Source of the DNA: Candidatus Sphingobacterium stercorigallinarum
GTDB lineage: Bacteria > Bacteroidota > Bacteroidia > Sphingobacteriales > Sphingobacteriaceae
Reading direction: 5' to 3'
Length of the DNA stretch: 64,000 bases
Assembly (NCBI GenBank): GCA_019115805.1
Contig: DXCW01000220.1
Span: 1 to 64,000, forward strand
Shown here piece by piece: positions 1-64,000 of this stretch. Numbering within the stretch: the first letter of the stretch is position 1; each line of letters starts with the position of its first letter. The position numbers and the translations under genes were made by a program. The notes beneath the pieces were generated by a model that worked only from the letters and a program-made list of their open reading frames with translations, was not told where the DNA came from and did not search any database.

Positions 1-37
1 CCAATTCAGCTTCTTCAACTCAAGACATTGAATAAAA

Positions 38-1024
38 ATGATTAAGAAATTTGACGCCGTAAACTGGAACACCCCAGATAATGATTATGCGCTGATGTTT
101 TGGGAACAAAACATTCGTCAGTTTTGGATTGACACCGAATATATCCCTTCCAAAGATATCGATAGCTGGAAAGGTTTAAGTTGGGACATGAAGGAATGCT
201 ATAAAAAAGCTTTGGGCGGCCTAACGCTATTGGATACGCTACAAAGCCACACCGGCATGCCGAAGATCATTGACCATATTGATTCCCTGCAAAACAAAGC
301 CGTGTTATCGTATATGTGTATGATGGAAGCCATCCATGCTAAATCGTATTCTACCATTTTCACTACGGTATCCACCACCAATGAAATTAACGACGTGTTC
401 GGTTGGGTAGCCGATAATAAGTTCCTGCAATACAAAGCCGCGACCATTGATAAACACTACCGCGGAGTGGATAAAGAAGTAGTCAGCGATGAGGAGTTGT
501 TTATGGCACTCGGCGCTTCGGTATTATTGGAATCGTTCCTATTCTATTCCGGATTCTTTTTACCGTTATGGCTTTGCGGACAGGGTCAAATGGTCGCCTC
601 AGCGGACATCATCAAAAAGATTGTTGCAGATGAGTCAATCCACGGTGTGTTCGTGGGATTAATTGCTCAAGAGGTGTTTGCTAAATTACCAAACAAAGCA
701 GAAGTCAAACAACGACTTATTGATCTGTTAACGGATCTGTACGAAAATGAGATCAAATACACCGAAGAATTGTACACCGTTGTCGGATTAACAGCGGAGG
801 TTAAAGAATACGTGCGCTACAACGGGAATAAAGCTTTGATGAATCTAGGCTTCGAACCCATTTTTGAAGTCAAACAAGTCAACCCGATTGTACTAAACGG
901 CCTGAATACAGAAACGACACAGCACGATTTCTTCTCGAAGAAATCGACGAACTATGAAAAATCAATGGAGATCGTCCACTTAAGAAATGAAGATTTCCAG
1001 TTGGATGCGACCGTTGACATTTAA
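38..1024 (+). CDS. nrdB: class I ribonucleotide reductase beta subunit (NrdB/NrdF-like)
   Basis: Ferritin-like RNR beta motifs: LLDTLQ, MMEAIHAKSYS, LLESFLFYSGF, DESIHGVFVG; all six metal-ligand positions appear present. Confidence 0.93.
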   Translation: MIKKFDAVNWNTPDNDYALMFWEQNIRQFWIDTEYIPSKDIDSWKGLSWDMKECYKKALGGLTLLDTLQSHTGMPKIIDHIDSLQNKAVLSYMCMMEAIHAKSYSTIFTTVSTTNEINDVFGWVADNKFLQYKAATIDKHYRGVDKEVVSDEELFMALGASVLLESFLFYSGFFLPLWLCGQGQMVASADIIKKIVADESIHGVFVGLIAQEVFAKLPNKAEVKQRLIDLLTDLYENEIKYTEELYTVVGLTAEVKEYVRYNGNKALMNLGFEPIFEVKQVNPIVLNGLNTETTQHDFFSKKSTNYEKSMEIVHLRNEDFQLDATVDI

Positions 1025-1052
1025 TAGCTGAATTTTCACACAAGACAAATGC

Positions 1053-1095
1053 AAAAGCCCTCATTTACCGCAACGCGATAAATGAGGGCTTTTTA
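1053..1095 (+). terminator. rho-independent terminator after nrdB
   Basis: AAAAGCCCTCATTTA-N-TAAATGAGGGCTTTTT inverted repeat with T-tract. Confidence 0.85.
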
Positions 1096-1241
1096 CTTCT
1101 ACTGTCCCCAAGTCAAATATTTGCCAACCGCGCCGTACCGCCCCAACTCCACCAGTATTCACCAATTTCTTTGCATTAAAATCATAACGATTTATACTTA
1201 TCAGAGCAAGAGACGTTGAATAAAGATCATTTACGAACATT

Positions 1242-1275
1242 AAAAAGCGGGTATACGCTAATGCATATACCCGCT
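1242..1275 (-). terminator. terminator of the susCD operon
   Basis: AGCGGGTATA / TATACCCGCT stem followed by T-run on minus strand. Confidence 0.75.
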
Positions 1276-1296
1276 GAAATTCTGACCAAGGCGTTC

Positions 1297-2931
1297 TTAA
1301 TATCCTGGGTTCTGTTGCAAATTGGGATTGATTGCGATCTGCACCTGCGGGATTGGGAACAACTCTTTGTTCTCGTCATTGGTCGCTTCGTGGTCCCACC
1401 ACGATCCTGTGGTGAATTTACCGAATCGGATCAGGTCTGTACGGCGTTTGCCTTCAAAGATAAACTCACGCCCCCGTTCGGCCAACAGTTCATCCAGCGT
1501 TAAACTTGCCGTAGTGTACTTGTTTGCGCTCCAGTCTGCCTCGCTGAATGCCCGCTGTTTTGATGCATTGATCAAATCAACGGCTTCCTGATTTGCGCTT
1601 CCGCCATTCTTACGGATCAAGGCTTCTGCTTTATTGAAGTATACTTCTGTCAAACGATAGATGATATAATCGTTTTCCTGATAGTTTTCATCACTCAAAC
1701 GGCCAGATTTATATTTATGAAATCGAGCTCCCGAGTTTTCTTCTCCTTCCGCCATCGAGCCCTCCGAGCTGGTATCGCCCTCACTCTCGCGGCGTATCGA
1801 ATTCACAAATACCAAATCCTTGCCAGCGTATTCTTCCGTTCCTTGAACCGGTGTTTCGGTTCCGTATTTGTACTGCGGACCGAATAAGAACCAGTCTTGT
1901 TTACGCAAATCGGTCTCTTGGTACGCATCAAAAGCGGTCGGGATTACAACGAACGCATTCCACCCGCCGTAACCTACATCCAACACCTCTTTCATGTAAT
2001 CGTAGCTCATGTAAAAGCCGCCCCAATCAAAGGTAAAACCACCTTTACGACTGAATTGAAACTGGAACAGCGATTCAGGATTTGCACTATTGGTATTGCT
2101 GAAAATTGCATTGATATCTTCTGACAGCTGTGGCGTCCCTCCAATGCCACCTCCAGCACCAGAAATCACTTTATCAGCAGCAGCTATACTTTCGTCCCAC
2201 ATCGCTGTGCCGGACCATTTTTCTGCATTCAAATACAATTCGGAAAGCATAGCGTACCCCGCTGCGCGATTCACTTTACCTACCGATTCAGCATCCAACA
2301 ACGGTAGATTATCGACTTCGGCTTCCAGTTCGGACTTGACAAACTCAAAAACTTCAGCTCGCGGCCTGGTTTCAGGGTTATCTGGTCCCTCAGCGACACC
2401 TACACTAATGGGAACATTCCCCCACATATCGATAATCCGCATATAATGATAAGCACGAAGCACTTTTAGTTGAGATATCACCTCACTTAATGCCTCCTCT
2501 TCCATACCAACAGTTTCCGGATCCAACGCTTCTATGTCTTTTAACGCGTTATTTATAAAACCGACCCCAGTCCACATCAAATCCCAACCGGTGCGCATGC
2601 GATTCTCGTTATCGGTCCACGTATGGTAATGCATACGGAAGTGATCTCCGCCATCGTAACCGTGACGCCCCTTCTGTGGCCATGCAACCTGATCGGCAGC
2701 TAGCTCTGAGTGGTAATAAAATCCGTTATTCCCCGTTGGCGCTAGCCAGGCCTGCATATGCGTAAACGGACGCAAAGCCGCCTGTCTCACTTCCAATTCG
2801 TTTTTATAGAAATTAGATTCTTCAAGATTACTGTATAAATTCTCATCCAAATTGGTACAGCTCGAGAATCCAGCCGTCGCAACCAAAGCCGCGACTGCAA
2901 GTCGTATAGTTTGTTTTTTAATAATTTTCAT
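1297..2931 (-). CDS. RagB/SusD family nutrient-binding outer membrane lipoprotein
   Basis: Lipobox FSSCTNLDENLY; SusD-like C-terminus LAERGREFIFEGKRRTDLIRFGKF; immediately downstream of susC. Confidence 0.92.
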   Translation of the reverse strand: MKIIKKQTIRLAVAALVATAGFSSCTNLDENLYSNLEESNFYKNELEVRQAALRPFTHMQAWLAPTGNNGFYYHSELAADQVAWPQKGRHGYDGGDHFRMHYHTWTDNENRMRTGWDLMWTGVGFINNALKDIEALDPETVGMEEEALSEVISQLKVLRAYHYMRIIDMWGNVPISVGVAEGPDNPETRPRAEVFEFVKSELEAEVDNLPLLDAESVGKVNRAAGYAMLSELYLNAEKWSGTAMWDESIAAADKVISGAGGGIGGTPQLSEDINAIFSNTNSANPESLFQFQFSRKGGFTFDWGGFYMSYDYMKEVLDVGYGGWNAFVVIPTAFDAYQETDLRKQDWFLFGPQYKYGTETPVQGTEEYAGKDLVFVNSIRRESEGDTSSEGSMAEGEENSGARFHKYKSGRLSDENYQENDYIIYRLTEVYFNKAEALIRKNGGSANQEAVDLINASKQRAFSEADWSANKYTTASLTLDELLAERGREFIFEGKRRTDLIRFGKFTTGSWWDHEATNDENKELFPIPQVQIAINPNLQQNPGY

Positions 2932-2945
2932 GTTTCTTCCCTCCA

Positions 2946-5900
2946 TTAAAATCCAATATTCACTCCAAATGACCACGACTGTGTTCTAGGGTAAAAACCT
3001 CTGGAATCGATACCGCTTTCAAAGCCCGTATCCTGCAGTTCCGGATCAATTCCCGTGTAAGAAGTAATTGTCGCAAGATTTCTCGCTGTCAAATAGACAT
3101 AGAGATTTCTAACGTGTGGCGTGTTCAAATTGAAGTTATACCCCAAGGTCACGTTATCGATTTTAACAAATGAACCGTTCTCCAAATAGTAGTCCGAGTA
3201 TTGCGGATCATCATCCAATTGGTCGTGTTTGCCAAAAGCTGATTCCAAAACGTTGTTTGGCAACCATTTCTTGTTTCCAAAAAACATATCCGCCGTGTTC
3301 AAAATGTCGTACTTGAATTTACCACGAAGGAATACGGTCAAATCGAAGCCCTTGTAGCTCACTCGGTTTCCTAAAGAGGCCTGGAATTTCGGCACACCAT
3401 TACCAATGTAAGCCAGATCATTGTTGTTCATATCACCGGCATAGCCTGTGGACCCATCTGCCTTATAAAACAACCATTTTCCCGCATCATCAAATCCAGC
3501 GAACCGTTTACCGTAGAACGAACCGATCTCACCCCCCTCTTCAAGTCGGATAGATGACCCCAAGTTCCCAGGAGAAGGAAGTCCTCCAAACTCTAAGTAA
3601 TCACTTTGAAAGATATCGCTGGACAATTTAGTCAGTTTGTTGTTCTGATAATTACCGGTAAAATCGACTTGCCAGTGTACGTTATCGTTGCTGATGGGTG
3701 AACCGCTCAATTGCAACTCGATTCCTTTATTCACCACCTCACCTACGTTGTACCAAATTCGCGACTGCGGATAGGCAGGTTGTTGTGCTCGGTACTCATA
3801 CAATAAATCGGAGGTCTTCCGGTAATACACGTCAACCGCACCAGTCAATCGATTGTTAAATAAGCCGAAGTCCACCCCAATATTGGTTTCTGCCTTCTGC
3901 TCCCATTTTAAGTCAGGATTTGGATTACGTGAAATACCGTAGGTTTGATAATATATCCCACCCTGTGGATAAACACCCCCAGTACCTAGGGTAATCAACG
4001 ACAAGTAATTTGGAATTCCCTGGTTACCGGTCACCCCGTAGCCAGCGCGGATTTTCAAATCATTGACAATTTCTTTGTTGGTAAAGAAATCCTCATTGGA
4101 AATATTCCATCCCGCCGATACCGCTGGGAAATTACCCCATTTGTTGTTCGCCCCGAAACGTGAGGATCCTTCACGCCGTAGAATGGCCGTAACGAAATAC
4201 TTATCTGCGTAATTATAATTAGCACGGCCAAAAAATGCGATTAATGTATTGTCTTCTTTAAACGAACCCATCGTAGGTCGCGGAAGCGCATCGTTTGTGA
4301 GGGCTGTTCCCGATCCGAAATTCCAATCCAAGAAGCCATCGGTCGTGAATCCACTGTTGGACATATCAAACCATTCAGCGGTAGAATATTGGTAACTATA
4401 GCCCAATAACCCGGTGATTGTATGCAGGTCATTAAACGTTTTGTTATAATCAATGGTACTTTCGAACGTTTTCGTCCAGTTCATCTCATTTCGCTTATAA
4501 GCATAGGCGGTGCCTTGATACTCCGACGTTTCGCGTTGGTCCCAATCCAAGATCGAACGGTATTGTCTATCGTTCCAGTTGTCACGCACATAAGATCCAA
4601 AGGCCGACACACTCAGCTCATCTAAAATTTGATATTTCAAGCGCGCGTCCCCGGAGAACGTTTGTTGGGCTCTTTCATTGATACGATGTGCTAATCGGCT
4701 TAACGGGTTGTAGTTATTGTATTCTTGTGTCTGGTAAAATGACCCATCCTCATTAAACAACGGTGCAGTCGGATTCCGCTGAATCGCCTGTTCGAAATCT
4801 CCAGGCTGCCCACCTAGCAAGTCAGCTTTATTAAAATTCGCCGCAATATTCGCTGTCAAAGTGAGCTTGTCATTCAAGCCCGTTTGATTAAAGTTAATAC
4901 GCCCTCCAAATTGCTCTTTCCCATTTTGCTTAGCAATGCCTTGGGCTTCCTCATAATTGAAAGATGCTCTATAGGTGGAATTTTCTCCTCCTCCGCTCGC
5001 AATGAAGTTATGAAAATGAGAGAAATTATTTTTATTGACCAGCTCATCGTAAAGATCGGTGCTTGCCCCTAAATCGTAAGGACGACCGAGTCCATCAACG
5101 ACCTTCTCACGAAATTGACTCGCATTCAGCATCGTTGGCCTTCTGTTCACAATTTCTGTCTGGCCATAGGTTAAATATTCGAATTGAGGAGCTCCGGCTT
5201 TCCCTTTTTTGGTGGTAACTAAGATCACCCCTCCATTACCCCGCGTACCGTAGATAGCTGCGGCGGATCCATCTTTCAACACGTCGATGGATTCGATATC
5301 GCCTTGTTTAATCAGGTCTAGGTTTCCCCCAGGTATCCCGTCAATGACGACTAAGGGACTATTGGTTCCACTTAAGGAAGCCATACCTCTTAACTGAATA
5401 TTCGTTCCCGAATTGGGGTTGCTTCCCTGGGTACGGGTAATATTCAACCCGGCAACTTTTCCTTGAACGAGCTCCAACGGATTCCGCATTCCACCCCGGT
5501 TAAAATCCTCCTCTTTCACGGATGCAACCGCTGAGGTGATTTCTTTTCTCCTTTGGGTACCGTAACCCACGACCACGACCTCATCTAGGGCTTCTGAATC
5601 CGGGGTCAAACTGATTTGAACGGCTGCACTGCGTACGGTAACTTGCTGCGTGGCAAAACCGATAAAACTGACCTGCAAGACGTCTCCCGTCTCCGCGGCA
5701 ATCTCAAAATTACCGGCCTCATCGGTCTGAGCAACCGCATCTTTTCCTTGTACCCGAACCGTTACCCCAGCTAAGGGATCTCCTGTAGATGTGTTTCGCA
5801 CTGTACCTGTGATGGTTTGTTGCGACACCTCCAGCCGAGTCATTGCTGTTGCGTCGGAGTTCGGTCTGTTGTCCGCATAACCGTAGCTGCAGGCCAATAG

Positions 5901-5969
5901 AGCGAAGCCCAAAATGCTTCCTCTCACAAAGCCCGTCCGACACATTTTTGAACTGTAAATGTTTGGCAT
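2946..5969 (-). CDS. SusC/RagA family TonB-linked outer membrane protein
   Basis: Carboxypeptidase-like domain, plug motif VVVVGYGTQRRKEITSAVASV, ILVTTKKGKAG, 1007 aa beta-barrel. Confidence 0.95.
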   Translation of the reverse strand: MPNIYSSKMCRTGFVRGSILGFALLACSYGYADNRPNSDATAMTRLEVSQQTITGTVRNTSTGDPLAGVTVRVQGKDAVAQTDEAGNFEIAAETGDVLQVSFIGFATQQVTVRSAAVQISLTPDSEALDEVVVVGYGTQRRKEITSAVASVKEEDFNRGGMRNPLELVQGKVAGLNITRTQGSNPNSGTNIQLRGMASLSGTNSPLVVIDGIPGGNLDLIKQGDIESIDVLKDGSAAAIYGTRGNGGVILVTTKKGKAGAPQFEYLTYGQTEIVNRRPTMLNASQFREKVVDGLGRPYDLGASTDLYDELVNKNNFSHFHNFIASGGGENSTYRASFNYEEAQGIAKQNGKEQFGGRINFNQTGLNDKLTLTANIAANFNKADLLGGQPGDFEQAIQRNPTAPLFNEDGSFYQTQEYNNYNPLSRLAHRINERAQQTFSGDARLKYQILDELSVSAFGSYVRDNWNDRQYRSILDWDQRETSEYQGTAYAYKRNEMNWTKTFESTIDYNKTFNDLHTITGLLGYSYQYSTAEWFDMSNSGFTTDGFLDWNFGSGTALTNDALPRPTMGSFKEDNTLIAFFGRANYNYADKYFVTAILRREGSSRFGANNKWGNFPAVSAGWNISNEDFFTNKEIVNDLKIRAGYGVTGNQGIPNYLSLITLGTGGVYPQGGIYYQTYGISRNPNPDLKWEQKAETNIGVDFGLFNNRLTGAVDVYYRKTSDLLYEYRAQQPAYPQSRIWYNVGEVVNKGIELQLSGSPISNDNVHWQVDFTGNYQNNKLTKLSSDIFQSDYLEFGGLPSPGNLGSSIRLEEGGEIGSFYGKRFAGFDDAGKWLFYKADGSTGYAGDMNNNDLAYIGNGVPKFQASLGNRVSYKGFDLTVFLRGKFKYDILNTADMFFGNKKWLPNNVLESAFGKHDQLDDDPQYSDYYLENGSFVKIDNVTLGYNFNLNTPHVRNLYVYLTARNLATITSYTGIDPELQDTGFESGIDSRGFYPRTQSWSFGVNIGF

Positions 5970-5970
5970 G

Positions 5971-5988
5971 TTTGTTAACGTTAATGAT
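5971..5988. promoter_or_regulatory. palindromic candidate operator (TTAACGTTAA core) just upstream of susC
   Basis: Perfect 10-bp palindrome at 5975-5984 with a central CG, as in LacI-family operators. Confidence 0.3.
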
Positions 5989-6208
5989 AAATAATTTGAA
6001 GGTCTATAATGTTGAAAAACTAAATCGTTTTAGGTTAGAGACACAGATAACAGCGCCTCCACTCCAAAGGTTTATACGACGGTCCGTTTTAACACAATAT
6101 TACCTTTATAACTAGCTGCGAGGGAAAATTAGAAAAAATATGTTAAAAACCTAAATTTTCCCATCGAAAACTTTTAGGTAATACTTTGATGTACTGTAAT
6201 AATTGTCA

Positions 6209-7393
6209 CTAAAGTACTGCGATTCTGGCGTACATTTCCACCATAGCGCATTGATCCAAGAGCCATTTCTTAGCCGGCCGGCTCTGATTTTTCCAATCTT
6301 TATGAAACAATCCGTCCGTGTCACGGAGATTGTGCCATGCATACTGCAGGTTGTCCCGGAAGGTGTTTAAATAGGCCGCATTTCCATCCTGATTGTAAAG
6401 CTCGACATAACCGCGCAGCATGACCGCAATAAACCAAAGGTCTGAGTTCTTCAGTAATCGGAAGTCGCCCGAATGATGCTCCCCCGGTGGGTAGAAAAAG
6501 AAGTTATGCCCGGACTCAGCGATTTCTTGTGCTTCTTCCAAATACTTATCTTCCCCCGTTACCTGGTAAAGTAGGGTGGCCGCTTGCAACATTTGCCCCG
6601 AGTTATACGGATATTTTCGCTCGTCCACTTGACCGTCGAGTTTGATATTATCCCAATACAAACCATCTTCTGGGTCGCGCAGATGGGTCTTAGTCCACTC
6701 ATACAAAGCTATTGCTTGCGTTAAATAGTCCGTCTCATTGGTTGCTTGATGTAATTTAACTAAAAACACCACACCTGGTGCATTGGAGCAGGTGTTTTTA
6801 CTGGTCTTGTGTTGCTCGTACCAATAAATTCCGCCACCTAGCTTTGCATCCATCCCACTGGCTACAAATTCCCAAATTTCCTTGGCTTTGGTCAAATACT
6901 TTTGGTTCCCCGATTGGATATAAAGATCGGTGAAATCAATCCCCAACCAAACATTATCATCGTAGAACCGATCGGACTGCGGTGCAGATTGAATATACGA
7001 GGCATAGCCATGCGGAACACGTTTATCGTAGTACGCGTTCAACCCCGGCAACACACGCTGCTCGATTTGCTCCAGGATATCGGGTGCATTTTCCATTTCG
7101 TAGCGAGCCACTTGCGCCGAGAGTGAACCTGAAAATGGCCAAAGATACGAATATTGGTTCGGACGTTGATCGCCCTGACTTTCTTCTGCTAAGTAGGTGG
7201 CTTTATGACTCGCATCGAAAGGATAGGTTTCTCGCAATAAACTTTCGTCTGGGACGCCATAATGGACATAAATAGAATCCAAAGTTACTGCTGCCATGTC
7301 CTTGAAAGTCTGCGGATCGCTCTCTACGGTTTGTCCCTGAGCAAAGAGGACTGTGAAAATAAGTCCTAAGATTGAATGTAAACGTTTCTGCAT
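6209..7393 (-). CDS. glycoside hydrolase family 76-like protein (alpha-1,6-mannanase-type)
   Basis: Signal peptide MQKRLHSILGLIFTVLFAQGQ; YLWPFSGSLSA, YDDNVWLGIDF, GGGIYWYEQHKTSKNTCSNAPG typical of GH76. Confidence 0.8.
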   Translation of the reverse strand: MQKRLHSILGLIFTVLFAQGQTVESDPQTFKDMAAVTLDSIYVHYGVPDESLLRETYPFDASHKATYLAEESQGDQRPNQYSYLWPFSGSLSAQVARYEMENAPDILEQIEQRVLPGLNAYYDKRVPHGYASYIQSAPQSDRFYDDNVWLGIDFTDLYIQSGNQKYLTKAKEIWEFVASGMDAKLGGGIYWYEQHKTSKNTCSNAPGVVFLVKLHQATNETDYLTQAIALYEWTKTHLRDPEDGLYWDNIKLDGQVDERKYPYNSGQMLQAATLLYQVTGEDKYLEEAQEIAESGHNFFFYPPGEHHSGDFRLLKNSDLWFIAVMLRGYVELYNQDGNAAYLNTFRDNLQYAWHNLRDTDGLFHKDWKNQSRPAKKWLLDQCAMVEMYARIAVL

Positions 7394-7476
7394 GTATTGT
7401 TTGGTTTTATGGCAATAGCGTATCATTTGTTCGCGTCGGTGAAAACGCAGCAAATCGCCATTGCCTCGTATAAAGG

Positions 7477-9192
7477 TTAGATATTTTTCTTTTTCATTTC
7501 TCGGATCGCATAGTCTACCGCACGAGCCGATAAAGCCATGTACGTCAGCGAGGGGTTTTGCGTAGCGGTAGAGGTCATGCACGCTCCATCGGTTATAAAT
7601 ACATTTGGACAGGCATGTAGCTGATTCCATTTGTTCAGCATCGAGGTTTTTGGATCTCGACCCATTCGAACGCCACCCATCTCGTGAATATCCAATCCAG
7701 GAGCCTGTGAACTTTCATTCCTGCGAATGTTCGTAAAACCTGCCGCTGTGAACATTTCCTCCATCGTATCCAAATAGTCCTGTTTCATCTTCGCATCATT
7801 ATCATCATACTCGACTGAAATACGCAACTGGGGAATTCCCCATTCGTCTTGCAGTGAAGGGTCTAGAGCCACATAATTACTCGCTTTTGGGATGGTTTCG
7901 CCCATCATATGAGAACCTACTCCCCAATGAACTAGCTGTGGATTCAACACAGAATCTTTTAATGCTACGCCCAATCCCGACTCATCTGCATGCATACCTC
8001 GGTAAGCACTAAATCCTGCTGCATATCCTCGTAAAAAATTACTGTCTTGACGGTGCAAATTCCGGAACCGGGGGATGTATCCGCCTCCGGCAGGATTCCT
8101 TCCGTCTGTTTTATAATCCAAATGTCCATCGTGTTCAGCAGAGATACGCGCACTGTAGTTGTGAAACGCCACGTATTTACCCAAGGTATCGCTATCGTTT
8201 CCTAATCCATTAGGGAATCGATTCGATGTGGAGTTTAATAGCAATAAGTTCGTGTTTAATGCCGATGCATTTACGAAAATAATCTTTGCATAAAAATCAA
8301 TTTCCTGATGCGTCAATCGGTCCACTACTTTAACCCCTATGGCCCGCCCCTGCTGCTCATCGTAAAGCACTGAGTGTACTACAGAATCTGGACGAAGGGT
8401 CATGTTGCCTGTTTTTGCAGCCCATGGCAATGTCGAGGCATTCGAGCTGAAATAGCCTCCGAAGGGACAGCCTCGCTGGCACAGTGTTCGGTGTTGACAT
8501 TTTACACGCCCTTGCTGGATATGAATGGGCTCAGGCTCCGATAGGTGTGCGCAACGGGCCGCAATCAATTTACGTCCCGGATAGGTACGTTCCACCTGTT
8601 GTTTGAAATATTTTTCTACGATGTTGAGTGGATAAGCCGGCAAAAATTCTCCGTCAGGAAGTTCCGGTAAACCGTCCCGATCCCCTGAAATTCCAGCAAA
8701 ACGCTCCACATAGTCGTACCACGGTTGTATATCGCTGTAACGGATGGGCCAATCCACTGCAAAACCATCCCGAGCCGGTCCCTCAAAGTCAAAATCGGAC
8801 CAACGTTGCGTCTGTCTGGCCCATAGTAATGACTTTCCACCAACCTGATATCCTCTTATCCAATCAAAGGGTTGCTGCTGTACATACGGGTGTTCCTTAT
8901 CTTTCACGAAAAAGTGTGCGGCGTCTTCGTGGAACGCATAACATCGGTTGACGATCGGATTGTCCTGTTGAACCGCATAAGGCAACTCGTTGCGATGTTC
9001 AAATTCCCACGGGTATAGGTTAGTGGTCGGATAATCGGTGACGTGCTTGACATCGGGGCCTCGTTCCAATACTAGAGTTTTCAGTCCTTTGTCGCACAAT
9101 TCTTTCGCGGACCAACCGCCGCTGATTCCCGACCCGATAACAATGGCATCGTATTGGCGATCTTTTTTTGAATCTATATTGAAATTGGACAT
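7477..9192 (-). CDS. GMC family FAD-dependent oxidoreductase
   Basis: YDAIVIGSGISGGWSAKEL dinucleotide-binding motif; C-terminal NVFITDGACMTSTATQNPSLTYMALSARA. Confidence 0.92.
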   Translation of the reverse strand: MSNFNIDSKKDRQYDAIVIGSGISGGWSAKELCDKGLKTLVLERGPDVKHVTDYPTTNLYPWEFEHRNELPYAVQQDNPIVNRCYAFHEDAAHFFVKDKEHPYVQQQPFDWIRGYQVGGKSLLWARQTQRWSDFDFEGPARDGFAVDWPIRYSDIQPWYDYVERFAGISGDRDGLPELPDGEFLPAYPLNIVEKYFKQQVERTYPGRKLIAARCAHLSEPEPIHIQQGRVKCQHRTLCQRGCPFGGYFSSNASTLPWAAKTGNMTLRPDSVVHSVLYDEQQGRAIGVKVVDRLTHQEIDFYAKIIFVNASALNTNLLLLNSTSNRFPNGLGNDSDTLGKYVAFHNYSARISAEHDGHLDYKTDGRNPAGGGYIPRFRNLHRQDSNFLRGYAAGFSAYRGMHADESGLGVALKDSVLNPQLVHWGVGSHMMGETIPKASNYVALDPSLQDEWGIPQLRISVEYDDNDAKMKQDYLDTMEEMFTAAGFTNIRRNESSQAPGLDIHEMGGVRMGRDPKTSMLNKWNQLHACPNVFITDGACMTSTATQNPSLTYMALSARAVDYAIREMKKKNI

Positions 9193-9195
9193 CTT

Positions 9196-9675
9196 TTAGA
9201 CACTTATTTTTACCGCACCGTTATATCGTCCCGGAACCAGTTCATAAATCAATTTATTTTTCATCACGTACGCTGAGTTCTTGTATCCCTGTAGGGCACG
9301 ACGTTTCAAAAAAGAATAGAACGTATCTTCCTTAGGAAGGTCGTTTAAATACGCACGTTGCTTATCCTCACCTTTATCCTTCACCTGTTCAGCTAAAGCT
9401 AACCCTTCGAGAAATTGTTGTTGTTGCTCGGGACTCGCGCAGTCGTCCAACATCTTCATCACAAACAGGTGCAAATTCAACTCGCGCCCACCAGGGCTAT
9501 CGGTTGTCGGGATAATCGCGTCTACCAATTGGCCGAGAAACTCTTCATCCGAACGAGTCAAATCAATATTTCGAAGTTCAATGCTGGGCGAATTCGGACG
9601 CGGATCACAGGACGTTGCCATCCACACCCCACCTGCCAGAATGAACAGCTGCCGTAATGCGGTCCGTCTATTCAT
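9196..9675 (-). CDS. gluconate 2-dehydrogenase subunit 3 family protein, Tat-like/lipoprotein signal
   Basis: MNRRTALRQLFILAGGVWMATSC signal; LVDAIIPTTDSPGG; 3 nt upstream of the GMC gene. Confidence 0.85.
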   Translation of the reverse strand: MNRRTALRQLFILAGGVWMATSCDPRPNSPSIELRNIDLTRSDEEFLGQLVDAIIPTTDSPGGRELNLHLFVMKMLDDCASPEQQQQFLEGLALAEQVKDKGEDKQRAYLNDLPKEDTFYSFLKRRALQGYKNSAYVMKNKLIYELVPGRYNGAVKISV

Positions 9676-9728
9676 AGGTTGTATAATTTTCTGGTTCCTA
9701 ATTTACAAATAATCTCGAAAGTCGGTCA

Positions 9729-10388
9729 TCACTGTTTGGAAAGTAACGACTTTTTTGCTTGCTCTAAATCGTTTAAGAGCTCATCGGCCTGCCCTAACTT
9801 CCGTCTTTCGATCGTTTGCTGACTCACCGCCATGCAATACAATCCCGCACCTTTGGCGGCAGCGCATCCCGTATGGGTATCCTCTATCACTACGATCTGA
9901 TCGGCAGGCAATTTCAACTTATCGATAGCCAGCAAATAGGGTTCTGGATTAGGTTTAGGGTATTGTACGGATTCACGGGTGACAAAGAACTCAAAATAAT
10001 CGAGCATCTGGTGATGTCCGAGCACGATTTCCACGGTCGACAAGTGACTGGAGGTAACTAAAGCCACACGATAGCCATCTTCAGAAAAACTGCGTACGAC
10101 TTCTCTAGCGGAGGGCATAAGGCTGATATCCCGCATATCCGCCTTGGCGTAGGCGTCGGCTAATGCTTTACGCATAAATTCTGCTGTGATATCGACCTGG
10201 AAGGTTCTTTTTAACGTATCTAAGTTGTGCATCATGGTGTGTCCGGCGAAGTGATCAATCCAATCGGTGAAATTGATTTCTAAACCGGCTTGCCTTTTCA
10301 ATATCGGTGACCATGCGTCGAAATAAAAACGCTCTGAATCAATTAATGTCCCATCTAAATCAAATAGAATTGCTTTAAATTTTCCCAT
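9729..10388 (-). CDS. HAD family hydrolase (beta-phosphoglucomutase-like)
   Basis: FDLDGTLIDSE, VTSSH, KPNPEPYLLA, VIEDTHTGCAAAKGAG. Confidence 0.88.
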   Translation of the reverse strand: MGKFKAILFDLDGTLIDSERFYFDAWSPILKRQAGLEINFTDWIDHFAGHTMMHNLDTLKRTFQVDITAEFMRKALADAYAKADMRDISLMPSAREVVRSFSEDGYRVALVTSSHLSTVEIVLGHHQMLDYFEFFVTRESVQYPKPNPEPYLLAIDKLKLPADQIVVIEDTHTGCAAAKGAGLYCMAVSQQTIERRKLGQADELLNDLEQAKKSLLSKQ

Positions 10389-10392
10389 AGCC

Positions 10393-10426
10393 CAAAAGTA
10401 ACCAATTATTTAGACAGCGTCCCAAA
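10393..10426 (-). promoter_or_regulatory. Bacteroidota-type promoter for the HAD gene (TTTG-N22-TACTTTTG)
   Basis: On minus strand TACTTTTG ends 4 nt before ATG; upstream TTTG. Confidence 0.5.
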
Positions 10427-10459
10427 AGCGAATAATCCGCCGAGAAGCTCGAAAGACTA

Positions 10460-10490
10460 TTGTCAGTACTAGCGGCTTTTGTTAAGTTTG
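10460..10490 (+). promoter_or_regulatory. Bacteroidota-type promoter (TTG-N20-TAAGTTTG)
   Basis: Matches TTG / TAnnTTTG with 20-nt spacer; 51 nt before ATG. Confidence 0.55.
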
Positions 10491-10541
10491 CTAAACAACA
10501 GTCGGGCCGCATAAGCCAACGTAAATTCAGAACACCATAAG

Positions 10542-11153
10542 ATGAAAATAATCGCAGTAGGCAGAAACTATGTGAATCATGCCAAAGAATTGGACAATCC
10601 TGTACCGGAACAACCGGTTATTTTTATGAAACCGGACACCGCGATACTAAGAGACAATAAAGACTTCTACTATCCCGCATTCACTCAAGATTTACATCAT
10701 GAAGTAGAGGTGGTGCTTCGGGTTTGTAAAGAAGGTAAGCACGTCGCTAAAAAATTTGCGCACAAATATTATGATGCGATCGGACTGGGTATTGATTTCA
10801 CGGCACGTGATATGCAATCTCATTTAAAGGCCAAGGGATTGCCTTGGGAGTTGTCCAAAGCGTTTGACCATTCCGCAGTGATTAGTCCATTACTTCCCAT
10901 AACGGAAATTGGCGATCTGCGCGACATCGATTTCGCTCTACAGAAAAATGAGGAGACCGTACAACACGGAAACACAAAAAACATGATATTCGATTTCGAT
11001 ACCTTAATCACCTTTATATCTCAGTACATTACGCTTCGAAAGGGCGATTTAATTTATACCGGCACTCCCGAAGGGGTCGGATCGGTAGGTGTTGGTGATC
11101 GTTTGGAAGGATTATTGAATGGTCAATCCATGTTTACCTGTCAAATCAAGTAA
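10542..11153 (+). CDS. fumarylacetoacetate hydrolase family protein
   Basis: GRNYVNHAKE, HHEVEVVLRV, GIDFTARDMQ, DLIYTGTPEGVG. Confidence 0.92.
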   Translation: MKIIAVGRNYVNHAKELDNPVPEQPVIFMKPDTAILRDNKDFYYPAFTQDLHHEVEVVLRVCKEGKHVAKKFAHKYYDAIGLGIDFTARDMQSHLKAKGLPWELSKAFDHSAVISPLLPITEIGDLRDIDFALQKNEETVQHGNTKNMIFDFDTLITFISQYITLRKGDLIYTGTPEGVGSVGVGDRLEGLLNGQSMFTCQIK

Positions 11154-11157
11154 CGCG

Positions 11158-12879
11158 ATGAAAAAACACATTTTCCTTTGGGCATTAGCTTGCCTCGCTT
11201 CCCCATCACTATGGGCACAACATAGCGACATTATCACTTCACAAGACTACCCACAAAACTATTTTCGCAAACCGCTCAACATTGCACCCGATGCCTCGGG
11301 GACCTTTGGGGAATTACGCGCCACCCATTTCCATGCGGGAGACGATTACCGCACCCAACAGCGAATTGGTCTGCCTCTACACGCTGCGGCAGAAGGTTAC
11401 GTCTCGCGGGTACGGGTGCAAATCGGTGGCGGTGGCAACTCGGTATACATCAACCACCCCAATGGCTACACGACGGTTTACCTGCATATGGATAGCTTTA
11501 ATGATGCCCTCACCAATATCGTTCGTGCCGAGCAATACAAACAGCAGCGGTTTGATGTCGACATGGAGTTGTCCAAAGACCAAGTCGCTTTGGAACAAGG
11601 ACAATTCATTGGCAACGCGGGGAATACCGGAGGGTCTGGAGGACCGCATCTTCATTTCGAAATTCGTGACACAGAAACGCAACACCCGCTAAACCCCCAA
11701 TTATTTGGCTTACACTTTAACGATAAGTTCGCTCCCACCATCAATGGTATCATGGTGTACGATTTGGAGCAAGGCCCATTCAACGAACATACCGGCAGGA
11801 GGTATTTGCAATTAAAAGCGTTGGGATCAAATCGCTATGCCCTAGCATCAGGAGCACCGATTTCGGTAAACGGAAAATTCGGATTGGGCATCAACACCAT
11901 CGACCGCCACCGAGCCGGCGGATTCCGAAACGGTGTGTATTCCATCGAGTTGTTTATCGATGGCCAGGCCGTCTCAACTGTTCTCTTTGAACGGTTGGAT
12001 TTTAACACCTCTAGCGCCATTCATTCGTACGTGGATTATCCCCATTATAAAAAAACGAAAGTCCGGGTGCAAAAAAGCTTTAAAGATCCGGGGAGCCCCT
12101 TGGAAATCTTCAAGCATTTGCATCAAGAGGGCATCATAGCGCTCCAGGATGACGCCATCCACGACGCTAAATATGTGGTCAAAGATGTACACGGCAACTG
12201 TAGCGAACTGAATTTTAAAATTCGTAACGATGCCGCGTATACACCAAAGACGCAAAAACCACAAGGGGAACAGTTGGCTTTCGATCGCGAGCATACCGTC
12301 AAAAAGGAAAATGTAGAACTCCACATTCCCAAAGGCGCTTTGTACGGAGACTTGGATTTCACCTATGCTAGAGGGGGCGCTCGGGCCGGCGCTTACTCCC
12401 CCGTCCACCAGATTCACAACACCCTCACCGCATTATTCAAAACGTATAATTTACGGATCAAACCCGAAGGTCTTCCTAAGCGCCTGGAAAGCAAAGCATT
12501 GCTAGCCTCGGTAGAAAACGGATCCTTAGGCGGACGCTTTGAGGACGGATGGGTCACGGTGAACACCAAGTTGTTTGGTTCGATTTACGTGACAGTCGAT
12601 ACGGTGGCCCCGAAGATTGTTCCACGAAATGTCAGTAATGGGAAAAACGTAAGCAAGCAATCCACCATTGATTTCACGATTTCCGACAACTTTTCTGGAA
12701 TACAATCATTTAATGCCTATATTGATGGGCAATGGGTGTTGATGGAGTACGACTCGAAGAACCGCCATTTATGGCATCGATTTGACGGCTCACTGGCTAA
12801 GGGCAAGCACGATTTTAAACTCATTGTCACCGATTGGAAAGACAATGAGCAGATTTATGAAACTACATTCATCAGATAA
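11158..12879 (+). CDS. M23 family metallopeptidase
   Basis: Signal peptide; HFHAGDDYRT, GNSVYINHPNGYTTVYLHM, GGPHLHFEIR (LytM/M23). Confidence 0.92.
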   Translation: MKKHIFLWALACLASPSLWAQHSDIITSQDYPQNYFRKPLNIAPDASGTFGELRATHFHAGDDYRTQQRIGLPLHAAAEGYVSRVRVQIGGGGNSVYINHPNGYTTVYLHMDSFNDALTNIVRAEQYKQQRFDVDMELSKDQVALEQGQFIGNAGNTGGSGGPHLHFEIRDTETQHPLNPQLFGLHFNDKFAPTINGIMVYDLEQGPFNEHTGRRYLQLKALGSNRYALASGAPISVNGKFGLGINTIDRHRAGGFRNGVYSIELFIDGQAVSTVLFERLDFNTSSAIHSYVDYPHYKKTKVRVQKSFKDPGSPLEIFKHLHQEGIIALQDDAIHDAKYVVKDVHGNCSELNFKIRNDAAYTPKTQKPQGEQLAFDREHTVKKENVELHIPKGALYGDLDFTYARGGARAGAYSPVHQIHNTLTALFKTYNLRIKPEGLPKRLESKALLASVENGSLGGRFEDGWVTVNTKLFGSIYVTVDTVAPKIVPRNVSNGKNVSKQSTIDFTISDNFSGIQSFNAYIDGQWVLMEYDSKNRHLWHRFDGSLAKGKHDFKLIVTDWKDNEQIYETTFIR

Positions 12880-12890
12880 ATTTAAATTAT

Positions 12891-13355
12891 ATGTCAGTAT
12901 TAAACGTCGGAGACCATGCGCCTGATATTGTCTCCCAAGACCAACATGGCAACCAGATACGTCTTTCAGATTTGAAAGGAAAAAAGATCATTCTCTATTT
13001 TTACCCACGAGACAATACACCCGGATGCACAACTGAGGCTTGTAATTTTAGAGACAATTACCAACAGTTAACCCAGGATGGATTCCAAGTTATTGGCGTA
13101 AGTACCGATAGCGAGCAATCGCACCAGAAATTCATTGCAAAGCACGATTTGCCCTTTACCCTGCTGGCGGACGAGGATCAAAAGATCGTAAATGATTATG
13201 GTGTTTGGGTCGAGAAAAACATGTACGGGAAGAAGTTCATGGGAACAGCCAGAACCACCTTCATTATCGATGAAAACGGTGTAATCGAGCACATTATCAA
13301 GAAAGTAGACAATAAAAACGCAACGCAACAAATTAGAGACTTATTGGCGAAATAA
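12891..13355 (+). CDS. bcp: thioredoxin-dependent thiol peroxidase (Bcp)
   Basis: LYFYPRDNTPGCTTEACNFRD peroxidatic Cys motif. Confidence 0.95.
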   Translation: MSVLNVGDHAPDIVSQDQHGNQIRLSDLKGKKIILYFYPRDNTPGCTTEACNFRDNYQQLTQDGFQVIGVSTDSEQSHQKFIAKHDLPFTLLADEDQKIVNDYGVWVEKNMYGKKFMGTARTTFIIDENGVIEHIIKKVDNKNATQQIRDLLAK

Positions 13356-13370
13356 GTCGATCCAATACCT

Positions 13371-13378
13371 TATATTTG
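13371..13378 (+). promoter_or_regulatory. -7 promoter element TATATTTG directly before glyS
   Basis: Matches TAnnTTTG; ends 6 nt before ATG at 13385. Confidence 0.5.
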
Positions 13379-13384
13379 CCCCCT

Positions 13385-14854
13385 ATGAGCAAGCAGACAG
13401 ACGATTTCTTTAAAAATATCATCTCGCATGCGAAGGAATATGGTTTTGTTTTTCCTTCCAGCGAAATTTATGACGGCCTGAGTGCTGTATACGATTACGG
13501 CCAATTGGGCGCTGAACTTAAAAACAACCTGAAAAGTTACTGGTGGAAATCAATGGTCCAGTTACATGAAAACATCGTCGGCATTGATGCCGCGATTTTC
13601 ATGCATCCCACTACTTGGAAAGCATCAGGACACGTTGATGGATTCAACGACCCGATGATCGACAACAAGGATTCTAAAAAGCGGTATCGTGCCGATCAGT
13701 TGATTGAGGACAAAATCTATCGTTACGAGAAAGACGGAAAAACAGACAAAGCCAAGCAGCTTCAACAAGATCTAGACGCCGCACTCGCCGTGGATGACTT
13801 AGCAAGACTCAAATCAATTATTGAGGAACATGCCATTGTCTGTCCGATGTCGGGAACGAAAAACTGGACGGAAGTCCGGCAGTTCAATTTGATGTTTGCC
13901 ACACAGATGGGCGCCATGGCTGATGGTGCTGAGCAGGTCTACCTTCGCCCCGAAACTGCTCAAGGTATTTTTGTGAATTTCTTAAATGTACAAAAAACCG
14001 GACGGATGAAGATTCCATTCGGCATCGCTCAGATTGGTAAAGCGTTCCGTAATGAGGTCATCGCGCGCCAGTTTATCATGAGAATGCGCGAGTTCGAACA
14101 AATGGAGCTTCAATTTTTTGTTCGTCCCGGTACAGAACTTCAATGGTATGAGCACTGGAAAGAAATGCGTTTAAAATGGCACTTAGCTTTGGGTGCAGAT
14201 AAGGCTAAATACCGTTTCCACGATCACGTGAAGCTAGCACACTATGCCAATGCCGCCGTTGACGTAGAATATGAGTTTCCATTCGGCTTTAAAGAAGTCG
14301 AGGGTATCCATTCTCGTACCGATTTCGATTTGAAACAACATCAGGAATTTTCTGGAAAGAAATTACAATACTTTGATCCGGAAATTAACCAGAACTATAC
14401 ACCATACGTGGTCGAAACGTCTATTGGCCTAGACCGCCTATTTTTATCGGTACTTGCCAATAGTCTCGTGCAGGAAGACTTATCGACAGATGAGAAGTCA
14501 GATTCTCGAGTGGTTTTAAAATTCCACCCGGCAATTGCGCCAGTAAAAGCGGCCGTTTTACCGCTGACTAAAAAAGATGGATTACCTGATAAAGCAAGGT
14601 CCATCATGAATACATTGAAATTAGATTATAACGTGCAGTACGATGAAAAGGACTCCATTGGCAAGCGTTATCGTCGCCAAGATGCCATCGGCACGCCGTT
14701 CTGTATCACGGTAGACCACCAAACCTTAGAAGATGATACGGTTACCATTCGTCACCGTGACAGCATGCAACAAGAGCGCGTTGCCATAGGTGAATTGGAA
14801 CGTATTATTGGCGATTTGGTGAGCTTGAATAAGCTGCTAAAACAACTGATGTAA
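13385..14854 (+). CDS. glyS: glycine--tRNA ligase
   Basis: GSEIYDGLSAVYDYG-like start, MRPETAQGIF-like YLRPETAQGIFVNF, AFRNEV, REFEQMELQFF, ETSIGLDR. Confidence 0.96.
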   Translation: MSKQTDDFFKNIISHAKEYGFVFPSSEIYDGLSAVYDYGQLGAELKNNLKSYWWKSMVQLHENIVGIDAAIFMHPTTWKASGHVDGFNDPMIDNKDSKKRYRADQLIEDKIYRYEKDGKTDKAKQLQQDLDAALAVDDLARLKSIIEEHAIVCPMSGTKNWTEVRQFNLMFATQMGAMADGAEQVYLRPETAQGIFVNFLNVQKTGRMKIPFGIAQIGKAFRNEVIARQFIMRMREFEQMELQFFVRPGTELQWYEHWKEMRLKWHLALGADKAKYRFHDHVKLAHYANAAVDVEYEFPFGFKEVEGIHSRTDFDLKQHQEFSGKKLQYFDPEINQNYTPYVVETSIGLDRLFLSVLANSLVQEDLSTDEKSDSRVVLKFHPAIAPVKAAVLPLTKKDGLPDKARSIMNTLKLDYNVQYDEKDSIGKRYRRQDAIGTPFCITVDHQTLEDDTVTIRHRDSMQQERVAIGELERIIGDLVSLNKLLKQLM

Positions 14855-14872
14855 CCGGCTATTCAATCGCTA

Positions 14873-14909
14873 TAAAAAAGGTCTGTATACGAAACATACA
14901 GACCTTTTT
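14873..14909 (+). terminator. terminator after glyS
   Basis: AAAAAGGTCTGTAT-N-ATACAGACCTTTTT. Confidence 0.85.
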
Positions 14910-14986
14910 CACATTTCAAGAAGAGCGTTTTAGCATTTTTTGGTTCGACCGATCTGCTACTCGGCTGAAGTACACCGCGTAGTTTA

Positions 14987-16048
14987 TCAACCTAATGTGG
15001 TCATTTTTTCCCAGCCCGCGGCACCAAATCCCAGCTCCCGGTCCACTACTGTCCGAAAATGCCGGTTCGAGCTGAATCCCGCCAAACGAATAAGACGTTG
15101 CAATAGCGCAACATCCTGAAAATCATCATCCAAGTGGTCCAATACGTATTTTAATCGTTTGCTATCGAGATAACTGGCCCAGCCCGTAGGCAAATAGGTA
15201 TCGGTTAATTGCTGTAGATCCCTTAAGGGCATCACGGTGTAGAGTTGCATATCCGAAATACTGAAGGTTTTATGCAAATACAATTTTCGTTCATCAATCA
15301 ATCGGTCAATACGCTGCCAATCCTCCAGCGTGAGAAGAGGATCTTCCTGCTTGGCGCGCCTGTTTTCAGGAAACCGCTCGCGCAAATGAACCAGTGCAAA
15401 TCGAAGTCGCGAAGAACACAGAAACAAACTGATCACAATAAACGTAAGCATACCAAACGGCACTTCGAAATCAATGGCGGGGAGATCGTCCAGCCATGCG
15501 GATTCACGAACGGAAAGCGAGCTAAAAAACACGATTTTTAAAACGCCTAAAGAACGGGCCAATTGCCCGTCCAGTGACGCTGTAAACACCGCGGGGCGCC
15601 CGACCTGCCGCAACACCAGAAAGTCATACCATATCGATGTCGCAAAAACGATGAGAAAAATGGGGCCAGAAAGTAGGGCGCTTGCCTCATACAATAAACT
15701 ATCGGCACCTTTGAAGGCAAGCACCTTCCCCCAGAGGTAACAGATGACAAATAAAATAAAGGGAAACAGCGCCAAAAGAAATAGGTAGCGCGAGGTTTTG
15801 CTTTCCGTCTGAATATTTCGGAGATATAGAGAAATCAAAAAAGCCAGACAGAGCTGCATGGAACTCGAAAAAATGGGGTCCAATTCCGGACCAAAAACCG
15901 CATGAGCAGATTGACCAATTAGTGTAGCAATTGCCGTCACGACAAGAAGTTTAAGCAATTGCTGCCGTTCATCGCGTACGGTCCGAATCCCCACGCACCA
16001 TAGCCATAGAACGAGGATCGTAATGATGATGCTCAATATATCAGCCAT
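14987..16048 (-). CDS. membrane-anchored AraC-type HTH regulator
   Basis: About 7 hydrophobic N-terminal segments followed by a C-terminal AraC-like region (LLQRLIRLAGFSSNRHFRTVVDRELGFG). Confidence 0.6.
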   Translation of the reverse strand: MADILSIIITILVLWLWCVGIRTVRDERQQLLKLLVVTAIATLIGQSAHAVFGPELDPIFSSSMQLCLAFLISLYLRNIQTESKTSRYLFLLALFPFILFVICYLWGKVLAFKGADSLLYEASALLSGPIFLIVFATSIWYDFLVLRQVGRPAVFTASLDGQLARSLGVLKIVFFSSLSVRESAWLDDLPAIDFEVPFGMLTFIVISLFLCSSRLRFALVHLRERFPENRRAKQEDPLLTLEDWQRIDRLIDERKLYLHKTFSISDMQLYTVMPLRDLQQLTDTYLPTGWASYLDSKRLKYVLDHLDDDFQDVALLQRLIRLAGFSSNRHFRTVVDRELGFGAAGWEKMTTLG

Positions 16049-16140
16049 AATACAAGTATATCGCACTTGTGTTAACTCATCACCAAGCCTATGTTAAGTT
16101 TCTCTTATTTTAACGATTCCGCTGCTTACCCTCCCCACTC

Positions 16141-18471
16141 CTAATCGATTGTATAGGTCACGCGTTCTCCATTTTTCAATACCGTGACCGGCTCCCCTTT
16201 GCGGCCCGAGATATGGAAGTCAATGACCTGCCCTGCTGCCCATTTCACGTCAACCGTATAGTTCCCTCTAGCCTTTAATCCTTTAACCTCACCGTCGGGC
16301 CACGCGTCGGGTAATGCAGGCAATAAGTGAATATAGCCGTCGTGACTTTGCAACAGCATTTCGGCAATACCCGCAGATCCGCCGAAGTTTCCGTCAATTT
16401 GGAAAGGAGGATGGGCACAAAAGAGATTCGGGTAGGTCCCAGCTCCAGCTTCCTGATCTTCCGCTTCTTCATTTAAAGCAGGTTCCAGAAGCCCTCTTAA
16501 AATCTCCAATGCGTGATTCCCATCATGCAAGCGAGCCCAAAACAAAATTTTCCAAGCTCTTGACCACCCGGTACCGGCGTCTCCGCGGGATTCCAACGTC
16601 CGCCGGGCGGCATCAGCCCATTCTGGAGTAGTAACGGGAGAAATAAAGCTCGCTGGATACAAGCCGTATAGGTGTGAAACATGACGATGGGTCGGCTCCA
16701 CCTCGCGATAGTCTTCCAGCCACTCCATCACACGTCCACTAGCACTAATTTGTACGGCCGGAGGCAATTCTTTTAGCTGCTCGGTTAATTCCTCAGCAAA
16801 TGGATCGTTACGTTGTAGAATTTCGTTTGCCACTACCACGGATTCGTATAACTCGCGGACGATCTGATTATCAATGGTGGGCCCCATAACCACCGATGCC
16901 GTCCGACCATTTTCCATATAGAAACTATTTTCTGGAGAAACGGACGGAGAGGTCACTAACCAGCCCGTCTTCGGATCACGAACCATCATCGCCTGATAGA
17001 ATTGGGCCGCCGCTACCAGTATCGGATAGACCTCATTCAAATAGGTTTCATCCCGAGTGAACTGATAATGCTCCCAAAGGTGATTACACAACCAGCCTGA
17101 TGCCGTACTCGCCCCCCACGAGGCTTGTTCTCCGGGCGCGGTATATCCCCAAATATTGGTCATCATATACACCACCCAACCTGGCGCACCATAATACGAA
17201 GCAGCTGTTTCCTTTCCCTGAACCGAGAGCCGTTTAATCAGCTGAAGGAACGGCTGATGGTACTCCGACAAGTTGCCGGTCTCCACCCCCCAATGATTCA
17301 TTTGAGCATTTATATTCAAATGATAATCTCCATTCCACGGGGTCTGAATTTGATGCGCCCATAGGCCTTGCAAATTCGGCGGAAGCGCACCGGAAACCTC
17401 AGGCGCCGTACTCGAGAGCGTGAGATACCGACCAAACTGATAATACAATACGGCTAAACCGTTATCGCTGGAAGGGTCCCGATAAAAATTAGCCAATCGC
17501 TTATCCACCGGGACAAGTTGGTGCGGATCGCTACCGCCAATGTGCAAATCCACGCGATTAAAAACAGGTTGATAGTTCTCCAAATGGGCCTTCACCAGCT
17601 GCGCGTAGGTTTGCTCTTCGGCAGCACGCATTTGCTGGGATAGATAAGTCAATGGTTCATGATCGTAATAACTTGTCGTTGCCGAAAACAAAACAGTGGC
17701 CTCATCGGCACCTTTTACGATAATTTGGTTATCGTAGTTGCTGAGTTCTCCGCCCGGTGCAAGGACTTTAATTTTCGCAGCAAATTTAAGCCCATCGCCT
17801 CCCCGTCCATCAGAGAGATATCCTTGAATCTCAATTTCATTGCCATTGATGTGATAAGAATGAATCCGCTCGTCTCTATAAAAATGAAGCGCAAAGCCGA
17901 TGGCGCCTTTTTGATCGGCCGTCAACCGCACCACGCCCACATTATCAGCAAATGAGGTCAGGTATTCACGTCGAAATTCGACACCATCGCTCTTGAATGT
18001 GGTCACGGCTTTAGCCTCATTTAAATCTAACCAGCGCTGATAGTCGTGGGGGGCTTGTTGGTTAAAATGAATAAAATTCAAAAAGCCGAAATTTTGAAAA
18101 GCCCCATAAGGGACCTCCGCTCCGTTTCCATATCCGGATCCTTCTCCTGCACACACGAAGTATTGATTCACCAACTCTTCGGCCTCATCGTTTCTGCCTT
18201 GGAAAAGAAATTGCTGAATCGAATCCAAGTGCTGGTGAGCTTCGGAATTATTGGCGTTTTGAGGGGATCCTGACCACATCGAGATCTCATTGAGCACGAC
18301 ACTTTCCTCCTCCACTTTTCCGCTGGGCATCATCCCAATTAACCCATTGCCCAAAGGAAGCGTTTCCTCCCAGCGCTCAGCGGGTGCATCGTACCATAAC
18401 TTAAGCTCTTGCTCCTGTCCGTTGACCAAGAGCACCATCGACATCAATATGCCGAGCAACGTTGTTCTCAT
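16141..18471 (-). CDS. glycoside hydrolase family 95 (alpha-fucosidase type)
   Basis: LWYDAPAERWEETLPLGNGLIGMM, LPPNLQGLWAHQIQTPWNGDYHLNINAQMNHW, QIDGNFGGSAGIAEMLLQSH. Confidence 0.93.
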   Translation of the reverse strand: MRTTLLGILMSMVLLVNGQEQELKLWYDAPAERWEETLPLGNGLIGMMPSGKVEEESVVLNEISMWSGSPQNANNSEAHQHLDSIQQFLFQGRNDEAEELVNQYFVCAGEGSGYGNGAEVPYGAFQNFGFLNFIHFNQQAPHDYQRWLDLNEAKAVTTFKSDGVEFRREYLTSFADNVGVVRLTADQKGAIGFALHFYRDERIHSYHINGNEIEIQGYLSDGRGGDGLKFAAKIKVLAPGGELSNYDNQIIVKGADEATVLFSATTSYYDHEPLTYLSQQMRAAEEQTYAQLVKAHLENYQPVFNRVDLHIGGSDPHQLVPVDKRLANFYRDPSSDNGLAVLYYQFGRYLTLSSTAPEVSGALPPNLQGLWAHQIQTPWNGDYHLNINAQMNHWGVETGNLSEYHQPFLQLIKRLSVQGKETAASYYGAPGWVVYMMTNIWGYTAPGEQASWGASTASGWLCNHLWEHYQFTRDETYLNEVYPILVAAAQFYQAMMVRDPKTGWLVTSPSVSPENSFYMENGRTASVVMGPTIDNQIVRELYESVVVANEILQRNDPFAEELTEQLKELPPAVQISASGRVMEWLEDYREVEPTHRHVSHLYGLYPASFISPVTTPEWADAARRTLESRGDAGTGWSRAWKILFWARLHDGNHALEILRGLLEPALNEEAEDQEAGAGTYPNLFCAHPPFQIDGNFGGSAGIAEMLLQSHDGYIHLLPALPDAWPDGEVKGLKARGNYTVDVKWAAGQVIDFHISGRKGEPVTVLKNGERVTYTID

Positions 18472-18474
18472 ACG

Positions 18475-20373
18475 TTATTTAGATAATTCAAATTCAGCCA
18501 CCGAAAACACATCCCCTTCACCGAGAAAGGCTTTGGGAAAAAAGCGGATAAACTGCACATTTTCCCGCTGAGAGAGCTCAATCACTTGTTCAGTGGCATT
18601 TGCTTTAATATTCGAAAACTCACCTGCTGCCAGCGATCTCCATTCCTTTCCGTCCAAGCTGCCCTGAATCTCATAGCGGGTAGGAACTCCCGTTATCTTT
18701 CCGTCTTGGCGAGGCCAGTAATGTACGCGACTAATTTGCTGGGCTACATCCAATTTCATTTCCACATAGCCAGTCCCTGCCAATCGGGTTTCCCATACCG
18801 TTTGCTTATCGCCATCCAGAGCACGTTTCGCCTGTTGATCTGCATGGATGATCGACAGCTGCTTGGGATCAACAATTTGTCGACCACTTTTCGTTAACTG
18901 AAATTCGGAAGAAGCCTCCTTGAACAAGGCGAACTCACTCAATGTAGGCGCTACTGGCGCAAATAAAGCGACACGTAGCTTGGATGCCCTGACCGGAGCA
19001 TCCAATTTGATCAATCGGTTCGCTCCAATACTGGTAGCTCGAGCCAAGGGTTGCCAACGCTCCTCTTTCCACACATCAATGCGGACACTATCTAGACGTT
19101 GTCCCAACTTGATGTTTTCCCGGAGGCGAATCAAATCAAATTCTTGCACACCGTCAAGTTCCATTTCAATCACCGGATTCAGTACGTGGTCATCCGAAGC
19201 ATAGTAGCTGTAACGATCGGCATCGAACAGATTCGCTTCCGAGAAAAGCGCATGGTCTTGGCGCACATTGTTTGCCGTAGCCACCGCACCCTGAGCTAAA
19301 TTAGCTGCAAAAGTTTCCTTTATTTTTTTCCCAAACCCTTCTAGAGAGCGCACATCATTGTCATGGAGAATCCCTTCAGGCATAGGTGCTAACCCTAGGT
19401 TCATTCCCCCTCCTCTCCCTACAGAGTTTATATAAATTTCGAATAACTCATCGGGTGTCTTTACTTGGTCGTTTTGATTTTCATGATAAAACCAGCCCGG
19501 TCTTTGGGGTACATCACATTCCGCCGGAATCCAAAATTCGCCGTTACGATCACCTGTGGGTAGATTGGCATTATCAACCGATCCGGGCGTTGGTGGCCCG
19601 CCGTCCTTTCCTTTTGGTGTCAGGGTAGACCAACTGGTTTCCGCAGCCATCCCTTTTTCATTGCCCACCCAACGCATATCAGGCCCCACGTCTGAAAATA
19701 TCATGGCCATGGGTTGTAAGCGCCGAACGATCGGCCAGGTTTTTTCCTCCCACTCATAATACGTCGTTTGGTCAATCACTCGCTTCTCATTTCTACCACC
19801 ATAATAACCATCGCCGCCATTCGCCCCATCATGCCACGAGGTGAAGATCGGACCATAATTGCTCATGAGTTCGGTCAATTGTTCCCGATAAGCCTCTGTA
19901 TAGTCTTCCGTTCCGTAACGCGTATCGTTTCGGTCCCAGGCAGAAAGGTAGACACCAAAAGCGAGCCCATGATCGTGAGAGGCTTGCATGAATTCGCGTA
20001 CCATATCGCCTTTCCCATCCTTCCATGGAGAACTTTTTACGCTGTAATCTGTGGTTTGTGTTGGCCAAAGACAAAAGCCATCATGGTGTTTCGCTACCGA
20101 AATAAGGCCACGAAAACCACCGGCCACGGCTGCACGGGCGATTTGGTTGGCATCGAAGCGATCGGGATTAAAGATTTCAGGAGCAGCATCTCCGTACCCC
20201 CACTCTTTGTCTTGAAAGGTAGTGGGCGTATAGTGGATCAACGTATACAGCTCCATTTCGTGCCACCGCAATTGCCGCTCAGAGGGCAGCGCACCATACG
20301 GCTCCGGTTCGGTCTGTCCAAACGAAAAAAAAGGGCTAAATAGGAATAAGGAAAGCAAAGTTTTGCGGTTCAT
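18475..20373 (-). CDS. GH29 alpha-L-fucosidase with C-terminal discoidin (F5/8) domain
   Basis: WHEMELYTLIHYTPTTFQDKEWGYG, KHHDGFCLWPT, LMSNYGPIFTSWHDGA, discoidin-like C-terminus. Confidence 0.9.
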   Translation of the reverse strand: MNRKTLLSLFLFSPFFSFGQTEPEPYGALPSERQLRWHEMELYTLIHYTPTTFQDKEWGYGDAAPEIFNPDRFDANQIARAAVAGGFRGLISVAKHHDGFCLWPTQTTDYSVKSSPWKDGKGDMVREFMQASHDHGLAFGVYLSAWDRNDTRYGTEDYTEAYREQLTELMSNYGPIFTSWHDGANGGDGYYGGRNEKRVIDQTTYYEWEEKTWPIVRRLQPMAMIFSDVGPDMRWVGNEKGMAAETSWSTLTPKGKDGGPPTPGSVDNANLPTGDRNGEFWIPAECDVPQRPGWFYHENQNDQVKTPDELFEIYINSVGRGGGMNLGLAPMPEGILHDNDVRSLEGFGKKIKETFAANLAQGAVATANNVRQDHALFSEANLFDADRYSYYASDDHVLNPVIEMELDGVQEFDLIRLRENIKLGQRLDSVRIDVWKEERWQPLARATSIGANRLIKLDAPVRASKLRVALFAPVAPTLSEFALFKEASSEFQLTKSGRQIVDPKQLSIIHADQQAKRALDGDKQTVWETRLAGTGYVEMKLDVAQQISRVHYWPRQDGKITGVPTRYEIQGSLDGKEWRSLAAGEFSNIKANATEQVIELSQRENVQFIRFFPKAFLGEGDVFSVAEFELSK

Positions 20374-20536
20374 AATCAAAAAATTGAGTGCTGAAGATAC
20401 AGAATTAACCCATAGCAGCAAAGCAAATTCCACAGATTTAACCGCTATAACCTAATAAACAAGGAATCCATGGTGTTTCCCCTTCTCTTTATAGAAATAT
20501 ATGAAGGGAGATAGGGAACTTTGTGTAAAAAAGAAA

Positions 20537-20544
20537 TAAATTTG
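20537..20544 (+). promoter_or_regulatory. -7 element TAAATTTG 6 nt before the metZ-like ATG
   Basis: Matches TAnnTTTG; no clear -33 TTG at normal spacing. Confidence 0.35.
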
Positions 20545-20550
20545 TTGACC

Positions 20551-21723
20551 ATGAATAAAGAACAATCCAAAATCATACGCGAGCAAGCTGAACGTTCTTC
20601 CTCACGAGAACATTCAGTTCCTTTATACCTTACCTCAAGTTTTATCTTCGACAATGCCGAACAAGGAAGAGCGGTGTTTGCAGAAGAAGAATCCGCAATG
20701 GTCTATTCTCGATATGCCAACCCGAACACGACGGAGTTCATCAACAAAGTGTGTGTCATGGAGGAAGCAGAAGCGGGCCTAGCGTTTGCCTCTGGTATGG
20801 GGGCTGTTTTCGGATCGTTGGCCACTTTTATTAAACAAGGTGATCATATTGTATCGTCAAGGGCTATTTTTGGTTCTACACACCAGCTGTTTACACAGTT
20901 GTTTCCTCGGTGGGGGGTCACCACGAGTTATGTCGACGCGGTGGATCAAAAAGCTTGGGAAGAAGCCATTCAACCCAATACGAAAATTATTTTTTTGGAA
21001 TCGCCCTCTAATCCGGGTTTAGAACTGGTCGATTTGGAGTGGTTAGCTGGCTTAAAACGCCAACATCCCGATATTATCTTTATCATCGACAACTGTTTTG
21101 CTACGCCCTACTTGCAAAAGCCACTGCCTTACGGCATCGACCTATCAATACATTCTGCAACCAAATACATGGATGGACAGGGTCGTGTCTTAGGTGGGGT
21201 CGTGGTAGGTAAACAAGAGCTAATTGATCAGATCATGTTTCTCATCCGTCATACAGGTCCAGCAATGTCACCATTCAATGCCTGGATTCTATCGAAAAGC
21301 TTAGATACGCTAGGCCTGCGCATGGATCGGCACTGTTCGAATGCGTTGGCTGTCGCAGAAGCTTTGGAGGCGCACAGCGACACGATGCAGGTAAAATATC
21401 CGTTTTTACCTTCTCACCCGCAGTATGAACTCGCTAAATCCCAAATGAAAGGCGGCGGGGGTATCGTTACTTTTGAAATCGAGGGGGGACAAGCGCGTGC
21501 CTTTCGTTTTATCGATGCCTTAGAAATGATTTTGTACACGTCCAATTTAGGCGACTCGCGCAGTATAGCAACTCATCCCGCTTCCACCACGCATTCCAAA
21601 CTCAAAGAAGAAGAACGTTTAGCGCTAGGTATTTCACCAGGTACCATTCGCTTGTCGATTGGTCTGGAAGACCAAGAAGACATCATCGCTGACATTTTAC
21701 AGGCTTTACAAGCCAGTCGATAA
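20551..21723 (+). CDS. metZ: PLP-dependent trans-sulfuration enzyme (O-succinylhomoserine sulfhydrylase / cystathionine gamma-synthase type)
   Basis: YSRYANPNT, IDNCFATPYLQKPLPYGIDLSIHSATKYMDGQGRVLGG, SIGLEDQEDII. Confidence 0.85.
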   Translation: MNKEQSKIIREQAERSSSREHSVPLYLTSSFIFDNAEQGRAVFAEEESAMVYSRYANPNTTEFINKVCVMEEAEAGLAFASGMGAVFGSLATFIKQGDHIVSSRAIFGSTHQLFTQLFPRWGVTTSYVDAVDQKAWEEAIQPNTKIIFLESPSNPGLELVDLEWLAGLKRQHPDIIFIIDNCFATPYLQKPLPYGIDLSIHSATKYMDGQGRVLGGVVVGKQELIDQIMFLIRHTGPAMSPFNAWILSKSLDTLGLRMDRHCSNALAVAEALEAHSDTMQVKYPFLPSHPQYELAKSQMKGGGGIVTFEIEGGQARAFRFIDALEMILYTSNLGDSRSIATHPASTTHSKLKEEERLALGISPGTIRLSIGLEDQEDIIADILQALQASR

Positions 21724-21792
21724 ACAGACAGGGCAGGTTAATGAACACCTGCCCCGTTTCGCTATTTCCACTGATACGTGCCAGCAGACGCA

Positions 21793-22290
21793 TTAAAGCG
21801 CTGCAATCGCTGCATCGTAATTCGGTTCCTCCGCAGTTTCAGCCACCTGTTCGGTATAGGTCACTTTTCCATTGGGATCGATCACGACGACTGAACGACT
21901 CAACAAGCCTTCCAAGGGTCCGTCGGTAAACCGTACGCCGTAATCCTCTGAAAAGGATCCGCCTTTAAAGTCCGATAAGGTCACGACGTTATCCAATCCT
22001 TCGGCGGCACAGAAACGACTGTGAGCGAAGGGAAGATCTTTAGAAATACACAATACCACGGTGTTGTCCAAGCTGCTCGCTTTTTCATTAAATTGACGTA
22101 CCGACGCCGCACAGGTCCCCGTGTCGATACTGGGAAAAATATTTAGAACAACCTGCTTGCCCTGAAAATCTTTCAGCGATTTCTGTGACAAATCCGCAGC
22201 TGTTAAATTGAAATCAGGAGCCACGGCTCCCACCTGGGGTAAATTTCCTACGGTATGGACCGCACTTCCTTTAAATGTAACTTGAGCCAT
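21793..22290 (-). CDS. tpx: thiol peroxidase
   Basis: [36 protein letters not shown]. Confidence 0.95.
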
Positions 22291-22488
22291 AATTTTATAC
22301 TTGATTGTGTTCTACTTAAACAACCAAGTTACTCCATTTATGTTTGTTATGAAAACATTTTGCTAAATCCTACGAATAAATGACGCGGACCAGCTTTTGT
22401 TAAAATGAACGAACTTTATTATTATTTCAATTTTTTTTACTATGTTAGCATACTAACCTGAAACAGAGACGCTAATCAATTCAACTAG

Positions 22489-23709
22489 ATGAAACAACTA
22501 CTCCTTAGCTTATTTCTCCTCTCGCCTGCATTGATTTGGGCGCAAGGTTCGCAGGTAAACACGCAGAGTCAAAAAGCCGTTGGAATGGCGGGTGCGGGGT
22601 CTGCCCTGTTTATTGACGAGTCCTCGATTGTCTACAATCCGGGAGCACTTGTAAAAATGGATCACAACGCTGTGCAAATTGGTGGGAGCGCCATAATGTA
22701 TCGTTCGGCCTTCCGAGAAGCAGGAAGCGCTGATGTCCACCATACTAAATTTCAGATCTCACCGCCTTTCGGTGCCTATGCCGTGTTCGGACCGAAAGGG
22801 TCATGGTGGAAAGCTGGAATTGGCGTATATACGCCTTTCGGCGGAGCAGTAGATTGGGGAAGGGACTGGCCTGGCCGGTATTCGCTCACCCATTTGTCTA
22901 TGCGAGCGATTTATATACAGCCCACCTTGAGTTTCAAAATTACCGATGAGTTTAGTGTGGGGGGTGGTTTTGTTTACAACATCGGCTTGGTCGACTTAGG
23001 CCGCGCATTGCCGGTGTTCCATCCCGATGGAACTGCTGGACAAGCCACTTTAAAGGGCACAGGAACCGGCATGGGCTACAATATTGGTGTACACTATAAC
23101 CTGGCAGATCAATTTTCATTATCATTGAACTACCGGTCGCAGGTCACCACAACCTTAGAAGGAGGCGATGCGAGCTTCGATGTGCCAAGCGCGTTGGCTA
23201 GCAGTTTTCCGAATGGAAAGTTTGATGCGGAACTTCCCTTACCCGCCTCATTTAATATCGGCTTGGCTTTCCCGATTTCCGAGCGAGTAGATCTCGCACT
23301 TGACGGCTCGTTCATTGGCTACAGCATTTATAAAGAGTTGGCCTTTGATTACCACACCAACACACCGGTATTGGAAGATACGCGTTCGATCAAAAAGTAC
23401 GAAAATGCTTTTTCAGGAAAGGCAGGGATCAATTACGAAGTCAACGATAAGCTGGATCTCCGTGTAGGGGCGGGTTATGTATACACTCCCGTACCGGCGA
23501 AGTACGTCTATCCAGAAACCCCAGACAACAACCGGATGATGGCAGCAGGTGGTTTGACCTATAGGTTCTCTCCCAACTGGTCCATGTCGGCAGCTTATGT
23601 TTTCCAAAAGATACTAAAACGTACGACCACGAATGCAGAAACACAACTGCGCGGATCTTATGAAACCAATATCCACGCGCCTGGTCTTTCGGTTTCCTAC
23701 GCGTGGTAA
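22489..23709 (+). CDS. OmpP1/FadL family outer membrane transporter
   Basis: Signal peptide; GAGSALFIDESSIVYNPGAL; beta-barrel with C-terminal aromatic. Confidence 0.9.
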   Translation: MKQLLLSLFLLSPALIWAQGSQVNTQSQKAVGMAGAGSALFIDESSIVYNPGALVKMDHNAVQIGGSAIMYRSAFREAGSADVHHTKFQISPPFGAYAVFGPKGSWWKAGIGVYTPFGGAVDWGRDWPGRYSLTHLSMRAIYIQPTLSFKITDEFSVGGGFVYNIGLVDLGRALPVFHPDGTAGQATLKGTGTGMGYNIGVHYNLADQFSLSLNYRSQVTTTLEGGDASFDVPSALASSFPNGKFDAELPLPASFNIGLAFPISERVDLALDGSFIGYSIYKELAFDYHTNTPVLEDTRSIKKYENAFSGKAGINYEVNDKLDLRVGAGYVYTPVPAKYVYPETPDNNRMMAAGGLTYRFSPNWSMSAAYVFQKILKRTTTNAETQLRGSYETNIHAPGLSVSYAW

Positions 23710-23731
23710 GTCTCTATTTAAGCAGAATACA

Positions 23732-25042
23732 ATGAAAAAGAACTTCAAATTATATACCGCGATCTTGAGTATTGGCGTGCTAACCGGATGCGCACCCGAT
23801 ATGGACGGTGATTTTCAAGCAGAAAAAGGCACGGCTGATTTCTCCACGTACATCGCTGTAGGAAACTCACTAACAGCCGGATACGCCGACGGGGGCTTAT
23901 ATCTAGAGGGGCAACAAGTCGCATTCCCAAACTTGATTGCCGAGCAGCTTGCCTCGGTAGGTGGCGGCGAGTTCACCTCACCCTTTTTCAGCAGAGAGCA
24001 GGAAAACGGCTCCGGATATCTACAATTAATCGCTCTAGATCAGGGAAATCCGGTGACCGAACCGGTGACCGACAAGCTCGCCCTGCGCGGTCAAAACGAT
24101 CAGGGAGGCCCACTGTATACCAAACATCTTGAGCCCATACAAAATCTCGGCGTGCCGGGTATGCGTCTGGATTTAGCGATGGTCCCCGGTGTAGGATCAA
24201 CCCTAGGAAATCCCTTTTTTGAACGGTTACTTCCAGATGAGGTCGCGTCCGCTACTCGGTATATCGATTTCGCGGCAGGACACGATCACACATTTTTTTC
24301 GTTTTGGCTTGGCAATAATGACGTATTGGGCTATGCGACCAATGGCGCGGTGTCACGTCCGGACGATCCCACCACACGGTTAATTTCGGTACCTGAATTT
24401 GAAGGAGCGTATCGTACTTTCATAGAGGCGTTAACCGTAAAAAGTCAAAAGGGCGTGGTCGCCACTATTCCAGATGTCACCGCTGTCCCTTTTTTCAACA
24501 CAGTCACCACGGCATTGCTAAACGCTGCCGTAGAGGAAGCTTCCGGAGGACAAGCTAACACCGTCTACATAGCGACCAAAACAGGAGCCCGGGAAGCCTC
24601 CACCGATGACTTGTTTATCTTGACTTTTCCCAGCGATTTGTTAGCCCAACCGAACCAGCAGGGCATTCCTTACGGTCTGCATCCCGCAAACCCAATCGAG
24701 GATCATTACGTACTGGATAGCGATGAGGTAAAAGAGGTAGCCGCTCGCGTGAAGCAACTCAATGCTAAAATCATGGAGATTGCCGAGGAGAACGACTTGG
24801 CCGTAGCGGATGTATATGCATTTCTAAATAAAGTCAAAACAGGCTATGTCTATAACGGCATCGCCATCAGCTCCGCTTACATTACCGGGAATGCATTTTC
24901 TCTGGACGGCATACATCTCACACCAATTGGAAACGCGATCGTCGCAAACCTGTTTATTGATGCGATTAATAAACAGTATAAAGCAGACGTACCAAAAATT
25001 GACATTACCTCCTATCGAGGCATCAAGTACCCGAATAATTAA
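23732..25042 (+). CDS. SGNH/GDSL hydrolase family lipoprotein
   Basis: Lipobox LTGCAPD; AVGNSLTAGYADGG (block I), FWLGNNDVLG, DGIHLTPIGNA (catalytic D-x-x-H). Confidence 0.9.
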   Translation: MKKNFKLYTAILSIGVLTGCAPDMDGDFQAEKGTADFSTYIAVGNSLTAGYADGGLYLEGQQVAFPNLIAEQLASVGGGEFTSPFFSREQENGSGYLQLIALDQGNPVTEPVTDKLALRGQNDQGGPLYTKHLEPIQNLGVPGMRLDLAMVPGVGSTLGNPFFERLLPDEVASATRYIDFAAGHDHTFFSFWLGNNDVLGYATNGAVSRPDDPTTRLISVPEFEGAYRTFIEALTVKSQKGVVATIPDVTAVPFFNTVTTALLNAAVEEASGGQANTVYIATKTGAREASTDDLFILTFPSDLLAQPNQQGIPYGLHPANPIEDHYVLDSDEVKEVAARVKQLNAKIMEIAEENDLAVADVYAFLNKVKTGYVYNGIAISSAYITGNAFSLDGIHLTPIGNAIVANLFIDAINKQYKADVPKIDITSYRGIKYPNN

Positions 25043-25058
25043 TGCGCTAACACGCGCT

Positions 25059-25089
25059 GGGGGTTGACAGATGACAACCCCCTTTTTTT
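25059..25089 (+). terminator. terminator after SGNH hydrolase gene
   Basis: GGGGGTTG-ACAGATGA-CAACCCCC then TTTTTTT. Confidence 0.88.
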
Positions 25090-25519
25090 ATTATGAATTG
25101 TGATTTTTATCTGGGCGCCGGTTCGATTGTGCCCGTGTATGCACAACCTCAAATCTGTGATAAAACGATCTGTACAGGTTTATTGATCTCGTGCCCCCCT
25201 TTCCAGCGCGGGGCGCGTTGTTCTGAGAAACATTTGATAAGAAACGTCCGTAATCTGCACCTTCTTTCCCTTCTTCTTGTTCTTCTTCGAATATACCTTT
25301 ATCAATAGATACATCGACGTCCTCTGATGATCAACAGCTCAGTTAAATAGGTGAACACGTGTCTAATTTGCCGAAGCATTATCGTTTTCCCAACCGATGC
25401 GTTACATCTCATTAACAATTGGTAAAGAGAACAACGATCGAGCAGTTAGCTATCAGCGTTTCACCTGCCGTACACCTTTGATGTATATTTCCTTAAATCC
25501 GCAAATAGATAAATAAAAA

Positions 25520-25574
25520 GAGCCGAAATAGGCCTGAATTTATTGGATTCAGGCTTTTCCGGCTCATTTTTTTT
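25520..25574 (+). terminator. terminator-like hairpin inside IS, upstream of transposase
   Basis: GAGCCGAAATAGGCCTGAAT-N-ATTCAGGCTTTTCCGGCTC followed by ATTTTTTTT. Confidence 0.75.
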
Positions 25575-25613
25575 CACTTATTTAGATGATACCACTCAGA
25601 TAAATAAGTTGGC

Positions 25614-26903
25614 ATGAAAGTAACCAATTCATCAGAAAAAATCACACCCTTTGGCGGCTTTAATTTTGTTTTCAATTCGTTTAAAGATTCCGGCCTTCCG
25701 GATCTGATAGATAATCAGCTGGGGATGAGGGTAAAGACCTTCGGCTTTTCCTATAGCGATATTTTCACCAACCACCTTGCCATCTATTTAAACGGAGGGG
25801 ACTGTACAGAGGATGTCAATGACCATCTCAGGGAACATCTGCGCAATGTCAGGGGTATTCAGGTGTGCAGTGCGGATACCATCCTCCGGGGCATCAAGGA
25901 ACTGGCCACTGCTACCGAAGTCTTTGAAAATCCTGTTACCGGGGTAAAGCACGGCTTCAACCTGAATCCTAAACTCAATGACTTACTGGTAAAGGCATTA
26001 AAGCTGACCGGCCAGCTCAGGGAAAACAAACGGTATGACCTTGACTATGACAACCAGGTCCAGCCGACAGAGAAATACGATGCTGGAATGACTTATAAAA
26101 AGACATACGGCTACCAGCCGGGAATAGCCTCCATAGACAACATGCCGGTATACCTGGAGGGCAGGAACGGAAACAGTCCGGCAAAATACCTTCAGGCAGA
26201 GACGCTGGAAAGGGCGTTTGCCAGCCTGGCCGGTAACCGGATCAGCATAGGCAGGTTCAGGGCCGATTCGGCTTCTTACCAGAAAGAGGTAGTGGACATG
26301 GTGGAACAGAACTGCAGGTCTTTTTACATCAGGGCAAACCGATGTGCAAAGATGGATGGGATGATCGGATCTGTCCCCGAAGGGGACTGGGAGAAGACCC
26401 GCCTGGGCATCCAGGAGATGGAGGTGGCCGACATCCCCGGTTACAGACCGTTTGGCGGGGACAACCCCTACCGGCTGGTCATCAGCAGGATAAAGAGAAG
26501 GGATGCACAGACCGATATGTTCAGCGGTGGGGCCTATACCTACAGGGGCATCCTGACCAATGACTTGGAGAGTCCCAATAAGGAAGTGGTGGCCTTCTAT
26601 AATGCCAGAGGGGAAAGCGAGCGGATTTTCGATGTGATGAACAACGACTTCGGTTGGGCCAAAATGCCCTGCTCTTTTTTATCGGAGAATACCGCCTTTA
26701 TGATCATGACGGCCATCTACGCCAATTTTTACAGTTACCTGGTCGGAGAATATTCCAAAAAGCTTTCCTGGCTGAAACCCAACTATAGGCTGAAAAAATT
26801 CATCTTCCGTTTCATAACAGTGGCGGGGAAATGGATCAGGACGGGAAGAAACTATGTGCTCAAGCTATATACCGAAAAGGACTACTCGCCTTTATTGACC
26901 TAA
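25614..26903 (+). CDS. IS1380 family transposase
   Basis: 429-aa intact ORF bracketed by the IRs; FGGFNFVFNSFKDSGL...SADTILRGIKEL...YDAGMTYKKTYGYQPG and C-terminal KLSWLKPNYRLKKFIFRFI. Confidence 0.9.
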   Translation: MKVTNSSEKITPFGGFNFVFNSFKDSGLPDLIDNQLGMRVKTFGFSYSDIFTNHLAIYLNGGDCTEDVNDHLREHLRNVRGIQVCSADTILRGIKELATATEVFENPVTGVKHGFNLNPKLNDLLVKALKLTGQLRENKRYDLDYDNQVQPTEKYDAGMTYKKTYGYQPGIASIDNMPVYLEGRNGNSPAKYLQAETLERAFASLAGNRISIGRFRADSASYQKEVVDMVEQNCRSFYIRANRCAKMDGMIGSVPEGDWEKTRLGIQEMEVADIPGYRPFGGDNPYRLVISRIKRRDAQTDMFSGGAYTYRGILTNDLESPNKEVVAFYNARGESERIFDVMNNDFGWAKMPCSFLSENTAFMIMTAIYANFYSYLVGEYSKKLSWLKPNYRLKKFIFRFITVAGKWIRTGRNYVLKLYTEKDYSPLLT

Positions 26904-27204
26904 AGCCAAATAAGCAACCGTGCAACCTGTTGAAAATCAATAACATTACAGGGAAGCTATGTCTTAGCCTGCCAGAAAACGACAAAAAAACCGGAAAAAC
27001 CTCCTCTGTACCAGTTTGGCCCAGCAATTCACACTGACTACTTCCCGGCACCCGGTCAGTAACGACCCAAAAGGGACAAAAATAAAAGCAAAATGGTTGC
27101 TATATTTAATCTTTAAACATCCTAATTAACTACCTGCGGATTTTAGGTATTTACAAAAACTTTATTTTAAAATCACTAGATTTACCACATCAAGTTTAAA
27201 AATC

Positions 27205-27627
27205 ATGAAAATTGAGTTAACCAGACAGAACCAAGGTGTGCATTTTCAGGCCTCTAGCGAAACATCAGATATCAAGGTTCAAATCGACGGTCCTGAGTCT
27301 ATTGGCGGTGAAGGTAAAGGCGTCCGGCCAATGGAGATGGTCTTGATGGCCTTGGGTTCATGTAGCGTCTTTGATTTAACCACCATTCTACAGAAGCAAC
27401 GTCAACACGTGGAAGACATTCATGTAGAGGTAGAAGGGCAACGCCGCGAGGAAATACCCAATATTTTCACTCACATCCATATTGGCTTCCGTCTGACAGG
27501 GACAATTGATAGAGAAAAAGCAGAGCGGGCCGCTGAGCTTGCCGTTAAAAAGTACTGTTCTGTACACGACATGTTGGCACAGGGTGGTGTAGAGATCACC
27601 TACAGCTTGCAAATCGATTCACAATAA
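27205..27627 (+). CDS. OsmC family protein
   Basis: GVRPMEMVLMALGSCSVFDLTTILQKQR; AVKKYCSVHDML. Confidence 0.93.
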   Translation: MKIELTRQNQGVHFQASSETSDIKVQIDGPESIGGEGKGVRPMEMVLMALGSCSVFDLTTILQKQRQHVEDIHVEVEGQRREEIPNIFTHIHIGFRLTGTIDREKAERAAELAVKKYCSVHDMLAQGGVEITYSLQIDSQ

Positions 27628-27686
27628 GCGGCGCGAGGCGTAAATCATCAAAAGTCACGAACCTGCTTACCCCTGCTCGTGGGGAC

Positions 27687-28694
27687 TTACTTCAGCACCA
27701 GCTTAGAAGGGAAAACGACTTGTTGCGGCTTCTCTTCCTTCTTATCGATTAAGTCAAACAGGATTTCGGCTGCCTTCTGCGCCTGTTTTTCTGGGTATTG
27801 CTCAATGCTACCCATTGGGGGATTATCCATGTATTTCCACAACGGATAATTCGCATAGCTGATGAAATACATATCTTGATTGAGCACGATACCACGCTGC
27901 TTCGCATAGTGAATCAGGTCCAATGTGACAAAGTCATTAAAGGAGACGACGGCGGATGGCCGATCGGCAAGATTACAAATCTGCTCCATGGCCTGCTCAT
28001 TTCCGGCTTCGGTCAGGTCGGTGTTAACGATGAAGCTTTCCTGTTCCGAGATACCTTGCAAGACCAACGCATTACGAAACGCAGCAGCTCGCTCTTTGGA
28101 AGCCAGCAGCGCCTCCGGTCCATTGATCATCGCTATTTTACGGTGTCCACGCTCAACGAACGCGGCAATCGCTTCGGTCATTCCCGAAGACAGATCACAA
28201 AACACTTTGTTCACATCAGGCAGGTCCGGTACGCAATCGAAAAAGACAATGGGAATATCGGTCTTGGTGAGCATTTCCAAAAAGTCCGTATCCTTCGTGT
28301 TTTTACTCATGGACATCAGGATACCGTCTACCCGATGTTTCTTAAACGTTTGGATAATATTCAATTCCCGACCCGCGTCGTCTAACGATTGGCCTAATAG
28401 TACGGTATATTTCTTATCCTCGGCCACGCTTTCCACCATACTGATCGCTTCGGAGAAAAACGGCTCGGACAATTTGGGTAAAATGACCCCAATGGTAAAG
28501 GTTTTACGTTGTTTAAAAAATATGGCCGTTTGATTCGGCTCATATGCCATCTCTTCTGCCATTTGCTTTACACGCATTGTGGTCACCAATCCTATACTAG
28601 GGTGATCATTTAGAGCACGAGACACGGTAGAAGGAGAGATTTTTAACTTTCTTGCAATTTCCTTAATCGTCGTTGGTTTATTCGTTCCCGCCAT
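27687..28694 (-). CDS. LacI family transcriptional regulator
   Basis: TTIKEIARKLKISPSTVSRALNDHPSIG HTH plus periplasmic-binding-like core. Confidence 0.95.
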   Translation of the reverse strand: MAGTNKPTTIKEIARKLKISPSTVSRALNDHPSIGLVTTMRVKQMAEEMAYEPNQTAIFFKQRKTFTIGVILPKLSEPFFSEAISMVESVAEDKKYTVLLGQSLDDAGRELNIIQTFKKHRVDGILMSMSKNTKDTDFLEMLTKTDIPIVFFDCVPDLPDVNKVFCDLSSGMTEAIAAFVERGHRKIAMINGPEALLASKERAAAFRNALVLQGISEQESFIVNTDLTEAGNEQAMEQICNLADRPSAVVSFNDFVTLDLIHYAKQRGIVLNQDMYFISYANYPLWKYMDNPPMGSIEQYPEKQAQKAAEILFDLIDKKEEKPQQVVFPSKLVLK

Positions 28695-28722
28695 ACCGGT
28701 AAAGTTAACAATTATATCCTGA

Positions 28723-30183
28723 TTATTTCTGTTTTTTCATCCCACGAATGGGTCTAGCATTGATTTTACGACTGGTTTCCGGATCGGATATGCCGCTTCT
28801 AGCATCCGCCTTCTGCGCGGTCGTCCGGCCTGAGAACACCCCTTTAGTAATGTGGTCAATTGCCGATTTGGTCATGTTTTCATTGGGATCGCCAAAATCA
28901 AGATAGTAGTTATCAAATACGCCACTTTTGGTCGCCGGTATCCCGTCCCAGTAATCGGTAAATCCATCGGCGTTGACGATTTTAAACGATGCAGCCCACA
29001 AGCCCAGATCGTCGGAGATATCCTCTCGGAAAAAGCCCACAGGTTTTCCATAGGTCGCCCGATTATCCGCAATAATCTGTACGTCCATATAGGGCATCAG
29101 CGCGGCGATGACAATCTCGCTGGCCGACGCCGTATTATCGGTAACTAGAAAATACACGCGACGCAAATCGAGTTGACTTTTGCGGGCAAAAATTTCGTCG
29201 GCAAACTCCTTATCGCCTCGGTCCCGTTCTTCAGCAAGTCTTTGGTTCACATCGTAACTGAACATCGTCTTTTTATCTCCCGCCACATTGATCACTTTAT
29301 TCGCGAAATGAACGGCCGTACTCACGTATCCCCCCACATTATAGCGAAAATCGAGAATCAACTCGTCGATCCGATCCGGCCCGGAACCAAATCGATCGAA
29401 AATAGCTTCCAAATTATCATAGAGCGGTGTAGTCGCTCCGCCCTGTCTATACAGCTCCTCAAATGAGGACAAGGCTAAATAGCCAATCCGGTCCCCACCC
29501 CGATGGTATACAGTATCGCGAACAAGGGGATCTATTTCATAGCTGGTATACGTCATGTCGAATTCCTTTTCGCCTCCACTCTCGTCATACACAACCATGT
29601 TCAACTGGTCCTGCAGCACGTACCGCTCCACATTGGGCACATTAGCACCGACCATATCGCGGTCACCTTGCATTTCAATAACCCGTTGCCCTCGCCGCAT
29701 ACCGGCTTCGGCAGCCGGCGACCCTCCCTCAACGAAATACACGTATATGCTATCGGTGCGGCCACCACCCGCAGCGAGATAAAAACCATAGCCTTCGGCC
29801 CGATCGGCACGAGCAGCACTGCTGGATGCATCGCTTAAATCTTCGAGCCAGGAAAAGCGGTCTAATGGCCCGCTATAGTCCGGGTGATAGACAAAATCAG
29901 TCTTCTCTGGAGTTTGCGATTTTAAATAAGCGAGTAATCTCTCCGGATCAGTATAATTATCCGTTAGATCAGAGATTGGGTCGACCACTTCGATTGAAGA
30001 CGCCCAATAAGAAAGTTGTTTGTACTTACTGTACACACTGTCCAGTACTTGCTCAGCGGCGGTTCGGTCTCCATCCTCCCCAGGTCGCGGCGGAGGACTA
30101 ATTTTCCCAGGATCCTTTTTGCATCCGACAAGCGCTACCAGCAAAAGAACCGGAAGTAATCCAAAACTATATTTATTCATCAT
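28723..30183 (-). CDS. S41 family peptidase, PDZ-containing lipoprotein
   Basis: Lipobox ALVGCKKD; PDZ AAEAGMRRGQRVIEMQG; TDNTASASEIVIAALMPY. Confidence 0.88.
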   Translation of the reverse strand: MMNKYSFGLLPVLLLVALVGCKKDPGKISPPPRPGEDGDRTAAEQVLDSVYSKYKQLSYWASSIEVVDPISDLTDNYTDPERLLAYLKSQTPEKTDFVYHPDYSGPLDRFSWLEDLSDASSSAARADRAEGYGFYLAAGGGRTDSIYVYFVEGGSPAAEAGMRRGQRVIEMQGDRDMVGANVPNVERYVLQDQLNMVVYDESGGEKEFDMTYTSYEIDPLVRDTVYHRGGDRIGYLALSSFEELYRQGGATTPLYDNLEAIFDRFGSGPDRIDELILDFRYNVGGYVSTAVHFANKVINVAGDKKTMFSYDVNQRLAEERDRGDKEFADEIFARKSQLDLRRVYFLVTDNTASASEIVIAALMPYMDVQIIADNRATYGKPVGFFREDISDDLGLWAASFKIVNADGFTDYWDGIPATKSGVFDNYYLDFGDPNENMTKSAIDHITKGVFSGRTTAQKADARSGISDPETSRKINARPIRGMKKQK

Positions 30184-30239
30184 TTGTTGTCCATAAAAAA
30201 AGGGTATTACCTGATTTGACCGCTCGTACGACAAAAGGA

Positions 30240-31733
30240 TTAGCGACTCTTCGACAAATTTGGAGCCACATCCCCGCCAAACCGGTACATATTATTTCGA
30301 TGCGGGTGAGTTTCGGGGGTGCGGATACCACGCAATGTGTTGCGGAGCGTCGATCTATTGCTCGATTTAGCCCCGTTATAGGTCCGGTAGCTCCCCTGCT
30401 GAATATGATGCAAGGCCTCAGCCAACATCGACTCATCCGGGTCCCCGAGCTGCTGCAGAAAACCGTCCTGCGCATCATTTTTTTGCCCCATGAGACCACT
30501 AAAGTAGTCTCCAAAGCCTGCACTATTTAACATTTGAAAGGAGGTTATATAGAGGTCAGCATAGCCGTTCACGACGGGATAACCAAAAAAGCCAACCGGT
30601 TTCCCAAACGTGCCCTGCCGATTCGTGGTGATCAGCTCCACATCCATATATGGCTTCAGCACATTGATCACAAGCTCACTAGCCGATGCCGAACTCTGTG
30701 TGGCAAGAAAATAGACACGAGACAAATCTAAAGCATTCGGCTTTTGGAAATGAACCGGTACAAATGGCGCACCGGATTTCGATACATCGGTAAATCCCGC
30801 TTCCTCTAAATACTGATTGACCTTATAGGTATACATTCTGTCCTGACCGTTGGCTACCGGCACGATTAAACTAGCCATTAGTTCGGCCGCATTGGTGGCC
30901 CCACCTCCATTGTAGCGCAGATCCACGACCAATTCGTCGATTTGCTGTTTTTCGAAGTCACGAAACAGCGCGAGTAAATATTCGTGATACGCATTCGGGT
31001 TTCCGTGGCTATCCCATACATTGAGAAAACTGGTATAGGCAAAATATCCCACTTTATGTCCATCCAAATCGATCACGCGAGCGTCTATAACAGGATTCAG
31101 ATAATACGCACTTCCGGTTACCGTGATGGTCTCTGTGGTTTCCGCCCCAGGCTGCTGCACGATCAATTCAAGCGTTTCTCCAGAAAAAAAAGCATAGAAA
31201 TTACGGAGTGATTGCTGCTGATCGGTCAAATAATCGAGCTGGGTGTCGCCGTTTAAGCTGAGCACCCGCATACCTCGCTTCAAACCGGCTCGCTCCGCCG
31301 GAGAGCCGCGTTGCACCAATTTAATGTACAAATCACCGTTATCGCTCCCGTCACTACTCAGATAAATGGGGATTACACCCGTTTCTTCATACACGCCTTC
31401 CTGTATTTCTTCGCTCACCTTTCCGGCTCGATCAACAAAACTAAACCGGTCTTCATTTGCGTATTTCCGTAGATCGACCAGCACTTCCTCGGCATCTTTG
31501 AATTTTCCGGTATAGGCCTGTAAATCGAGATCATCACCACGTCCTTCGGGCTGTGGCAATTGGTTGGTCCATAAGGAAAATAAGATCGAATAAAAGTACG
31601 TCGAGTCACGTAATAACGTTTCCTCATCTTGCGGGTCTTCCGACGGTGTTGGTCCGTCCGATTTTTTGCATCCCCAGATTCCCATTACTAGCATGGAAAT
31701 CAACAACAATGTAGGTAATCGGTGCATCATCAT
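30240..31733 (-). CDS. S41 family peptidase, PDZ-containing lipoprotein (tandem paralogue)
   Basis: Lipobox MGIWGCKKSD; PDZ PAERAGLKRGMRVLSLNGD; TQSSASASELVINVLKPY. Confidence 0.88.
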   Translation of the reverse strand: MMMHRLPTLLLISMLVMGIWGCKKSDGPTPSEDPQDEETLLRDSTYFYSILFSLWTNQLPQPEGRGDDLDLQAYTGKFKDAEEVLVDLRKYANEDRFSFVDRAGKVSEEIQEGVYEETGVIPIYLSSDGSDNGDLYIKLVQRGSPAERAGLKRGMRVLSLNGDTQLDYLTDQQQSLRNFYAFFSGETLELIVQQPGAETTETITVTGSAYYLNPVIDARVIDLDGHKVGYFAYTSFLNVWDSHGNPNAYHEYLLALFRDFEKQQIDELVVDLRYNGGGATNAAELMASLIVPVANGQDRMYTYKVNQYLEEAGFTDVSKSGAPFVPVHFQKPNALDLSRVYFLATQSSASASELVINVLKPYMDVELITTNRQGTFGKPVGFFGYPVVNGYADLYITSFQMLNSAGFGDYFSGLMGQKNDAQDGFLQQLGDPDESMLAEALHHIQQGSYRTYNGAKSSNRSTLRNTLRGIRTPETHPHRNNMYRFGGDVAPNLSKSR

Positions 31734-32297
31734 TTAGTTCGTCCAGGGCTTATCAACAAAAAAGATATCCTCTGGTGAAATTTGGTTCTCTTGGGCAATA
31801 TAATTAAAAGGCTCAATATTACGGAATTCCAATTCATCTAAAAAGTAAACCCGCACTTGGCGATCCAAGCCTTGCCAATCCAAATGCTTCAGTTTGTTGA
31901 GTTGTGTGACGGGGTTTCCTTTGGTCAATACCCCCAATTTTGCCTCCTGTTCTATCAGTGTGGCCAATAAGAGTTTGGCAGCGTTACTAAGGTATAGTTT
32001 GAGTGGCAAGTGCGCATTAGCCAGTAAACGCTCAAAATTTTCGGAGTAATCCGATTGAAATGTAAACGCCTGTTCGACCGTTTGGAAAACCGCATCATGC
32101 CCTTTTTCCAAATACGTTTCTTTCATGAAATCGGTCAGCGCGGCTGCAATAGCGCGCCCTTCTGTGAATTCCACAAATTGGGCGAATAAGTAATAAACTT
32201 GTAATACATAATCCTTCTGGGGAAAAAGCACCTCGTCTAGCTCGAAGAGATACATTTTTTTATCCAGAGGAATAGAAGAGATTTCGACCATTTTCAT
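31734..32297 (-). CDS. HAD-like protein with degenerate motif I
   Basis: LFELDEVLFP replaces FDLDDTL; LGVLTKG and IFFVDKPW match later HAD motifs; start codon choice uncertain. Confidence 0.65.
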   Translation of the reverse strand: MKMVEISSIPLDKKMYLFELDEVLFPQKDYVLQVYYLFAQFVEFTEGRAIAAALTDFMKETYLEKGHDAVFQTVEQAFTFQSDYSENFERLLANAHLPLKLYLSNAAKLLLATLIEQEAKLGVLTKGNPVTQLNKLKHLDWQGLDRQVRVYFLDELEFRNIEPFNYIAQENQISPEDIFFVDKPWTN

Positions 32298-32301
32298 TGA
32301 G

Positions 32302-32769
32302 TTAAACAACACATAAAGCAGATTGACCTCCAGAATCCGAGAACGTATACAGCCCCGTCAATACATTTTTTCCGGGCGAATTTCCCAGCAACACCTCCCC
32401 GTGAAGCAGCAGACAGATATCGACCTGCGCCGGAGGACGTTCGATCAAGAGCACCTCCTCCAGGTCCTCCCGATCGGGGCAACAGACCTGGATGCCATAC
32501 TCCTCGAATAGCTGTTTGGCTTCGGCCAATGATTGAATCTCGGTCCAGCCTAGTGGCAGCAAATAGTCCACCTGGTGGTCCAAGCAAAATGCCAGCAATT
32601 GATGTGCAAAACTCGCTTCGGAACCGGTTGGAATTCGTGAAAAACGATGCTCCATAAAAGAAGGTACCGGCTCACAAGTGGCGTAAATGACGTTGTAGCA
32701 CGGTTGTAGTTGGTGACCGACGCGTTGAGCCAGCGACGAAGAACCGAAGGTAATTAACACATTTCTCAT
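32302..32769 (-). CDS. hypothetical protein resembling a stand-alone pre-ATP-grasp domain
   Basis: MRNVLITFGSSSLAQRVGHQL...YVIYATCEPVPSF-like Rossmann start, VDYLLPLGWTEIQSLAEAKQLFEEYGIQVCCPDREDL; no ATP-grasp fold follows. Confidence 0.5.
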   Translation of the reverse strand: MRNVLITFGSSSLAQRVGHQLQPCYNVIYATCEPVPSFMEHRFSRIPTGSEASFAHQLLAFCLDHQVDYLLPLGWTEIQSLAEAKQLFEEYGIQVCCPDREDLEEVLLIERPPAQVDICLLLHGEVLLGNSPGKNVLTGLYTFSDSGGQSALCVV

Positions 32770-32772
32770 CGT

Positions 32773-33426
32773 TTAATAAATTTGACCGTCTCGCATTTGT
32801 ATCGTGCGATCTGAAATATGAGCAAGTTCTTCGTTGTGTGTCACAATAATGAATGTTTGTTGCATTTGATCACGAAGATCGAAAAACAGCTGATGTAAAG
32901 CCGTGGCGTTTTCCGAATCTAAATTTCCTGAGGGTTCATCAGCCAAGACCAAGCTGGGATTGTTGATGAGTGCACGAGCCACGGATACCCGCTGCTGCTC
33001 TCCACCGGACATCGCCGAGGGCTTGTGCTTTGCGCGATGGCTTACACCTAATATGTCCAATAACTCGGCGGCAGCAAGCTCTACTTCCTTCCGGGGTCGT
33101 CCGGCAATAAAGCCCGGTATACAAACGTTTTCCAAAGCTGTAAATTCTGGCAGCAAATGGTGAAATTGAAAAATAAAGCCGATTTCTTGATTTCTGAAAT
33201 CACTCAATTGCTTCTCTTTATAGGAAAAAACATCTTGCTGGGCGATCATCAACGATCCCTTATCGGGCCGATCTAAGGTACCTATAATATGAAGCAAGGT
33301 GCTTTTACCAGCACCCGAGGCTCCTACAATCGACACGATTTCTCCTTTTTGAACCGACACACTCACTCCTTTAAGGATCTCCAATTTACCGTACGATTTA
33401 AAAATATTATTTGCCTTCAAGATCAT
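32773..33426 (-). CDS. lolD: ABC transporter ATP-binding protein, LolD-like
   Basis: [23 protein letters not shown] Walker [33 protein letters not shown]. Confidence 0.85.
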
Positions 33427-33644
33427 GACACGAAAATAATAAAAATAAGGAAAGAACAATTTATTTCGTGTAGCTGATGCACCTGCTCACCTGATAAAAG
33501 GACGGTATGCGCCACGAGCGACCCGGCCTGGTTTCGACAAATCAGGAACGTTTCCATCACAATCCCATCAAAGAACAATTTTATCCGGGCAATAACTTGA
33601 CCCTTACGATTAAATACGTTATTTTTACATCAAATTTTTTATCA

Positions 33645-34844
33645 ATGAACATTCACGAATATCAAGGAAAAGAAATACTTAAAAGTTTCGGAGTACGAGT
33701 ACAGGAAGGTATTGTTGCCGAAACGCCGGAGCAAGCAGTAGATGCTGCGAAGAAGTTGAAAGAAGACCTCAATTCAGACTGGGTTGTCGTTAAAGCTCAA
33801 ATTCACGCCGGTGGACGTGGTAAAGGAGGTGGTGTCAAATTGGCGAAAAACCACGACGAAGTGAGACAACGTGCAAGCGATATCATCGGCATGCAACTCG
33901 TCACTCCGCAAACCGGTCCAGAAGGAAAAAAAGTCAGCAAGGTCTTAATCGCACAAGACGTTTACTATCCTGGCGAAAGCGAAACCAAAGAATTCTACAT
34001 GTCGGTATTATTGGACCGTACAACGGGACGTAACATCATCATGTATTCTACTGAGGGTGGTATGGACATTGAAGAAGTTGCCGAAAAAACACCACACCTG
34101 ATCTTTAAAGAAGAAGTAGATCCCAAAGTTGGACTTCAGGGATTTCAAGCGCGTAAGATTGCCTTTAACTTAGGTTTGTCTGGTGCCTCGCATAAAGACA
34201 TGGTGAAATTTGTGTCGGCGCTGTACAAAGCGTATGACGCTATTGACGCATCATTATTCGAAATCAACCCGGTTTTAAAAACCTCTGATGATAAAATCCT
34301 GGCCGTTGATGCTAAAGTAGACTTGGATGAAAATGCGCTATATCGTCACAAAGACCTAGCGGAGCTTCGCGATACAGCTGAAGAAGATCCAACGGAGGTA
34401 GAAGCTGGAGAATCTAACCTAAACTATGTAAAGCTTGACGGTAACGTAGGCTGTATGGTGAACGGTGCAGGATTGGCAATGGCCACCATGGACATCATCA
34501 AGCTGGCGGGTGGAGAACCGGCTAACTTCTTAGATGTAGGTGGAACGGCAAATGCAGAAACGGTGAAAGCCGGTTTTAACATTATCCTAAAGGATCCGAA
34601 CGTTAAAGCCATTTTAATTAATATCTTCGGCGGTATCGTACGTTGTGATCGTGTTGCGCAGGGAGTCATTGACGCCTATCAGGAAATTGGAAACATTCCG
34701 GTTCCTATTATTGTACGGCTTCAAGGAACCAATGCAGCAGAAGCGAAAGAATTAATTGATCAATCTGGTCTACAAGTCTATTCAGCTATCTTATTGAAAG
34801 AAGCCGCTGAATTGGTAACAAAAGTACTTAACGAAGGCAAATAA
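33645..34844 (+). CDS. sucC: ADP-forming succinate--CoA ligase subunit beta
   Basis: MNIHEYQGKEILKSFGV, VKAQIHAGGRGKGGGVK, NIFGGIVRCDRVAQG. Confidence 0.97.
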   Translation: MNIHEYQGKEILKSFGVRVQEGIVAETPEQAVDAAKKLKEDLNSDWVVVKAQIHAGGRGKGGGVKLAKNHDEVRQRASDIIGMQLVTPQTGPEGKKVSKVLIAQDVYYPGESETKEFYMSVLLDRTTGRNIIMYSTEGGMDIEEVAEKTPHLIFKEEVDPKVGLQGFQARKIAFNLGLSGASHKDMVKFVSALYKAYDAIDASLFEINPVLKTSDDKILAVDAKVDLDENALYRHKDLAELRDTAEEDPTEVEAGESNLNYVKLDGNVGCMVNGAGLAMATMDIIKLAGGEPANFLDVGGTANAETVKAGFNIILKDPNVKAILINIFGGIVRCDRVAQGVIDAYQEIGNIPVPIIVRLQGTNAAEAKELIDQSGLQVYSAILLKEAAELVTKVLNEGK

Positions 34845-34865
34845 GTCGTCGAAGTGATACAGGAA

Positions 34866-34896
34866 AGAGGGGCCTTTTTTAGGAGCCCCTCTTTTT
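34866..34896 (+). terminator. terminator after sucC
   Basis: AGAGGGGC-N-GCCCCTCTTTTT. Confidence 0.85.
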
Positions 34897-35038
34897 CTAT
34901 TTTCGGCGGGATGTAAGAACCGACTGATGATCTTTTATAAGCAGTAGGTCATTTTTCACCCGCCCCACCCGGTGCCTGCGCCGTACATTCGATTTCCAGC
35001 TACGGAAATCCTATTTTTGATTAAACAATATCATCACT

Positions 35039-36352
35039 ATGACAGCAACAACAAAGGATATTTCACGTGAAAAATCTGCCGAATTATTTGAGCAGGCGAA
35101 AACATATTTCCCAGGCGGAGTGAACTCACCCGTTCGCGCGTTCAAATCGGTGCACGGCACGCCCCTGTTCATCGATCGCGGCGATAAAGCCCATTTGTGG
35201 GATGCCGATGGAAACGAATTCATCGATTTCTGCTGTTCCTGGGGGCCGCTAATTTTGGGGCATAATACCCCTGAAATCCGAGAAGCCGTGGCATCTCAGT
35301 TGTCCAAAGGACTCAGCTTTGGTGCACCGACGCGATTGGAGAATGAATTGGCCGACCTTATTTTAAGCCGAAATCAAAAAATCGATATGATTCGATTTGT
35401 AAGTTCAGGTACCGAAGCGGTGATGTCAGCCATTCGCCTAGCACGCGGGTATACCAAAAGAGATAAAATCGTCAAATTTGACGGTTGTTATCACGGGCAC
35501 TCGGACTCACTCTTAGTAAAAGCAGGGTCTGGACTGGTGACTTTTGGCGAAACTTCTTCTGCAGGTGTACCCCATGCCTTTGCCCAAGAAACCATTGTGA
35601 TTGCATTAAACGATCTCCCGGCTTTGGAGCGTGTTTTTACGGACTTTAAAGACGAGATTGCAGCCGTGATTATCGAAGGGATACCGGCTAATAATGGCCT
35701 TTTGATTCAGGATAAAGATTATTTACACTTTCTATCGGATATCACCAAACGCAACGGCGCACTCTTGATCATGGACGAGGTGATCACCGGCTTCCGTTTA
35801 GGCTTTGAGGGGGCCGCTGCCTATTATGATATACAACCGGATATCATTACTTACGGAAAGATTATCGGAGGCGGTATGCCTGTTGGCGCGTACGGTGCAT
35901 CAAAAGAGCTCATGCATTGCATTTCTCCCGACGGTGCGGTATACCAAGCTGGGACCCTGTCTGGAAATCCCGTCGCTATGGCTGCAGGTATCGCTGCATT
36001 GCGTCTGTTGGCTCGCCCGGGATTTTATGAGGCACTGCAGCAGAAAACCGAAGGCTTCGTCAATCAAGTTCGTCAGCTTATTCAGCAGAACGACTATCCG
36101 ATGCAAATCACGACCGTAGGTTGCATCTTCTGGATTGCCTTCGATACGAAGGGGCCGAGCCATCGTGCAGACCAAATTGATCCGGCTTCGATGACCCATT
36201 ATAAAGTATTACACCGTGAACTCTTGAATCGTGGTATTTATTTTGGACCATCGGGTTACGAAGTGGGCTTCGTCTCTGCTGCTCATACGGAAGAAGACTT
36301 ACAAAAAACAGCGGGCGCGATCGAAGAAGCCCTGAAAGTGGTATTTCCATAA
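35039..36352 (+). CDS. hemL: glutamate-1-semialdehyde 2,1-aminomutase
   Basis: FPGGVNSPVRAFKSV, FVSSGTEAVMSAIRLARG, LIMDEVITGFRLG, YGKIIGGGMPVGAYG. Confidence 0.97.
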   Translation: MTATTKDISREKSAELFEQAKTYFPGGVNSPVRAFKSVHGTPLFIDRGDKAHLWDADGNEFIDFCCSWGPLILGHNTPEIREAVASQLSKGLSFGAPTRLENELADLILSRNQKIDMIRFVSSGTEAVMSAIRLARGYTKRDKIVKFDGCYHGHSDSLLVKAGSGLVTFGETSSAGVPHAFAQETIVIALNDLPALERVFTDFKDEIAAVIIEGIPANNGLLIQDKDYLHFLSDITKRNGALLIMDEVITGFRLGFEGAAAYYDIQPDIITYGKIIGGGMPVGAYGASKELMHCISPDGAVYQAGTLSGNPVAMAAGIAALRLLARPGFYEALQQKTEGFVNQVRQLIQQNDYPMQITTVGCIFWIAFDTKGPSHRADQIDPASMTHYKVLHRELLNRGIYFGPSGYEVGFVSAAHTEEDLQKTAGAIEEALKVVFP

Positions 36353-36422
36353 ACGATTAAAACATTTAAAGACTATATTTGTTATCAGTTAATAATATAA
36401 ACACTCGACTAAACGAATCATT

Positions 36423-37235
36423 ATGAAAAATTTCAAATCTGCCATAGCGGTACTTGCTGCAACAGCATTGTTTGTTTCCTGTAACACGTCGACGACGAAC
36501 CAAGACGGGGACCCACAAGACTCTACTGCGGTTAGCGATTCCGTGGGCACGCTTGCAGTAAATCCTTTAGACCATGCGAAAGAATTCCCAGGAGCGACAT
36601 TGAAAATTGCAGAAATGACTGCGGAAAAAGTCGGATCGGACTCGGCGAAAATCACTGTGAAATATGATATCGAGAATTTTAATTTGACCGAACAAACCGA
36701 CCATTCCCATCATATGGCGAATTCCCACGAGGGGCAACACATTCACTTTATTTTAGATAACACGCCATATGTGGCTCTATACGCACCTGAACACACCTTT
36801 ACCGTGCCGGTAAATTCAGAACATTATCTGTTATCGTTCCTTTCTCGCTCGTTCCACGAGTCGATTAAGACAGAGGATGCCTCGAAGTTAATCAAGTTCA
36901 AAGTAGAATCCGATGCCACCATTTCTGAATTGCCTACACCAACGGAGCCCTCGTTATTCTATAGCCGCCCTAAAGGGGAATACAAAGGTGACGATACCAA
37001 TGTGGTGTTATTAGATTTCTTCGTGGCCAACACCACCCTAGGAGCAGATGCACACCAAGTTAAAGCCGAAATAAATGGTCAAGAGTTTATCTTGGATCAG
37101 TGGGTACCTTACGAAATCCAAAACTTACCACTTGGCGAAAACAACGTGAATCTGACCTTAGTAGATCAGGACGGGAACGCCGTTACGGGCGATAATGTAT
37201 CGATCGAAAGCACAATTAACTTATTGGAACAGTAA
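36423..37235 (+). CDS. hypothetical lipoprotein with His-rich segment
   Basis: Lipobox ALFVSCNTS; DHSHHMANSHEGQHIHF; preceded by TATATTTG at 36374-36381. Confidence 0.75.
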   Translation: MKNFKSAIAVLAATALFVSCNTSTTNQDGDPQDSTAVSDSVGTLAVNPLDHAKEFPGATLKIAEMTAEKVGSDSAKITVKYDIENFNLTEQTDHSHHMANSHEGQHIHFILDNTPYVALYAPEHTFTVPVNSEHYLLSFLSRSFHESIKTEDASKLIKFKVESDATISELPTPTEPSLFYSRPKGEYKGDDTNVVLLDFFVANTTLGADAHQVKAEINGQEFILDQWVPYEIQNLPLGENNVNLTLVDQDGNAVTGDNVSIESTINLLEQ

Positions 37236-37287
37236 AAACACCAGATCTCAACGGATGGCGTGTCCGTCTCAACAGGAGATCAACGAT

Positions 37288-37322
37288 AAAGGGCTGTATT
37301 CGATTACCGGATACAGCCCTTA
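37288..37322. terminator. bidirectional terminator between convergent genes
   Basis: GGGCTGTAT-N-ATACAGCCC. Confidence 0.65.
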
Positions 37323-37347
37323 TTTATAGGTGTTATGCAAGAATATA

Positions 37348-38376
37348 TTAAAAGGCACTTGGTTTTAGGCGCAAACCCGCCGATTCGTCAAGCCCATACA
37401 TCAAATTCATATTCTGTACCGCTTGTCCCGAAGCGCCTTTTATAAGATTGTCTGTCGCACTCAAAATCAACAAGGTGTCACCCTGCTTTTGCAGTTGAAG
37501 CAATCCTTTATTGGTATTCACGACCTGCTTTAAGTCAATATCCATATCAGACAGATGGGTGAATGGGTGTCCGGCATAATAATCACGGTACAACTCGGAC
37601 GCTTGCTCCAGACTCAGGTCTGTCTGTAGATAAACCGTTGCGAAAATCCCCCTAGGAAAATCACCGCGTTGCGGGACAAAGTTAATCCGTTTGGCTGCAC
37701 GTTGCACGAGTGTCTCAGCAGGATCGGCCGGCGGAGGTAAAAAGCCGGCTTGCAGTTGGTCTAGGGACTCTGAAACCTCTTGTAAGTGCCGATGGACAAA
37801 GGCCTGGTAGATGGATAAGTTATTGTTACGCCATGAAAAATGCGTCGTTCCTGATGGCCGTTGACCCGCTCCGGTTGAACCTGTCGTTGCGTGCACCTGC
37901 ACCTGCTCAGGCAACAAAGCCTGCTCTGCCAGTGGCAAGAGTGCTAGTTGAATGGTTGTTGCAAAACAACCGGGATTCGCGATGTAATGCGCCGACTCGA
38001 TCTTCGCCCGATTTAGTTCCGGCAGCCCGTAGATAAACTGACGCCCCTGGAAATCACTATTTTCTCGTAGCCTAAAATCCTGGGATAAATCAATGATGCG
38101 CACGTCTGGGTTGAAGGGATCAGCCGCTAGAAATTTTCTCGCATCACCATGCCCAACACACAAAAACACGACATCGATATCGGAATGAAAAGATTCCGAG
38201 AAGGTGAGCTCCGTATCTCCAAATAAGTCCTGATGTACCTGGTAAACTTTATTACCTGCATTTGACGCACTGTGCGCAAACACGATTTCAACTTGAGGGT
38301 GATGAATCAATATCCGAATCAGTTCCCCTCCGGTGTATCCGGCTGAGCCGATAATACCTACTTTAATTTTTTTCAT
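37348..38376 (-). CDS. argC: N-acetyl-gamma-glutamyl-phosphate reductase
   Basis: VGIIGSAGYTGGELIRIL; NPGCFATTIQLALLPL. Confidence 0.96.
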   Translation of the reverse strand: MKKIKVGIIGSAGYTGGELIRILIHHPQVEIVFAHSASNAGNKVYQVHQDLFGDTELTFSESFHSDIDVVFLCVGHGDARKFLAADPFNPDVRIIDLSQDFRLRENSDFQGRQFIYGLPELNRAKIESAHYIANPGCFATTIQLALLPLAEQALLPEQVQVHATTGSTGAGQRPSGTTHFSWRNNNLSIYQAFVHRHLQEVSESLDQLQAGFLPPPADPAETLVQRAAKRINFVPQRGDFPRGIFATVYLQTDLSLEQASELYRDYYAGHPFTHLSDMDIDLKQVVNTNKGLLQLQKQGDTLLILSATDNLIKGASGQAVQNMNLMYGLDESAGLRLKPSAF

Positions 38377-38437
38377 CGCAAATTCACTTCGCTCACGCCT
38401 TGGCCGCCATTCAAGCGTCGGCCTCGGGTGACTCCAA

Positions 38438-39625
38438 TTAGCCGTTCTGATTTACTTTATGCCAAATGATGGTTTGGTTGCCAAAAATTTTAGAGAAGCC
38501 CTTCACATCGTCTCCGGTGTACCCTTCATTCATCTCCCCATAACTTCCAAACTCGTTCGACATCAAGTCATGCGCCGAATCAATTCCGAGAATTACGAAA
38601 CGATGCGGATGCAATTCAATATAGACTTTCCCACTGACCGTTTGCTGAGAGCGCTGCAGAAACGCTTCAATATCGCGCATAACCGGATCATGCATTTGAC
38701 CTTCGTGCATATAATTTCCGTAAAATGCAGCCAACTGATCTTTCCAGGACAGCTGCCATTTAGTAAGTGTATGTTTCTCCAAAGTATGGTGTGCTTTGAT
38801 CAAAATCAGCGGAGCGGCCGCCTCAAATCCAACGCGTCCCTTGATCCCGATAATCGTATCACCTACGTGGATATCGCGCCCAATCCCGTACGGTTGGGCC
38901 AAAGCTTGTAAATCTTGAATAACACGAACCGGATCTTTCCTTTCTCCATTCAGCGCCACCGGCTCACCTTGCTCAAAGTCAATCGTAATTTGTTGCGGCG
39001 TTTCAGCCGTAACAGGTGTGGGCCAAGCTGACTCGGGAAGATATTGATTGGAGGTCAACGTTTCCGCTCCCCCTACCGAAGTTCCCCATAAGCCTTTATT
39101 TATTGAGTATTTCGCTTTTTCCGCTGAATAGGCGACGCCATGTTGGTTCAGATACGCAATCTCATCCTCTCTAGAAAGTTTTTGATCCCGAATTGGGGTA
39201 ATGATTTCGACGCCGGGAATCAGTGTCTGAAAAATCATATCAAACCGAACCTGATCATTACCAGCACCAGTGGAGCCGTGCGCTACACATTCCGCTCCTA
39301 TGCTTTTTGCATAATTTGCGATGGCGGTCGCTTGGCAGACCCGTTCAGCTGACACCGATAAAGGATAGGTCGCATTCTTCAACACATTCCCAAAAATCAG
39401 ATATTTGATCGTGTCCCGATAATAATCGGAGGTTTCGTCAATTGTAGTATGTGACTGAACGCCAAGCTCATAGGCACGTCGCTCAATACCCTTTAGCTCA
39501 TCTTCTGAAAAGCCTCCTGTATTGACAATGACTGAATGTACTTCTAAACCTAGGTCACGCGATAGATAGATACAACAGAACGAAGTATCCAATCCACCAC
39601 TAAATGCTAATACTACTTTTTTCAT
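38438..39625 (-). CDS. argG: argininosuccinate synthase
   Basis: VVLAFSGGLDTSFCCIYL; AHGSTGAGNDQVRFD. Confidence 0.97.
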   Translation of the reverse strand: MKKVVLAFSGGLDTSFCCIYLSRDLGLEVHSVIVNTGGFSEDELKGIERRAYELGVQSHTTIDETSDYYRDTIKYLIFGNVLKNATYPLSVSAERVCQATAIANYAKSIGAECVAHGSTGAGNDQVRFDMIFQTLIPGVEIITPIRDQKLSREDEIAYLNQHGVAYSAEKAKYSINKGLWGTSVGGAETLTSNQYLPESAWPTPVTAETPQQITIDFEQGEPVALNGERKDPVRVIQDLQALAQPYGIGRDIHVGDTIIGIKGRVGFEAAAPLILIKAHHTLEKHTLTKWQLSWKDQLAAFYGNYMHEGQMHDPVMRDIEAFLQRSQQTVSGKVYIELHPHRFVILGIDSAHDLMSNEFGSYGEMNEGYTGDDVKGFSKIFGNQTIIWHKVNQNG

Positions 39626-39682
39626 ATGCTTAATGTTGAGTTATGATGATGACAAACTAAATTGTATTTAACGGATTGACCG

Positions 39683-40375
39683 TTACGAGGAAATCACTGC
39701 AGCCACCATTTTCTTCGTGGATTTCCATATTTTAGCTTCAATACGTTTCAATAAAGACTGCTTTTTGGCAATCCGCTCCAACCGCTCTTTCGCTTCCGCT
39801 CGACGTTGGATCTTCTCCTTAAGCTCTCTCTCCTTTTCAACAGGATCCCATAACATAGCTGTGCACATGCAGTTTTTGCGATCTTTAGACACTAAAATAT
39901 CGTAATTAACACACGATTGACAGCCCTTCCAGAATTCCTCATCCTGCGTTAATTCCGAATAGGTTACCGGTTCATACCCCAGATCGGAGTTGATTTTCAT
40001 CACCGCTAAGCCCGTCGTCAAGCCGAAAATCTTAGATTTAGGATAGCGTTCCCTCGATAATTCGAAGATACGTTTTTTTATGACCTTCGCCAGCCCCACC
40101 TTCCGGAAAGCGGGATTTACAATCAGACCGGAATTCGCCACATAATCGCCATGTCCCCAGGTCTCAATGTAGCAAAACCCTGCCCAGGTTCCGTCTTTGT
40201 GAAGGGCGATTACGGCCTTCCCTTCTTCGATCTTACGCGCTACATATTCCGGTTTGCGGCGCGCAATGCCGGTTCCACGAGCTTTCGCAGATTCGAACAT
40301 CTCGTTACAAATAGCCTCCACATACTTTACATGTTGTGCTTCGGCGGGAATAATCAAAAAATCAGAGATTGTCAT
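39683..40375 (-). CDS. GNAT family N-acetyltransferase heading the arg operon
   Basis: NPAFRKVGLAKVIKKRIFELS acetyl-CoA-binding motif; C-terminal GCQSCVNYDILVSKDRKNCMC cysteine cluster; co-directional with argG/argC. Confidence 0.85.
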   Translation of the reverse strand: MTISDFLIIPAEAQHVKYVEAICNEMFESAKARGTGIARRKPEYVARKIEEGKAVIALHKDGTWAGFCYIETWGHGDYVANSGLIVNPAFRKVGLAKVIKKRIFELSRERYPKSKIFGLTTGLAVMKINSDLGYEPVTYSELTQDEEFWKGCQSCVNYDILVSKDRKNCMCTAMLWDPVEKERELKEKIQRRAEAKERLERIAKKQSLLKRIEAKIWKSTKKMVAAVISS

Positions 40376-40492
40376 TGAATAATGTCGACCTAAAAATTAA
40401 TACTCATTGAGCATTTATACCATTTGTTTACTTGGTGGGCCATACGTCGAGCCCGACGGATAGCAAAACGGAGAATTTGTCTGCCTTGGTTA

Positions 40493-40627
40493 TCAAGCTC
40501 GAGGCAGAATAGGTCGTCGGAGCCGAAGAATCGGGCAGTGGAATAAACGCAAATACATATACCTTCTCCAGCCCATCATCTTATCGATGGCGGTACGTAC
40601 GGGAGGATATATTTTATTACAATTCAT
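40493..40627 (-). CDS. putative Arg-rich leader peptide, 44 codons
   Basis: ATG-AAT-TGT... translates MNCNKIYPPVRTAIDKMMGWRRYMYLRLFHCPILRLRRPILPRA*; 9 Arg of 44; inside the predicted GNAT-argG-argC 5' leader. Confidence 0.4.
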   Translation of the reverse strand: MNCNKIYPPVRTAIDKMMGWRRYMYLRLFHCPILRLRRPILPRA

Positions 40628-40659
40628 TTTCTGCTTAATCCTTTTGTAATCAGACGCTG

Positions 40660-40692
40660 CAAAACTAATCAATAGTTTTTTCTTTTATGCAA
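40660..40692 (-). promoter_or_regulatory. predicted promoter of GNAT-argG-argC operon (TTG-N22-TAGTTTTG)
   Basis: Minus-strand TAGTTTTG matches TAnnTTTG; implies about 280-nt leader. Confidence 0.45.
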
Positions 40693-40893
40693 TAATAGTG
40701 TAGTTTTTTTACTTTGCTACCCACTTATCCCCCTGTTTAATTGAAATCGTTCCAATTTCGCACCCTGCTCTTTAAACGAATAACAATTCACATTGTTTTG
40801 TCAACTTCCGTCACAGGGAGATAATCGGTTCGAGATGAGGAAGGGACATTAAAAAAAAATCAGTAATTTTGCACAAAATTAATCTCATAAAAT

Positions 40894-41145
40894 ATGGTCG
40901 GCCCAGGAATCGCATTCTATCTTATATTTGTTATCCCTTACATCTTATTTATGTACTGGCTCGTTAAACAAGATAAAAAAAAATACATGTGGGGCGTTAT
41001 TGTGGTGTCTGTCATTGCGGTATTCGGTATCGTCGTCTCACAACGCGCTAGTCGGGTGGCGGTTCAGAACTACAAGCAGCATCAGATCGACGCCAGAGAG
41101 GCGGAAGAGAAAAATCGCTTAGACAGCTTGAATACGGAACAGTAA
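40894..41145 (+). CDS. small membrane protein, function unknown
   Basis: Two hydrophobic segments, charged C-terminus; preceded by TAATTTTG promoter-like motif and followed by terminator. Confidence 0.7.
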   Translation: MVGPGIAFYLIFVIPYILFMYWLVKQDKKKYMWGVIVVSVIAVFGIVVSQRASRVAVQNYKQHQIDAREAEEKNRLDSLNTEQ

Positions 41146-41173
41146 TCCTGTTTATATTCTGCGTAAACATATT

Positions 41174-41207
41174 AAACAGGGGACCGATCTATATCGGTCC
41201 CCTGTTT
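41174..41207 (+). terminator. terminator after small membrane protein gene
   Basis: AAACAGGGGACCGAT-CTAT-ATCGGTCCCCTGTTT. Confidence 0.8.
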
Positions 41208-41329
41208 GCGTCACGGCGCTATAGGGATCACAAGGACAAGATGATTAGGTGAATACTATTTTAAATTAATTAACATATCGGACAGGTGGAAAATAGTAAA
41301 TTTGTGAAAACTATAAACAAAACGAATAT

Positions 41330-42949
41330 ATGATACAACTGAATAAATGGCTCTCCTACCTAGCTATAGGTGTATTGCCGACTCTTGGCCTAGCACAAGA
41401 CAAGAACGACACCCCGCCCGAAAATTGGTACAACTTAGATCCTCAAACCGACGGTGTGATGGGAATCAGCACGGAAAAAGCATATGGGCTGCTGGAGGGG
41501 AGAAAATCAACCCCCGTTATCGTGGCGGTGTTAGATGGCGGAGTGGACGTATCCCATGAAGATCTTGAAGACGTACTATGGACCAATCCCAAGGAAATAC
41601 CGGGGAATGGAATAGATGACGATGGCAACGGTTATATCGATGACGTTTACGGATGGAATTTCATCGGCAACGCGAATGGCGAAAATGTGGATGAGGACAA
41701 TCTAGAGGTAACGCGATTGATTCGTATCTATGAACCCAAGTATGTCTCTGTCTTACCGAGCACCCCCCTATCCGAGCGTGAAAGAAGAGAGTTTGTAGCC
41801 TACCAAAAAATGATTACCGACTACACCTCTAAAATGGACGAAGCTTCCTTTGGCAAACTCAATTATGGTCGCTTAAAAGAGGAACTCGATAGCATCGTAA
41901 AAACGATTGGAAAGGCCCCTAAGGACATCACCAAGGAGGACCTTGATCGCTTCGATCCGGAGAGCGATCGACAAAAAATGGCCGTCCGGATTGCAAGAAA
42001 AGAAAGTGCAGACAACTCGTTCGAAAAATTCCTAGGAGATATTGGGGATGCTGCGGATTATTTTTCGGATCAAGTGGATTTTCATCTAAACAAAGACTTT
42101 GATCCACGCCATATTGTGGGAGACGACTACGAAGACTCCTCTGAACGTCACTATGGAAACAACGACGTCAAAGGACCGGATGCCGATCACGGCACGCACG
42201 TGGCTGGAATTATTGCAGCCAAACGTAACAATGACAAGGGCATCAACGGCGTCGCAGATCAAGTAAAAATTATGTCGGTGCGGCTTGTTCCTAATGGTGA
42301 TGAGCGCGATAAAGATGTCGCCAATGGCATCCGTTATGCGGTAGATAATGGTGCCAAAATCATCAACATGAGTTTTGGGAAAGGATATGTATACGACAAA
42401 GAGGCCGTCGATGAGGCGGTTAAATACGCCGAATCTAAAGATGTTCTATTAGTCCACGCCGCAGGAAACGATGCATCAGACAACGATGTGGTAGAGAACT
42501 ACCCGACGAAGTACTTTACCGATAGCTTAGATGCAGTCATCAGTGAGGCCAGCAACTGGATTACAGTAGGCGCTACCTCCTGGCAAGAAAACAGCGATTT
42601 ACTGGCGTCCTTCTCCAATTATGGATACCGCAGCGTCGATGTATTTGCACCGGGAGTAAAGATCAACTCCACCATGCCCGACTCGCAGTATAAAGAGCAG
42701 CAGGGAACCAGTATGGCCGCACCGGTTGTTTCGGGACTCGCAGCTCTGCTTCGAGCCTACTACCCTGAGTTGACTGCTCCTGAAGTAAAAGATATTATTA
42801 TAAAGAGCGTCACTAAAGTAGACCAAAAAGTAAAAATTAAAAAAGACGGCGCAACCAAACGGGTCTATTTAGACGAAATCAGTGTAGGTGGAGGAATTGT
42901 AAACGCGTACAAAGCCGTTGTAGAGGCAAACAATGTAGTTTCCAATTAG
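41330..42949 (+). CDS. S8 family serine peptidase (subtilase)
   Basis: AVLDGGVDVSHEDL (Asp), HGTHVAGIIAA (His), GTSMAAPVVSGLAALL (Ser); signal peptide. Confidence 0.95.
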   Translation: MIQLNKWLSYLAIGVLPTLGLAQDKNDTPPENWYNLDPQTDGVMGISTEKAYGLLEGRKSTPVIVAVLDGGVDVSHEDLEDVLWTNPKEIPGNGIDDDGNGYIDDVYGWNFIGNANGENVDEDNLEVTRLIRIYEPKYVSVLPSTPLSERERREFVAYQKMITDYTSKMDEASFGKLNYGRLKEELDSIVKTIGKAPKDITKEDLDRFDPESDRQKMAVRIARKESADNSFEKFLGDIGDAADYFSDQVDFHLNKDFDPRHIVGDDYEDSSERHYGNNDVKGPDADHGTHVAGIIAAKRNNDKGINGVADQVKIMSVRLVPNGDERDKDVANGIRYAVDNGAKIINMSFGKGYVYDKEAVDEAVKYAESKDVLLVHAAGNDASDNDVVENYPTKYFTDSLDAVISEASNWITVGATSWQENSDLLASFSNYGYRSVDVFAPGVKINSTMPDSQYKEQQGTSMAAPVVSGLAALLRAYYPELTAPEVKDIIIKSVTKVDQKVKIKKDGATKRVYLDEISVGGGIVNAYKAVVEANNVVSN

Positions 42950-43030
42950 TTCACTTATAAAAGTGAAAAAATGTTAAATTTTTCACAATAATGCTAAGTA
43001 TCTTGCGTTTAGGTAATAAACAAGATGCTT

Positions 43031-43222
43031 ATGGTCGAAAACTCTACTAAAACTAAAGAATTAAACGAAAAGGATGGGGAGCCGAATGCTATCGAAGAAA
43101 ACGATATAGCAAAAGCATTTGAGGAGAAACTAAAAAATTGCATCCAGCAATTGTCAAAAGATCCAAGTGATAAAACAATCAGACACCTTCTCAATTACTC
43201 CAAAACCATTCGTAACGTTTAA
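43031..43222 (+). CDS. small acidic/charged hypothetical protein
   Basis: MVENSTKTKELNEKDGEPNAIEEND... followed directly by a terminator. Confidence 0.55.
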   Translation: MVENSTKTKELNEKDGEPNAIEENDIAKAFEEKLKNCIQQLSKDPSDKTIRHLLNYSKTIRNV

Positions 43223-43223
43223 G

Positions 43224-43254
43224 ACAAAGCCGCTCCACAAAAGAGCGGCTTTGT
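43224..43254 (+). terminator. terminator
   Basis: ACAAAGCCGCTC-N-GAGCGGCTTTGT. Confidence 0.8.
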
Positions 43255-43340
43255 TCTGAGCGGTATGTCCCCACGTCTTCTGCTTCTGGACAACGTCAAG
43301 CGATTATCCTGAATTGCCCGCAGAAATAAAAAACTTCATG

Positions 43341-43348
43341 TACCTTTG
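43341..43348 (+). promoter_or_regulatory. -7 element TACCTTTG, 4 nt before nth ATG
   Basis: Matches TAnnTTTG. Confidence 0.4.
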
Positions 43349-43352
43349 TCCT

Positions 43353-44021
43353 ATGCTTATTAAAGATCGCTACAAAGCTTTTGTGGAGTATTTTTCCACA
43401 CATAATCCGGAAGCAGAAACAGAGCTTCATTATGGTAATCCGTTCGAACTGCTCGTGGCAGTAATTCTTTCTGCACAATGCACCGACAAGCGAATCAATC
43501 AAGTTACCCCAGCACTATTCGAACGCTTTCCAGATCCCGAATCCCTGGCCGCCAGTACCCCAGAAGAGGTATTTACCTACATTCGATCGGTAAGTTACCC
43601 AAATAACAAATCAAAACACCTGGTAGGTATGGCCAACAAACTACTGCACGAATTTGGAGGTGTGGTTCCAGAAAAAATAGAGGATTTAGTCAAACTGCCC
43701 GGGGTCGGACGAAAGACGGCGAACGTCATTTCTTCAGTGGTTTACGAAAATCCTGCTATGGCAGTCGATACGCATGTTTTCCGTGTAGCCGATCGATTGG
43801 GCTTGACCACCCGAGCAAAGACACCTCTAGCGGCCGAAAAACAGCTCGTCAAACACCTACCTAAAGAAACGATTGCTCGGGCCCATCACTGGTTAATTCT
43901 ACATGGAAGGTATGTCTGTTTAGCCAGAAAGCCCAAATGTGAAAGCTGTCCCATCACCTATTTTTGTCGTTATTTTGAAAAAACTTATCGGGCCAAACCA
44001 ATAGTTCCAGCGAGACCATGA
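43353..44021 (+). CDS. nth: endonuclease III
   Basis: ILSAQCTDKRINQVTPALF, LPGVGRKTANVISS, CESCPITYFC Fe-S cluster. Confidence 0.95.
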   Translation: MLIKDRYKAFVEYFSTHNPEAETELHYGNPFELLVAVILSAQCTDKRINQVTPALFERFPDPESLAASTPEEVFTYIRSVSYPNNKSKHLVGMANKLLHEFGGVVPEKIEDLVKLPGVGRKTANVISSVVYENPAMAVDTHVFRVADRLGLTTRAKTPLAAEKQLVKHLPKETIARAHHWLILHGRYVCLARKPKCESCPITYFCRYFEKTYRAKPIVPARP

Positions 44022-44073
44022 AGCTGAAAAGGAAAAGCGAAGTTACATTAAAACTAATTTTATTAGCAAATCA

Positions 44074-44105
44074 TTTGGCTATCTGAAAATCAATCGTTAT
44101 ATTTG
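44074..44105 (+). promoter_or_regulatory. recA promoter (TTTG-N20-TATATTTG)
   Basis: Full match to TTG/TAnnTTTG with 20-nt spacing; 19-nt gap to ATG. Confidence 0.65.
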
Positions 44106-44124
44106 ACCACAACATACTAAAAAC

Positions 44125-45150
44125 ATGAGCAACTCAGACAAACTAAAGGCATTACAGTTAACCCTAGATAAATTAGAAAAAAGCTATGGCAAGGGGACCA
44201 TCATGAAGCTGGGTGATACCGCAGTAGAACCTATCGAAGCCATTTCCACGGGCTCATTAGGTTTGGATATTGCACTAGGTATCGGCGGTGTACCCAAAGG
44301 TCGTATTGTAGAGATTTACGGTCCGGAATCTTCAGGAAAGACCACCCTTGCCACTCACGTTGTTGCAGAATGCCAAAAAAAGGGCGGGATAGCAGCTATC
44401 ATTGACGCAGAGCACGCTTTCGATAAATATTATGCACAAAAACTGGGGGTTGATGTAGAAAACTTATTGATATCTCAACCGGATAATGGTGAACAAGCAT
44501 TAGAAATTGCGGATAACCTTATTCGTTCAGGAGCAATCGATGTACTGGTGATTGACTCTGTAGCTGCATTAGTTCCTAAAGGGGAAATCGAGGGAGAAAT
44601 GGGGGATTCTAAAATGGGCTTGCAAGCTCGCTTAATGTCCCAAGCGCTCCGTAAGTTAACCGGAACAATTTCAAAAACGAATTGCTGCTGTATTTTCATC
44701 AACCAGTTGCGCGAGAAAATCGGCGTCATGTTTGGTAATCCGGAAACAACGACCGGTGGAAATGCCTTAAAGTTTTACGCATCAGTCCGCCTGGATATCC
44801 GCAGAACATCACAAATTAAAGATGCGGACGAGGTCGCCGGGAACAGAGTAAAGGTAAAAGTTGTAAAAAACAAAGTTGCTCCTCCTTTTCGTATTGCGGA
44901 ATTCGATATTATGTTCGGAGAAGGAATTTCGAAAGCCGGAGAGGTCATCGACCTTGGAGTGGAATACGGCATTGTGAAAAAATCGGGATCCTGGTTTAGT
45001 TACGGAGACACTAAATTGGGACAAGGTAGAGACTCGGTAAAAAACCTACTATTGGACAATCCGGACTTAATGGATGAGTTGGAAACAAAAATTCGAACAG
45101 AGGTTTCGGGTCAGGATTTAGATGAAAGTGTGTTAAAAGAAGAAGAATAG
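44125..45150 (+). CDS. recA: recombinase RecA
   Basis: [40 protein letters not shown]. Confidence 0.98.
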
Positions 45151-45170
45151 TTCACGCATATATGTTGAGG

Positions 45171-45205
45171 AAAGGGCAATGTTAGTATAGCATTGCCTTT
45201 TTTTT
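45171..45205 (+). terminator. terminator after recA
   Basis: GGCAATG-N-CATTGCC followed by T8. Confidence 0.85.
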
Positions 45206-45283
45206 GATGGTCGTAGTGGTTTTGCTGTTCCTCTTTTCCTTAGAAAACCTTACATTTAAGGTGTAAGATCAACCAACTATACC

Positions 45284-46471
45284 ATGACATTCAACAGAAG
45301 ACACTTTCTGAAAGGTTTGGGAATTTTAAGCTTAGCGCCAAATACATCCCTAACGGCGCAGCCTAAACCGACGATGAGTAATCCAGCGTTTCAACTCGCA
45401 GCCCCTCCTTACCTACAAAATTTAACATCAGACGCGGTGACCGTCGGTGCAATTTTCAACAAACCGTGCTTTGCTTGGCTAGAACTTCTGAATCAGTCGG
45501 GACAGCCTATCGCCACGAAGTACCAAGTCGAAGACGGTATGCGTCGTGCTAACAGCACCAATTACTTATTTGTCGTCGACATTCCAGAAGACCGTACGCT
45601 ACGTTATCGCGTCGTGGCGAAAGAAATCGAAAAATTTGAAGCTTATGACATTCAATATGGGAAAACCGTCATCTCGGACATTATAGAAGCCAAGCTGGCT
45701 AAAGAAGATCAAGCGGAGATTCACTGTTTAATCCTAAACGATATTCATGAGCGCAAAGAAAGCTATGCCGAGATGATCGCAAAAAGTACCCTCGCGCACA
45801 AAGACCTCATTTTCCTAAATGGAGATTCCTTTCATTATGTAACCACATCGAACGATTTAACGGAGAAGCTCTTTTCGCCGCTAGGGGAAGTTCTCGGCGG
45901 ACGCACTCCTTTTGTTATGGTGCGGGGTAACCATGAAACACGCGGCGCATTTGCGCGAGATATCAAGCCGTATTTCGATTATCCGGGAGGAAACTTCTAT
46001 CATTCTTTCAAATTCGGGCCTGTGTACTGGATTGTACTCGATAGTGGGGAAGACAAGCCCGATGATCATGAAGTATATGGTGGAACCGTTGACTACGATA
46101 CCCATCGACTAAACCAGCGAACGTGGCTAGAAGACGTTCTTCAATCGGCGGAACGACGTGCTGCCACCCATACCATTGTAGTCGCACATATACCGTTTCA
46201 TCACTCCGACGATTGGCACGGAACGCAACACAGCCACCAATGTTTCCACGACGTGCTTCAAGCAAATAAGGTCGACGCGGTGATTTCTGGACATACCCAT
46301 CGGTATGCGTTTCATCCGCCTGGGCCCAATCACAACTACCACGTCATTATCGGTGGGGGGCCAAAAGTCGGCCAGCGCACTTTCGTAGACATTCACGCGA
46401 CGCGCTCTACCTTGCAGATCCAATTAAACCACGAAAACGGGGAGGTGCTTGGTCGCCTAGATAAAGCGTAG
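45284..46471 (+). CDS. Tat-exported metallophosphoesterase
   Basis: NRRHFLKGLG Tat motif; LILNDIHERKE, FLNGDSF, VRGNHETRG, VVAHIPFHHSD, ISGHTHRY. Confidence 0.9.
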   Translation: MTFNRRHFLKGLGILSLAPNTSLTAQPKPTMSNPAFQLAAPPYLQNLTSDAVTVGAIFNKPCFAWLELLNQSGQPIATKYQVEDGMRRANSTNYLFVVDIPEDRTLRYRVVAKEIEKFEAYDIQYGKTVISDIIEAKLAKEDQAEIHCLILNDIHERKESYAEMIAKSTLAHKDLIFLNGDSFHYVTTSNDLTEKLFSPLGEVLGGRTPFVMVRGNHETRGAFARDIKPYFDYPGGNFYHSFKFGPVYWIVLDSGEDKPDDHEVYGGTVDYDTHRLNQRTWLEDVLQSAERRAATHTIVVAHIPFHHSDDWHGTQHSHQCFHDVLQANKVDAVISGHTHRYAFHPPGPNHNYHVIIGGGPKVGQRTFVDIHATRSTLQIQLNHENGEVLGRLDKA

Positions 46472-46487
46472 ATACGAGAAAAGCCAT

Positions 46488-47186
46488 TTATTGGTGGTGA
46501 AAGAAAGCAGTCAGCTCTTCTAATGTTTCTGGATTCGTATACAGATCCTTCTCTATGCGACCAGCACGAAGGGCGATAATTCTATCGGAGATTTCCACAG
46601 TATGGCTCAAGTCGTGGCTCGAGATGAGAAAGGTGATGTTTTGCTGTTCACGCAACGTGTTAACCAAGCGCTTTAGCTGATACTGAGAACTGGGATCTAA
46701 ATTCGCAAAAGGTTCGTCGAGCACGATCAAGTCGGGGGCGCCTATCAACGTCGAAATTATGCCAACTTTTCGCTGGTTTCCTTTCGATAAATCTCTAATG
46801 AAGACCGGTTGACTCAGTGTAGCAGCCGGTAAAAACTCTTCATATCGTGCGATCACTTCCTCCACCTGAACGGCGCCAATTCCTCGAAACTGCCCCAATA
46901 AATAGAAGTATTCCCAGGCCGTCAGGTAGCCAATCAAAAATGATTCGTCTATAAAAGCGCAGGTAAAGTGCTTCCATCGGTCGTCTCCTCTCACCGGCAC
47001 CTGCCCCAGCGCAACCGTCCCCCCATCGGGCTGTATCAGATCTAGCAGAAGGCTCAATAAAGTGGTCTTACCCGCACCGTTATTTCCCACTAACCCCACG
47101 CTCTCTCCACGTTTGATATGCAATTCGGGTACATGCAGCACCTCTATACCGTGATAACTTTTTCTGAGTTCCGTAATTTCAATCAT
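46488..47186 (-). CDS. ABC transporter ATP-binding protein
   Basis: LVGNNGAGKTTLLSLLLDLIQPDGG; DLSKGNQRKVGIISTLIGAPDLIVLDEPFANLDP. Confidence 0.92.
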   Translation of the reverse strand: MIEITELRKSYHGIEVLHVPELHIKRGESVGLVGNNGAGKTTLLSLLLDLIQPDGGTVALGQVPVRGDDRWKHFTCAFIDESFLIGYLTAWEYFYLLGQFRGIGAVQVEEVIARYEEFLPAATLSQPVFIRDLSKGNQRKVGIISTLIGAPDLIVLDEPFANLDPSSQYQLKRLVNTLREQQNITFLISSHDLSHTVEISDRIIALRAGRIEKDLYTNPETLEELTAFFHHQ

Positions 47187-47204
47187 CCGTTTTACGTCTT
47201 AATT

Positions 47205-48680
47205 TTAGTCGGTCTGTGCAAAGCCCTGTAAAAGTTCATATTTTCTCATGCCGTACCGACTCGCAATTTTCCGAATGAGGAAACCGCGCAACAGCATCCC
47301 CAGCACACCGCACAACAACAGCATTCCATTCGCCACAAGAACGCCCCCCACCCCGTATCCAATCCCCCAACAGGCCAAAGGACCCACCAGCAGCGGTATA
47401 CCCACCAACCATTGCGCTGCACCGGTTCCTTGATAATTAAAATAATTACCGCTATTCAAATCGATACGTTTCCGATTCCAAGAACCGAACCAGAGTATAA
47501 CCGGAACATTCACGCCCATATTGTAAACCGCACAAGCAAAATTCACAGCCAGAACCTCCCATCCAAAATAACTATAAGGCGTACTCAATAGAAACATAAT
47601 TCCAATAGAAATGTACATTAAAAACGCCTTTGATTCCAAGTAACGTGCAAGGGAGAAAGGCAATGTCATCAAAAACGGGTAATAACTACCATCCCACGAC
47701 GGTATAAATTGTCCATAGTTGATAACCAAAATGCCCGTGATAAAAATGCCAACAAAAACATAGGTAATACTTTTAATATCAGGGTCCGGATAAAAGATCA
47801 AGCCATAACCTAAAAACAATAGGGCCACGATCAAGACACTGCGAGCCCGTTTAGTGCGCCGTATTAAATGAAGATCCATTTGTAAAAACGGCGCCAATGC
47901 GCCCAAACGATTGGTCCAACCTAAAGCCAGGGAATGGAATTCTTCACGTTGATTCTTCAAATACGCATCTAGGTATAACTTGCTTTTCAAATCCGAATAA
48001 AGCCCAGCGTACGACACCCCACACAATGCCATGGGCGCCAAAACCAAAATTGGGGCTTGGAGCAAAAACTGAAAAAACTCGCCAAAGTACCTGGAAATCC
48101 TAAATCTTGTCAGGTATTCCACCAGTGCAATAGCAAGCAGCAAGCCGATGGCTGGCCAGATTCGTCGAATTTCGCCACGACCGAGGCTTTGCAGGTAAAG
48201 CGCGACATAATTCAATGCCATATCAATCGACCAAATCGCCAAAAACCAGGGAATAAGCTGTCCATACCCAAGCGCAGTTTCATGCAATGTGACAACGGCA
48301 AAAGGCACGAAAAACACCACGGTAAGCCAATTGTTAAATGCGAAGCTGGATTTCAACAACGTGTGATGCACTAGTGTTCCCCGTTTTACACACTGCACCA
48401 ATAAGGGTTTGACGTTCATCACCGGTAGTTTCTGGAAAACCATCCGCAGTACAAAGGTGAAGAGGAACCAAATCAAAAGAAACTGATTAACCGTCACAAT
48501 CGGTTCGACATTGGGAACGGCTTCGGCTAAGAGTCCCGGCAACATCATCCCCAGCGAAAGAAAAGAAACCATAAAGTAAAGCCCGAACAATGCGAGCAAC
48601 AACTTCACAGCAATGCTCTTACCCAAGTCGGCACGGCGAGTAAAGGATTTCCATTCGAGTAAAAAAAGTTCTCTTAACAT
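47205..48680 (-). CDS. DUF5687-type ABC permease
   Basis: Multi-TM; MLRELFLLEWKSFTRRADLGKSIAVKLLLALFGLYF; paired with ATPase. Confidence 0.8.
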   Translation of the reverse strand: MLRELFLLEWKSFTRRADLGKSIAVKLLLALFGLYFMVSFLSLGMMLPGLLAEAVPNVEPIVTVNQFLLIWFLFTFVLRMVFQKLPVMNVKPLLVQCVKRGTLVHHTLLKSSFAFNNWLTVVFFVPFAVVTLHETALGYGQLIPWFLAIWSIDMALNYVALYLQSLGRGEIRRIWPAIGLLLAIALVEYLTRFRISRYFGEFFQFLLQAPILVLAPMALCGVSYAGLYSDLKSKLYLDAYLKNQREEFHSLALGWTNRLGALAPFLQMDLHLIRRTKRARSVLIVALLFLGYGLIFYPDPDIKSITYVFVGIFITGILVINYGQFIPSWDGSYYPFLMTLPFSLARYLESKAFLMYISIGIMFLLSTPYSYFGWEVLAVNFACAVYNMGVNVPVILWFGSWNRKRIDLNSGNYFNYQGTGAAQWLVGIPLLVGPLACWGIGYGVGGVLVANGMLLLCGVLGMLLRGFLIRKIASRYGMRKYELLQGFAQTD

Positions 48681-48775
48681 AGGGATATATTGCAGGTCGT
48701 GATGCAGCCTCTTCCGTCAAGTATCGCAACAGCGACTGCGTATCCAAATTACGGAAAAACAGAAACAATCGAAAT

Positions 48776-48819
48776 AGAAAAAAGAAATAGCCTGAGCGAT
48801 GAAGTGCTCAGGCTATTTC
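48776..48819 (-). terminator. terminator after pruA
   Basis: GAAATAGCCTGAGC / GCTCAGGCTATTTC plus T-rich tract on minus strand. Confidence 0.75.
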
Positions 48820-48847
48820 CTTGTTTTCCTAAAAAGCGTGACAAATG

Positions 48848-50485
48848 CTATTTATCTTCGCCTAGAAAAGGATAACGATAATCCGTATCGGCGACAAATG
48901 TTTCCTTGATCGTTCTCGGCGAAACCCACCGAAGTAGATTGATCATCGAACCGGCTTTATCATTGGTTCCCGATCCTCTCGCCCCCCCGAATGGTTGCTG
49001 TCCTACAACCGCTCCAGTACACTTGTCGTTGATATAGAAGTTCCCTGCACAGTTTCGAAGTGCATAAGTGGCTTCATCGATAGCATAACGGCACTGCGAG
49101 ATAATCGATCCGGTTAAGGCATACGGCGAGGTGGAATCCACCAATTTCAACGTTTCCTCCCAGTTTGATTCCTCGTAAATGTAAATCGTTAACACCGGCC
49201 CAAAAAGTTCTTCCTGCATGGTTTCATAATCTGGCGTTTTGGCCAAAATTACCGTCGGGTGAATGAAATACCCCTTTGCCTTATCGTATTTCCCTCCGAT
49301 AATCACTTCGGCATCGGCAGATGCTTCTGCTCTATCGATATACTTGGTAATCTTATCGAAGGCTTTTTCATCGATAACCGCATTGATGAAGTTTCCGAAA
49401 TCTTCCGTACCACCAATCTTAAAAGATGCGATATCGCGCTCCATACGCTTTTTCAACTCCGGCCAAAGCGACTTTGGAATATACGCTCTAGAGGCTGCCG
49501 AACATTTTTGGCCCTGAAACTCAAACGCACCTCGCACCAGGGCGTTATTTAACACGTCTATATCAGCCGACTCATGAGCTAAAATAAAATCCTTTCCTCC
49601 TGTCTCACCGACAATACGTGGATAAGACTTGTAAAGGTGGATGTTTTCCCCTATCGTTTTCCAAATATCCTGGAAAACGCCTGTTGATCCTGTAAAGTGA
49701 ATCCCAGCAAAATCACGGTGCTTGAAGATAACCTCCCCTGCATCCGGTCCAGATACATAGACTAGATTAATCACCCCATTGGGTACACCAGCTTCGCGAA
49801 ATACTTTCATCAATACATTTGCCGAGTAAACTTGGGTATTGGCTGGCTTCCATACCACCACATTTCCCATCATCGCGACACTGGTTGGCAGATTCCCAGC
49901 AATAGCTGTAAAGTTGAACGGCGTCAGCGCAAAAACAAAACCTTCTAGGGGACGCTGTTCCACCCGGTTCCAAAAATTCTTCGGACTGATTGGTGGCTGC
50001 TGTTGATAAATCTCGGTCATGTATTGGACATTAAACCGAAGAAAATCCGCAATTTCGCAAGCCGAGTCAATTTCAGCCTGGAAAGCGTTCTTCGATTGGC
50101 CCAGCATGGTCGCGGCGTTCAATTCGTAACGGTATTTGGTGGAGATCAGTTCTGCGGCTTTAAGAAAAATAGCAGCACGTTGCTCCCAAGGTAATTTTTC
50201 CCAATCTTCTTTGGCCGCCAACGCTGCATCGATCGCATCGGCGACGTGCTGCTTGGTTCCCTGGCTAAAATACCCCAGAACGTGTTGATGGTCGTGAGGA
50301 GGAGCTAACTTCACCTTCTTCTCGGTATGGACTTCTTGATCCCCAATGTACATGGGTATATCAACCTGCGCCGATCTTGCTGCCTCGATAGCAGCCTTCA
50401 GAAGTGTTCTTTCCTTTGTTCCTGGAGCATAGGAATAGATCGGTTCATTGACCGCTTCTGGAACATTAAAAAATCCCTTTAACAT
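48848..50485 (-). CDS. pruA: L-glutamate gamma-semialdehyde dehydrogenase (P5C dehydrogenase)
   Basis: FTGSTGVFQDIWKTI, VGETGGKDFI, FEFQGQKCSAASRAYIP, QPFGGARGSGTNDKAG. Confidence 0.95.
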   Translation of the reverse strand: MLKGFFNVPEAVNEPIYSYAPGTKERTLLKAAIEAARSAQVDIPMYIGDQEVHTEKKVKLAPPHDHQHVLGYFSQGTKQHVADAIDAALAAKEDWEKLPWEQRAAIFLKAAELISTKYRYELNAATMLGQSKNAFQAEIDSACEIADFLRFNVQYMTEIYQQQPPISPKNFWNRVEQRPLEGFVFALTPFNFTAIAGNLPTSVAMMGNVVVWKPANTQVYSANVLMKVFREAGVPNGVINLVYVSGPDAGEVIFKHRDFAGIHFTGSTGVFQDIWKTIGENIHLYKSYPRIVGETGGKDFILAHESADIDVLNNALVRGAFEFQGQKCSAASRAYIPKSLWPELKKRMERDIASFKIGGTEDFGNFINAVIDEKAFDKITKYIDRAEASADAEVIIGGKYDKAKGYFIHPTVILAKTPDYETMQEELFGPVLTIYIYEESNWEETLKLVDSTSPYALTGSIISQCRYAIDEATYALRNCAGNFYINDKCTGAVVGQQPFGGARGSGTNDKAGSMINLLRWVSPRTIKETFVADTDYRYPFLGEDK

Positions 50486-50631
50486 AATAATAACGATTTA
50501 ATTAAATAATCAAGCGCCCTGGCCACGCGCGGGGGTGGATGGTCGTCTTCATGGACCGATTTAAACCCGCGGCTGACGATGGGAAATTCGCTAATCAAAA
50601 GTAAGATAAGCGGCGACGTTGGAAAAAACAT
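50479..50631 (-). CDS. putative upstream ORF overlapping pruA start, 50 codons
   Basis: MFFPTSPLILLLISEFPIVSRGFKSVHEDDHPPPRVARALDYLIKSLLLC*; stop overlaps pruA start as ATGTTAA. Confidence 0.35.
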   Translation of the reverse strand: MFFPTSPLILLLISEFPIVSRGFKSVHEDDHPPPRVARALDYLIKSLLLC

Positions 50632-50660
50632 ATCTCCGCCAATAATAAACCTATTTTGTC

Positions 50661-50693
50661 CAAATATATTGAAAACTGATAAAATACAACAAA
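50661..50693 (-). promoter_or_regulatory. predicted pruA promoter (TTTG-N21-TATATTTG)
   Basis: Minus-strand TATATTTG with upstream TTTG; implies about 170-nt leader. Confidence 0.5.
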
Positions 50694-50735
50694 ATAAAAG
50701 TTTACTTTAAACCAAACGAACACTTCTAAAAATAG

Positions 50736-50763
50736 AAAAAGCGGTTCTGACGAACCGCTTTTT
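50736..50763 (-). terminator. terminator after sod
   Basis: AAAAAGCGGTTC-TGAC-GAACCGCTTTTT. Confidence 0.8.
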
Positions 50764-50789
50764 CCTCATCTTCGAAATGGAAGAAAATA

Positions 50790-51398
50790 TTATTTCGCTT
50801 CTTGATAGCGTTTAGCCACTGCGTCCCAGTTCACTACATTGAATATAGCTTCCAAATATGCCGGGCGCTTATTTTGATACTTCAGATAATAGGCGTGCTC
50901 CCAAACATCAATTCCGAAGATTGGAGTACCTTTTACCTCAGCCACATCCATCAATGGGTTGTCCTGATTCGGCGTCGAGGTGACCGCCAATTTGCCATCT
51001 TCTCCAACGATTAACCAAGACCATCCTGAGCCGAAACGTGTAGCTCCAGCTTCTTGAAGTTTCTTTTTCAATTCATCAAAAGACCCAAAAGCAGCGTCGA
51101 TCGCTTCGGCCAACTCGCCCGTTGGTGTTCCGCCTGCATTGGGGCCCAAGACTGACCAAAACAACTGATGGTTGAAATGTCCTCCACCGTTATTTCGAAC
51201 GCCCGGTCCATAGTTACTCACCTGACGGAGAATGTCCTCCAAAGATTTGTTTTCGGCATCGGTTCCAGCGATTGCTTTGTTCAAGTTATCGACATAAGCC
51301 TGATGGTGCCGCCCATGGTGAATTTCCATGGTTTCTTTGTCAATATGTGGTTCTAATGCATCTGATCCGTAGGGTAATGCTTCTAATTGAAATGCCAT
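50790..51398 (-). CDS. sodA: Fe/Mn superoxide dismutase
   Basis: [41 protein letters not shown]. Confidence 0.96.
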
Positions 51399-51490
51399 AA
51401 TTATAGTATTTTATTTTATTATTAATCGATACACGAATATAACGAAAAAACGCCAGAATTGTTTCCTAAAGCACGCTATTTGTGGATAAA

Positions 51491-51964
51491 TCAACGTTTA
51501 TTACGAAAAAAAGACATCATGAGCTCCGCACAGTCGGTCTCCAGTACGCCTGAGCGAACCGCCGTCTTAGGATGAAGCAACCGGTCTGTGATCTTAGAGT
51601 AGCCACGCTTTTGATCCCAGGCCCCGAAAACGATTCGGCTGATCTGTGACCAGTAGCTGGCACCAGCGCACATCACACAAGGCTCCACGGTCACATACAG
51701 TGTGCAATCTCGAAGATATTTCCCACCTAGATAATTGGCGGCCGCAGTAAAGGCTTGCATCTCGGCGTGCGCGGTCACATCATTCAACCGCTGTGTCAGA
51801 TTGTAGCCCTTTCCAATAATTTTGCCTTCACAAACGACAACCGCACCGATCGGGATTTCTTCCTCCTGATAGGCGATGCGCGCCAGCTTTAGCGCCTCCC
51901 GCATGTACAATTCGTCTGGATCCAAAGCGGCCCCGTCGGGCTCGTCAAAATGATATACTTGCAT
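51491..51964 (-). CDS. tadA: nucleoside deaminase (tRNA adenosine deaminase-like)
   Basis: DVTAHAEMQAF zinc ligand, TVEPCVMCAGA. Confidence 0.9.
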   Translation of the reverse strand: MQVYHFDEPDGAALDPDELYMREALKLARIAYQEEEIPIGAVVVCEGKIIGKGYNLTQRLNDVTAHAEMQAFTAAANYLGGKYLRDCTLYVTVEPCVMCAGASYWSQISRIVFGAWDQKRGYSKITDRLLHPKTAVRSGVLETDCAELMMSFFRNKR

Positions 51965-52311
51965 TACATTAATTTTGTTCCGTTAGGCACCTGTTGATCA
52001 ATCCCAACCAGCACGATATCGCCATTATCGTCCGCCACTCCCGTAACCAAGCACTCCGACATTCGGTTCGCAATTTGTTTGACGGGTAAGTTCACTACCG
52101 CTAAAATCTGACGCCCGATTAAGCTGGATTTATCATACCGCACGGTAATCTGTGCGGAAGATTTCCGCAGCCCCAGATCAGGCCCAAAATCGATCTCCAA
52201 CCGATACGCCGGGCGCTTCGCTTCTGGAAAATCTTCTACGCGTGTAATCGTACCCACCCGCAGATCGACTTTTTGAAAATCGCCCCGTTCAATAGTTTCC
52301 ATTATGCTCAC
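51964..52311 (-). CDS. tRNA-binding domain protein (CsaA-like)
   Basis: DFQKVDLRVGTITRVEDFPEAKRPAYRLEIDFG; SSAQITVRY. Confidence 0.9.
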   Translation of the reverse strand: MSIMETIERGDFQKVDLRVGTITRVEDFPEAKRPAYRLEIDFGPDLGLRKSSAQITVRYDKSSLIGRQILAVVNLPVKQIANRMSECLVTGVADDNGDIVLVGIDQQVPNGTKLM

Positions 52312-52523
52312 AGCCGGTTCGAATCCAAATCCTTCAACTCCTTACTCAAGGTGAACAAAACGTAGTCTCGATCACGCTTCAATCGCGTAGCCAGACGATT
52401 CAACAGCTCCTCTTCTTGGCCTTCCTGAAACTGAAGCTCGTCGTTGGTTAAATGGATATATTTACGTTGCAGTTTACGCTTCAATATAGGCCATTCATTG
52501 GCACGAATCTTGAAATTGTACAT
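52308..52523 (-). CDS. CsbD-like small protein
   Basis: NEWPILKRKLQRKYIHLTNDELQFQEGQEEELLNRL resembles the CsbD pattern. Confidence 0.55.
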   Translation of the reverse strand: MYNFKIRANEWPILKRKLQRKYIHLTNDELQFQEGQEEELLNRLATRLKRDRDYVLFTLSKELKDLDSNRL

Positions 52524-52595
52524 ATAGCTTATACTATTTATGGAATAAAAACTCTACTTTAGTAATTGTAAACAGTAAATATAGAAAAATTTGAT

Positions 52596-53180
52596 ATGAA
52601 AAAATTTTTACTTGGCTTAGCCGCTCTATTCCTTTGTGTTCAAGCCTCTCAGGCACAATTGCTTCCAAGCTTAAAGCTGGGCGTAAAGGGGGCTGTTAAT
52701 TTTTCCAGTTTAAAATCAGAAGGTCAGTGGCTAGATTCCGATACGAAAGCCGGCTTTCAATTGGGGGTATGGGGTCGCATCGGTGCTGCCGGCTTCCATG
52801 TACAACCTGAACTTTACTATGCACAGAAAAAAGCGGGTTATCAGAAAGACGACGGAACGTCTGCTGAAGCTACGTTTAAAAGTTTAGACCTACCTGTACT
52901 ATTGGGAACGCGTATTGGGCTCGGGCCGATTGGTGTACGAATTCAAGCGGGTCCGGTCTTCTCTTTCGCTCAGGACGGAAAAGTCTCCCTGTCTAATCTA
53001 ACGAATACCGAGAACTACAAAAAGACATCCACCGGTATCATCGGAGGAGTCGGTGCTGACATCAGCAAGTTTACGGTCGATTTGCGCTACGAGCACGGTC
53101 TGAACAACATTAGCCACGATAACAATCACAAGCAGCGTATCAGCATGTGGTCATTAGGAATCGGCTACTCTTTCTTATAA
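52596..53180 (+). CDS. PorT-like outer membrane beta-barrel protein
   Basis: Signal peptide, LKLGVKGAVNFSSLKSEG, FHVQPELYYAQKKAGY, DLRYEHGLNNI. Confidence 0.8.
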   Translation: MKKFLLGLAALFLCVQASQAQLLPSLKLGVKGAVNFSSLKSEGQWLDSDTKAGFQLGVWGRIGAAGFHVQPELYYAQKKAGYQKDDGTSAEATFKSLDLPVLLGTRIGLGPIGVRIQAGPVFSFAQDGKVSLSNLTNTENYKKTSTGIIGGVGADISKFTVDLRYEHGLNNISHDNNHKQRISMWSLGIGYSFL

Positions 53181-53201
53181 AATAGCAGTAATTCACACCA
53201 T

Positions 53202-53231
53202 AAGGCCCGATTTTGACAAGAATCGGGCCTT
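53202..53231 (+). terminator. terminator
   Basis: AAGGCCCGATT-N-AATCGGGCCTT. Confidence 0.7.
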
Positions 53232-53309
53232 ATTTCGTCCCTTAACCTTAGAACCATTCTAAATTAGTTGTTTTTACACATAAAACTTATGAATGTGTTA
53301 TCAATTAAA

Positions 53310-53317
53310 TAGATTTG
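53310..53317 (+). promoter_or_regulatory. -7 element TAGATTTG of sdhCAB operon
   Basis: Matches TAnnTTTG, 26 nt before ATG. Confidence 0.45.
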
Positions 53318-53343
53318 CGTACTAAATAAATTTCACATTCATA

Positions 53344-54123
53344 ATGAGTAAATCAAAGCCAGTATTAACATCTTCGCTAGGGAAGAAACTGATCATGAGC
53401 TTGACCGGATTGTTCTTATGTACATTTTTGGTAGTTCATTTGATCGGTAACCTGCAACTTTTCAAGGATGATGGAGGATATGCATTCAACACGTATGCAC
53501 ACTGGATGACCAGTTTCCCACCCATCAAAGTTGTTTCTTATCTACTTTACATTTCTGTGATCGTTCACGCTATTTTCGCCTTGATTTTGACGACGAAAAA
53601 TAAAGCGGCGCGTCCAATTGGTTACAGCCAGTACAACGGCAAGGCTGGTAGTGCTTGGAGTTCCCGGAACATGGGAATATTGGGCACCGTATTACTAGTA
53701 TTCATTATTACCCATATGCAAAATTTCTGGTACCCCTACAAATTCGGATCCACTCCATATGTGGAATACCGTACTGAAGTAGCTACCGGAAATCAAGAGA
53801 TCATCACTTCAGATGAATTGCCTTCAAGCTACAACGGTTATGTGCAAACCGAAGGTAATGGTATAGAAACCATAAAATCCAAAGACCTTTACCGTCAGGT
53901 GGCCACGACATTTCAAAACCCGCTTTTGGTTCTTTTGTATCTCGTAGGAATGGCTGCGCTATCCTTTCACTTGATTCACGGTTTTAAATCCGCTTTTCAA
54001 ACCTTGGGCTGGAGTCACCGCAGGTATAATGTCATCATTCGGTGGGTGGGCGTCTGGATTTTCGGAGTCGTTATTCCGATTCTATTTGCGTTGATGCCCT
54101 TGTATTTTTATTTTGTAAAATAG
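53344..54123 (+). CDS. sdhC: succinate dehydrogenase cytochrome b subunit
   Basis: Multi-TM, SLTGLFLCTFLVVHLIGNL, ALSFHLIHGFKSAFQTLGW. Confidence 0.92.
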   Translation: MSKSKPVLTSSLGKKLIMSLTGLFLCTFLVVHLIGNLQLFKDDGGYAFNTYAHWMTSFPPIKVVSYLLYISVIVHAIFALILTTKNKAARPIGYSQYNGKAGSAWSSRNMGILGTVLLVFIITHMQNFWYPYKFGSTPYVEYRTEVATGNQEIITSDELPSSYNGYVQTEGNGIETIKSKDLYRQVATTFQNPLLVLLYLVGMAALSFHLIHGFKSAFQTLGWSHRRYNVIIRWVGVWIFGVVIPILFALMPLYFYFVK

Positions 54124-54172
54124 GTTATTTACAGACGTAGCGTTTAGCGAAGTCTTATAAATAAATTAGCAT

Positions 54173-56107
54173 ATGTTAGATTCAAAAGTACCCGCAGGCC
54201 CTTTGGCCGAGAAGTGGTCAAAACATAAATTCGATATGAAGCTGGTTAACCCGGCCAACAAACGTAAATTCACCATCTTGGTAGTGGGAACGGGGTTGGC
54301 AGGTGCATCAGCTGCAGCTTCACTCGCTGAGTTAGGCTATAACGTGAAGACATTCTGCTATCAGGATTCTCCTAGACGTGCACACTCGATCGCGGCACAG
54401 GGGGGGATTAATGCAGCAAAAAATTACCAAAACGATGGCGACTCGGTGTATCGCTTATTCTACGACACCATTAAAGGGGGAGATTACCGAGCACGTGAGG
54501 CTAACGTATATCGCTTGGCGGAGGTTTCCGTCAACATTATCGATCAATGTGTGGCGCAAGGTGTGCCATTCGCACGTGATTATGGCGGTTTATTAGACAA
54601 CCGTTCGTTTGGTGGAGCGCAGGTCTCCCGTACCTTTTATGCACGGGGTCAAACGGGACAGCAATTGCTTTTAGGAGCGTATTCAGCGCTTAACCGCCAA
54701 ATTAAGAAAGGCAAAGTGCAATCCTATACCCGCCACGAGATGTTGGATTTGGTGAAAATTGATGGCGAGGCTCGTGGAATCATTACTCGGGATTTAATCT
54801 CCGGCAAAATTGAATCGCACGAAGGACACGCCGTTCTGTTATGTACCGGTGGTTATGGGAACGTATTTTTCCTTTCGACCAATGCCATGGGGTGTAATGT
54901 CACCGCGGCTTGGCGCGCACATAAACGTGGGGCATTCTTTGCCAATCCATGTTATACGCAAATTCACCCTACCTGTATTCCAGTAACTGGTGATCATCAG
55001 TCTAAGCTGACGCTGATGTCAGAATCACTTCGTAATGATGGTCGTGTATGGGTTCCGAAGACTGTAGAATTAGCGGAAAAACTACGTAATGGACAGTTGA
55101 AGCCGCGCGACATTAAGGAAGAGGACAGAGATTATTATTTGGAACGTAAATATCCTTCTTTCGGTAACTTAGTTCCTCGTGACGTGGCGTCTCGTAATGC
55201 CAAGGAGATGGTGGATGACGGGCGCGGTGTAGGAAAAACGGGCGTCGCCGTCTATCTCGATTTCGCGGATGCTATCCAACGTTTAGGTCGTGATGTCGTA
55301 GAGGCGAAATACGGAAACCTTTTCGACATGTACTTCCAGATTACAGACGAGAATCCGTACGAGCAACCGATGCGTATCTACCCAGCGGTACACTATACCA
55401 TGGGCGGTCTATGGGTTGACTACAACCTGATGAGTACGGTTCCAGGACTGTACTGTTTAGGTGAAGCTAACTTTTCAGACCACGGTGCGAATCGCTTAGG
55501 AGCTTCGGCTTTGATGCAGGGATTATCGGACGGGTATTTTGTGATTCCGTATACTGTTGGTGACTACTTGGCAAAAATCGGTAACTTTAATCCGGTAGAT
55601 AAAAATCATCCAGCCTTCGAACAAACCCGTAAGGAAGTGGAAGATCGGATCAACAAACTGCTTTCACTTAAAGGCAGCAAAACGGTTGATGATATCCATA
55701 AAAAACTGGGGCACATTATGTGGGAATATTGTGGAATGGCGCGTTCAGCGGAAGGCTTAAAAAAAGCAAAGGGTCTGATTGCGGAACTTCGAAAAGAGTT
55801 CTGGGAAGACGTCTCTGTTTTAGGTCAAAATGAAGAACTGAACATGTCATTGGAGAAAGCCGGCCGTGTGGCTGACTTTTTAGAACTAGGTGAACTGATG
55901 GTGGACGATGCCCTTAACAGAGCGGAATCCTGTGGTGGACACTTCCGTTTAGAATCGCAGACGGAAGAAGGTGAGGCAAAACGTAATGACGAGGAATTCA
56001 CTTACGTTTCCGCTTGGGAATACCAAGGCGATGACCAAGCCGCAGTGCTTCATAAAGAAGACCTGGTATTTGAAAATGTCGAATTAACACAAAGAAGTTA
56101 TAAATAA
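54173..56107 (+). CDS. sdhA: succinate dehydrogenase/fumarate reductase flavoprotein subunit
   Basis: [20 protein letters not shown] site; [12 protein letters not shown]. Confidence 0.97.
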
Positions 56108-56110
56108 TGC

Positions 56111-56137
56111 CAAGAGACTCGTCTATCGAGTCTCTTG
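56111..56137 (+). promoter_or_regulatory. perfect hairpin in the sdhA-sdhB spacer
   Basis: CAAGAGACTCG-TCTAT-CGAGTCTCTTG, 11-bp stem, no T-tract. Confidence 0.7.
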
Positions 56138-56155
56138 ACACTCAATTATATTATC

Positions 56156-56926
56156 ATGAGTGCACATATGAATTTAACGCTAAAAGTTTGGCGTCAAAAA
56201 AACATAAATGACAAAGGGCAATTCGTGACCTATCAAGCAAAAGATATTGCTGACGACATGTCGTTTCTCGAAATGCTTGATGTGGTAAATGAAGAGTTGA
56301 CTCGCAAAGGAGAAGATCCTATTTATTTCGACCACGACTGTCGCGAAGGAATTTGTGGCATGTGTTCATTGGTAATCAATGGACGCCCGCATGGTCCTAA
56401 ATACGGCATTACTACCTGCCAATTGCACATGCGATCGTTCCACGATGGCCAAACGATCGTCATTGAGCCTTGGCGTGCCGCTGCGTTTCCGGTATTGAAA
56501 GATTTGGCGGTAGACCGCACTTCTTTCGAACGCATCCAGCAAGCTGGTGGATACGTGAGTGTGAATACGGGAGGTGTTCCCGACGCCAACAATATACCGG
56601 TACCTAAGCGCATCGCTGATGAGGCCTTTGAAGCGGCAACCTGTATCGGTTGTGGAGCTTGTGTTGCGGCTTGTAAAAATGCATCGGCTATGTTATTTGT
56701 GTCGGCTAAAATCTCTCAATTTGCCTTATTACCGCAAGGACAGACCGAACGCTACGAACGTGCCATGGCGATGATCGATCAAATGGATGCGGAAGGCTTT
56801 GGAAACTGTACCAACACCGGTGCATGCGAAGCCGAATGTCCAAAAGGGATTAAACTGACAAATATTGCACGTATGAATCGGGAATACCTTACGGCTAAGC
56901 TTTTCCGTCAAGAAGAAGTACATTAA
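56156..56926 (+). CDS. sdhB: succinate dehydrogenase/fumarate reductase iron-sulfur subunit
   Basis: [53 protein letters not shown]. Confidence 0.97.
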
Positions 56927-56962
56927 GTGGAGGTAACCGTCAACTAGACGGGCAATATATCC

Positions 56963-57010
56963 AGCAATAAAAAACTCTTCGTCTATCTAGACGAAGAGTT
57001 TTTTATTGCT
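56963..57010 (+). terminator. very long perfect-stem terminator after sdhB
   Basis: AGCAATAAAAAACTCTTCGTCTA-TC-TAGACGAAGAGTTTTTTATTGCT, 23-bp perfect inverted repeat. Confidence 0.88.
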
Positions 57011-57139
57011 ATAGTCTCATCTTCTCCGCCCCCCTACTGTGTAAAAAATTAACGTTTCGCCAGAAAAAAATTGTAATTTACGTTTTTCAAAGACGCAATA
57101 AAACGAACAAAAACCTAAAGCCTTCTAGACTGTACAGCG

Positions 57140-60100
57140 ATGGGCAATAAAATAAGAATTCTTCTACTCATATTAACTGTGTCCTTTCTAGCAACCGCCA
57201 TCATGATAAATAACATGGTGACCGACGATGATATGCTGGAACTGGACACCCGGACACTGGCAAAAAATGTCCATAAGCAGGAGGATCTAATCGACAAGGT
57301 ATTTGCCGATTCATCGTTGATGAAAGCTTTCGTCAATGTGGAGGTATATCCTTCGCAGGTTCTAGAACTCACCAAAGCATATCGAGACAAACACCGGATT
57401 TTCTTCTACATCTATAAGGATCATAAACCCGTCTTTTGGAACACCAATATTTATGTCCCGCATACCGATGTAGGAATACAGGCTGACGCCGTTTATATTC
57501 AAGAAGACGGCCGATCGTTTATCGTTAAACGTAAGATTCTGACTAGGAATACCACCGTACTCGCGCTGATTCCCGTGAAAACACATTTCCCGGTTAGTAA
57601 CGAGTATTTGCCAAACTCATTTTCTTCCCGTCTGATCAAGACCAATAACCTGACTATCGCGGATTATACAGATTCCGAACAGATACGAAACATTTACAGC
57701 AAGGATGGGTCCTACTTGTTTTCTGTTCGGCTCAACCAGGGTAAACACGATAATATTTTTATGGATATCCAGTTTCTCTGCTGGATTTTCGCATCCATCT
57801 GCTTTATCATTCTGGTGAACAATATTTGTTTAATGTGGGCCAAGAACGGTCATCCCTGGGCCTCAGTGGTGCTGTTCACGCTGACCTTAATTTTCACCCG
57901 CTATATCGATCTGAACACCAACTGGCTCGCCTCTACGTCCAGTTTAGGCTTATTTGACCCGAAATATTATGCCTATAATCCGGTATTGCCGAATCTGTGG
58001 GCCTTTTTTATGACGACTGTCTCCATTGGTTGGCTCGTTCTGTACTGTCGAAGCATCTTACCGCATCTCAAAGAACAACTCAATCGCATTCCATTAAAGT
58101 TCGCTTCCATCGTGTCCTTTCTGGCTTTATTGAGTGTCTACTTTATCAGTAATCTCCTGTTTTTCCATATCGCTACACTGATCACTAACAGCACGGCGGT
58201 CAATATGGATTTGACTAATTTACTCTCCTTCGACGGATACAGTTGGCTGAATATGTTGATATTCTGTATCAATATGGTCATCCTGCTCTATTTTATCGAG
58301 ACCGTAGTCAGTATCCTTCGATCCCTGCTTCCCAATAAGATTTCCTTTTTAAATGTTCAACTCATTACGTTGGTCACCGCCATTGTACTGAATGCACTTA
58401 TCATAGGTGATAACGTCATTTTCAACATTTTTTTGGGCGGCATTATTATGCTCCGAGCCTACAGCAAAGTAACCGTTAATTTGGCCGTTTCCACCTTTAT
58501 CCTAACCTTGGTATTTCTAGCCTTTATGACCACCTCGGTCTACATGTTAGCCATCAAGGATAAAATGCAGCGGGAGATGCAAATCTCCGTCAACCAATTG
58601 GACGCAGAAGACGACTTAAATGCCACCGCGTTGTTTGCAGAAATCGAAGAAGATCTCATCAACGATCGACGGCTCCGACAATTGTTCGCCATCAGTTTAC
58701 CTCATACCCAAACGGATATTATCAACGAATACATCAAGACAAATTATTTTAGCGGTTATCTCTCCAAATTCGAGTTCAACGGGTATTATTATTTCAATGA
58801 TCGGCCTTTAGCCGATTACCCGAACGATAAAATCGGTGAATATCGCGAAAAAGTCATCAACAACTCGACCAAAGTTCAACAAACAGAGAACTTCTATCGA
58901 GTTCGGAGTGAACTGGGCACGCATGAATACTTTCTGCAATTCGACATCCCCTTTAGTGACGCCAATAATGAACAGATCGTTCAAGTATTTGTCAATTTGA
59001 AAAATAGAGCGTTTGGGACGGCGATGCCCTACCCGGTTATTTTATCCGATAGCAAAACAGAGTTTATTCGAAATTACCAAAACAATTCCTCTTCATTCGC
59101 TCTATATAGGGATGGGAATCTGGTGACGCAAAACGGCCCGTTTACTTACCCCAATACAGATGATGTATTTGGAGGGCGTATGCAACAGTACGTCACGCTA
59201 GAGGATTACAATGGCTATTTCAACGTGATTTACAAACCGGATGAGCACACCACATTGGTTGTCAGCACAGAACAACTCAGCTTGTGGCAGTCGGTCGCCG
59301 TATTTTCATTTCTATTTTTATGTCTATATATCTATTTCCTCCTATTCGGCGCAACCACTTACGCGATCGGACTTGTTACCCACAAATCGTTTAGTCTACG
59401 TAGCGTCCGCTACCAGTTCAAATTGATCCTCAATCGCATTCAGTACAGTACGCGTATTCAGACCATGATCATCGGAGTCGTCATTTTTTCGGTGCTCACC
59501 TCCGGCCTCATCTCTTTCATCAGTATCTCCGGACAACTGGAAAAGTCCAAAGTACAGCAACGATTGAATTATGTATTGGATGTGGCCAAGAAGATTGAAA
59601 ACAACACCGCTACCGCATTTAGCAATTCCGAGAGCCACATTCGGGAGATTGTAAAGCAATTATCCGAGAGTTCGGTAACGGACTTTAACTTGTATAATAA
59701 AAATGGCAAACTGATTTACACTTCGCAACCGCGCATTTACGACATGGGATTGCTGTCGGAGTTTATCAACCCCGTCGCTTTTAACAATTTAAACGTATTG
59801 AAAAAGACGGATTCATTTATTAAAGAGCGGATGGTTTTCTTTGAGTATAATTCCAGTTACGCGACCATCAAAAACAACGAGTACAATACCGTTTTGTTCT
59901 TGAACATCCCGTATTTCACCTCTAGCGAAGAGGAAAATGAAAGCCAAAACCTGCTACTCAACACCTTATTGAACATCTATACCATCATTATCTTGGCTTT
60001 AGGGTTTTTAACTGTAATGATTGCCAACGCCATTACGAAGCCGCTGAGCCTGATCGGTCAGAAACTGTCCCAAACCATGTTCAGCAACAAACCCAATGAG

Positions 60101-60904
60101 CCGTTGTATTGGCAACGAGACGACGAGATCGGGGCACTCGTCAAGGAGTACAACATCATGATCGTAAAGCTGGAAGAAAACGCGAAACAGCTGCGAAATG
60201 CCGAGCGTGAGTATGCGTGGCGAGAGATGGCTAAGCAGATTGCGCATGAGATCAAGAACCCCCTCACGCCGATGAAATTAGGCATACAGCAACTTACCCG
60301 AAGTTACAAAGAAGACGATCCTCGTTTTGAGGAACGTTTCACCAAAATCTCAAATTCATTTATCGAGCAAATCAATAGCCTGTCTCGAATCGCGACTGAG
60401 TTTTCCAACTTTGCTAAATTGCCAGACACCAACGTGGTAAAAATTGATGTGGTGGAAAAAATTAACAAATCCGCCAATGTGTTCCACAATAGTCATAATA
60501 CACATATAAAAGTTATCAACAACACGGATTTTGAGCACCTATACGTATTAGGCGATAAGGATCAACTCCTGCGAACCTTTAATAACTTGATTAAGAATTC
60601 GATCGAGGCATCTATTGGCCGAAAAAAGCATTTGATTAGTATTATTCTGGAACACCAAGATGAACAGCATCTTAGAATCATGATCAAGGACAATGGGATG
60701 GGCATACCGTCGGAGGTGATTCCGAAGATTTTCCAACCGAATTTCACTACAAAAAGCTCAGGCACAGGACTGGGTTTAGCCTTCGTTAAAAAGACCATCG
60801 AATCGATGAATGGAGATATTTCCTTTGTTACATTCGAGGGGGTTGGCACCACGTTCACCATCGTACTGCCCATCTATCGAGAACAGGAGGCAGATAAAGA
60901 TTAG
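57140..60904 (+). CDS. large multi-TM sensor histidine kinase with HAMP (NtrY-like)
   Basis: NAITKPLSLIGQKL HAMP, EMAKQIAHEIKNPLTPMKLGIQQL H-box, NLIKNSIEAS, KDNGMGIP, TKSSGTGLGLAFVKK. Confidence 0.92.
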   Translation: MGNKIRILLLILTVSFLATAIMINNMVTDDDMLELDTRTLAKNVHKQEDLIDKVFADSSLMKAFVNVEVYPSQVLELTKAYRDKHRIFFYIYKDHKPVFWNTNIYVPHTDVGIQADAVYIQEDGRSFIVKRKILTRNTTVLALIPVKTHFPVSNEYLPNSFSSRLIKTNNLTIADYTDSEQIRNIYSKDGSYLFSVRLNQGKHDNIFMDIQFLCWIFASICFIILVNNICLMWAKNGHPWASVVLFTLTLIFTRYIDLNTNWLASTSSLGLFDPKYYAYNPVLPNLWAFFMTTVSIGWLVLYCRSILPHLKEQLNRIPLKFASIVSFLALLSVYFISNLLFFHIATLITNSTAVNMDLTNLLSFDGYSWLNMLIFCINMVILLYFIETVVSILRSLLPNKISFLNVQLITLVTAIVLNALIIGDNVIFNIFLGGIIMLRAYSKVTVNLAVSTFILTLVFLAFMTTSVYMLAIKDKMQREMQISVNQLDAEDDLNATALFAEIEEDLINDRRLRQLFAISLPHTQTDIINEYIKTNYFSGYLSKFEFNGYYYFNDRPLADYPNDKIGEYREKVINNSTKVQQTENFYRVRSELGTHEYFLQFDIPFSDANNEQIVQVFVNLKNRAFGTAMPYPVILSDSKTEFIRNYQNNSSSFALYRDGNLVTQNGPFTYPNTDDVFGGRMQQYVTLEDYNGYFNVIYKPDEHTTLVVSTEQLSLWQSVAVFSFLFLCLYIYFLLFGATTYAIGLVTHKSFSLRSVRYQFKLILNRIQYSTRIQTMIIGVVIFSVLTSGLISFISISGQLEKSKVQQRLNYVLDVAKKIENNTATAFSNSESHIREIVKQLSESSVTDFNLYNKNGKLIYTSQPRIYDMGLLSEFINPVAFNNLNVLKKTDSFIKERMVFFEYNSSYATIKNNEYNTVLFLNIPYFTSSEEENESQNLLLNTLLNIYTIIILALGFLTVMIANAITKPLSLIGQKLSQTMFSNKPNEPLYWQRDDEIGALVKEYNIMIVKLEENAKQLRNAEREYAWREMAKQIAHEIKNPLTPMKLGIQQLTRSYKEDDPRFEERFTKISNSFIEQINSLSRIATEFSNFAKLPDTNVVKIDVVEKINKSANVFHNSHNTHIKVINNTDFEHLYVLGDKDQLLRTFNNLIKNSIEASIGRKKHLISIILEHQDEQHLRIMIKDNGMGIPSEVIPKIFQPNFTTKSSGTGLGLAFVKKTIESMNGDISFVTFEGVGTTFTIVLPIYREQEADKD

Positions 60905-61160
60905 AAGGAGACGGCACGTGAGCGGTTCATTCAACGTTCAAACAGAATTAGAGAATAAGACATGCGATGACGCCATGAGCTGCTCATAACGCTACAAAAT
61001 TGATCGTCCATCGCTGTTTGACATACATGGACGTGCTCGGGAATCCTTGTGAAACTATTCCGGTGCTACACACGGTCCCTGATCGGCTAGCCCATTTCGT
61101 TTCGAGAAGGCATCAAATCTCTATCTCTTCTCTAGTTAAAGGAAACCCCGTTCGCACCGT

Positions 61161-62105
61161 TTATTTGAGTACCACAGATGAGCGCCCCATAATCGCATTA
61201 TCTGCGTAAAGCAAAACGGTATACGCGCCTTTCTGGAAGCGGTGTTGGTCATCCGCCCAATTCATCTGATATTCCCGGCCATTATTGGTGAACTGAATGT
61301 CCTCTTTGAAAGTATATTGCAGCTTTTCACCGTGTACATAAAATAAATCCTCCGAGTTGGCGATTAAATTCCCTTTGGGATTAATAATACGGACAAAAAT
61401 ATCTTTCTCTCCTACCTCGGCGATGGGATTATCTGCAATGGTAAAGTTGATTTGAAGTTGGTCAATACGCTTGGCTCGCGTTTCGTGCTCAAGCACACCA
61501 TCCTTCTTCACCTGAACGCCGGAAATATGAATATTGGAAGCTTTGATAGACGAGGCTTGTACAATTTTATCATTTAATGCTTCGCGTTCGGAGGTGAGTG
61601 CTTCAAGTTTCGCTTGGTTTTCGCGTGCTTGTTGCGAAAGTTCAACGTTGTTCTCTGCCAGTAATTGGTTTCGAATCCGCAGGGTACTCACTTCGTCTTT
61701 GATGAGGAATACTTGGTCTTTCAGCTGCGCCACTTCCAACTTCGCCGACTCTATCTGTTGGTCGTCGATTTCATTGTTGTCCAAATCCGTTCTCAATCCA
61801 TCGATTTGTGCCCGCGCTGACTGTTCGGCAGCGACCAATGAGGTGGTCGTATTGATGCCGCCCAATTGTATGTTATCCAATTCTGCCTCAATCCGGTCAA
61901 TCTCTATCTGCAGGCTTTCTTTTTGCAGCGTGATGGTATATAGCTTCTCTCCCGAAGACTTATACTTTACATAAAAATAAATGTTGGTTGCCAGTAGCGC
62001 CGAAATCGCGATAATGAAAAAGTAAATTTTCGAGTTACTCTTCTTTTTCTCTGGCTCACTATGTATTATTTCTCGTTCTTTTATTTCCTTAATATCTGAA
62101 TTCAT
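61161..62105 (-). CDS. single-TM coiled-coil hypothetical protein
   Basis: One TM (IYFFIIAISALLATNIYFYV), long heptad-like coiled coil, conserved-looking C-terminal beta domain. Confidence 0.75.
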   Translation of the reverse strand: MNSDIKEIKEREIIHSEPEKKKSNSKIYFFIIAISALLATNIYFYVKYKSSGEKLYTITLQKESLQIEIDRIEAELDNIQLGGINTTTSLVAAEQSARAQIDGLRTDLDNNEIDDQQIESAKLEVAQLKDQVFLIKDEVSTLRIRNQLLAENNVELSQQARENQAKLEALTSEREALNDKIVQASSIKASNIHISGVQVKKDGVLEHETRAKRIDQLQINFTIADNPIAEVGEKDIFVRIINPKGNLIANSEDLFYVHGEKLQYTFKEDIQFTNNGREYQMNWADDQHRFQKGAYTVLLYADNAIMGRSSVVLK

Positions 62106-62204
62106 TTGTCCACCATCTCTTTGAAAACTTCTCGCTCCGTTTCTAATCCTCAAATGCGATTTACGCACTCGATTGAACTATGCAAAAATTGTTCCAACAT
62201 CTAT

Positions 62205-63356
62205 CTATTCGAAGTAATTCAAAATATCGTAGCCACCTTTTCGTAAATATTCCTCTCTTTGCATCAGTTTGAGGTCTGACAAGACCATCTCATTGACTAA
62301 CATATCCAAGCTATAACGCGGTGTCCAACCTAAATTACGGTGGGCTTTGCTGGGATCGCCAATGAGTAAATCCACTTCTGTCGGCCGGTAATATCTGGGA
62401 TCAACCTTCACTATAGTTTGTCCCAGTTTGACATGCTCGTCTTCCAGCCCTAACTCTTTAAGCCTTTCGGTTTGAATGTCAATGATAACGCCTTTCTCGG
62501 CCTCCCCCTTCCCAGAAAATTCCACTTCGATGCCTAACTCCGCAAAGGTTAGTCGGACAAAATCACGTACAGTCGTGGTGATACCGGTTGCGATCACATA
62601 ATCCTCTGGCCTGTCTTGCTGCAAAATAAGCCACATCGCTTCGACATAATCTTTCGCGTGTCCCCAATCTCGCTGGGCCGACAGATTGCCCAAGAACAGC
62701 CGATCCTGTAGCCCCAATACGATTTTGGCAGCTGCGCGGGTAATTTTTCGGGTAACGAAGGTCTCTCCTCTAACCGGGCTCTCGTGATTAAATAAAATAC
62801 CATTACATGCATACATGTTGTATGCTTCACGGTAATTGACGGTAATCCAATAGGCATAAAGTTTCGCAACCGCATAGGGGCTTCGCGGATAGAATGGTGT
62901 GGTTTCACTCTGTGGGACGTGTTGAACCATCCCGTAAAGTTCGGAGGTCGATGCCTGATAGATCCGTGTGCGTGCATTTAATCCCAGTAAACGAACGGCC
63001 TCCAAGATGCGCAACATGCCAATACCATCTGCGTTGGCGGTATATTCCGGGGTATCGAAACTTACTTTCACATGCGACTGTGCCGCCAAGTTGTAAATCT
63101 CGTCGGGTTGCGTTTCTTGTACGATGCGAATGAGATTCGTCGAGTCGGTCAGATCGCCGTGGTGCAATATGAAATTTCGTCCCAATTCGTGCGGATCCTG
63201 GTACAGATGGTCTATTCTATCGGTATTGAAAAGAGAACTGCGCCGCTTCAGCCCGTGAACGATGTAGCCTTTTTTTAATAAAAACTCCGCTAAATACGCA
63301 CCGTCTTGTCCGGTTATACCCGTAATCAAGGCGACTTTTCTACTTGAGTGACTCAT
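62205..63356 (-). CDS. gmd: GDP-mannose 4,6-dehydratase
   Basis: [75 protein letters not shown]. Confidence 0.97.
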
Positions 63357-63373
63357 ATTCTTAGTTATCTGAA

Positions 63374-63381
63374 CAAATATA
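63374..63381 (-). promoter_or_regulatory. -7 element TATATTTG upstream of gmd
   Basis: Minus-strand TATATTTG 17 nt before ATG. Confidence 0.45.
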
Positions 63382-63413
63382 GGGTTTTAGCGCAAACCTG
63401 AATACATAAAAAT

Positions 63414-63442
63414 AAAGCCGCAGAATACATTTCTGCGGCTTT
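63414..63442 (-). terminator. terminator after lipocalin-like gene
   Basis: AAAGCCGCAGAA-N-TTCTGCGGCTTT. Confidence 0.75.
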
Positions 63443-63460
63443 AAATTCCCGAATAAGAGG

Positions 63461-63997
63461 TTATTCTCCGGTTCGTGTAAACTTCAATACCAAACTGCCT
63501 TGTCCGTCCTCTAATGCTACAGGAAGACGCATCTCCAGCGCGGTTTCATCCGCGTACGATAAATCAAGCCGGTATCCGCTTGTGACGTTTGCTGGACGAT
63601 CGCCCGCGTAAATCTTTTTGAACTGGAAGGCCGGCTCGCCCATGTTTTTTCCAGGATTGTAGATCGACCAAACGATCGTACGCACCGTCCCGCTTGCACA
63701 AAGCTGTCCATCGGCATTAAACGAGATACTTCCGCGGTGATTGCCTCCCGGTAAGTCCCAGACCGATCCGATAAAACAATCTACTGGAGCCTCATCAAAG
63801 ATATTTTTGACGGTGTAGGATTCCGGGATATTTTCTCGGGTTACTGAATTCAACACCCATTTACCCTTTACTCCTGCTCGCCATTGAGAGGCCGTTGGGC
63901 CCTGGTTGGAGACTCCCGTACTTGGGGTTCCGCCCATGCCGGACTTTCTTGGCGCACCACAACTGCCCAAAAACAGCAATACCGTCAAAAAAGACAC
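63461..63997 (-). CDS. lipocalin-like lipoprotein, possibly truncated at window edge
   Basis: LFLGSCGAPRKSG lipobox; GKWVLNSVTRENIPESYTVKNIFDEAPVDCFIGSVWDLPGG...GSLVLKFTRTGE. Confidence 0.7.
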   Translation of the reverse strand: MSFLTVLLFLGSCGAPRKSGMGGTPSTGVSNQGPTASQWRAGVKGKWVLNSVTRENIPESYTVKNIFDEAPVDCFIGSVWDLPGGNHRGSISFNADGQLCASGTVRTIVWSIYNPGKNMGEPAFQFKKIYAGDRPANVTSGYRLDLSYADETALEMRLPVALEDGQGSLVLKFTRTGE

Positions 63998-64000
63998 ACA

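Follow-up and report, generated by a model that had tools for sequence, protein, structure and literature searches.

The window, by which we mean the whole 64,000-nucleotide stretch of DNA that was analysed, carries on its minus strand an operon for arginine biosynthesis in which a GNAT acetyltransferase gene is followed by argG and argC (Table 1). The GNAT assignment is marginal, at 20.6 bits against a Pfam cut-off of 20.7, and the nearest solved relatives of the protein are PA4794-type GNATs. The remainder of the arginine pathway is encoded by a second arg operon on contig 157 of the same genome (L168; argD-argF'-argB-proC-argE), in which argF' is an N-acetylornithine carbamoyltransferase and the last gene is argE-like; an Arg leader was not seen in the short gap upstream of that operon.

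The GNAT gene starts at 40375, and about 120 nt upstream of it lies the stop codon of an unannotated 44-codon ORF. The initial annotation had read this ORF as a leader with nine Arg codons; the ORF is present, with eight Arg codons among its 44 and the ninth in an in-frame upstream extension from a TTG. The promoter motif that had been proposed ahead of it, TAGTTTTG, is also there: 79 of 80 relatives have TAnnTTTG ahead of the leader's ATG, compared with 2.8% of shuffles, and a TTG at the -33 spacing is weakly kept (21/80 relatives).

Table 1. Features of the arginine operon and of its leader, in positions of the window.
Feature	Position	Strand	Basis
TTG, putative -33 element	40692-40690	minus	weakly conserved
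-7 promoter element TAGTTTTG, Bacteroidota type	40660..40667	minus	motif conserved in relatives
44-codon leader ORF, MNCNKIYPPVRTAIDKMMGWRRYMYLRLFHCPILRLRRPILPRA then stop, ending PILRLRRPILPRA then stop	40493..40627	minus	8 Arg codons; conserved in relatives
P1 5' strand CGACCUA, in Arg-Arg-Pro-Ile codons	40510..40516	minus	complementarity, alignment, MFE fold
P2 5' strand UCUGCCU, Leu-Pro codons	40502..40508	minus	covariation
Kissing loop 5' side GAGCU, in P2 loop just ahead of stop codon	40496..40500	minus	covariation
P2 3' strand AGGCAGA, hairpin around leader stop codon	40480..40486	minus	covariation
P3 hairpin	40439..40464	minus	covariation
Kissing loop 3' side GGCUC, in P3 loop (AGCUC type)	40449..40453	minus	covariation
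P4 hairpin, with a short T-run after it in this genome, at about 40396-40392	40399..40415	minus	MFE fold
P1 3' strand UAGGUCG, -17 to -11 of GNAT ATG	40386..40392	minus	complementarity, alignment, MFE fold
GNAT acetyltransferase, first enzyme gene of operon	39683..40375	minus	Pfam PF00583
argG, argininosuccinate synthase	38438..39625	minus	TIGR00032 above cut-off
argC, N-acetyl-gamma-glutamyl-phosphate reductase	37348..38376	minus	TIGR01850 above cut-off

The GNAT gene was searched for through the genus, family, order and class, and the DNA upstream of the matches was collected. The comparison set comprised the regions ahead of this GNAT gene at 84 loci, from Sphingobacterium, Parapedobacter (g4) and two neighbouring genera (g16 and g19). 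An in-frame ATG lies exactly 44 codons ahead of the leader stop at 80 of these loci, and the N-terminal half of the peptide varies widely among relatives despite this near-constant length. The C-terminus reads P-[V/I]-L-R-x-R-R-P-I-L-P-R-A-stop in relatives, and the residues kept at the amino-acid level include several other than Arg, namely Pro -14, Val/Ile -13, Leu -12 and Pro -4. Six synonymous codons are in use both for Leu at codon -12 (80/84 loci) and for Arg at codon -11 (83/84), and four for Pro at codon -14 (78/84); these three positions lie outside the RNA helices described below, so the constraint acts on the leader peptide. Among moderately close pairs, codons 2-28 have a pN/pS of 0.37 and codons 29-43 one of 0.27.

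The pair CGA CGA at codons -9 and -8 (40519-40514, minus strand) is invariant at all 84 loci. The second CGA is held by its place within helix P1, and the first, outside P1, is left without explanation by that helix. Rarity was rejected as a cause, since 16% of the Arg codons used by long ORFs of the window are CGA; the pair may be one that is translated slowly. In a family-wide list of 98 sequences the presence of CGACGACC was itself the selection filter, so codon invariance in that list is no evidence. A peptide-profile search found a single copy of the leader in this genome.

By these comparisons the leader ORF is real, strongly conserved and translated-looking, and it places codons for arginine upstream of an operon that makes arginine, as is seen in amino-acid attenuators. 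The initial annotation had named a lack of conservation of the ORF or of its Arg codons as one ground for giving up its proposal, and both are kept in relatives.

One conserved RNA fold was found, and its 5' strand falls in the Arg codons. P1 encloses P2 and P3, and the loop of P3 kisses the loop of P2. The hairpin that had been suspected around the leader stop is real and covaries, being P2. An alternative pairing of CTCCGACG with CGTCGGG, suggested at the same time, is not conserved, and the CGUC in question forms one side of P3. Two contacts had gone unnoticed, namely the conserved pairing of the Arg-Arg-Pro codons with UAGGUCG and the kissing pair between the loops of P2 and P3.

Covariation was assessed against a null in which the 3' columns were re-evolved on the tree in 300 replicates. 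The observed level was reached in 0/300 replicates for P2, 0/300 for P3, 2/300 for the kissing pair and 13/300 for P1 alone, a mostly invariant helix with modest covariation. It was reached in 0/300 for all helices jointly; taken together, the helices exceed the tree-based null. In an alignment of 41 sequences, double-change cells numbered 99, where column shuffles gave 32.5 +/- 4.2 and slid versions of the structure at most 51; P1 is undercounted in this figure because MAFFT places it one column out in part of the alignment. Cells are paired in 96.5% of cases in P2 and 96.6% in the kissing pair, all seven pairs of P3 show changes on both sides, and the kissing pair exchanges A-U for G-C in 13 of the 41 sequences. 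Single-pair covariation was not significant against a strict whole-alignment null built on all columns, which is why helix-level tests were used.

The unconstrained MFE fold of the window's leader includes P1, P2, P3 and P4 unprompted and is barely more stable than shuffles (z = -1.42). A covariance model matched 28 genomes of the family sample, with exactly one copy per genome and all of them in the four genera of the comparison set. Its matches end at the GNAT start where GNAT coordinates are known, and a partial match in G096 ends somewhat earlier. In several further genera of the family no P1 could be recognised.

A compact covarying fold with a kissing loop could also be expected of a ligand-binding riboswitch that overlaps an ORF by chance. 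We regard this as very improbable, given the strong codon-level constraint, which includes six-fold synonymous exchange outside the helices, and the recurrence of the peptide end elsewhere in the class on a different RNA sequence. The leader RNA also lacks a match in Rfam, at the gathering threshold or at E values up to 5.

The partner of the Arg codons in P1 is the region just ahead of the GNAT start, and P1 is predicted to make that start harder to open. Averaged over the 84 loci, the predicted cost of opening positions -17 to +3 of GNAT is 10.2 kcal/mol in free RNA and 6.4 kcal/mol with the P1 5' strand masked, and it is greater in free RNA at 79 loci. The real P1 5' strand ranks above its shuffles in predicted opening cost at 82/84 loci. 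In the window itself, masking this strand lowers the predicted opening energy of the start region from 8.3 to 3.5 kcal/mol. Prediction and conservation thus agree on a downstream start that is sequestered by pairing with the leader ORF, as in translational attenuators. In Bacteroidota, initiation proceeds without Shine-Dalgarno sequences, and structure around the start modulates it (PMC6847099), which makes a sealed GNAT start region a plausible off state.

Because conservation places the partner of the Arg codons at the GNAT start, the evidence points to control of translation, and we consider it probable that the locus is a ribosome-mediated translational attenuator of arginine biosynthesis that works through ribosomes slowed at Arg codons. 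The transcript would begin just upstream of the 44-codon leader. When the end of the leader is free of ribosomes, the Arg-Arg-Pro codons would pair with the sequence before the GNAT start, and P1 would close a compact domain made of P2, P3 and the kissing pair between them, so that GNAT is not translated. Under a shortage of charged tRNA-Arg, ribosomes would stall at the Arg codons near the leader end and cover the P1 5' strand; the GNAT start would then be freed, and GNAT and probably also argG-argC would be translated. Given a footprint of the usual size, a ribosome whose A site holds one of the final four Arg codons would reach over the P1 5' strand. A terminating ribosome, though brief, would open P1 too, so the dynamic range is uncertain. 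Comparison or calculation supports the conserved ORF, the constraint on its amino acids, the helices and what P1 is predicted to do to the start. From these we infer that the leader is translated, that ribosomes stall on it, that arginine is the signal and that the response runs in the direction given here.

The initial annotation had favoured another outcome of the same stalling, namely classical transcription attenuation, in which P4 would or would not serve as an intrinsic terminator depending on where the ribosome stands among the Arg codons. The hairpin that it placed with an ATTTTTA just before GNAT does exist, and a hairpin at the P4 site recurs within the genus; the T-run is not conserved there. 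P4 followed by a T-run occurs in the window and in part of the genus, Daejeonella-like loci have CCG..CGG plus a T-run, and two loci from another family of the class (L128 and L130) have short leaders of the RSPRR/RSLRRRP type upstream of GNAT (MTTILLNLRSPRRQPNTAG and MKQVLLNYRSLRRRPYAAG, each followed by a stop), then a strong canonical terminator and a competing fold. The latter two are apparently classical arginine transcription attenuators. For the locus studied here we judge this reading unlikely, as the T-run is often missing in the genus (GTGCAAAATTAATAGG type), P4 forms in the fold without competing with P1-P3, and the Arg codons find their conserved partner at the GNAT start and not in P4. 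Across the genus no competing antiterminator pairing and no conserved intrinsic terminator were found. What had been claimed as an Arg-codon leader controlling an arginine operon is, on conservation and covariation, strongly supported, and its terminator mechanism is unsupported in the genus. The finding is real; in place of a terminator, the mechanism now proposed is a translational attenuator that seals the start.

The conserved P-[V/I]-L ahead of the late Arg codons and the terminal P-R-A suggest, from sequence comparison, a further slowing of the ribosome by the nascent peptide. A stronger version of this idea is a metabolite-sensing arrest peptide, in which the nascent leader, still inside the ribosome, binds arginine or a metabolite related to it, and the RNA fold is then set by the ribosome so arrested. 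Nascent peptides are known to sense small molecules in the ribosome, TnaC responding to Trp and SpeFL to ornithine. The conservation of the non-Arg residues, the length held at about 44 codons over a diverged N-terminus, and the many diverged leaders of other families that have a hydrophobic end followed by R-x-stop on unrelated codons would all suit such a peptide. However, an arrested ribosome that opens GNAT would induce synthesis at high arginine, unless arginine relieves the arrest, and the feedback is explicable by the Arg codons alone. Searches of the leader peptides against Pfam and NCBIfam gave chance-level matches and nothing more, so that no curated family is matched. We think this alternative quite improbable, and retain the translational attenuator that responds to charged tRNA-Arg.

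The leader is also of interest for what it may replace. The ArgR C-terminal domain was found in 0/41 genomes of the genus, by a search that detects it in other bacteria as a control, and in 8/149 genomes of the class. Three loci with both GNAT and ArgR were read (L162, L163 and L165), and in each the argR frame lies directly upstream of GNAT, with no leader there. This suggests, from few genomes, that ArgR and the leader replace each other, and in this branch the leader switch apparently takes the role that an arginine repressor protein usually has.

Outside the family, leaders were scored as ORFs of 15-70 codons that have three or more Arg among their final 15 residues and an Arg within the final two. 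Such Arg-ended leaders precede the same GNAT gene at 23/45 loci in other families, against 8.4% of shuffles and 4/45 on the antisense strand. Their ends include FFPRR, FCIRR, FRSRI and YFFRV, and SRSSRSRA in Myroides; an Arg leader was not found in several members of the class. It is possible, and we offer it tentatively, that an ancient arginine leader-peptide system, spread over much of the class, replaced ArgR, that its peptide is an arrest peptide with a hydrophobic-x-Arg-x-stop end conserved between families, and that the downstream switch diversified into the start-sealing kissing-loop domain in Sphingobacterium and its neighbours and an intrinsic terminator elsewhere.

As a separate observation, a second hairpin with a recurrent UACGY loop lies 3' of diverged leaders at eight loci (L074, L083, L090, L119, L126, L135, L140 and L142), and the leaders before these hairpins end in RR or RV and a stop. 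At L074 and L085 a CUUACG stretch is complementary to a CGUAAG directly before the GNAT start.

If the proposed mechanism is true, it would give a clear and testable answer to how arginine synthesis can be regulated in Bacteroidota, most of which do so without ArgR. It would also describe a structurally distinct translational attenuator, in which the regulatory codons themselves form the start-sealing helix and a kissing loop is added, and would provide a natural sensor for arginine. Unannotated leader ORFs, moreover, may carry regulation in this phylum. No account of an arg leader in Bacteroidota turned up in the literature that was searched; a Bacteroides transcript survey mentions leader-like small ORFs, with arginine not named (PMC7366714).

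On sequence evidence the locus would work like a translational attenuator, and its anatomy fits the broad kind of amino-acid attenuators. It shares with the trp, his and ilv attenuators a short leader with codons for the product amino acid, and under the proposed model the ribosome would, as in those systems, select between folds and provide feedback on the operon. It differs from them in that the first gene's start region pairs directly with the Arg codons, in that no terminator is conserved in the genus, in the conservation of non-regulatory residues and in the kissing-loop domain. In the erm and cat translational attenuators, as proposed for this locus, a ribosome stalled on the leader frees a sequestered downstream start; those systems are based on Shine-Dalgarno sequences, their stalling is induced by a drug and they involve no amino-acid feedback. 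The fungal arginine attenuator peptide is a leader conserved at the amino-acid level before an arginine-biosynthetic gene; unlike the leader described here, it is an unrelated short peptide that acts in eukaryotic scanning and arrests ribosomes at high arginine.

The nearest working parallels are orf34-speF and rbfL. The speF leader orf34/SpeFL of Salmonella and E. coli contains consecutive Arg codons at which pausing under low arginine alters the mRNA fold, and its translation helps to unfold RNA that hides the downstream start (PMC6386406). It resembles our locus in having an Arg-codon leader and, by the prediction made here, a downstream start hidden in RNA, and differs in that it controls ornithine decarboxylase and not an arginine-biosynthesis operon, works with Rho and RNase G, and encodes an unrelated peptide. 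In Staphylococcus aureus the Arg-codon leader peptide rbfL responds to a limitation of arginine and affects translation downstream of it (PMC13009471); there, unlike in our model, the paused ribosome blocks the downstream site, so that expression falls, and the gene controlled is an unrelated one, the biofilm regulator rbf.
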